Below, piece by piece: positions 1 to 34,709 of a stretch of 34,709 bases of DNA. The notes under the pieces are model-generated. The model had not been told where the DNA came from, did no database searches, and saw only the letters and a list, made by a program, of their open reading frames with translations. A program made the translations under genes and the position numbers. This stretch comes from Puniceicoccaceae bacterium. GTDB lineage: Bacteria > Verrucomicrobiota > Verrucomicrobiia > Opitutales > Opitutaceae. The stretch lies in NCBI GenBank assembly GCA_007695295.1, contig REEB01000053.1, positions 1 through 34,709 on the forward strand. The letters are read 5' to 3'. Position 1 is the stretch's first letter. The number at the start of each line of letters is the position of its first letter.

Positions 1-210
1 CCAGTCGCGCCCCCCTCCGTCGTAGCGGAGCCGGGGAGCGGCTTCGTGCCCCTCACCGCAACGTCGCACCCTCCGAAAGCGCTCCGCGCTTCCGCTACGC
101 CCGGGCCAGTCGCGCCCCCCTCCGTCGTAGCGGGGCCGGGGAGCGGCTTCGTGCCCCGCACCGCAACGTCGCACCCTCCGAAAGCGCTCCGCGCTTCCGC
201 TACGTCCGGG
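1..210. repeat. Two tandem copies of a 105-bp GC-rich repeat
   Basis: Bases 1-105 and 106-210 are the same 105-base unit with only three differences that I can see (near unit positions 29, 53 and 100). Each unit contains a short inverted repeat, AAGCGC-TCC-GCGCTT, and the unit carries CGTAGCGG near its start and the complement CCGCTACG near its end, so one unit could fold into a long hairpin. Open frames cross it, but the same bases repeat with period 105 (a multiple of 3), which explains them without coding. The array may extend beyond the window's left edge. The function is unknown; it resembles REP-like intergenic repeats in style. Confidence 0.85.
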
Positions 211-466
211 CCATCCACCACCCGAGGCAGCGTCGGTCTGACTCGTGGACCGCGTCCTTTCAGGCCGCGCCGTCGTGTTGTCCGATCATCCAGCCCGCTG
301 GGCTGGGCTATGGAATGGCCGCACCATTGGTGCTGAAGGCTGTCCAGGCTCCCGTTGCCGGGAGCCGTCACCGGTGATTTCCATGGTTTGACCTGGAGAA
401 CGCTTCGGGAGCATGCGCGTCCGGCCTTGATCGGCCGCATGGAGAAAGAACGGCTCTTGCGATGGG
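211..466. other. Non-coding stretch upstream of the efflux genes
   Basis: I see no convincing gene here. There are two small inverted repeats: GGCTCCC/GGGAGCC at 347-366 with a 6-base loop, and CGGCC/GGCCG at about 422-437. Neither is followed by a T-run, so neither looks like a classical terminator. No adjacent regulator gene (for example TetR type) is present in the window for the efflux pair. Confidence 0.5.
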
Positions 467-1597
467 ATGGCGGCGCCGGTTGACGCCGTGGGGAAAGTCC
501 GCATTCAGTGGCGGATGCTGCAACGACGGACGAAGCGAGCGGTGCTTGGGTTGGCCGCGGTGTTTCTCATCATCCTGGCCGCCGCGACGACGGTGGCACG
601 GCTCTTCAACTATTGGGAGCGCCAGCGGCTGGCGGAGGAGGAGCGGGCCACGCTGGTTGCGCCGGCGCCGTTGGAGGTCACTGTCGAGGAGCGCACCTTG
701 GAGCGCACGCGGCGGTTTGCAGCCCGGCTGCGGCCTTGGGCGGAGGCCCGGTTGGCGGCGGAAGTTTCAGGTCGCGTGATGGAAACTTTGGTGGAGGCCG
801 GGGAAGTGGTGGACGAAGGAGCGCCTCTGCTGCGGGTGGATCCGGTGCTGGCGCAGATCGCGGTCGATGCGGCCGAGGCCGGCTTGGCCGCGGCCCGGGT
901 TTCGGTGGAGGACCTGCGGCGCCAAGTTGAGGAGAGCAGGGCGTTGCTGGAGGCCCGTTCGGTGGCGCGCAGCACCCACGATGCACTGGTGGCGCGGCTG
1001 GAAATCCAGGAGCGCGAGCGCGACCGGCTGGAAGTGGAGCTGCGGCGGCAGCGCGAGTTGCTGGAGCGGCATGTCATTCGGGCCCCGTTTGCGGGAGTCG
1101 TGAATGCCCGGATGGTCGATCCCGGGGACAGCGTCTCGCCGGGCCAGGTGGTGGTGGACTTTGTTGCGGTGGACCCGCTGCGGGTGATTTTCCACGCCGG
1201 GGAGCGGGAGGTGGAGACCTTCACGCCCGGGAGCCGCTTCCCTTTGCGTTTCTCAAGTGGGGAGGCCGGCGGGGAGACCGAGATCGAGGTCCGCCACCGC
1301 GCGGCCAGCTCGGATCCGGTCACCGGACTGTTCCGTATCGAGGGCGTCCTGCCCAATCCGGAGGGCCGCATCCCGGGCGGGCTGACCGGGGTGGTCGAGG
1401 CGGTGGTGGCGGTCTACCGGGATCATCTCACGGTGCCGGCCGAAGCGGTGCGCTTCGAAGGGCTGAACGCCTATGTGGAGGAAGACGATGGCGAGGGCGG
1501 GGTCCGGCGGGTGCGCGTCGAACTCGGGCCGGAGATCGAGGGCCGCCATCCCGTTTTATCGGGTTTGGAGCGGGGCCAAGTTCTGCTCATCCGCTGA
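467..1597 (+). CDS. RND efflux periplasmic adaptor (membrane fusion) protein
   Basis: Periplasmic adaptor subunit of an RND efflux pump, 376 residues, tethered in the inner membrane and bridging pump and outer-membrane channel. A hydrophobic segment at about residues 25-47 (AVLGLAAVFLIILAAA) anchors it. The first half of a lipoyl-like domain follows (AAEVSGRVMETLVEAGE..., about 90-125), then an acidic/basic helical hairpin with coiled-coil character (about 125-200), then the second lipoyl half (IRAPFAGVVNARMVDPGD, about 205-225) and beta-barrel/membrane-proximal parts. The start is uncertain: ATG 467 has no good Shine-Dalgarno, and ATG 515 (residue 17), just before the basic stretch and membrane helix, is an equally reasonable start. 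The pump gene begins 10 bases after its stop, so the two are surely cotranscribed. Substrate is not predictable from sequence. Confidence 0.9.
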   Translation: MAAPVDAVGKVRIQWRMLQRRTKRAVLGLAAVFLIILAAATTVARLFNYWERQRLAEEERATLVAPAPLEVTVEERTLERTRRFAARLRPWAEARLAAEVSGRVMETLVEAGEVVDEGAPLLRVDPVLAQIAVDAAEAGLAAARVSVEDLRRQVEESRALLEARSVARSTHDALVARLEIQERERDRLEVELRRQRELLERHVIRAPFAGVVNARMVDPGDSVSPGQVVVDFVAVDPLRVIFHAGEREVETFTPGSRFPLRFSSGEAGGETEIEVRHRAASSDPVTGLFRIEGVLPNPEGRIPGGLTGVVEAVVAVYRDHLTVPAEAVRFEGLNAYVEEDDGEGGVRRVRVELGPEIEGRHPVLSGLERGQVLLIR

Positions 1598-1600
1598 GGG
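1596..1600 (+). promoter_or_regulatory. Ribosome binding site GAGGG fixing the pump start at 1608
   Basis: GAGGG at 1596-1600 overlaps the adaptor's stop codon (TGA, 1595-1597) and lies 7 bases before ATG 1608. This spacing decides the pump start against the long upstream extension of the same frame, whose residues lie inside the adaptor gene. It also implies translational coupling. Confidence 0.6.
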
Positions 1601-1607
1601 CGCCGCC

Positions 1608-4600
1608 ATGAATCTTCCGTCCTGGAGCGTCCGCAACCGGGTGGCGGTGAACATCATTGCCGCCGCCATCCTCGTCTCGGGTTTTTTTGCCGCCGCCACC
1701 CGGCTGCCGGTGGACCTGTTTCCCGACGTCTCGACCAACTTCATCCAGATCCAGACCATCGATCCCACCAGCAGCACGCCGGAGGACATCGAGCGGGGCA
1801 TCACCATCCCGATCGAGCAGGAGCTGGGCGGGATCACCGGTTTGCTCAACCTGATCTCCGTCTCCCAGGACAATGTTTCGAGCATCTTCCTGGAAATCGA
1901 CTCCGCGGTGAAGAATCTCGATCCGGTGGTCAACGAAGTCCGCCAGCAGGTGACGCGGGCGCGGCCGAAGCTATCCTCGACCGCGGAGGAGCCGCTGGTG
2001 CAGGAGTTCGAAATCCCTTTCCCGCTCCAGACCTTTGGCCTGCGGCTGCCTCCCGGCTTCGACCGGGAGACGATCCGGACGCTGGTCTCGCGGATGGAGC
2101 AGGAGCTGCGCTCCCTGCGCGGCGTGGCCGACATCCTCATTGACGGGCTGCCGGATCCCGAGATTTGGATCGAAGTCGATCCCTACATGGCCGAGATCCG
2201 CGGGCTTTCGCTGCCCGCAATCCAAGAGGCGGTCAACCGCCGCAGCCGCAATTGGGTCGGCGGGCGGATTGAAGGTCCGGGGGGAGAACGCGTGGTGCGG
2301 GTGCCTGCGGAAGTGACGCTGGCGGAGGAGCTGGAGTCGCTCGGGCTGCCCCGCCCCGGAGGCGGGATCACCCGCCTGCGCGACCTCGCCATGATCAAGG
2401 ACACGGCCGCCCGCGAGCAGACCCGCGGCCGGCTCAACCTCAACCCGGCCATCACCTTCACGGTGGTGAAGAAGCGCGGGGCGGACGCGCTCAAGACCGC
2501 CGCCGAAACCCGGGAGGTCTTCGAACGGCTCTCGGCCGCACTGCCGCCGGAGATCGAGGCCTTGGTCGTCAGCGACACGACCAAGTACATCGATGTCCGT
2601 ATCCAGACTGTATTACAAAACGGCATCCAGGCGCTCATCGTGGTGACCCTGTTGCTGGTGCTGTTGCTGGACTGGCGGCTGGCGGGCTTGATCGCCGTCG
2701 GCCTGCCGATCTCTTTCGCGGGGGCGTTTCTGGTCCTCTACTGGATGGGGGAGACGATCAACCTGCTCTCGCTCTTCGCGCTCATCATGGCGTTGGGGAT
2801 GATCGTGGACGATGCCCTCGTGGTGGCGGAAAACGTTTACCGCTATTACGAGGAGGGCAAGAGCCGCTTCCGGGCGGCGGTGGACGGAGCGTCCGAAGTG
2901 ATCTGGCCGGTGCTCGGGAGTGTGGCGACGACGGTGGCGGCGTTTCTGCCGCTGGTGTTGGCAGAGGGGATCCTGGGGCAGTTTCTGCTCATCATCCCGA
3001 TCGTGGTCATCTCGGCGCTGGCCTTCTCACTGGTGCAGGCCTTCATCGTGCTGCCCAGCCACCTCTGCGACTTTGTCCGGCATCCCCCCGAGGTGGCGGA
3101 CTTGGAGCAGGAGCGGGCGGAGGCGCCGGGCGGGATACGGCGGGCCTGGCTGAGCGCGGACATCATTTACCAGGAAACCCGGATGGCGGTGGACCGGTTT
3201 CTCAAGAACGTAATCGAGATCTACCTTTACCTGCTCGGGCGCTGCCTGCGCTGGCGGTATGCGGTCATCGCGGGGTTTGTCTTCCTCTTGGTGGGGGGGT
3301 TGGCGATGGTCGGCTTCGGGCTGCTGCGGTTCCAACTATTCGCGACGGATTTTGCGGACCGCATCTTCGTCAAACTCGAGCTGCCGGCGAACGCCTCACT
3401 TGATCAGACCGAGGACTTGGTCCGCAGGCTCGAACAGACCATCATCACGGAATTGCCGGAGACGGATCTGCACGGGATCGTTTCGCAGGTGGGGGCGCGT
3501 CTGAGTGTGGACAACCAGTTCCTGCAGTTCGGGAGCAACCTGGCGATGGTGACGGTCGACTTGGATGAACAGAATCCGCTCTGCCGTCCGGCCTCGGTCA
3601 TCGAGCGCCACTTGAACCGGATCGTGGCCGGATTTCCCGAGCTGGTCCAGGGTTCGGCGGAAATGGAGGGCGGCGGTCCGCCGGTGGGGCGGCCGATCAA
3701 CGTGCTAATCTCCGGGGCGGATATCGCGACCATCGAAGCCATCGCGGTGGAGATGGAAGGCCGGCTGCGCGCGATCCCAGGCGTCTTCGGGCTTTCCAAC
3801 AACCTCAGCATGGACAAGCCCGAGCTGCGGGTGGTGGTCGATGAAGAGCGGGCGGCGGCGCGCGGTCTGGACGTGGCCGGGGTCGGCCTCCAGGTGACCG
3901 GGGCCATCCAGGGGCTGGAAGCGGCGCGGAGCCGGCGGGACAACGACGAAGTGGTCGTGCGGGTGCTCTACGAGGAGCGGCTCCAGCGCGATCCCGAGCG
4001 GCTGAGCGAGCTGCGCCTGATCAACCGCGAAGGCCGGCCGGTGGCGCTGGAGGCGGTGGCGGAGATCGTGCCAACGAGCGGTTTTTCCCGCATCAACCGG
4101 CGCGACCAGCAGCGGGTGGTGACGCTTTCGGGCAGTGTGGATGCGCGCATCATCACATCGCGGGCGGTCAACCGGATGATCGAGTCGTGGCTGCCTGAAT
4201 ACAGCGAGCGTTATCCGGAGTACCGCATCCGCCTGGCCGGTGAAAACGAGGACACCGAGCGCAGCATCGCCTCGATGCAGTTTGCCGCCTTCATCGCCTT
4301 CCTGCTCATCTACGTCATCCTTGCGGTGCTCTTCAACTCGTTCTTCCAGCCGCTGATCGTGATGGCGGTGATCCCCTTTGGCATAGTGGGGGTGATCGCG
4401 GGACTGCTGGTGATGGGCGAGCCGCTCGGGCTGATGGCGATCATGGGCACGATCGCGCTCTCCGGGATCGTGGTGAACAACTCGGTGGTGTTTCTGGACT
4501 TCATGAACCGCCGCCGGCTTGATCCCAATGAAGGCGGAGCCCCGCCCGATCCGGGGGAAACGACGGCGCGGCTGAAGCCTTACCGCCGTTGGCGATCCAT

Positions 4601-4841
4601 CCTGATCAGCGGGCGGATCCGCTTCCGGCCGATCTTTCTCACCACCGCCACGACCATCGCCGGGCTTTTCAGCCTCGGTTTCTTCTCGCGCGGCCAGGAG
4701 GAGTTTCTCGCCCCGATGGCGCAGGCGATCATCTTCGGGCTGATCTTTGCCTCGCTCATCACGATGGTCTTGATTCCCTGCCTCTACGCGATTCTCGACG
4801 ACTTCCGGGGCTTCGTCAGCCGCCGCCGGCGCACCGGTTGA
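1608..4841 (+). CDS. RND family efflux pump, inner-membrane subunit (AcrB/MexB-like)
   Basis: Proton-driven inner-membrane exporter of the AcrB/HAE type, 1077 residues, the family's usual length. It starts with the typical short cytoplasmic stretch and helix 1 (SVRNRVAVNIIAAAIL), followed by the porter domain, a helix bundle 2-6, a second large periplasmic domain (about 580-890) and helices 8-12. The helix-4 acidic pair of the proton relay is present in GMIVDDALVVAENV (Asp401, Asp402). In helix 10 the position of AcrB Lys940 appears to be Asn957 (GIVVNNSVVFLDF), as in some RND subgroups that lack this lysine. It pairs with the adaptor immediately upstream; no TolC-like channel is in the window, so an outer-membrane partner must come from elsewhere. 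Whether it exports drugs, lipids or other compounds cannot be told. Confidence 0.95.
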   Translation: MNLPSWSVRNRVAVNIIAAAILVSGFFAAATRLPVDLFPDVSTNFIQIQTIDPTSSTPEDIERGITIPIEQELGGITGLLNLISVSQDNVSSIFLEIDSAVKNLDPVVNEVRQQVTRARPKLSSTAEEPLVQEFEIPFPLQTFGLRLPPGFDRETIRTLVSRMEQELRSLRGVADILIDGLPDPEIWIEVDPYMAEIRGLSLPAIQEAVNRRSRNWVGGRIEGPGGERVVRVPAEVTLAEELESLGLPRPGGGITRLRDLAMIKDTAAREQTRGRLNLNPAITFTVVKKRGADALKTAAETREVFERLSAALPPEIEALVVSDTTKYIDVRIQTVLQNGIQALIVVTLLLVLLLDWRLAGLIAVGLPISFAGAFLVLYWMGETINLLSLFALIMALGMIVDDALVVAENVYRYYEEGKSRFRAAVDGASEVIWPVLGSVATTVAAFLPLVLAEGILGQFLLIIPIVVISALAFSLVQAFIVLPSHLCDFVRHPPEVADLEQERAEAPGGIRRAWLSADIIYQETRMAVDRFLKNVIEIYLYLLGRCLRWRYAVIAGFVFLLVGGLAMVGFGLLRFQLFATDFADRIFVKLELPANASLDQTEDLVRRLEQTIITELPETDLHGIVSQVGARLSVDNQFLQFGSNLAMVTVDLDEQNPLCRPASVIERHLNRIVAGFPELVQGSAEMEGGGPPVGRPINVLISGADIATIEAIAVEMEGRLRAIPGVFGLSNNLSMDKPELRVVVDEERAAARGLDVAGVGLQVTGAIQGLEAARSRRDNDEVVVRVLYEERLQRDPERLSELRLINREGRPVALEAVAEIVPTSGFSRINRRDQQRVVTLSGSVDARIITSRAVNRMIESWLPEYSERYPEYRIRLAGENEDTERSIASMQFAAFIAFLLIYVILAVLFNSFFQPLIVMAVIPFGIVGVIAGLLVMGEPLGLMAIMGTIALSGIVVNNSVVFLDFMNRRRLDPNEGGAPPDPGETTARLKPYRRWRSILISGRIRFRPIFLTTATTIAGLFSLGFFSRGQEEFLAPMAQAIIFGLIFASLITMVLIPCLYAILDDFRGFVSRRRRTG

Positions 4842-4846
4842 AGTGG

Positions 4847-4863
4847 GGGAAGGCCTTCTTCCC
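4847..4863. terminator. Candidate hairpin between convergent genes
   Basis: GGGAAG (4847-4852) pairs with CTTCCC (4858-4863) across a 5-base loop, 5 bases after the pump's stop codon and between it and the convergent gene ending at 4899. There is no T-run on either side, so an intrinsic terminator is only a possibility from position. Confidence 0.25.
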
Positions 4864-4898
4864 GGCCAGCGGCTCAGGCCGGGGTGGCCGCCGGCGTT

Positions 4899-6263
4899 TC
4901 ACCGCAGGTGGTGGATGCGCAGGTTGCGGTAACGGGCAACGGTCCACTGCATTTGGCGGAAGCCCAGTTTGCCCTCGGTGAGGCGGGGGCCGAAACGTTC
5001 GCCGTCGTCGGTGAAATCGATCACGAGGCGGTCATCCACGGCAAGGCGGAGGTGCGGGCCGTCCTTGACCAGAGTGATGCGGTGGACGGAGCGCGAGCCG
5101 ATGGGGATGCCCTCGGGGCCGTTGTCGACGAGGAAAAAGCCGCTGTTTTTGCGGAGATTGGAGGTGATCCGGCCCGGTTCCATGACGGGGCTGTTGGGGT
5201 AGTAGGAGATGTGGTAGCAATCGATGTCGCCTTCGGTGTATTGGAGAAAACGGCCGTCCCGGGGGGCGAGCGAAGGATCGAAGAGGTCGCGTCCGTCCCG
5301 GCCGCGGGCGCCAAAGAAGACGATGCAGAGGCCAGTCTCCTCGAGGAGTTGCATCTCCCACTCGGCGACAAAGCGGTCGGGCAGATCCTCCGGCCGCCAA
5401 AAGACGAGGTGGCCGTCGGAGCCGTCCGGCCGCTCCGAGGCCATCCGCATCCAGCCGTCTGCAAAGGCGATCCGCCCCGGGCCTTCCAGCACCCAGTCGG
5501 CGGTGGAAGCCTCGGAGAGTGGGTTGGCCTCGATGAGGTCGCCGCGGAGGGGCGCTGGGTCGAAGGCGCCGCGCTCCCGCAGGCCGAGCACGTGGTCGAG
5601 GCTGCCCCGGTAAAGCGGCCCCACCAACTCGCGGATGGCATCGGCGGCAAGTGCGGATGCGGAGAGGCGCGGATCGGCGATGGCGAAGTGGCCGAGCGGA
5701 AAAACGGCCTCGCGGGCGGCGCCGGGCTGCCAGGGTGCGATGCGGGTGCCGGGCGTTCGCAGGGGCGAGCCGTTGAGAAAAACATCGAAGCGGCCGTCGG
5801 CGGCATTCCAGGCGGCGGCGAAGTGCACCCAGCCCGGACCGGGCAGGCCGGGGAGCTGGACGTTGAGGGTGGTGTCGCCGCGGTCTTCGAGTCCCTCCCA
5901 GCGCCAGATGAGCGAAATCTGCTCGGGGGCGTGGGTGAAGCGCAGGCGGAAGAGCCCCGGCAGCGAGACCAGCTCCCGGTCCAGCGCGGTGACTCCGGGC
6001 CCGGCACGGTAGGGGCGGTCGAGCAGTAACCAGAAGGAGATTGCGCCGACCTCGCCGAGGGGCGGGTCCAGTCCGATGCGGTGGCTGGCGGGCTCGGCGG
6101 CGTGGTGGACCGAGAGCCCGGGATGGGGGGGTGGCGGAGCGAAGGAGGACGGCATGGCGGAGAGGTCTGTGAAAACCGCCACCGCGACGCCCAGAAGTAT
6201 CCATGGATTGACTACGTTGAGATAAGCAAACGAGGCGACCGGCGGCGCGGGGATGGGGCCCAT
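4899..6263 (-). CDS. YesU-like (DUF1961) secreted/anchored protein with LamG-like N-terminal domain
   Basis: 454 residues. A hydrophobic stretch near the N-terminus (PWILLGVAVAVFTDLSA, about 20-36) suggests a signal peptide or anchor. A concanavalin/LamG-like region follows (about 85-220, with SFWLLLDRPYR, GWVHFAAAWN and FDVFLNGSPL). The C-terminal half (about 250-454) resembles the DUF1961/YesU family: EWEMQLLEETGLCIVFFGAR, GDIDCYHISYYPNSP, TSNLRKNSGF and a closing YRNLRIHHLR strand. YesU of Bacillus lies in a rhamnogalacturonan utilisation cluster, so a role in plant or algal polysaccharide use is a reasonable inference, but the biochemical activity is unknown to me. ATG 6263 keeps the signal-like helix; ATG 6155 would remove it. 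Neither has a good Shine-Dalgarno. It follows the LacI-type gene by about 90 bases on the same strand and is its likely target. Confidence 0.75.
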   Translation of the reverse strand: MGPIPAPPVASFAYLNVVNPWILLGVAVAVFTDLSAMPSSFAPPPPHPGLSVHHAAEPASHRIGLDPPLGEVGAISFWLLLDRPYRAGPGVTALDRELVSLPGLFRLRFTHAPEQISLIWRWEGLEDRGDTTLNVQLPGLPGPGWVHFAAAWNAADGRFDVFLNGSPLRTPGTRIAPWQPGAAREAVFPLGHFAIADPRLSASALAADAIRELVGPLYRGSLDHVLGLRERGAFDPAPLRGDLIEANPLSEASTADWVLEGPGRIAFADGWMRMASERPDGSDGHLVFWRPEDLPDRFVAEWEMQLLEETGLCIVFFGARGRDGRDLFDPSLAPRDGRFLQYTEGDIDCYHISYYPNSPVMEPGRITSNLRKNSGFFLVDNGPEGIPIGSRSVHRITLVKDGPHLRLAVDDRLVIDFTDDGERFGPRLTEGKLGFRQMQWTVARYRNLRIHHLR

Positions 6264-6312
6264 GACGGGTCAAGGTAAGGCCGGCTCGGTCGGAGGGAAC
6301 CGCGGGGCGGGC

Positions 6313-6320
6313 CTGACAGT
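6313..6320. promoter_or_regulatory. CTGACAGT motif between regulator and YesU-like gene
   Basis: CTGACAGT occurs here, 50 bases upstream of the YesU-like start, and again as part of the perfect palindrome CTGACAGTCAG just upstream of the LacI-type gene's ATG. The shared eight bases make this a candidate half-site or degenerate operator for the LacI-type regulator. The evidence is only the sequence match and position. Confidence 0.25.
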
Positions 6321-6352
6321 TCGAAGCGGGGGTGGCGGCGCTTGATCAGGCG

Positions 6353-7381
6353 CTAGCCCGCCTGGCCTCTCAGGGTGGGGCCCGGCTGCCAGGCGGCGAT
6401 GAGGGTGGTGTTGTTCGGAACCTCAGGCGGGCCGTATTCGTTGCGGTGGATCTGGGCGATGAGCAGCTCGATGCCGCGGGCGCCGATGAGACGCGGCCGC
6501 AGGTCAAGCCCGGCGCAAGGGACGCTGGCGGAGAGGGTGTTGAGGCAACAGAACCCGTGGGTGGAGGGGATCTCGGCGCCTTCGGCTTTCATCCACTCCA
6601 GCACCTCGGTGTTGTGGCAGAGGACGACGTCGGGTTTGGTTTTCCTGAACCAGCGGCCGAAGCTTTCCCGGGTGGCGTCTTCCTCGACCAGGGGCGGGAC
6701 CGGATCGGTGACCGACCGGTGGGTCTGGTAGGCGAGGAAGGACGCCTCCCAGCGGTAGAGGAGCCGCTCGTCATGGGGTCGGTTGATGACGAGCCCGGGC
6801 CGCCGGTAGCCCAGGCGGTGGAGTTTCTCCATCACCAGCAGCATGGAGCGGTAATGATTGGAGCAGACGGTGTGGAGCGCGGGGTGCTGGATATGGTAGT
6901 CCGAGTAAATCCCCGCATAGTGCGACCAGTCGAGGCCGGAAAGATCGGGGTCCACGGTGACGGGGAGGAGGAAAATCCCGCGGATCGAACGCGACTGCAG
7001 AATGGTGTCGAGGCGCTTGAGGGAGAGGTTTTGTTTCGCGATGGCAAAGGTTTCGGCCTTGAAGCCGAGCTCGGTGGCGCGCTCGGTGGCGCCGGCGGTG
7101 AGCTCTTGGTGGAACCGGTTGGCCGGGCTGGTGCGGTCGGCCGGGTCGTCGACATCAAGGATGGCGAGAAGGCCGCGGAAGGTGCCGGCCCGGGAGCGGC
7201 GCATCTCCGACATGAGCGCTCCGGCGAGGGGGTTGTAACGGTAGCCGGCTTTTTCAGCGGCCTTGACGACCCGCTCGCGAGTCTTCGGATGCACGCGGGG
7301 ACAGTCCCGCAGGGCTTCCGAAACGGTGGTGTGGGAGAGCCCGAGGGACCGGGCCAGTTCGCGCAGGGAGGGGCCGCTCAT
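6353..7381 (-). CDS. LacI-family transcriptional regulator
   Basis: Sugar-responsive DNA-binding regulator, 342 residues from ATG 7381. The N-terminal helix-turn-helix is clear (SLRELARSLGLSHTTVSEAL, then RDCPRVHPKTRERVVKAAEK), followed by the hinge (YNPLAGALMSEMRRSR) and a periplasmic-binding-protein-like effector domain of about 270 residues (RGLLAILDV at its start, GIFLLPVTVDP, RRPGLVINRP, PDVVLCHNTEVLEWM). The same frame is open to a TTG at 7414, but ATG 7381 puts the start just before the DNA-binding helix and leaves the palindrome at 7397-7407 in the leader. The effector is unknown; the neighbouring YesU-like gene suggests an oligosaccharide or sugar. Likely cotranscribed with, or acting on, that gene. 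Confidence 0.9.
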   Translation of the reverse strand: MSGPSLRELARSLGLSHTTVSEALRDCPRVHPKTRERVVKAAEKAGYRYNPLAGALMSEMRRSRAGTFRGLLAILDVDDPADRTSPANRFHQELTAGATERATELGFKAETFAIAKQNLSLKRLDTILQSRSIRGIFLLPVTVDPDLSGLDWSHYAGIYSDYHIQHPALHTVCSNHYRSMLLVMEKLHRLGYRRPGLVINRPHDERLLYRWEASFLAYQTHRSVTDPVPPLVEEDATRESFGRWFRKTKPDVVLCHNTEVLEWMKAEGAEIPSTHGFCCLNTLSASVPCAGLDLRPRLIGARGIELLIAQIHRNEYGPPEVPNNTTLIAAWQPGPTLRGQAG

Positions 7382-7396
7382 GGGAGGGGTTGTGCT

Positions 7397-7407
7397 CTGA
7401 CAGTCAG
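7397..7407. promoter_or_regulatory. Palindrome CTGAC-A-GTCAG, candidate operator
   Basis: A perfect 11-base inverted repeat with one central base lies 16 bases upstream of the regulator's ATG at 7381. LacI-family proteins bind short palindromes and often autoregulate. The eight-base match at 6313-6320 supports a shared site. If the TTG start at 7414 is used instead, it would lie inside the coding region. Confidence 0.35.
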
Positions 7408-7524
7408 AAGACAAAGCCGCCGTTCGGTCCGTGGCAAGTGCAATCCCGCGTGTTTGTGCCAGTGATGCCCTCTTCCCCCGGTGACTTACACCGCCGGGAC
7501 AGCGTTAAGCGGGCGCGGTGGAAA

Positions 7525-7599
7525 TGGCACCCCCACGGGGAATCGAACCCCGGTTTTAGGAATGAGAATCCTACGTCCTAGCCGCTAGACGATGGGGGC
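7525..7599 (-). tRNA. tRNA-Glu (anticodon CTC)
   Basis: Read on the minus strand, the sequence folds into a complete cloverleaf. The acceptor stem is GCCCCCA with TGGGGGT (G-U first pair, as in many bacterial and plastid tRNA-Glu). There is a D arm with GGCTAGG. The anticodon stem TAGGA/TCCTA encloses loop TTCTCAT, giving anticodon CTC, which reads GAG. The T arm is CGGGG-TTCGATT-CCCCG, the discriminator is G, and CCA is encoded. Length is 75 bases with CCA. It is a single isolated tRNA gene between the LacI-type regulator and the MFS gene. An A+T-rich patch at about 7621-7637 upstream of its 5' end (GATAAAACTATTTT on the plus strand) is the probable promoter area; I cannot define the boxes. 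Confidence 0.95.
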
Positions 7600-7813
7600 G
7601 CGGGCGACCCTCGGTCACAGGGATAAAACTATTTTCGAGGCCGGGGACGAATGCAAGTGCAAGATCGATCTCCCCGCAGGGCGGCGGGTGCCGAGGGGGA
7701 GCGGTCGTCCCGGGCGGCCTTCCTTGGGGAAGGCGAAGGAGAAGACCGGACAGGACTGGCGGCGGCGGAGGAGAAGCGCATAGTGGGGGCTTTTGCCACG
7801 CCATCCCGAGAGC

Positions 7814-9163
7814 ATGAAAGCGACTTTCCATGGGCACGTGCCCTTCCATCCCCGGCGGCTGCCCTTCTATTATGGCTGGGTGGTGCTCTTTGCGGGCACG
7901 GCCGGCATGCTGGCGATCGTGCCCGGAAGCCCGCCCGGGATGAGCGCATTTGTGGATGAGATGATGGGGTTGCTGGATATGTCCCGGGAGCGGTTTGCCC
8001 AAGCCTACATGCTGGGGACGGTCAGCGCGGGGCTGATCACGCCCTGGGCGGGGGTGCTGGTGGACCGCTGGGGAGCGCGGCGGGTGACGGTCTGGGGGAT
8101 GGGCGCACTGGCGGTGACGCTGGTTTACATGGGCTGGAGCGACCGGCTGTACGTTGCCCTTGGCGGGGGCGAGGCGCGCCCCTGGCTGGCCTTCGGACTG
8201 CTCTACGTGGGTTTTTTCGCGATGCGGGCGCTGGGCGGCGGAGTAATCATGACGGCCTGCCGGACGATGATTTTCCGGTGGTTTGTGGCCCGGCGCGGCA
8301 TAGCGGCGAGCTTGAACGGAATCATGCTCTCGCTCGGGTTTTCGTCTGCCCCGGTGGGCTTGAATTTCCTCGCCCTGGCGGTGGGTTGGCGGGAGGCCTG
8401 GATCGTGGTGGGAGCGGTCTTCGGCACGATCCTGCTCGCGTTGGTCTGGGTCCTGTTCCGGGACAGTCCGGAAGCCTGCGGCGTGGCGCTGGAGCAACCC
8501 CGGGCGCGGCGGGGGGAAACGTCCGCGCCCGTGCCGGAAGTGACGCGTGATTACCGGGCCCGCGAGGCGGCGGGAACCCTGGTTTTCTGGGCCTTTGGAC
8601 TGGGGTTGGCGCTGAACGCCTTCGTCGGGACCGGGATCGCCTTTCACATGGTCTCGCTGGCGGGGGCGCACGGGATCGGGCGGGAGGCCGCTTTGGCGCT
8701 CTTCATTCCGATGGCGGGTTTCAACATCGTGACCAGCCTCATCCTGGGCTGGTATTCGGGGCGGATGGACCTGCGCTGGGCGCTTATGCTGATGCTGGGG
8801 GCGCAGGCGGTGGCCTTGGGAGGGGCGTTGGCGCTGGAGCCGGTCTGGGGGCGGTGGCTTTTTGTGGCCGGTTCGGGGATCGGGTGGGGGTGTTTCAGCA
8901 TCCTGATTAACGTGCCTTGGCCGCGGTTTTTTGGCCGGCGCCACCTCGGTGCGATCAACGGCCTGCTGGCTGGCGCGGTGGTGGTGATGAGTGCACTCGG
9001 GCCTTGGGTTTTCGGGGTGGCCGAGGCAGCCAGCGGCGGCTACCGGCCGGCGTTGCTGGGCTGCCTCGCGGTGACCCCGCTGCTCGTGGTGCTGGGTCTG
9101 GGAGCGCGGGATCCCCAGGCACGGGCCAACCCCGGGGCGGATGCGAAGAGAGGGAAATTCTGA
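7814..9163 (+). CDS. MFS transporter (monocarboxylate/oxalate-porter-like)
   Basis: Inner-membrane secondary transporter of the major facilitator superfamily, 449 residues, with about 12 hydrophobic helices. It opens with FYYGWVVLFAGTAGM, characteristic of the monocarboxylate/oxalate-formate porter branch. The MFS loop 2-3 signature is seen in GVLVDRWGARRV, and a related motif follows helix 8 (GWYSGRMDLRWAL). A polar central loop (about residues 220-250, ending near TRDYRAREA) separates the two six-helix halves. A TTG at 7793 with GGGGG upstream would add 7 residues; I prefer ATG 7814 but the choice is open. It stands alone, with the tRNA on the other strand before it and the ABC importer after it. 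The substrate cannot be named; an organic acid is the usual guess for this branch. Confidence 0.85.
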   Translation: MKATFHGHVPFHPRRLPFYYGWVVLFAGTAGMLAIVPGSPPGMSAFVDEMMGLLDMSRERFAQAYMLGTVSAGLITPWAGVLVDRWGARRVTVWGMGALAVTLVYMGWSDRLYVALGGGEARPWLAFGLLYVGFFAMRALGGGVIMTACRTMIFRWFVARRGIAASLNGIMLSLGFSSAPVGLNFLALAVGWREAWIVVGAVFGTILLALVWVLFRDSPEACGVALEQPRARRGETSAPVPEVTRDYRAREAAGTLVFWAFGLGLALNAFVGTGIAFHMVSLAGAHGIGREAALALFIPMAGFNIVTSLILGWYSGRMDLRWALMLMLGAQAVALGGALALEPVWGRWLFVAGSGIGWGCFSILINVPWPRFFGRRHLGAINGLLAGAVVVMSALGPWVFGVAEAASGGYRPALLGCLAVTPLLVVLGLGARDPQARANPGADAKRGKF

Positions 9164-9256
9164 ATCCAGCGTGCCGGCGGCGGCGGCGGCGGGGAGGGCT
9201 TTTTTCCTTGCTGCCGGTTTGATCGTGGTGCGACTTTTGCTCTTTTAGACACTCGC

Positions 9257-10270
9257 ATGCGTGATTATTTCATCCGCAGGTTCCTCCTGATCCCCCCGAC
9301 TCTGATAGGTGTAACCCTGATCGTCTTCGCCCTTACCTGGGTGGTGCCGGGGGGGCCGGTGGAGCGTTACATCGCCGAAATCCAGCTCGCCGGCGCCGAA
9401 ACCCGGGGAGACGCCGCCGCCGGCCGGGCGCTTTCGGAGGAGCAGATCGAGCAGATGAAGGCCTACTACGGCTTCGACAAACCCTTTCTCCAGGCCTACG
9501 TGAGCTGGGTTTTCAACGTCCTGCGGGGCGACTTCGGCCGCAGCTTCATCTACAACGAGCCGGTGCTCTGCGTGATCGCTTCGAAGCTGCCGATCTCGAT
9601 CTACTTCGGGTTGATGACCTTTTTTTTCACCTACGTGATCTGCATTCCGCTGGGCGTGGTGAAGGCGATCAAGCACCGCACCTGGATCGACAACTGGTCC
9701 TCGATCCTCGTTTTCGCCGGTTACGCCATCCCGAGTTACGTTTTCGGCAGCATCCTTATCCTGATCTTCGCGGCTCAGCTCCAGTGGTTTCCCCTCGGTG
9801 GCTTCGTGGGTGAAAACTTCGCCGACCTCTCCCTGATCGGCAAAGTCTTCAACCTCATCCACCACACCACCCTGCCGCTGATGTGCTACCTGATCGGCTC
9901 CTTCGCCTTTCTGACCCTGCTGATGAAAAACAACCTCCTCGACAACCTCGCCGCCGATTACATGCGCACGGCGGTGGCCAAAGGGGTGAAGTTCGACACT
10001 GCGGTGGTGCGGCACGCCTTCCGCAACTCCATCATCCCGATCGCCACCACCTTCGGCCAGAACCTGCTCTTCTTCCTCACCGGCTCCTTCCTCATTGAGG
10101 TCATCTTCGACATCGACGGTTTCGGCCTGCTCGGTTTTCGAGCCATCGTGGACCGCGACTACTTCACCGTCATGGGGATCCTGGTCATCTCCTCTTTCGT
10201 CATCATGCTCGGCAACATCATCTCGGACATGCTCGTGGCGCTGGTCGATCCCCGCATCCGCTTCAACTGA
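9257..10270 (+). CDS. Peptide ABC transporter permease (YejB/OppB/DppB-type)
   Basis: First inner-membrane channel subunit of a peptide-type ABC importer, 337 residues. The N-terminal helix IRRFLLIPPTLIGVTLIVF is typical of OppB/DppB/YejB, followed by a periplasmic loop and RPL-like segment (YYGFDKPFLQAYVSW, LRGDFGRSF). Five further helices follow. The cytoplasmic EAA loop that docks to the ATPase is DYMRTAVAKGVKFDTAVVRH followed by AFRNSIIPIA. The C-terminus DMLVALVDPRIRFN is characteristic. Overall the protein looks closest to YejB, of the microcin C/peptide uptake system, judged from memory of that family. It leads a five-gene operon; the next permease starts 8 bases after its stop. No clear Shine-Dalgarno precedes ATG 9257. 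Confidence 0.9.
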   Translation: MRDYFIRRFLLIPPTLIGVTLIVFALTWVVPGGPVERYIAEIQLAGAETRGDAAAGRALSEEQIEQMKAYYGFDKPFLQAYVSWVFNVLRGDFGRSFIYNEPVLCVIASKLPISIYFGLMTFFFTYVICIPLGVVKAIKHRTWIDNWSSILVFAGYAIPSYVFGSILILIFAAQLQWFPLGGFVGENFADLSLIGKVFNLIHHTTLPLMCYLIGSFAFLTLLMKNNLLDNLAADYMRTAVAKGVKFDTAVVRHAFRNSIIPIATTFGQNLLFFLTGSFLIEVIFDIDGFGLLGFRAIVDRDYFTVMGILVISSFVIMLGNIISDMLVALVDPRIRFN

Positions 10271-10278
10271 CGGCCCCG

Positions 10279-11322
10279 ATGCGACTGAATCCCCTCACCG
10301 TCAAAAAGATCAAGCGCTTCAAATCGCTGCGGCGCGGTTATTATTCGCTCATCATCATGGCGGCCTTGCTGCTGATGGCGGTTTTTGCCGAGCTGCTGGT
10401 GAACAACCGGGCCCTGCTGGTGGTTTATGAAGGTTCGGTGCGGTTTCCGACCTACGGCTCCCAGATTCCGGGAACCGCGTTCGGTTTTGATTATTCCCAC
10501 GAGACCAATTACCGCGAGCTGCGGGAGCGCCTGCGCGAGCAAGGCGGAGGTTTTGTGCTCATGCCGCTGGTGCCCTTCGGTCCTTTTGAAGACGTCTATC
10601 CCGGCGAGTTCATCCGCCCGCGTCCGCCCGACATCGCCAACCGCAATTTTCTAGGCACCGACACGCAGAACCGCGATGTGCTTGCGCGATTGATCTACGG
10701 TTTCCGCAATGCGATGATCTTCGCCTTCGGATTTGTCGGCGGCGTTTACCTGCTTGGCATCGCGATCGGCTGCGCGATGGGCTACTTCGGGGGCTGGTTC
10801 GACCTCATCACCCAGCGATTCATTGAAATCTGGTCGAACATACCCTTCCTCTATACGGTCATCTTTGTTGCCTCGGTCTTCGAGCCCAGCCTGCTGCTCT
10901 TGCTGGTCATTGTGGTGGCTTTCTCGTGGACCGGCATGACGTACTACATGCGCACCGGCACTTTCAAAGAGAAGGCGCGCGAGTATGTTTCGGCGGCCCA
11001 GATCCTGGGCGCCTCGACCTCACGGATCATCTTTCATCATATCCTGCCCAACATTATAGCAACTCTGGTCACCTTCATGCCCTTCCTCATGATCACCGCG
11101 ATCACCTCGCTGACCGCACTCGACTTTCTCGGCTACGGCTTGCGTGAGCCGACGCCGAGCTGGGGCGAGCTGCTGCGGCAGGGGACTGAGCGGCTCAAGA
11201 TCGCGCCTTGGATCACCCTTTCCGCCTTTGCCGCCATGACCGTCATCCTGACCCTGATGGCCTTTATCGGCGAGGCGGTGCGCGAGGCCTTCGATCCGAA
11301 AAAATTCACGGTTTACGAATGA
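10279..11322 (+). CDS. Peptide ABC transporter permease (YejE/OppC/DppC-type)
   Basis: Second channel subunit of the importer, 347 residues. It has a basic cytoplasmic N-terminus (KKIKRFKSLRRGYYSL), helix 1 and a long periplasmic segment of about 110 residues (YGSQIPGTAFGFDYSHETNY...), as in YejE, where this loop is longer than in OppC. The motif NFLGTDTQNRDVLARLIYGF, common to OppC/DppC/YejE, comes next, then five helices. The EAA loop is EYVSAAQILGASTSRIIFHH followed by ILPNI, with DFLGYGLREPTPSWGELL towards the end. Its stop overlaps the start of the binding protein gene (ATGA), so expression is coupled. There is no clear Shine-Dalgarno at ATG 10279. Confidence 0.9.
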   Translation: MRLNPLTVKKIKRFKSLRRGYYSLIIMAALLLMAVFAELLVNNRALLVVYEGSVRFPTYGSQIPGTAFGFDYSHETNYRELRERLREQGGGFVLMPLVPFGPFEDVYPGEFIRPRPPDIANRNFLGTDTQNRDVLARLIYGFRNAMIFAFGFVGGVYLLGIAIGCAMGYFGGWFDLITQRFIEIWSNIPFLYTVIFVASVFEPSLLLLLVIVVAFSWTGMTYYMRTGTFKEKAREYVSAAQILGASTSRIIFHHILPNIIATLVTFMPFLMITAITSLTALDFLGYGLREPTPSWGELLRQGTERLKIAPWITLSAFAAMTVILTLMAFIGEAVREAFDPKKFTVYE

Positions 11323-13379
11323 TGGAAAAAGCGACGCAACGAATCTGGCAAGGGCTGGTGGGCGGCAGTGTGCTGTTGGTGCTGTCCGGCTGCTGCCGGG
11401 ATGACCGCCCCGGGGGTTTTGGGGCCGCGGATGCCCCGGATGTATTTCCTGAGATTGAGGCCTACTACGCGGAGCATTCCGACTTTTTCCGCTTTCGCAC
11501 CCTCGACGACATTCCGGACGGTCTTGAGTGGACCGACAATTCCCACCTGCCCGACCTTGGTTCACCCGAAGCGGTCAAGGGCGGCATCCAGCGCGGCGCG
11601 ATGGGGGACTTTCCCCGCACCCTCAGGGTCGTCGGCCCCGAGGCCAACAGCGCCTTCCGACGTTTTATCCTCGACGACATCCTGGTCGCCTTGGCGCACC
11701 TGCATCCCAATGTCGAAGGCGGCCACCAGCGCTTCCCCGGTGTGGCGCGGGAGTGGGCGGTCGACTACGAGAATCGCACAGTTTATGCGCGGCTCAATCC
11801 CGAGGCCCGCTGGAGCGACGGTGTCCCTGTGACGGTGGACGACGTCATGTTCATGTTTTTCTTCTACCAATCCGCCTACATCCGGGATCCTTGGTACAAC
11901 AATTGGTACGGCATTGGGATCAATTACACTAATATAACCAAATACGACGACCACACTCTCTCCATGACGATGCGGGAGGCCCGGCCCGACCTGGAGCACC
12001 GCATCCTCAACCTACGCCCACTGCCGAAGCATTTTTTCCGCGAGATGGGTGATGACTACATCCAGCGCTACCAGTGGCGTTTCATGCCCACGACCGGCGC
12101 CTATGTCATCACCGACGAAGAGATCGAGCGCATCCGCTTCAACCGCGACCGCATCACCTTGACCCGCCTGAAGGACTGGTGGGCAAAGGACCTCAAGTAC
12201 TGGCGCAACCGCTTTAACGCGGATGAAATCCGCCTCCGCGTGATCCGTGACACTCCCAAGGCCTTCGAGGCCTTCCTGCTCGGCCAGCTCGACATGTTCG
12301 GAATGAACCTGACCGAGTACAACTACGACATGCTGCCCGACGACCATCCGCTGGTGAGGGATGGGTTTATTCACAAAACCACCTTCTACAACGACATTCC
12401 CAGGCCCACCTGGGGCTTGTGGATCAACTCAAGCATGCCGCTCCTCAGTAATAACGACATCCGCAAAGGCATTCACTACGCCTGCAATTTTCAGCAGGTC
12501 CTCGACCAGTTTTTCCGCGGCGACTATATCCGCATGAACACCACCGCCGACGGCTATGGTGACATGACCCATCCCGACATCCGGGCCCGTCCCTTCGACC
12601 CGGACCGGGCGATGGAATACTTCGCCAAAGCCGGCTTCACCCGCCGTGGGCCGGACGGCATCCTCGTGAACGAGCGGGGCCAGCGGCTTTCCTTCAGCCT
12701 CTCCTCCGGTGCCCAAGCCTTTCGCGGAGTGCTCTCCATCCTGCGGCAAGAAGCCCGCAAGGCAGGCCTGGAATTGCGGATCGAGATTCTCGATCCCTCC
12801 GCCAATTGGCTCAAAGTCCAGGAGAAGAACCACGACATCGCCTTTGTCGGCCTCAATGTTTCGGTGGAGCTGTATCCGCGCTACTGGGAGACCTACCATT
12901 CCGTCAATGCCTACCACGATGCCTGGCTGGAGGACGGATCGCCCAATCCGGACCGCCGCGTGCGCACCCAGACCAACAACATGCAGGTCATTGCCATCCG
13001 GGAACTCGACGAGCTGATCGAGCGCTACGACGAGTCGGACAGCCTTGATGAAATGCGGGAGCTGGCCCATCGGATGGAGGAGATATTGCACGAGGACGCT
13101 TCCTTCGTGCCCGGGTTTGTCTTCCCCAAATTCCGCCTCGCCTACTGGCGCTGGGTCCGTTGGCCGGATGACTTTAACGCGCGTTTCGCCCGTGATCCGG
13201 GTGAGTACTACCTCCACTGGTTCGACACCGAGCGCAGGGAGGAGACAGAATTGGCGGTTCGGCCCGGCGGCCGACTCGCACGTTTTATTCCCGGGATCGG
13301 GCGTGGGGTGGAGGAAGTGCCCTCCAACTTCCCCAAAAAAGTCCAGACCTTCGATCAGTGGAAGGTGGTCGCCGAGTGA
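11319..13379 (+). CDS. Peptide-binding lipoprotein of the ABC importer (SBP family 5, YejA-like)
   Basis: Extracytoplasmic substrate-binding protein, 686 residues, long for family 5 but near the YejA range. The N-terminus is a lipoprotein signal with lipobox LSGC, giving Cys25 as the lipidated residue. Family features include [20 protein letters not shown] at the mature N-terminus, the core stretch [19 protein letters not shown] followed by VMFMF, and WDTY-like late motifs ([15 protein letters not shown]). It begins at ATG 11319, overlapping the upstream permease stop by 4 bases; a second ATG follows at once. The open frame extends further upstream, but those residues lie inside the permease gene. 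Gene order permease-permease-binding protein-ATPase-ATPase differs from the yejABEF order. It binds oligopeptides or peptide-like compounds by family inference. Confidence 0.9.
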
Positions 13380-13428
13380 GGCCCCGCCTGGCTCGGGCGG
13401 ATCCGAAAAACAACATTATACACCAGCA

Positions 13429-14442
13429 TTGAACAAAGACTCCATCCTCCAGGTCCGCGACCTCGTCACCTCCTTTGAGACTGATGCCGGCCGGGTGACG
13501 GCGGTTGACCGGGTGAGCTTCGATGTGCCGCGCGGCAAGACCCTCGGCATCGTGGGTGAATCCGGCTGCGGAAAAAGTGTCACCGCGATGTCGATCATGC
13601 GCCTGCTGCCAAAGCCTTCCGGTCAGATTCTCGGCGGCCGGGTCTATTTCGAAGGTGAAGATCTGCTCTCGCTGAACGCCCGGCAGATGCGTCAGGTGCG
13701 GGGCGCGAAGATCAGCATGATCTTCCAGGAGCCGATGACCGCCCTGAATCCCGTTCACCGCGTCGGTCGCCAGCTCAGCGAGGTCTTTTTGCTCCACACC
13801 AAAATGAGCCAAGAGGAGGCCTGGGAGGCTTCGATCGACATGCTCCGCAAGGTCGGCATCCCCTCGCCCGAGCTGCGGGTGGGCGAGTATCCCCACCAGC
13901 TCAGCGGCGGCATGCGCCAGCGGGTGGTGATCGCGATGGCGCTCGCACTCAAGCCCAGCCTGGTCATCGCCGACGAGCCGACCACCGCGCTCGACGTCAC
14001 CATCCAGGCCCAGATCCTCGAGCTGATCAAATCCCTCCAGAAGGAGATGGGCATGTCGGTTATTCTCATCACACACGACCTTGGTGTCATCGCCGAGACC
14101 TGCGACAATGTGGTCGTGATGTACGCCGGGCGGGTCGCCGAATTGGGCACCATCCACGATATCTTCGAGGATCCGCAGCACCTCTACACCAAAGGACTCT
14201 TGGATTCGATTCCTCGCATCGACAGCGAACGCAAAACCCGCTTGGCCACCATCCCGGGGATGGTGCCGGGCCTGCAGGAGTTGCCGGTGGGGGCGCGGTT
14301 TGCTCCCCGTTCGCCGCACCCGGGGGCCAAGGCCTACTTGGAAAGCCGCGAATACCGTGAAGTCCGGCCCGAGCTGATCGAGGTCAAGCCCGGCCACTGG
14401 GTCGAGGACTGCGAGGTCGTACGGAGGACCAACGGCCGATGA
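13429..14442 (+). CDS. Peptide ABC transporter ATPase 1 (OppD/DppD-type)
   Basis: Cytoplasmic ATPase driving the importer, 337 residues if started at TTG 13429. All ATPase motifs are intact: Walker A GESGCGKS (43-50), Q-loop FQEP, signature LSGGMRQR (158-165), Walker B LVIADEP with Asp182 and Glu183, and switch His216 (ITHD). The C-terminal oligopeptide-ATPase extension is present, but the cysteines that many OppD/DppD proteins have there are missing ([12 protein letters not shown]). No ATG or GTG lies at a suitable place; the frame runs back into the binding protein gene, so TTG 13429, 49 bases after that gene's stop and just before the conserved SILQVRDLV, is the best start. It overlaps the next ATPase gene by 4 bases (ATGA). 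Confidence 0.88.
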
Positions 14443-15461
14443 GCGCAAAACCGAGCGGAGGCAACGGCACCAGCCCCCTTCTGTCTGTATCCGGATTACA
14501 GATGCACTTCCCGATCCGCGGGGGCATTCTCATGCGGACGCAGAAAGTCTGCAAGGCGGTCGACGGAGTCGACCTCGTCCTGCGCAAGGGGGAGACGCTC
14601 GGCCTGGTCGGGGAGTCCGGCTGCGGCAAATCCACTCTTGGCAAGTGCATCGTGCGGCTGAACCAGCCGACCGCGGGCAGCGTCCACTTCGACGGCACCG
14701 ACATCACCGGACTCTCCCGCCGTGCGCTCAAACCCTACCGGCGCGACATCCAGATGATCTTCCAGGATCCGGCGGAATCGCTCAACGCGCGGCATACCGT
14801 GGGCAACATCCTCGAGGAGCCGTTTATCATCCACAAAATCGGCACCGCCGCGGAGCGGCAGAAGAAAGTGGCCGAATTACTCGACCGGGTGGGGCTTTCG
14901 GCGGACGCGGCCCAGCGTTTTCCCTTCGAGTTTTCCGGCGGCCAGCGCCAGCGCATCGGCATTGCGCGCGCCATCGCGCTGAATCCCCGCCTGGTGGTGT
15001 GCGACGAGCCGGTCTCCGCCCTCGATGTCTCCGTGCAGAGCGCGATCCTCAATCTGCTCAACGACCTCCAGCGGGAGCTGGGATTATCCTATCTCTTCAT
15101 CGCCCACGATCTCAGCGTGGTGCGCCACATTTCGGACCGCATCGCGGTCATGTACCTTGGCAAAATCGTCGAGCTGGCCCCGGCGGAGGAGTTGTTCCAA
15201 AACCCGCTCCACGCCTATACCAAAGCCCTTATCTCGGCCATCCCGGTGCCGGATCCAAGGCGGCGGTCGAAGCGTATCCTGCTCCAGGGCGATGTTCCCT
15301 CGCCGATCGACCCGCCCGAGGGCTGCGCTTTCGCCTACCGCAGTTGGATCAAGTGCAGCGACGAGGAGAAGCGTCGGCCGGGCGAGTTCAAGGAAGTGGC
15401 CCCGGGGCACTGGGTCGAGGTTCACCCCGGCACGGTGGAGAACTGGGAGCGCTACCGCTGA
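14439..15461 (+). CDS. Peptide ABC transporter ATPase 2 (OppF/DppF-type)
   Basis: Second ATPase of the importer, 340 residues. Walker A GESGCGKS (58-65), Q-loop FQDPAESLN, signature [14 protein letters not shown], Walker [13 protein letters not shown] and switch histidine (IAHD) are intact. The N-terminal extension with [16 protein letters not shown] and [20 protein letters not shown] is typical of OppF/DppF. The C-terminal extension contains [12 protein letters not shown] and ends GHWVEVHPG, matching the GHWVEDCE of its partner. It starts within the stop of the first ATPase (ATGA, 14439-14442). In Yej systems the two ATPases are usually fused in one protein (YejF); here they are separate. 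It closes the operon; the next gene is convergent. Confidence 0.92.
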
Positions 15462-15497
15462 GGGCCCGGGGCGGCCGGAGTTGTATCCGGGTACTGC

Positions 15498-16043
15498 CTA
15501 CAATACGCGGTCGAGGAAACGCTGGCTGGCGGGATCGAGTCGGGTGCGGTCCGGGATTTCGTAATTATTGTCCTCGGCGTCGACCATGAGCACCCGGCTG
15601 CCGCCGGCGTAGAAGACACTGCGGTGGGCGCGGCGCATCTCGAAGGTGCGTTCGCCGCGGTCGGTCTCCACCACCCAGGTGGACCGGTAACGGGTCTCGT
15701 TGAGAGCGAGAATGGCGAGGACCTTGGGCACAAGGTGGCCGCGGCGCAGGCAGTCCTCGAGGGTGGCCCGGTTATCCCCTTTGAGGTCGTTCAAGTGGCG
15801 GATGAGGCCGATGGGGTCTCCCCGGGTGCCGTCCGGATTGGCGGTGAACAACTGAATGTAGTGCTCGGGTTGGCGCTGGGGGAAGGCGCGGGCTGCCTGC
15901 ACGCTGAGCCAGGAGCGATCGCCGGCGATGGTCAGGGAGACCGGATGGGCGGTGCCGCGGAAATGGAAGGCAAGACGGTCCGTCTCCAGCCAAATGAGTT
16001 GTTCCGGCTGGATGTCGACCTTGATGTCGGGTTCTTGGTTCAT
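15498..16043 (-). CDS. DUF1854 family protein
   Basis: Small soluble protein of 181 residues, matching my memory of the DUF1854 family (motifs PVSLTIAGDRSWLSVQAARA, PIGLIRHLNDLKGDNRA, HLVPKVLAILALNETRYRST, VFYAGGSRVLMVDAEDNNYE, ending QRFLDRVL). No enzymatic motif is visible and there is no signal peptide or membrane helix. It begins 6 bases after the stop of the ABC exporter gene on the same strand, so the two form an operon. In databases such pairs are named cyanophycin metabolism-associated because of recurrent neighbourhood with cyanophycin genes; none of those are in this window. The molecular role is unknown. Confidence 0.8.
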   Translation of the reverse strand: MNQEPDIKVDIQPEQLIWLETDRLAFHFRGTAHPVSLTIAGDRSWLSVQAARAFPQRQPEHYIQLFTANPDGTRGDPIGLIRHLNDLKGDNRATLEDCLRRGHLVPKVLAILALNETRYRSTWVVETDRGERTFEMRRAHRSVFYAGGSRVLMVDAEDNNYEIPDRTRLDPASQRFLDRVL

Positions 16044-16049
16044 GGGAGG

Positions 16050-18374
16050 TCAACCGATGCCGATGACGCGGCTCCATTCGGTTTGGATGGTGACAAGTTT
16101 GCGATAAACGCCGTCCTCCATGGCCATGAGTTCTGCGTGGGTGCCGACTTCGGCGATGCGGCCCTCGTCCATCACGACGAGGCGGTTGGCATGACGAAGG
16201 GTGCTGAGGCGGTGGGCGATGGCGATGGTGGTGCGGCCCGCGACGAGGTGCCCGAGGGCTTGCTGGATTTTGGCTTCGGTCTCGGTGTCGACGGAGCTGG
16301 TGGCCTCGTCGAGGATGAGGATTCTGGGATTCTGGAGGAGGGCGCGGGCGATGGCGATGCGCTGACGCTCCCCGCCGGAGAGCCGGGTGCCGCGCTCCCC
16401 GACGTAGGTGTCGTAGCCGTCGGGGAGGTTCATGATGAAGGTGTGGGCGTTGGCCGAAACGGCGGCTTCCAGGATCTGCTCGTGGGAGGCGTTGGGCCGG
16501 GCGTAGGCGATGTTGTCGGCGATCGTGCCGCTGAAGAGAAAGTTGTCCTGGAGGACGAAACCGATCTGGCGCCGCAGGTCTTCCACGCGGATGTCGCGGA
16601 GATCGAGGCCGTCGAGGAGGACGGCGCCTTCGTCGGGATCATAAAGCCGGCCGATGAGGTTGATGAGGGTGGACTTGCCGGCGCCGGACTTGCCGACGAG
16701 GCCGATCATCTCACCGGGAGCGATTTTCAGGGAGAGGTTTTTGATCACCGGATCATGGCGCTCGTAACCGAAGGTGACGTCGCGCAGCTCGATCTCACCA
16801 CGGACCTCGGGCAGTGGGGTGGGGTTGGGGCGCTGGGACAATTCCGCTTCGGTATCGAGAACTTCGAAAACCCGGGCGGCCGCGGTGAGAGAGCGGCTGA
16901 GCCAGTCATTGAGCCGGGTGAGCAGCTGGAGCGGGCCATAAATCATGCCGAGATAGCCGATGAAAGCGACGAGGCCGCCGATGGTGAGCCGCTCGCCGTA
17001 GACTTCGTAAGCGCCGAAATACCACACCAGCACGAGGGAGGATTGGACGATCAGATTGAGGATCGGCACGAGGGTCTGCCACGTCTGCTCGGCATCGATG
17101 GTCCGGCCGCGGGTGTAGGCGAGTTTGCGGCCGAAGCGGTCGATCTCCGCCTCCTCCTTGCCGAAGCTCTTGATCACGCGGATCCCGGAGAGGGCGTCGT
17201 TGAGGTAGCTGGTGACGCTCGCCATCGCCACCCAGAGCAGCCGGAAGCGGCGGTGGATCCGACGCCAGACATAGGCCGAGAGCAGGACCACGACCGGGCC
17301 GGGCAGGATGACAAGGATGCCGAGGAGCGGGTTCATCCAGATGAGGACGGCCGCGATCCCGACGATGGTGAGCAGATTGACGACGGTGTACTGGATGCCG
17401 TCCACGAGGAAACCCTGCATCTGGCGGGCGTCGTTGTTGACCCGGGACATGAGGGCGCCGGTCTGCTGTTTGTTGAAATAGCTGAGGCTGAGGGCCTGGA
17501 GGTGATTGAAGGCGCTGGCCTGGATGTCGTTGGTGACATGGCAGCCCACCCAGATGCCAACCCGGGCACGGATGATGCCGATGACGGCGGCCGTGACCAT
17601 GACGCCGGCGAGGGCGAGAACGAGCCAGGGCAGGCGGTCGGCCTGCTCCGGGGAGAGGAGCACGTCATCGATGAGGATGCGCGTGATCTGGGGAGGGATG
17701 AGATTGACTCCCGTGCCGATGACCATCAAGGCCATCATCAGCACCAGCCGGGGGGCGTAGGGCCGGGCATAGGAAAGGATGCGAAGGAGGGTTGAGCCCT
17801 TCTCGATGCAGAACGGGCAGACCCGGGTATTGCGCGGGAGCTGGCGGGTGCAGGAGCTGCAGGTCAGCTCCCGCTGTTTCTTCAGCAGGCGGTCAAACTC
17901 CGCTTCCACGGCAGCGGGTGCGGAGGCGCCGTTGCCCGCATCGCGGAGGGCCGCGGCTTGCTTGTTGAGGCAGTGGGCAAGCCCGCCGAAGAGCGCGGCC
18001 TGGCCGGCGTCGAAGCGCATCACTTCCTGACGGCCCTGGTCGGTGCGCACCACCAGCATGCCTCCGCCGGTGACGGGAGCCATTTTCGCCTCGAGGATGC
18101 GCTCCACCGGTGCTTCCCAGACGGGGAGGAAACCGCGGCCATTGGCCTCGAAGACGGCGGCCCGCTTGCGGTCGGCGACAAACCAAGAGTCCTGGAAGCG
18201 CCCCTTGAGATTCATCCGGCTGTTGAGGCAGATCAGGGAATCAGCCTCGTGGAAGCCACTGGCGGCGAGATGACGGGTGACCGGCTCCGGCACTTGGCGG
18301 AGGCTCAGTCGACTCCAGGAGGAGTCGGTGTTCGGATGGGATCGGCGGGAGGAGGGGGCGGTGGAGGGGTGCAA
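16050..18374 (-). CDS. ABC exporter (permease-ATPase half transporter) with N-terminal zinc ribbon
   Basis: Half-transporter of the MsbA/LmrA architecture with an unusual long N-terminus, 774 residues. Residues 1-170 form a soluble domain (VPEPVTRHLAASGFHEADSL, SRMNLKGRFQDSWFVADRKR). A four-cysteine zinc ribbon follows (Cys172, Cys175, Cys186, Cys189; CSSC then CPFC). Six membrane helices lie at about 205-500 (QTGALMSRVNNDARQMQGF is the usual coupling region). The ATPase domain lies at about 530-765 with Walker A GKSGAGKS, signature LSGGERQRIAIARALL, Walker B RILILDEATSSVD and switch His (IAHRLST). This layout, with the DUF1854 gene next to it, matches what is annotated elsewhere as a cyanophycin metabolism-associated ABC transporter (from memory). 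The start is TTG 18374, just before the conserved region; no ATG serves without truncating the N-terminal domain. The substrate is unknown. Confidence 0.85.
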   Translation of the reverse strand: MHPSTAPSSRRSHPNTDSSWSRLSLRQVPEPVTRHLAASGFHEADSLICLNSRMNLKGRFQDSWFVADRKRAAVFEANGRGFLPVWEAPVERILEAKMAPVTGGGMLVVRTDQGRQEVMRFDAGQAALFGGLAHCLNKQAAALRDAGNGASAPAAVEAEFDRLLKKQRELTCSSCTRQLPRNTRVCPFCIEKGSTLLRILSYARPYAPRLVLMMALMVIGTGVNLIPPQITRILIDDVLLSPEQADRLPWLVLALAGVMVTAAVIGIIRARVGIWVGCHVTNDIQASAFNHLQALSLSYFNKQQTGALMSRVNNDARQMQGFLVDGIQYTVVNLLTIVGIAAVLIWMNPLLGILVILPGPVVVLLSAYVWRRIHRRFRLLWVAMASVTSYLNDALSGIRVIKSFGKEEAEIDRFGRKLAYTRGRTIDAEQTWQTLVPILNLIVQSSLVLVWYFGAYEVYGERLTIGGLVAFIGYLGMIYGPLQLLTRLNDWLSRSLTAAARVFEVLDTEAELSQRPNPTPLPEVRGEIELRDVTFGYERHDPVIKNLSLKIAPGEMIGLVGKSGAGKSTLINLIGRLYDPDEGAVLLDGLDLRDIRVEDLRRQIGFVLQDNFLFSGTIADNIAYARPNASHEQILEAAVSANAHTFIMNLPDGYDTYVGERGTRLSGGERQRIAIARALLQNPRILILDEATSSVDTETEAKIQQALGHLVAGRTTIAIAHRLSTLRHANRLVVMDEGRIAEVGTHAELMAMEDGVYRKLVTIQTEWSRVIGIG

Positions 18375-18967
18375 AACCGGGGAGAGGGCGCGAGGTGCCG
18401 CAGGCGCAAGCGCCGCGGGAGAAGCTGATCAGCTAAGTGACGCGTGGGCGGGCTGACAAGTTAAGCCGTGAGAAAATAAAATTTAACTGTCGAAGTCCCG
18501 GCGGAAAACCTGCGCCAAATTGATCCAGGGACATGCGGAAGGTATTCTGAGTGGCGGGCGGTGCCTGGAGGAAGGGCCGACGGACGGTGGGGCCGGGTGG
18601 TGCGATCCACTGGCGGGGCCAGCCACCAAGCCTTTGGGGGATGCTCGGGAAAAGGAGGGGCCGGTGCCGTCTGCACCAGGCCGAGCGCAAACCTCCCCAC
18701 TGAGGACAATCTGCTGTTCAATCCGCGGTGGCCCGATTTCGCGCGGCTGCGTTTTGCTGAGCCCGGCTCCCGCCGGCTCGATCCGCGGGTTTCCGTCGGG
18801 CGATGAGCGGGCGTCGCGTCGTTCATTGTATCCGTAAAGTGGATTCAATTGGGAGTTTGGCGGGAGGGGAACGGGCTTGTCAGGTGCGGGCTTTGTGGAT
18901 TGGGGTAGCGTGAGGACGGGCTCATTCCCGCCCGTGCCGGCAGAAATTCCACCACCCCGGAAGAATC
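18375..18967. other. 593-base stretch without a convincing gene
   Basis: Several overlapping short frames exist on both strands but none resembles a known protein or has a good start signal. An A+T-rich patch at about 18471-18490 (GAGAAAATAAAATTTAAC) is the most promoter-like sequence and may serve the ABC exporter on the minus strand (a TTGTCA lies near 18452-18457 on that strand); I cannot define a -10 box with confidence. A hairpin GGTGC-CGTCT-GCACC lies at about 18663-18677. Bases from about 18708 to 18806 have codon-like third-position GC in one forward frame (NLLFNPRWPDFARLRF), perhaps a gene remnant. Confidence 0.45.
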
Positions 18968-19282
18968 ATGATCGTCACCACCGTTTCCGTGCAGGTTAAG
19001 CCCGAGCACGTGGACGCCTTCATCGAGGCGACCGCGGACAACCACCGCCACTCCATCAAGGAGCCCGGCAATCTTCGCTTTGACGTTCTCCAGCAGCGGG
19101 ACGACCCCTGCCGCTTCACTTTGTACGAAGCCTATGAGACGGAGGAAGCGGTCGCCGCCCACAAGGAAACGGCGCACTACCGGCGCTGGCGGGCGGCCGT
19201 GGAGCCATGGATGGCGGAGCGGCGCCTTGGGATCGCCCACCGGGTGTTGTACCCGGCGGAGGTGGCGCGATGGAAGAGCTGA
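18968..19282 (+). CDS. LsrG-like antibiotic biosynthesis monooxygenase (ABM) fold protein
   Basis: Small cytoplasmic protein, 104 residues, of the ABM/LsrG/YgiN dimeric ferredoxin-like fold. It aligns well by eye with E. coli LsrG: VQVKPEHVDAFIEA, NHRHSIKEPGNLRFDVLQQ, FTLYEAYETEEAVAAHKET and the following HY. LsrG acts on the phosphorylated autoinducer-2 breakdown product (an isomerase), but relatives are quinol monooxygenases or of unknown function, so the reaction here is open. There is no lsr transporter or kinase in the window. A weak GGAAG precedes ATG 18968. It overlaps the alcohol dehydrogenase gene by 13 bases, which implies one operon and probably one pathway. Confidence 0.85.
   Translation: MIVTTVSVQVKPEHVDAFIEATADNHRHSIKEPGNLRFDVLQQRDDPCRFTLYEAYETEEAVAAHKETAHYRRWRAAVEPWMAERRLGIAHRVLYPAEVARWKS
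19258..19262 (+). promoter_or_regulatory. Ribosome binding site GGAGG for the alcohol dehydrogenase
   Basis: GGAGG lies inside the end of the LsrG-like gene, 7 bases before ATG 19270. It is one of the few strong Shine-Dalgarno sequences in the window and decides the dehydrogenase start against the 21-codon longer open frame beginning at 19207. Confidence 0.65.
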
Positions 19283-20451
19283 AGCCCTTCGCGATCGGGC
19301 GGCTGCCGGCGATCCGGTTCGGCGCCGGCGTATTCAGGGAGCTTCCGGAGCGGATCGAGCGCCGGGCTCGGCGGGTCCTGCCGGTGGTGGGCGGACGGTC
19401 CTTTGTCGAGAGTGCCGCCGGGGCGTGGTTTTTCGAAACCTTGGGTGAGCGGGTCGAAATGGCGGAGCCGGTGCGGGTGGCGGAGGAGCCTTCTCCGGAA
19501 GAGGTGGATGCGGCGGTGGCGGCCCACCGGGACTTCGAACCCGAGCTGGTGGTGGCGATCGGGGGCGGGAGCGTGCTGGATGCGGGCAAGGCGATCGCCG
19601 CCATGCTGACGGAAGAGGGCAGTGTGATGGAGGTTCTCGAAGGAGTGGGCAAGCGGGAGCCCATGGGCACGACCCGGCCACTGTTTGCGGTTCCCACCAC
19701 CGCGGGGACGGGGAGCGAGGCGACGAAAAATGCCGTTCTCAGCCGGGTGGGGCGGGACGGCTTCAAGAAGTCGCTCCGTCATGACGCGTTTGTGCCGGAA
19801 CTGGCGCTGCTGGATCCAGAGTTGACGGTCGGGCTGCCGCGGGAGTTGACAGTGGCCTGTGGCATGGACGCCCTCTCCCAGCTTATGGAGTCCTATCTTT
19901 CGACCGGAGCGAATCCCATCACGGATGCCCTGGCCCTCGACGGGATGGCCCGCTTCGCTGCGGGATTTCCGCGGGTTCTCAAGGACGGGGCCGATGTGGC
20001 CGCCCGTGGGCAGGTGATGTATGCGGCTTTGATGTCGGGAATCACTCTGGCTCATGCCGGACTGGCGGCGATTCATGCCCTGGCGGGATATATTGGCGGG
20101 CGGTGGCGGATGCCCCATGGGGCGGTCTGCGGAACCCTGCTGGGGGAGGCGATGGCGGTTTCCATTCGGCGGATGCGCGCCGAGCCCGAGGGTTATCGGG
20201 TTCCGTTGGAGAAGCTTGCCCGGGTGGGCCGGCTGCTGGCGGCCGCGCCCCGGATGCCGGACGGTGAAGCGGTCGAAGCGGTGCCGAATTTCCTGCGGGA
20301 GTGGACACAGCGTCTGGAGTTGCCCCGGCTCTCGGACCATGGGATCGCCCGGGACGACCTGGCCGGGATTGCCCGCGGGAGCGGCCTGAAAAGCCATCCC
20401 TGTCCTCTGTCCGAGGGGGAACTGATGGAAGTATTGGCGGCACGCTGGTAA
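19270..20451 (+). CDS. Iron-containing (group III) alcohol dehydrogenase
   Basis: NAD(P)-dependent dehydrogenase of the FucO/maleylacetate reductase/glycerol dehydrogenase superfamily, 393 residues, the usual length. The nucleotide-binding motif GGGSVLDAGKAIA (about 98-110) and TTAGTGSEATKNAV (about 143-156) are present. Of the four family metal-ligand positions, Asp200, His269 (IHALAG) and His283 (MPHGAV) are visible. The second position, usually His in DALTHAIE, is Gln204 (GMDALSQLMES). Glycerol dehydrogenase uses three ligands only, so this need not abolish activity, but it argues for a subfamily with different metal or substrate preference. Cotranscribed with the LsrG-like gene, which suggests a carbonyl or dione-type intermediate, but this is inference. 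Confidence 0.9.
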   Translation: MEELKPFAIGRLPAIRFGAGVFRELPERIERRARRVLPVVGGRSFVESAAGAWFFETLGERVEMAEPVRVAEEPSPEEVDAAVAAHRDFEPELVVAIGGGSVLDAGKAIAAMLTEEGSVMEVLEGVGKREPMGTTRPLFAVPTTAGTGSEATKNAVLSRVGRDGFKKSLRHDAFVPELALLDPELTVGLPRELTVACGMDALSQLMESYLSTGANPITDALALDGMARFAAGFPRVLKDGADVAARGQVMYAALMSGITLAHAGLAAIHALAGYIGGRWRMPHGAVCGTLLGEAMAVSIRRMRAEPEGYRVPLEKLARVGRLLAAAPRMPDGEAVEAVPNFLREWTQRLELPRLSDHGIARDDLAGIARGSGLKSHPCPLSEGELMEVLAARW

Positions 20452-20501
20452 AGGCGGGACCGAGTCCGGACGCCCCGAGGCAGGAGAAGTTATCGGCGGC
20501 A

Positions 20502-20528
20502 GGTGCCCGGTTTCAGCGATAGGGCACC
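20502..20528. terminator. Inverted repeat after the alcohol dehydrogenase gene
   Basis: GGTGCCC (20502-20508) pairs with GGGCACC (20522-20528) across a 13-base loop, about 50 bases after the dehydrogenase stop. The T content that follows is low (GGATTTCATC), so termination is only plausible from position. Confidence 0.3.
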
Positions 20529-20583
20529 GGATTTCATCGCACCAGGCCGCAGGATCACCGATTTAGGGTCAGGCTATTTGTCG

Positions 20584-20600
20584 CACTGATGGACACTGAT
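20584..20600. repeat. CACTGAT-GGA-CACTGAT direct repeat
   Basis: Two identical 7-mers are separated by GGA. On the other strand it reads ATCAGTG-TCC-ATCAGTG. Similar motifs are, in my memory, common in intergenic DNA of Verrucomicrobiota and Planctomycetota, but I cannot check that here. Confidence 0.6.
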
Positions 20601-20707
20601 CCAGACGGGTGAGGACCGTGGCTGCCTGGGTGGCGGGCGGCGCGCCCGGCGGTCGCGCCCTACCAGGCGACTCCCCGGTCGCGGGACAGGCGGGAGGCGC
20701 TTTGGGG

Positions 20708-20746
20708 GCGAGATAGGGACGGGCGAGATAGGGGCGAGATAGGGAC
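20708..20746. repeat. Three tandem copies of GCGAGATAGGG
   Basis: Copies start at 20708, 20723 and 20734; the first and third are followed by AC. Spacings are 15 and 11 bases. It is a short imperfect tandem repeat without coding explanation. Confidence 0.75.
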
Positions 20747-20804
20747 AGGCTAAAGGGCGGGTTTGCACAAGACCGGTCTCGCCGCTGGCTTGGATCGACG
20801 GAGT

Positions 20805-20991
20805 GGCGCCTTTATAGCGCCGGAGGCGCGGCGGAGATTAGCCGGTGGCGCCAGCCACCGGATGGCGACCCTACACGGAATGCGCCCCGGCAGGGGCGCC
20901 GGATGTTGTGCACGCCTATTGCTGTGAAAAGTGGCGGGAGCATCTTGCTCCCGTGCGCTTCCGGGGAGGGGAAGGAACCTGGAAGGTTCCT
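20805..20991. repeat. Array of five short-loop hairpins
   Basis: Five near-perfect inverted repeats with 3-4-base loops follow one another: GCGCC-GGA-GGCGC (20817-20829, with an alternative partner GGCGC at 20805-20809), CCGGTGGC-GCCA-GCCACCGG (20842-20861), GCGCCCC-GGCA-GGGGCGC (20882-20899), CGGGAGCA-TCT-TGCTCCCG (20935-20953) and AGGAACCT-GGA-AGGTTCCT (20973-20991). The last two sit just beyond the dnaE stop codon (in the direction of dnaE transcription) and could help terminate or stabilise its transcript. The density of stems with minimal loops is far above what GC-rich chance sequence gives, and the stems share no sequence with each other, so this is an architecture rather than a copied element. 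Confidence 0.8.
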
Positions 20992-21007
20992 CTGCTTCGT
21001 GGTGGCT

Positions 21008-24000
21008 TCAGGCGCCGCGGCGGGCCCAGCGGCGGTTGTTTTCCCGGACCGTGAGGGGGGCGGAGAGGATGCGGCAGCCGGCGACGGCGGGGTGGCGGCG
21101 GAGGGCTTGGATCTCCGCGGGGTCGATCCGACAGGCGAGGGAGGAGGCGGTCTCGGCGACCGCGGCGGTGCCGTCGGGCATGAGGACGCCGATTTCAAAG
21201 GTGGTTTCGCCGAAGCGGGCGTCGGCATAGGCGCGGAGGGCGGCGAGGAAACCGGGGGCGGCGGAATCCGGACGCACGAACCATGTGATTTTGCGGATGA
21301 GGCCGGGGAGGTTGGGGGCGAGGGGGAGGATCTCGCGGGCGAGCAGGCGGGCGCCCTCGGCGCTTTGCAGGACGGTGCCGTGGACGAGCACGGGCTGCTC
21401 GCTGAGGAGGTTTTTGCCGAAGTCCTCGTAGGCATCGGCGTAACAATTGATCTCCATGGAGGCGAGGCGGCCGACGAGCTGAAAAACGGCCCAGGGGCGG
21501 TTGTCGCGTCGGGAGAGTTTTTTGGTGATGCCGGAGGCGAGGCCGCAGAGCCGAAAGTCGGTGCGGTCGGGCAGGTCCCGCAGTTCGGAGAAGGGGACGG
21601 TGTTGACGGCTTCATCGAGCCCGGCGAAGGCGTCCATGGGGTGGCCGCTGATGTAAAAGCCGAGCAGCTCTTTCTCGTACTGGAGCATTTCCGAGAGCGG
21701 GAAGGCTTCGCCGGCAACGGCCGGTCCGGCGCCTTCGCTGGAGCCGCCCGGGGGCGGGGGGGCGGCGACGGGACCGAGGAGGTCGAGAAAGGATTCCTGC
21801 CCGGCCGAGCGATCACGCTGGAGGGAGGCGGCCTGGGCGATGGCGGCCTCGAGGCGGCCGAAGAGGGCGCCGCGGGGCTCGCCGGAAAAGTCGAAGGCAC
21901 CGGCCTTGACGAGGCATTCCATGACCCGGCGGTTGAGGGTGCCGGACTCGAAGCGGAGGAGAAAGTCGTCGAGGTTTTCAAACCGCCCCCCGGCGCGACG
22001 CTCTTCGATGATGCGCTGGGCGGCGCCGTCGCCGACGCCCTTGATGGCGCCGAGGCCGAAGACGATCGAGCCCGGCCGGCCGGCGGCGCGATCGTCGGCT
22101 TCGTCGACAACGGGGGTGAAGGACAGCAGGGAGTCATTGACGTCCGGACTGAGGACGCGGATGCCCATGTTCCTGGCTTCGTCGATGAAGTGGGAGACCT
22201 TGTCGGCATTGCCGAGTTCGCTGGAGAGGAGGGCGGCCATGAACTCCACCGGGTAGTTGGCTTTCAAATACGCCGTGCGGTAGGAGAGCATGGCGTAGGC
22301 GGCGGAGTGGGATTTGTTGAAACCGTAGGCGGCGAATTTTTCGAGGATGCCGAAGATCTCGAGAGCTTGGGCGCGGCCGATGCCATGGGTGGCGGCGGCG
22401 CCTTGGACGAAGACCTCGCGCTGGGCCTCCATGACGGCGGCGATCTTTTTGCCCATGGCGCGGCGGAGGATGTCGGCGCCGCCGAGGGTGTAGCCAGCGA
22501 TGATGCGGGCGGCCTCCATGACCTGCTCCTGGTAGACGAGCACGCCGTAGGTTTCGGAGACCAGGTCCTTGAGCAGCGGGTGGGGGATCTGGATCCGGGC
22601 GGGATCGCGTTTGCCCTCGATGAACTGCGGGATGAACTGCATCGGGCCCGGGCGGTAGAGGGCGATGAGGGCGATGATTTCCTCGAAAGAGGAGATGCCG
22701 ATCTGCCGGCAGAGCGACTGCATGCCGCCGGACTCAAGCTGGAAAACGCCGACGGTGTTGCCGGAGTTGAGCAGGTCGAAGGTGCGGGGGTCGTCGAGCG
22801 GGATCTTCTCGATGTCGAAATCGGCTTGGTTGCGGGAGTGGCGGACGTTTTCCTGGGCGTCGGAGATGACGGTGAGGGTCTTGAGCCCGAGAAAGTCCAT
22901 CTTGAGCAACCCGAGATCCTCGGAGGGGCCTTTCGGATATTGGGTGGTGAGGTCGCCTTCCTGGAGGGTGACGGGGACGAGGTTTTGGATCGGCTGGTCG
23001 CCGATGATGATGCCGCAGGCGTGTTTGCCGGTGTTGCGGACCATGCCCTCGATGACCTTGCCGTGCTCGATGATGGTGCGGGCGACCGGGTTGCGCTCGA
23101 TTTCGGCGCGCAGCTCGCCGGACTTTTTGACCGCGTCCTCAAGGGAGATGTTGAGTTCGTCCGGGATCATCTTGGCGACCTTGTCGGCCTCGGCGAAGGG
23201 GATGTCATTCACCCGGGCGAGGTCGCGGACGATCATCTTGGCGCCGAAGGTGCCGAAGGTGATGATGTTGGCGACGCTTTCGCGGCCGTATTTTTCGCGG
23301 ACGTAGTTCACGACCTCGTCGCGGCGGCGCATGCAGAAATCGACGTCGAAATCCGGCGGGGAAACGCGTTCGAGGTTGAGCATGCGTTCGAAGAGCAGGC
23401 CGAAGCGGAGCGGATCGATATCGGTGATCTTGAGGACGTAGGCCACGATGCAGCCGGCCCCGGAGCCGCGGCCGGGGCCGACCGGGATGCCCTGGCGGCG
23501 GGCCCAGTCGATGAAGTCCCAGACGATGAGAAAGTAGTCGACGAAGCCGGCCCCGGTGATGATGGCGAGCTGGAAGTCGAGCTGGTCGCGGAGAAAGCGG
23601 GCGAAGTCCTCCGGCTCGCCGGGTTTGGGCGTGTAGGCCTCGGGGTGGTCGTAGTCGACGCCGTAGCGCTCGTGGAGGCCCTTTTTGCAGAGGTCGAGGA
23701 GGAGGAGGCCGTTGTGTTTGAAGGCGGCGCGTTCTTGAGGGGAAAGCCGGCAGACCTCGTCGCTGCCGTTCTGGCGGTTGACCCTGGTTTTTTCGCGCTC
23801 GTAGGTGTCGAGGATGCGTTCGAAAGCGGCTTCGTCGGGCCGGAGGGCGAGTTCGGCGGGCTTTTCGAAGACCGGGTAGTGGTTTTCGCCAAAAGGGATC
23901 TCCAGATCGCAGACGTCGGCCACGTGGACGGTGTTGTCGAGCGCCTCGGGCACCTCCCGGAAAATTGCGGCCATCTCCCCGCGGGTTTTGAGATAAAACT

Positions 24001-24805
24001 CCTGCGACGGGTAGCGCATGCGGTTGGGGTCGGAGATGATCTTGCCGGTCTGGATGCAGAGGAGGGCGTCGTGGGGGGCGGCGTCCTCCTTGTAGACGTA
24101 ATGGGCGTCGTTGGCGCAGATGACTTTGAGGTCGAACTCCCGGGCGAGGCGGATGAGGCCGGGTATGATGCGCTTCTGCACCGGCATGCCGTGGTCCTGG
24201 AGCTCGATGAAATAGTTTTCGCGGCCGAAGATGTCGACGAACGTGCCGACGGCCCGCCGGGCGTTTTCCTCGTCACCATAAATCAAATACTGGGAGGCGA
24301 CGCCGTTGATGCAGCCGGAGAGGCCGAGGAGGCCCCGGGAGTGGGCGGCGAGGGTTTCGAGATCGACCCGGGGGCGGTAGTACATGCCCTCGGTGTGGGC
24401 TTTGGAGACGAGTTTGCTGAGGTTTTGGTAGCCCTCGAAGTTTTTCGCGATGACTCCCTTGTGAAAGATCTGGAATTTTGGAAAATCCTCCTTGGGCGGG
24501 ATGTGGTCTTCCGGGATGTCGCCGATGTCGTCGGTGCGGGCGCGCTCGCGGCGGGGGCGTTCGTCCATCTTGTGGTCGTAGACGAGGTAGAGCTCGCAGC
24601 CGATGAGCGGCTTGATGCCGGCGGCCCGGCAGGCCTTGTAGAAATCGATGGCGCCGAAGAGATTGCCATGATCGGTCATGGCGAGGGCGGGCATGCCGAG
24701 CTCGGCGGCGCGGGCGGCGGCGCGGGCGGGCATGGAGCAGCCATCCAACAGCGAGTAGTGGGTGTGGTTGTGGAGGTGGACGAAAGGACGGTCGGGGGAA
24801 GCCAC
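21008..24805 (-). CDS. dnaE: DNA polymerase III alpha subunit (DnaE)
   Basis: Replicative polymerase, 1265 residues, somewhat longer than E. coli DnaE (1160). The N-terminal PHP domain (about 1-290) has its metal-binding residues apparently intact: [36 protein letters not shown] and CANDAHYV, unlike the E. coli protein where they have decayed. The polymerase core contains [16 protein letters not shown], the catalytic PDFDVDFC (aspartates at about 484-488) and [11 protein letters not shown] with the third aspartate at about 637. Helix-hairpin-helix motifs ([19 protein letters not shown]) and a C-terminal OB fold (about 1095-1175) follow. The start is GTG 24805; the PHP motif begins at residue 8, so little can be missing. 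Extra length lies mainly between PHP and palm. It is divergent from the sensor kinase gene. Confidence 0.97.
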
Positions 24806-24934
24806 GGGAGCTAGCTCAAAGGGGTGGGGGGCAGGGTCAACCCAGATCGGCCGCGGCAGGCTTGACGGCTCGCGCCCCGGTCGGGAAGATCACACTTGCC
24901 GCCGGTTTGCGGTGGCGCGCCCTTGCCGACCTCG

Positions 24935-27900
24935 ATGTTTTTGCGACCCCTTCCACTGCGGATACTGCTCCCGGCGCTGCTGTTTGTTTTTCTCTGCCTG
25001 GTGGTGCTGGCGGAGACCTGGCTACGAACCAAAGTGCTGCGACAGGCCCTGGTGCGGGTGGAGCAGGAACGCCATGCCTCCATGACGCAGAGCCTTCGAT
25101 TTCAGGTCGAACTGCTGGACGAGGCGGCGCGGAGCCAGGAGATCGCGACGCGCCTGCAGAGTGCGGCCCGAATGCCGGCGGTGAATTGGACCGTGGTGGC
25201 TGATTCGCGGGGTCGGATCATTTTCAGCAGCGAACCCGCCTGGGTGGGTTTGGCCCTTCCCGCCGTGGTGGAAGGCGTCGGCTTTCCCGGGCCACCCTGG
25301 GCTGCTCCGAGCCGTGAGGTGGCGATGCTGGAAACGAACCAAGGCCGGCAGCGGCGGTTGCTGGCCTGGACGGAGGTCATGCTGCAGGATCCCGCCGGGG
25401 AGAGCCGGATGATCCTGGTGGTGGAGCGCAGCCTGGAGCCTCTGATGGCCGCGATCGAGGAGGGCACCCGCATGTTGAACCTCGCCCTCATCGGCGGCAG
25501 CGCGGGCCTGGCGATACTCTTTGGCCTCCTCTGTCACTTCCTCATCTCGCGGCGGATGGGGAAACTGGCCGCCGCGGCGGAAGCGTTTTCGGTCGGGCTG
25601 GAGCCGGGCTTGCCGGAGCGGAGCGGGCGCGACGAGATTGATCATGCCTCCGAGGCCATCCGCCGGATGCTTGAACTGATCAACCGGCAGACCGCCCGTT
25701 TGGCCGACTACGAAACGCTGTTCAAAATCATCGCGCGCAACCTGCCGGGCGGAGACCTGTTCATCATCGACCGCGACCTGCGCTTTGTGCTCGCGGACGG
25801 CACCACCATGCGCCGGCACGGGTTCAAACCGGAGAGCTTCGCGGGCAAGTCGATTTACGAAGTGGATTTTGGCGAGTCCCGGGATGCATTGATCAAGCTC
25901 TACCAAGAAACGGCTGCGGGCAGTGAATCCCAACTTGAGCTGATCCATGGAGGGGAGCACTTCCTGATCCGCAGCGTTCCCCTCCGGCTCGAACAGGAGG
26001 GTCGGCTGGCGGCCGTCCTCTTGTCGCAGAACATCACGACCCTGAAGCGGGCCCAGGAGACCTTGGAGGAGTCCGGTCGGGCCTACCGGCAGCTCTTCGA
26101 GAAGAATCCTTCCCCGATGTTTGTCTACGATGTGGAGACGCTGCGCTTTCTCGAGGCCAACGAAGCCGCCATCCGGGACTACGGATGGAGCCGGGAGGAG
26201 TTTCTCGGGCTGACCATCCGCGATATCCGCCCGCCCGAGGATGTGCCCAAGCTAATGGAAACAATCGCTGCGCAGAGGAATGAGCTGCGCCGGTTCGGGG
26301 TCTGGCGGCACTGCCGCAAAGATGGCTCGATGCTCCACGTCGAAGTGGCCTCCCACGGGATTGACTTTCGCGGTCGGGCGGCCCGGCTGGTTCAGGTCTT
26401 CGACGTGACCGAACGAGTCCATGCCGAGCAAGCCCTCGCGGCCAGCCGCGACCAGCTCAAGGAAATGCTCGAAAGCATGAGCCTGGTGGTGGTGATGGTG
26501 GACACCGAAGGCAGGATCACCTACTGCAATCCCTGCTTTTGCGAAACCACCGGCTGGACCAAGGACGAGTTGCTGGGCTGCGACTACCTGGAGCGCTTCA
26601 TCCCCGCGGAGCTGCGCGCGACCATGGACCAGGCTTTCCGTGAAGGGATGGTGTCGGGTGCCTTCCCGCGCCGCTTCCAGAACCCCATCCTGCACCGGGA
26701 CGGCCGCCCGATCGAAGTTGCTTGGAGCAACTCGCCGATCTTCAACGACGAGGGTGCCATTGTCGGCCTCGCCTGCATCGGCGAGGACATCAGCCCGCGC
26801 CTCGAAGCGGAAAGGAAACGGGAAGAGGCGGCGAAGCAGCGCGACGAACTGCTGCGCCACTACCAGATCCAGTTCACTTCCATGCCGCTCGGCTGCCTGA
26901 TCAGCGATACCACAATGCGAGTGCAGGACTGCAACCCGCAGTTCGAGCGGATCTTTGGCTACAGTCTCGAAGAACTCAATGGCCGTGACATCATTGAAAT
27001 CATCGTCCCCAAGGACCTGCGGGAGGAGGTGCGCGACGTGGTGGACAACGCGCTCAAACACTTGTCCACCGTCACCAAAGTCAACCTCAACCGGACGAGG
27101 GACGGTCGTCTCATCACCTGCAAGTGGTACAACACCATGCTGACCGACGAGCACGGCGAAGGCATCGGCATGATTTCCATGGTCGAGGATATCTCCGATG
27201 AAATCGCGGCCGCAGAGCAGCTTCGCTCCCTCAACGCAGAGCTGGAGCATCGGGTTGCCGAGCGCACCGGTGAGCTGGAGGCGGCCAACCGTGAGCTGGA
27301 GTCGTTCAGTTATTCCGTCTCCCACGACCTGCGCGCACCGCTGCGCGGCATTGATGGTTTTGCCCGCATCTTGCGCGAGGAGGCGGGAGACCGCCTGGAT
27401 GCCTCCGCCAACGAATTGTTGGACCGGATCACGACCAACGTTGCCCGCATGGGGCGATTGATCGACGACCTCCTGGCCTTTTCCCGGCTGGCCCGGAGCA
27501 CGCTCACCCATGTCGAAGTGCCGATGGAAGCGGTGGTGCGGGAGTGCCTGCAGGAGCAGGCCAGTGGCGCAACCCTGGACCGGGTGGAACTGGTCATGGA
27601 CGAGCTGCCCCCGGCGCGGTGCGATCCCGCCATGGTCCGGGTGGTCTGGAACAACCTCCTCTCCAACGCCCTGAAATTTTCCCGGACCCGCCCGGTCATC
27701 CGGATCCGAATCACCGGCGAGGTGGAAGGCAGGATGGTGCGCTACACCATCGCCGACAATGGCGTCGGCTTCGACATGAGGTATGCGCACAAGCTCTTCC
27801 AAGTCTTCCAGCGCCTCCACGGCCCGCGTGATTACGAGGGCACCGGAGTCGGACTTGCCCTCGTGCAACGCGTGGTCCACCGCCACGGCGGCCAAGTGCG

Positions 27901-27988
27901 TGCTTCCGCCGAGATCGACAAAGGGGCCACCTTTTCCTTCACTCTGCCGCTGGCCGCCAACGCCCATTCACATGACCCCTCTGAATGA
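24935..27988 (+). CDS. Membrane-bound multi-PAS sensor histidine kinase
   Basis: Sensor kinase of 1017 residues from ATG 24935. Helix 1 at about 4-28 (LRILLPALLFVFLCLVVLAE) and helix 2 at about 180-204 flank a periplasmic domain of about 150 residues. A HAMP-like linker follows, then four PAS domains at about 260-370, 385-500, 505-625 and 640-755 (clear ones contain FEKNPSPMFVYDVE, ESMSLVVVMVDTEGRITYCN and FTSMPLGCLISDTTMRVQDC). A coiled coil leads to the phytochrome-type H-box SYSVSHDLRAPLRGIDGF with His797, then N-box NNLLSNALKFS, G1 DNGVGFD, F-box KLFQVFQRLH and G2 GTGVGLALV. All catalytic motifs are intact. An upstream TTG at 24896 would add 13 residues. The response regulator gene overlaps its 3' end. 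The signal is unknown. Confidence 0.93.
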   Translation: MFLRPLPLRILLPALLFVFLCLVVLAETWLRTKVLRQALVRVEQERHASMTQSLRFQVELLDEAARSQEIATRLQSAARMPAVNWTVVADSRGRIIFSSEPAWVGLALPAVVEGVGFPGPPWAAPSREVAMLETNQGRQRRLLAWTEVMLQDPAGESRMILVVERSLEPLMAAIEEGTRMLNLALIGGSAGLAILFGLLCHFLISRRMGKLAAAAEAFSVGLEPGLPERSGRDEIDHASEAIRRMLELINRQTARLADYETLFKIIARNLPGGDLFIIDRDLRFVLADGTTMRRHGFKPESFAGKSIYEVDFGESRDALIKLYQETAAGSESQLELIHGGEHFLIRSVPLRLEQEGRLAAVLLSQNITTLKRAQETLEESGRAYRQLFEKNPSPMFVYDVETLRFLEANEAAIRDYGWSREEFLGLTIRDIRPPEDVPKLMETIAAQRNELRRFGVWRHCRKDGSMLHVEVASHGIDFRGRAARLVQVFDVTERVHAEQALAASRDQLKEMLESMSLVVVMVDTEGRITYCNPCFCETTGWTKDELLGCDYLERFIPAELRATMDQAFREGMVSGAFPRRFQNPILHRDGRPIEVAWSNSPIFNDEGAIVGLACIGEDISPRLEAERKREEAAKQRDELLRHYQIQFTSMPLGCLISDTTMRVQDCNPQFERIFGYSLEELNGRDIIEIIVPKDLREEVRDVVDNALKHLSTVTKVNLNRTRDGRLITCKWYNTMLTDEHGEGIGMISMVEDISDEIAAAEQLRSLNAELEHRVAERTGELEAANRELESFSYSVSHDLRAPLRGIDGFARILREEAGDRLDASANELLDRITTNVARMGRLIDDLLAFSRLARSTLTHVEVPMEAVVRECLQEQASGATLDRVELVMDELPPARCDPAMVRVVWNNLLSNALKFSRTRPVIRIRITGEVEGRMVRYTIADNGVGFDMRYAHKLFQVFQRLHGPRDYEGTGVGLALVQRVVHRHGGQVRASAEIDKGATFSFTLPLAANAHSHDPSE

Positions 27989-28412
27989 CTCTTCCCTGGT
28001 CGACATCCTCTTGGTGGAGGACAACCCCGACGACATCGAGCTCACCCTGCGGGCGCTCTCCAGGCACAACCTCGCCAATCGCATCCAGGTGATCGAAGAC
28101 GGCGAGACCGCCCTGGCCGTGCTGCGGCAGCGGGTCGAGCGGGTCGAGCCCATGCCACGGGTGGTCCTGCTGGACTTGAAGCTGCCCAAGGTCAGCGGCC
28201 TGGAAGTGCTCCGCCAGCTCAAGGAGAGCGAAACCACCCGGGGTGTGCCGGTGGTGGTGCTGGCGTCTTCCCGGGAGGACAGCGACCTCCGGGAGGCTTA
28301 CCGGCTGGGGGTGAACAGCTACATCGTGAAGCCGGTGGAGTTCGTCAAGTTTGCCCGGGCCGTCAGCGAGCTGGGTTATTATTGGGTCCTGCTCAACGAG
28401 TTGCCGACCTGA
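27972..28412 (+). CDS. Single-domain response regulator (CheY/Rcp1-like)
   Basis: Receiver-only response regulator, 146 residues. Acidic pocket Glu16-Asp17 (ILLVEDNPDD), phosphoacceptor Asp68 (VVLLDLKLPKVSG), Ser99 (VVVLASSRE) and Lys120 (NSYIVKPVEF) are present. Conserved EDNPDD and the C-terminal VKFARAVSELGYYWVLLNELP place it with the Rcp1-type regulators that partner kinases having the HDLRAPLR H-box, as the kinase here does. It has no output domain, so it must act by protein contact or in a phosphorelay. ATG 27972 lies within the kinase gene, giving a 17-base overlap and tight coupling. A small in-frame repeat (RVERVE) sits at residues 54-59. Confidence 0.93.
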   Translation: MTPLNDSSLVDILLVEDNPDDIELTLRALSRHNLANRIQVIEDGETALAVLRQRVERVEPMPRVVLLDLKLPKVSGLEVLRQLKESETTRGVPVVVLASSREDSDLREAYRLGVNSYIVKPVEFVKFARAVSELGYYWVLLNELPT

Positions 28413-28494
28413 ACCCGCCCCCGTTTCCCCTCACCTCCTCAAATCGGGGCATCGGCTTGCGGCCGGGCTCGCGCCGGCAAATGCTGCCGCCGAC

Positions 28495-28998
28495 ATGACG
28501 ACCGCCTCTCCCCGTCCCCGCATCAGCCAGATCGCCGCTCTCGGCCGCAGGCGCATCATTGGCTCCAACGGAGCCCTGCCTTGGTCCATCCCCGAGGACT
28601 GGAGCTACTTTCTCGATACCATTCGCGGGCATCCCGTCGTCATGGGGCGCAAGACCTACCAGTGCCTCGAGGAAAAACTGCCCGTGCCCTGGCAGGGCGT
28701 GATCACCCGCAGCCCCGGCTTCACCGCCCCGGACGCGGAGGTGTTCGCCACCCCGGAGCAGGCCCTGGAGGCCGCCCGGGCGCGGGCGTCCGACGAGATT
28801 TTCATCCTCGGGGGAGGGGAAATCTATGCCCGAACCCTCGACCTGAGCGACCGTCTCTACCTCACCCTGATCGACGCCGACTACCCGGGGGACACCGTTT
28901 TTCCCGACTGGAGTGGATTCGGCGCCATCACCTCCCGCCGTGCCGGCCGGACCCACCGGCCGCCTCTGGAATTCCTGGTCGTGGACCGCACCGCCTGA
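28495..28998 (+). CDS. folA: Dihydrofolate reductase
   Basis: NADPH-dependent reduction of dihydrofolate to tetrahydrofolate, in the cytoplasm. The protein has 167 residues, the usual size. The core is recognisable: QIAALGRRRIIGSNGALPWS (residues about 12-31), PEDWSYF with the acidic active-site residue, HPVVMGRKTYQCL, GVITRSPGF, IFILGGGEIYART (cofactor-binding GG) and LYLTLIDADYPGDTVFPDW. The open frame begins further upstream, but ATG 28495 lies just before the conserved start. It overlaps the next gene by one base (TGATG). No thymidylate synthase gene is in the window, although the two often sit together. Confidence 0.93.
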   Translation: MTTASPRPRISQIAALGRRRIIGSNGALPWSIPEDWSYFLDTIRGHPVVMGRKTYQCLEEKLPVPWQGVITRSPGFTAPDAEVFATPEQALEAARARASDEIFILGGGEIYARTLDLSDRLYLTLIDADYPGDTVFPDWSGFGAITSRRAGRTHRPPLEFLVVDRTA

Positions 28999-29636
28999 TG
29001 ACAACACAACTCCATGTTTTTAATGCCGGCTACATCGGCACCAACGCCTACCTGCTGGCCGATCCCTCGCGGAAAGAAGCCCTGCTCATCGATGCCCCCC
29101 ATGAGGTCTGGGAGGACGTCGCTCCCCTCCTGGAAAAACTGGGTTGCCGCCTGGTGGCGCTCTGGTTGACCCACGGCCACTGGGATCACACCGGCGACGC
29201 CGCCCGCATCCAGTCCGACGGTGTGCCGGTGGCCGCCCACGAAGCCGACCGCATCCTCATCGAGACGCCCGAAATCATGGCGCCGTTGACGCCCCCTGAG
29301 GTGAGCCTGCGGCCCGCGCGGATCGACCAAGTGCTTGAGGACGGGCAGGAGCTGGACATCCTGGGGATGAAGGCCGAAGTCCGCCATGTGCCCGGGCACT
29401 GCCCCGGCAATGTGCTGTTCCACTTTCCCACCCTTGGGGCGGCCTTTGTCGGGGATGCCATTTTCGCCGGCAGCATCGGCCGCTACGATTTGCCCGGGGG
29501 CAACTTCGCCGTGCTCGAGCAATCCATCCGCAGCCGCATCTACACCCTGCCGCCGGAGACCAAACTCCTGCCCGGTCACGGACCCGCCACCACCGTGGAG
29601 GCGGAACGAAAGGGAAATCCCTTTGTCCGCGACTGA
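28998..29636 (+). CDS. MBL-fold metallo-hydrolase (glyoxalase II-like)
   Basis: Metal-dependent hydrolase, 212 residues. The metallo-beta-lactamase motif THGHWDHTGD supplies His59, His61, Asp63 and His64. Further ligands appear in HVPGHCPGNVLFHF, FVGDAIFAGSIGRYDLPGG and LLPGHGPATTVEAERKGNPF, which are the standard glyoxalase-II-like landmarks (GHTPG-like, GD, GHG). Size and layout fit the YcbL/GloB-like subgroup, which hydrolyses thioesters; the substrate is not provable from sequence. It starts in the stop codon of the dihydrofolate reductase gene, so the two are translated together although their functions are not obviously linked. Confidence 0.9.
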   Translation: MTTQLHVFNAGYIGTNAYLLADPSRKEALLIDAPHEVWEDVAPLLEKLGCRLVALWLTHGHWDHTGDAARIQSDGVPVAAHEADRILIETPEIMAPLTPPEVSLRPARIDQVLEDGQELDILGMKAEVRHVPGHCPGNVLFHFPTLGAAFVGDAIFAGSIGRYDLPGGNFAVLEQSIRSRIYTLPPETKLLPGHGPATTVEAERKGNPFVRD

Positions 29637-29756
29637 GGCAAATGCCTCTCAATCCCGCCCGGTTGCCATTGACGGAGCCGGTTTTCCGGTGCGATGGTAA
29701 CCGCATCCACGGGTCTTGCCGCCTTGAGTTCCACGTCGTTTCCAGAAGTTCCCCGC

Positions 29757-31673
29757 ATGCCGCTTTCACCTCTTCGACCGCCCCGAGCGGTCTGCATTGT
29801 CGTCCTCGGACTGATTGTTTCCCTCCTGGCGGGCTGCCAACACTCTCCCCGGGAGGAGTCCGCCAAAGCCCCCGCCCCGCCTCCGCCGCCCCTGCCACGC
29901 GTTAGCGCGCTCTACGAGGAGGAACTCCGGCAGGTCCTCAATCTGGCCCGCGCGGGCGATTGGGATGAAGCCATCACCCAAGCCGGCTCGCTCTACGTCC
30001 TGGAGCCGCAGGACCCCACCATTCAGCGCGTCTACAACTGGGTCCTCTCCGAAAGCGAGCGGCGTCAGGAAAAGGCCCTGGAAGCGGAAATACGCGACAT
30101 CGAAGCGCGCGACTCCCGTTTCAATCCCACCTTGGGGAGCATCTTTTTCGATCCGCGCTCCCGGGGGCTGCCCCTCTCCAACCGGCTTCGCAATGTTCTC
30201 GACGAGATCGACCGCACCCCGCTCATCCCGGACAGCTATGGCCGGGTCATCGAGCAGCAGGGCCGCCTCCACGACTGGCGGGAGCGCCGCGGGCGGATGG
30301 AGGAAATCCTCGAGCAGCCCGTCACCGTGCAGCTCGACGATGTCACCCTCGAGTCGATCATTTTCAACATCGGCCGCTCCGAAGGCATCAACTTTGTGGC
30401 CGACCGCGCCATGCCGGCTTTCCAGCAGCGCCTCAGCATCAATCTGCAGGATGTTCCCATGCGGGAGTTTCTCGACTACGTTTCCCGCAATATGAACGTG
30501 TATTTTCAGATTGGTGACAACCTCGTCTGGGTGGTCGATTCTCAGGAGAAGAAACAGCTCTTCGAAGAGACCCGCTTTTACCGCCTCCGCCAGGGCTTTG
30601 TCATGCCGGCCCAGTTCGGCGCCTCCGAGGCGACTCAGGTCACCACCCGAGAACGCGACCGCGAGACCGTCACCCGGACCGAAAAAATCGAGCAGTTCGT
30701 GCGGGACGGCGCCCCCGATGAGCCCACCATCGAAGCCGCCATCAAGCAGTTCTTCACCGGCTCCAGCTACATGATCGACTATGAGCGCAACCTCATCGTC
30801 GCCCGCGGCACCCGCGACCAACTCCGGGTGCTGGAGCAAATCATCGAGGAATTCGATCAGCCGGTCCAGCAAGTCTTGATCGAAGCCCGCTTCATCACCG
30901 TGACCGAGGCCGCCTTTCTCCAGCTCGGGGTAAGCTGGGAGACCGGCCGCGATCCGCTGGCCCAGCAGCGTTCGCCGATCGACTTCACCGGCTTCGGCAC
31001 CAACGTCGGCCTCGGCCTCGAGGAGACCTTCACCCGCGTCTTCGGCCGTGAAAACCTCTCCGCCACCCTCACCGCCCTCGAGCAGACCGGGGAGAGCCAG
31101 ACCTTGAGCGCACCCCGCCTCACCGTGATCAACAACCGCCCGGCCCGGATCAGCGACGGCAAAACCCAGTTCTACTATGAGGAATACCAGGTCTCCCAGA
31201 CCATTCTCGAGCGCCGCTCCAGCTCCACGCTGGTGCCGAAAGGCCGGCCGACCAAACTGACATCCGGGGTTTCACTCGACGTTCTCGCCAGCATCGGCGG
31301 CGACGGCGAGAGCATCATGCTGGCGCTCAACCCGCGGGTCAGCCAGGATGTGCAGCTCGTCACTTTCGCCACCGTGAGCGACCGCGACGAGGATGGCCGG
31401 CTGGTCAGCTCCTTCGACATCCGGCTGCCGGAATCGCGCGACCAGGAACTCTCCACCCGTGTGGTGGTGCGCTCCGGTGAAACCGTGGTCATGGGCGGGG
31501 TGGTCGAACGCGAGCAGAGCACCTTCACCGAAGCCGTGCCCATCCTCGGAAACATCCCCATCCTCGGCGCCGCTTTCCGAAAAAAGACCGAATTCGACCA
31601 ACCCCGCTATCTGCTCATCTTTGTCACCGCCACGCTGCTCTCCGAGAGGGGAGAGTTCATCGTCCGCAACTGA
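29757..31673 (+). CDS. Secretin of a type II secretion/type IV pilus-like system (GspD/PilQ family)
   Basis: Outer-membrane pore-forming secretin, 638 residues. ATG 29757 gives a clean lipoprotein signal with lipobox LLAGC (Cys27); an in-frame ATG at 29694 would add 21 residues before it and is less likely. A helical repeat-like region lies at about 45-115 (LARAGDWDEAITQAGSLYVL), followed by a secretin/TonB N-terminal domain (about 190-255, VTLESIIFNIGRSEGINFVA) and an N1-like domain (about 310-370). The secretin core (about 370-625) has VLIEARFITVTEAAFLQLGV, LSAPRLTVINNRPARIS and the closing signature VPILGNIPILGAAFRKK. Lipidated secretins can assemble without a separate pilotin. It heads the secretion locus that continues to the window end. 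Confidence 0.92.
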   Translation: MPLSPLRPPRAVCIVVLGLIVSLLAGCQHSPREESAKAPAPPPPPLPRVSALYEEELRQVLNLARAGDWDEAITQAGSLYVLEPQDPTIQRVYNWVLSESERRQEKALEAEIRDIEARDSRFNPTLGSIFFDPRSRGLPLSNRLRNVLDEIDRTPLIPDSYGRVIEQQGRLHDWRERRGRMEEILEQPVTVQLDDVTLESIIFNIGRSEGINFVADRAMPAFQQRLSINLQDVPMREFLDYVSRNMNVYFQIGDNLVWVVDSQEKKQLFEETRFYRLRQGFVMPAQFGASEATQVTTRERDRETVTRTEKIEQFVRDGAPDEPTIEAAIKQFFTGSSYMIDYERNLIVARGTRDQLRVLEQIIEEFDQPVQQVLIEARFITVTEAAFLQLGVSWETGRDPLAQQRSPIDFTGFGTNVGLGLEETFTRVFGRENLSATLTALEQTGESQTLSAPRLTVINNRPARISDGKTQFYYEEYQVSQTILERRSSSTLVPKGRPTKLTSGVSLDVLASIGGDGESIMLALNPRVSQDVQLVTFATVSDRDEDGRLVSSFDIRLPESRDQELSTRVVVRSGETVVMGGVVEREQSTFTEAVPILGNIPILGAAFRKKTEFDQPRYLLIFVTATLLSERGEFIVRN

Positions 31674-31766
31674 GCGGAGCGCCCGAGCCGCCATGGTCAG
31701 GCCGTTTCCCGCTCCCCGCCCCACCGCTCCGGCCCCGCCCGGTGTCCGGGGTGCCGCCGCTTCCGC

Positions 31767-33521
31767 ATGACGGCGGCGGAACGCAAGCGTTGCGGAGCCA
31801 TCGCCACCCGGCGCATGCGCTGCCTCGCGATGGTGGCGGGCTCCCGTCATATCCGGATGCTGCTGGCGGACGGGCGGAGCGGTTTTCTCAGGATCGAGCA
31901 TGCCCTCCGCGTCGACCTCGAGGAAGAGGGGGTCATCTCGCTGGAGGAAACCCGGGCTTACCTGCGCAAAATCACGGTCGATTTCGGCGATGCCCCGGTC
32001 GCGCTGGTGTTGCCGCAGGAAAAGGTGTCCTCCCAAGTGATGGAGTTGCGGCGGCGGGACCGCCGCGGGGTGGAGGAAGCCCTTTATGAAGCGGAGGAGC
32101 GCCTCGGCTCCGACCGCGAAGAGAACCTCATTTCCCTCCACAGCCTGCAGGCCAAGAGCGGGGCCAAAAACTCCGCCTGGGTCACGGTGGTCCGCGAGGC
32201 CGCCGTGGAGGACGAACTCTACCGCCTCGGGCAGGAAGGCGGCCGGGTGGAGGCGGTGCAAACTCCGGCGGCCTGCCTCGTCAACGCCTTCCTCGCACTG
32301 TATCCGGATGAGCGCGACGCCATCCTGATCGACGTTCGCCGGACGGTGACCACGCTGGTGATCGTGCGCCAACGGCAGGCCGTGCACGCTGCTCCACTCG
32401 GGGTGGGGGAGGACGTGTTTTCGGAAGCGGTCATGGCGGATCGCGATTGTTCCTTCGAGGAGGCGGAACATTGGCGGATGGAAGCGGACCGGCTGCAGGA
32501 CTGGTCGGACACGCCTCGCCTGCAGCGGGCGGTGGCGCACTTTTCCGAAGCCTGCCGGCAGGCCTTGGCGGACTGGGCGGCGGAATCCGGCTGTCCGGAG
32601 GAAGAACTCGGTCAGGCACCCTGTTGGCTGGCCGGGGATGTGGCCTCGATGCCGGGTTTTGCCCGGGTCTTGGAGGAGGACCTGAAGCGGCCGGTCCGTC
32701 TCTGGCCCAGCCTGGAGTCGGAGGTCGGCAAAGTGCCGCTGGGCCACTATGCGGTGGCCTTGGGCGGCATTCTCGGTGTTCTCCAGCCCCGTCCGGCCTT
32801 CCGTGAAACGCTCCTGCCGCGATCCGTCCGCGATCGCATGGTCGCCCGCCGCCGGCTGCGGCTGGTCCATGCCGCCTGCCTCGGTCTGCTGGCCGCCTGT
32901 GGCCTCCTGCTGACCACGATTCTGGTTCAGCAGCACCACCATCAGCAGGATTTGAGGCGGGAGCTGCAGCGCCTGGAGGTTGCCGTCGGCCAAATCGCCG
33001 GGGTGGACCAGATGCTGGTGGAGCGTTCCCGGGCTTATTGGGAAACCCTGCCCTACATCCTGCAGCAGAAGCGCAACCGGGACTTGGTGCTGGCGTTGAA
33101 TGCGATGGCCGCGATCGGGGAGCGGGAGGATGTCTGGGTCCTTCTCCTGGCCGACCGCCGGTCCTACCTGGAGGGGGCGCCGCCGTTTCGGTCCGTGGCA
33201 GCCGGCCGGGAGCGGGAAGTCCTGCTCCTGCACAATCTGGTGGCCGCGCAGACCGGGATGGTGGCCGAGCTCGGCTTGCCCGAAACCCTCGGCGATGCCA
33301 TCACCCCCATCGGCGAGGTGGTCAGCCACCTGCGCGGCACGGAGCCGTTTTCCACCGTCGACATCATGCCCGGCAACGGTCGCCAGTTGCAGATTGATCC
33401 GGAGTTGACGGCCCGCCAGCGCATCTTCGCCCTCACGCTCGATGTCACCACTTTGGAGCCGACGGTCGCCCCGCCGAGCCCCCGCGCCCGAAACTCCACC
33501 CCTTCCCTCCGCTTTCCGTGA
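31767..33521 (+). CDS. PilM-type actin-like protein fused to a PilN-like membrane segment (GspL-like)
   Basis: Platform protein of 584 residues. Residues 1-350 look like the actin-like PilM/GspL fold: KITVDFGDAPVALVLPQEKV, LIDVRRTVTTLVIVRQRQAV (phosphate-binding-like strand-loop), HAAPLGVGEDVF and CWLAGDVASMPGFARVLEED. A membrane helix at about 366-388 (HAACLGLLAACGLLLTTIL) follows, then a coiled coil (QQHHHQQDLRRELQRLE) and a periplasmic PilN-like ferredoxin-type domain (about 440-584). In type IV pili PilM and PilN are separate; in type II secretion GspL joins such parts, so this layout is GspL-like. It precedes the PilO-like gene with an overlap (GTGA) and follows the secretin. Identification rests on fold-like motifs and context, so exact orthology is unsure. 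Confidence 0.7.
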   Translation: MTAAERKRCGAIATRRMRCLAMVAGSRHIRMLLADGRSGFLRIEHALRVDLEEEGVISLEETRAYLRKITVDFGDAPVALVLPQEKVSSQVMELRRRDRRGVEEALYEAEERLGSDREENLISLHSLQAKSGAKNSAWVTVVREAAVEDELYRLGQEGGRVEAVQTPAACLVNAFLALYPDERDAILIDVRRTVTTLVIVRQRQAVHAAPLGVGEDVFSEAVMADRDCSFEEAEHWRMEADRLQDWSDTPRLQRAVAHFSEACRQALADWAAESGCPEEELGQAPCWLAGDVASMPGFARVLEEDLKRPVRLWPSLESEVGKVPLGHYAVALGGILGVLQPRPAFRETLLPRSVRDRMVARRRLRLVHAACLGLLAACGLLLTTILVQQHHHQQDLRRELQRLEVAVGQIAGVDQMLVERSRAYWETLPYILQQKRNRDLVLALNAMAAIGEREDVWVLLLADRRSYLEGAPPFRSVAAGREREVLLLHNLVAAQTGMVAELGLPETLGDAITPIGEVVSHLRGTEPFSTVDIMPGNGRQLQIDPELTARQRIFALTLDVTTLEPTVAPPSPRARNSTPSLRFP

Positions 33522-34342
33522 ACCGCTCCCGGCCTCTCTCCCTTTCCCAACGGCGTTTCCTCTATCTCGTCTGCCTCCCCTTGGCAGGGGTGCTGGTGCT
33601 GGTGGCCGTGCTATTGGTCTGGCCGCTGCTGTCGGCCAACCGCAGCCTCGCGGCCCAGATCGAGGAAGCCGGCTTGCGGCTGGCGGCGGAGGGATTCGGG
33701 GCGGGCCGGGAGGATCTGGCCACGGAAGTGGCCCGATTGCAGGCCGAGGTGGAGCGGACCCGCCGGCTGGCGGAGGAGCAGGCCGCTCTGCTCGATCTGC
33801 ATCCGCTGGTGGCGGCGAACCGGGGGCGTCCTTTCCAGATCCTGGAATTCGAGCAGGAACGCTTGGCTGTATCCACTCGACTGCGACAGCTTTCCGAGCG
33901 CCACGGGGTCCGCCTGCCGGAGGAAACTGCGGCGGTTTTCCCGGAGCTGGGTGCGGCCGCGCAGCACCCCGGGTTGATTTGGGCGCAATTGGCGCTCTAC
34001 CGCCAGGTTCTGGAGACGGCGGTGGTCTCCGGAGTCGCCACGGTCGACCGGGTCGGTATTCTGCCGGTCCGGGTGGTTTTGCTGGAAACGGATGGAGCGA
34101 CCATGGTCGCGGAAGTCAGAGTGGTGCTGGAAGCGGAGGCGGACTTGGAAGCGCTGCGGAGGTTTCTGCTCCAGCTTTCGCTGCCCGCGGCGGCGGTGGA
34201 GCGCGCGGGGCTGGGGACTGCGGCGGAGGATAAAATCGCCCTCGGGGTGGACCGCTTCGTCATCCATCGCGCTCATCCGGAAGACCCTGCCACGGTGCGG
34301 GCCCGCCTCGTGGTGAGCGGACTGTTGAGGGAAACCACTTGA
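33518..34342 (+). CDS. PilO/GspM-like inner-membrane platform protein
   Basis: 274 residues. A short basic N-terminus is followed by one membrane helix (about 12-36, FLYLVCLPLAGVLVLVAVLL), a periplasmic coiled coil (about 40-92, ARLQAEVERTRRLAEEQAAL) and a ferredoxin-like C-terminal domain (about 150-270; PVRVVLLETDGATMVAEVRV, LEALRRFLLQLS). This is the PilO/GspM plan. The start is GTG 33518, overlapping the stop of the upstream gene (GTGA), so translation is coupled. No sequence motif names it firmly; position between the PilM/N-type protein and a GspC/PilP-like start is the main support. Confidence 0.65.
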   Translation: MNRSRPLSLSQRRFLYLVCLPLAGVLVLVAVLLVWPLLSANRSLAAQIEEAGLRLAAEGFGAGREDLATEVARLQAEVERTRRLAEEQAALLDLHPLVAANRGRPFQILEFEQERLAVSTRLRQLSERHGVRLPEETAAVFPELGAAAQHPGLIWAQLALYRQVLETAVVSGVATVDRVGILPVRVVLLETDGATMVAEVRVVLEAEADLEALRRFLLQLSLPAAAVERAGLGTAAEDKIALGVDRFVIHRAHPEDPATVRARLVVSGLLRETT

Positions 34343-34408
34343 CCGCCCGATCCCGCGGGAGAACGTTTTCCGCAGGTTCCCACTATCCGCTTGAATTCGT
34401 CCACCACC

Positions 34409-34709
34409 ATGTACCTGCCTCCGTTGGGTTTGCTCGGGTTGCTCCTGACCGTGTTTGCCGCGCTGCTTTGGCTGGTCACGGCGCCACCCCTGGCGATGGA
34501 GCCTCCGCCCGATGCCACCCGGCAGCGGCCCGCCCTGCTCGGTGTGGCGGATGAGCGGGTGCTGGCTTTTTCGCAACAGGCGCCCCGGTTGGCTGAAGAG
34601 TTCCTCTCCGGAGCGAACCCGTTTGCCACCGACTTCCTGGTCCCCCCTCCTCCGCCGCCGGATCCGCCGCCTCCCCCCCCTCCGCCCCCGGAGCCGCCAC
34701 CCACCCGCA
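34409..34709 (+). CDS. GspC/PilP-like membrane protein, partial (runs off the window)
   Basis: An open frame of 100 codons from ATG 34409 to the right edge. It starts with a membrane helix (LGLLGLLLTVFAALLWLVTA, residues about 7-26), continues with a periplasmic segment (LGVADERVLAFSQQAPRLAE) and enters a proline-rich tract (PPPPPPDPPPPPPPPPEPPP) at the edge. One N-terminal helix and a proline-rich linker before a periplasmic domain are the plan of GspC/PilP-type proteins that link the inner-membrane platform to the secretin. An in-frame TTG at 34391 could start 6 residues earlier. The C-terminal part is missing, so this is context-based only. Confidence 0.6.
   Translation, partial: MYLPPLGLLGLLLTVFAALLWLVTAPPLAMEPPPDATRQRPALLGVADERVLAFSQQAPRLAEEFLSGANPFATDFLVPPPPPPDPPPPPPPPPEPPPTR

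Follow-up and report, generated by a model that had tools for sequence, protein, structure and literature searches.

The five hairpins situated between two convergent genes of an Opitutaceae genome are best read, at a probability of approximately 0.83, as non-autonomous palindromic repeats linked to transposases, which have accumulated there as a BIME-like mosaic and of which hairpins 1 to 3 would constitute one end of an IS200-like element. That the array consists of repeats, that the ends have three hairpins, and how the elements are positioned and oriented around transposase genes are matters of observation.

The hairpin array and its repeats

The array is housed in the convergent intergenic interval 20452-21007 of the window (the whole 34,709 nt stretch of DNA analysed), between a gene encoding a Fe-dependent alcohol dehydrogenase (+ strand, ending at 20451) and dnaE (- strand, stop codon at 21008-21010). 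Hairpin 1 (20817-20829; 5 bp stem, 3 nt loop), hairpin 2 (CCGGTGGC-GCCA-GCCACCGG; 20842-20861; 8 bp stem, 4 nt loop) and hairpin 3 (20882-20899; 7 bp stem, 4 nt loop), none of which is assigned a strand, are followed by hairpin 4, where a GTGG tag precedes CGGGAGCA-TCT-TGCTCCCG (20931-20953, + strand; stem at 20935-20953, 8 bp, 3 nt loop), and by the likewise strandless hairpin 5 (AGGAACCT-GGA-AGGTTCCT; 20973-20991; 8 bp stem, 3 nt loop). The original description of five short-loop inverted repeats in fewer than 190 bases is borne out, as all five stems are perfect, with a length of 5 bp in one and of 7 to 8 bp in the other four, and with loops of 3 to 4 nt over a total of 187 nt. The stems had also been described as unrelated, and they are indeed mutually unrelated, yet every one of them recurs at least once elsewhere in the genome, and they are as such not five independent inventions. 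Elsewhere in the window, a tRNA gene was identified at 7528-7599 (- strand; RF00005, 59.8 bits).

Comparison of the region 20700-21007 against its own genome yielded 67 matches, itself included. The sequence from approximately 20730 to 20927 recurs wholly or in part and represents one dispersed repeat carrying hairpins 1 to 3 (20817-20899), while 20928-20957, containing hairpin 4, recurs as a second repeat family, and hairpins 4 and 5 are found together once more (C5:1253-1317). A repeat-generating process, one of the possibilities raised at the outset, is thus supported. Three short tandem copies of a GGGGCGAGATAGGGACGGGC-like sequence occupy 20705-20750, where the dispersed repeat has its left boundary. 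Thirty-two repeat clusters lie outside the window, two of which overlap a predicted gene and seven of which have an unknown neighbour. The neighbouring genes, called with a simple codon-usage script, are in tandem at 14, convergent at eight and divergent at one of the 23 clusters for which both are known (convergent versus divergent, two-sided sign test, p = 0.04; two clusters share one C41 interval). The proposed location of copies between convergent genes therefore holds for the window and, at 8/23 clusters, is not rare. Among the own-genome loci examined, two copies occur 50-130 nt apart in eight places, in the same outward layout as around genes and at a spacing too small for a gene in between, while the opposite layout is observed in two close pairs (C51 and C90).

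Hairpin 4 is, as judged from its tag, palindrome and copy number, a REP of the GTAG superfamily. Its pattern, GTRGCGGGAGCATCTTGCTCCCG, is present in 70 copies with three or fewer mismatches, 15 of them exact and the window copy counted in, and four inverted pairs are spaced 11-13 nt apart, while the reversed control pattern has no copies. A plausible RAYT adjoins this REP on one side only, with a copy located approximately 0.2 kb upstream of a Y1 open frame on C198 and the next downstream copy lying past another open frame. The single further copy found of hairpin 5 (C5:1255-1281) is again located by a hairpin 4 copy and shows a compensatory stem change. GTRG-tagged REP copies on contigs C142, C43, C49 and others of this genome (G000) adjoin palindromes such as CCCGCGGTCGCGGG and GTCCGCCTGCGCCGCAGGCGGAC, which apparently represent further repeat families.

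To the left of hairpin 1, the motif AGGGACAGGCTA (20741-20752, + strand) resembles a TIRYT terminal repeat. It flanks both sides of four of the eleven Y1 loci in this genome (L064, L065, L067 and L070; inverted in the last three), is present on one side at L066 and L068, and was not found at the remaining own-genome Y1 loci. The motif is joined to the hairpin 1 to 3 repeat in the window and in some other copies. As it also adjoins several of the longer Y1 genes of this genome, the window stacks repeats linked to at least two, and possibly three, Y1 transposase types.

Short Y1 transposase genes and their flanking elements

Hairpins 1 and 2 match RF01687, the Acido-Lenti-1 RNA of Weinberg et al. 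(2010; PMC2864571), at 20816-20861 on the - strand, with a covariance-model score of 46.6 bits against a gathering threshold of 37, and ten copies in this genome, the window copy counted, exceed that threshold. In the Verrucomicrobiota, RF01687-type elements form the terminal structures of genes encoding Y1/HUH transposases of approximately 150 amino acids with a Y---Q--HH signature. In relatives containing RF01687, three of four short Y1 genes (L206, L208 and L211) carry copies on both sides, one of those at L208 being weak (21.5 bits), while related elements lie close to the fourth (L207/L270) in a different arrangement. Alignment of five of the proteins (148-152 amino acids, including one encoded on contig C169 of the genome under study) revealed H55, H57, W94, Q95, Y114, Q118, H121 and H122 to be invariant in all five. 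The HUH motif mostly takes the form DH[IVL]H, with EHVH in one of the five, and together with WQ, Y---Q--HH and the length of approximately 150 amino acids it agrees with TnpA-Y1 subclass 1.2. A profile of the five proteins detects members in 86 of 387 Verrucomicrobiota genomes (E ≤ 1e-15).

Searches with cmscan (RF01687, E ≤ 1) of 1.5 kb flanks detected the element at 19 of 30 transposase loci, one from each of 30 genomes, and at none of 20 other Y1 loci (Fisher p = 2e-6). Eight of the 30 loci have a match above threshold, while no RF01687 was detected by cmscan at 11/30, among them the C169 locus and L270. Across 57 relatives, eight contain both a strong transposase and RF01687, two the gene only, eight RF01687 only and 39 neither (Fisher p = 0.00026), with G018 and G024, which have only weak profile matches (E of about 1e-16 to 1e-18), counted among the genomes without the gene. 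The protein of G024 (L205) is without the HH signature. Scored simply for inverted repeats, the flanks gave a weaker signal than with the covariance model; relative to mismatched pairs, 10/30 exceeded the 99% level and 17/30 the 95% level. The long Y1 genes of the genome under study found no support as partners of hairpins 1 to 3, with no RF01687 matches at L062-L071, although the AGGGACAGGCTA motif beside several of them is joined to the repeat. Outside the Verrucomicrobiota, a similar, weaker arrangement occurs on a Persicobacter (Bacteroidota) plasmid, with an RF01687 match on the left (35.7 bits, below threshold) and a match on the right (E = 0.21) to R1, a covariance model built from 18 transposase-flanking elements. 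Bernardetia (two loci) and Kovacikia (one locus) gave no RF01687 match.

As an independent test, R1 was run on 40 additional loci (32 genomes; flanks of up to 4.5 kb per side), where it gave 121 hits at E ≤ 0.01. Sequence no more than 300 nt from the gene (23.5 kb in total) holds 74 of these, and sequence beyond 1.5 kb (207 kb) holds four, corresponding to densities of 3.16 and 0.019 per kb, respectively. Hits within 300 nt occur at 33 of the 40 loci, on both sides at 18, such that seven loci have none and 22 have at least one side empty. The nearest copies, mostly situated 40-130 nt from the gene, are arranged in inverted orientation around it, the left one being on the - strand in 23/26 cases and the right one on the + strand in 24/25. 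Other Y1 genes (36 loci) gave just three weak hits, with E-values of 0.18 to 0.95. Of the first 30 loci, the model matched 28 at E ≤ 0.01, 11 of which had contributed to its training, and missed the C169 locus and L281. At L299 (1044-2739; genome G233), Acido-Lenti-1 copies are located on both sides of the transposase gene approximately 70 nt apart and mostly in one orientation, a tandem rather than a doublet expansion. A second Acido-Lenti-1-like element is present near the contig start in the window (289-334, + strand; R1: 28.3 bits, E = 0.0002), with a stem of another type, CCAGCCC/GGGCTGG.

A typical end comprises an outer, a main and an inner hairpin. Inward of the main hairpin, 86% of 120 flanks have a further stem of at least 5 bp, versus 17% in shuffles, and among 25 of these flanks the inner hairpin is mostly separated from the main one by 20-33 nt. 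The window sequence at 20817-20899 has the same order and spacing, with hairpin 1 as the outer, hairpin 2 as the main and, 20 nt away, hairpin 3 as the inner hairpin, and with a TTAG foot (20838-20841, + strand) directly 5′ of the main stem. It thus combines the three hairpins and the AG-ending foot of a subclass 1.2 Y1 element end. The foot ends in AG in all 95 distinct test-set copies (NNAG) and reads GTAG in just two of them, a count to be read with the preference of R1 for AG. The GT[AG]G foot of canonical GTAG REPs is absent from hairpins 1 to 3, while the C169 flanks do have GTAG. The prevalence of NNAG over GTAG may explain why these ends were missed in a search for GT[AG]G.

The window copy itself has no adjoining transposase gene and, at 20816-20861, gave no R1 match at E ≤ 1; on that test it failed, although an R1 match is not a published defining feature. 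Its assignment to the family is made through RF01687 itself and through the stem shared with the C169 locus. Both flanks of the C169 gene contain hairpins with the stem CCGGTGGT/ACCACCGG and a GTAG foot, which differ from the main stem in the window by one base pair and have a longer loop, a CCGGTGG stem being common to both. The C169 flanks were missed by R1 and by cmscan (E ≤ 1) alike, and were linked to the family by sequence reading. The C169 transposase gene (124-564, - strand) lies in an open frame that reaches 380 codons, the upstream palindromes being open in frame, and the contig ends approximately 120 nt downstream, within a repeat. Furthermore, a cluster on contig C49 contains several copies of the window repeat alongside C169-type repeats and a 23-residue transposase remnant (57% identity; E = 0.005).

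The structure model of the C169 protein (mean pLDDT 85.5) has an IS200/IS605- and RAYT-like fold, with TM values, normalised by query length, of 0.48-0.62 against the transposases of ISDra2 and IS608 and against 4er8, a RAYT-REP complex. IS200/IS605 and RAYT enzymes bind single-stranded DNA hairpins, according to the sections of PMC6006769 and PMC8266576 that describe them, and the similarity in fold suggests the same binding here. The initial proposal of selection on structure through a hairpin-recognising protein is strengthened accordingly by the finding that the family elements flank genes of a transposase class known to bind DNA hairpins.

Chance, termination and RNA as alternatives

That short inverted repeats are crowded here by chance, the DNA being GC-rich, could be argued for from a 214 kb sample of the genome (20 contigs picked by number, up to 20 kb from the start of each), in which hairpins with stems of 7 bp or more number 50 against approximately 49 in shuffles, and no site has three such hairpins in 250 nt. 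The array itself, however, exceeds chance. It is the hairpin-densest 187 nt stretch of the window (20805-20991), and in agreement with the expectation that shuffled sequence would not be as dense in stems, none of 2000 dinucleotide shuffles of that stretch equalled the array in either count: it has four stems of 7 bp or longer, where the shuffles had at most two, and five of 5 bp or longer, where they had at most four. RNA folding of the array gave z-scores of -3.5 (+ strand) and -3.0 (- strand). Similar arrays had been predicted elsewhere in the genome; none occurs in the 214 kb sample, but comparable hairpin clusters are present at other copies of the repeats, on C49 by sequence reading and on C5, C51 and C69 by BLAST. 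With hairpins 1 to 4 being many-copy repeats and hairpin 5 having one further copy, a chance origin is already refuted by the repeat copies, and we regard its probability as negligible. The array could also terminate transcription of dnaE and of the alcohol dehydrogenase gene from both directions, or protect the 3′ ends of their mRNAs, possibly through co-option of mobile repeats. The genes on both sides are convergent, the dnaE stop codon is situated 16 nt from the end of hairpin 5, and REPs are reported in PMC3733652 mainly between convergent or unidirectional genes, with which the ratio of eight convergent clusters to one divergent cluster agrees. No intrinsic terminator (GC stem and T run) was, however, found on either strand of 20452-21007, the same repeats are located at other genes, and the array is absent from the approximately 320 nt downstream of dnaE in all 11 relatives compared (a subset of 80 loci fetched), two of which have a single hairpin there. 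The four closest dnaE relatives (68-78% identity) are Opitutaceae/Opitutales MAGs of the Verrucomicrobiota. A dedicated dnaE 3′ structure is thus unlikely, and the array is probably a lineage-specific insertion. In a plasmid search with 19000-25200, all of the matches listed (5 of 156) fall inside the dnaE part, one extending three bases past it. The suggested functions as dnaE 3′ end, in termination or in RNA processing are consequently not supported, the stems of the family being, moreover, nearly free of G-U pairs. A role in termination or protection is compatible with a mobile origin, the two not being mutually exclusive, but we consider it improbable.

A further alternative is that Acido-Lenti-1 is a genuine small or cis-acting RNA, as RF01687 is typed in Rfam (sRNA), and is brought close to transposase genes by hitch-hiking only. 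Its structure is conserved through compensatory changes, with two-sided changes in 11 of 13 pairs and one-sided changes in none across 18 aligned elements, such that stems vary between genomes while pairing is preserved, and its copies are mainly intergenic, where transcription is possible. Among the 95 distinct copies, 1168 cells are Watson-Crick, four G-U and 22 mismatched, while 41 have gaps, and G-U is not commoner than chance among the non-Watson-Crick cells. This intolerance of G-U, not expected of an RNA helix, is consistent with a hairpin selected as DNA rather than as RNA and would argue against an expressed RNA, with a possible bias in the count from the training of R1 on copies without G-U. 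Template switching within palindromes could contribute to the pattern. The stereotyped outward placement around one transposase subfamily and the existence of inverted doublets likewise speak against an RNA, which we judge to be very unlikely. General descriptions of RF01687 carry a link to group II introns. No RF00029 match at E ≤ 0.01 was obtained in this genome (150 of 229 candidates scored), and an RF01687 match occurs in the flanks of only one of nine intron loci of relatives. A striking expansion was observed in G041, a 1.3 Mb genome of the same order, with at least 87 near-identical Acido-Lenti-1 matches (L078, L093 and L103). Several of these are paired in inverted orientation or located where a contig begins, and the genome has a single match to a Y1 transposase.

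Relation to known systems and proposed mobility

In its section on subclass 1.2, PMC6006769 lists REP as 'no' and describes these transposases as generally lacking typical terminal structures and as found mostly in Cyanobacteria and Bacteroidetes. The proteins described here share their length of approximately 150 amino acids and the WQ and Y---Q--HH motifs, with class assignment made by motifs and length, but differ in their presence across the Verrucomicrobiota and in being commonly flanked by multiple hairpins. With the REP/BIME/REPIN systems and their RAYT transposases, as portrayed in the relevant parts of PMC3733652 and PMC8266576, the elements have in common an extragenic location, inverted doublets, mosaic clusters and linkage to a transposase. 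Hairpin 4 furthermore carries the GTAG/GTGG tag, GTGG being reported in the account of Opitutus terrae in PMC3733652 for most of its GTAG-20 elements, while hairpins 1 to 3 differ in their NNAG rather than GTRG foot and in the three hairpins per end. The AGGGACAGGCTA motif resembles the GGGGWSAS motif of the TIRYT/TIRtrons, as given in the part of PMC3733652 devoted to them (one mismatch), and likewise adjoins long Y1 genes, but in the window it is joined to an Acido-Lenti-1 repeat without a transposase gene. Acido-Lenti-1 RNA, in the entry of PMC2864571, shares the two-hairpin layout and GGCTA linker with hairpins 1 and 2; it is listed as an RNA, whereas the copies described here act like the termini of a DNA element, in most cases with an inner hairpin as the third and frequently in twos that enclose a transposase gene.

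We propose that hairpins 1 to 3 represent one complete end (outer, main and inner) of an IS200-like element, the autonomous form of which would carry a Y1/HUH transposase of approximately 150 amino acids and Y---Q--HH type (subclass 1.2), and that the outer and main part is what Rfam lists as Acido-Lenti-1 RNA. Hairpin 4 would be a GTRG-tagged REP of another family. The transposase may bind the hairpins as single-stranded DNA, read the AG-ending foot and cut beside the hairpin, thereby moving or amplifying both the gene-bearing element and the gene-less doublets. The window copy would then be half a doublet, its partner having either disappeared or given way to the unit of hairpins 4 and 5.

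It is likely that RF01687 is wrongly classed as an RNA family and represents the ends of a widespread IS200-like element, structured as single-stranded DNA, with the subclass 1.2 HUH transposases as its enzymes. These would recognise the hairpin ends with their NNAG foot by shape rather than by stem sequence, such that the stems may diversify in concert between families and leave gene-less doublets around genomes. We did not find the link between RF01687 and subclass 1.2 in the open-licence literature, and it may be in print elsewhere. The link would bring together an Rfam RNA to which no role has been assigned and a transposase subclass for which no target sites had been known, both of them orphans, and predicts a concrete substrate for the purified protein, namely three-hairpin ends with an NNAG foot. 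Furthermore, annotations of Acido-Lenti-1 as a non-coding RNA may mark mobile DNA. One such example may be the copies noted downstream of protease genes in Tannerella, which are suggested as possible regulators in the passage of PMC13298647 that reports them.
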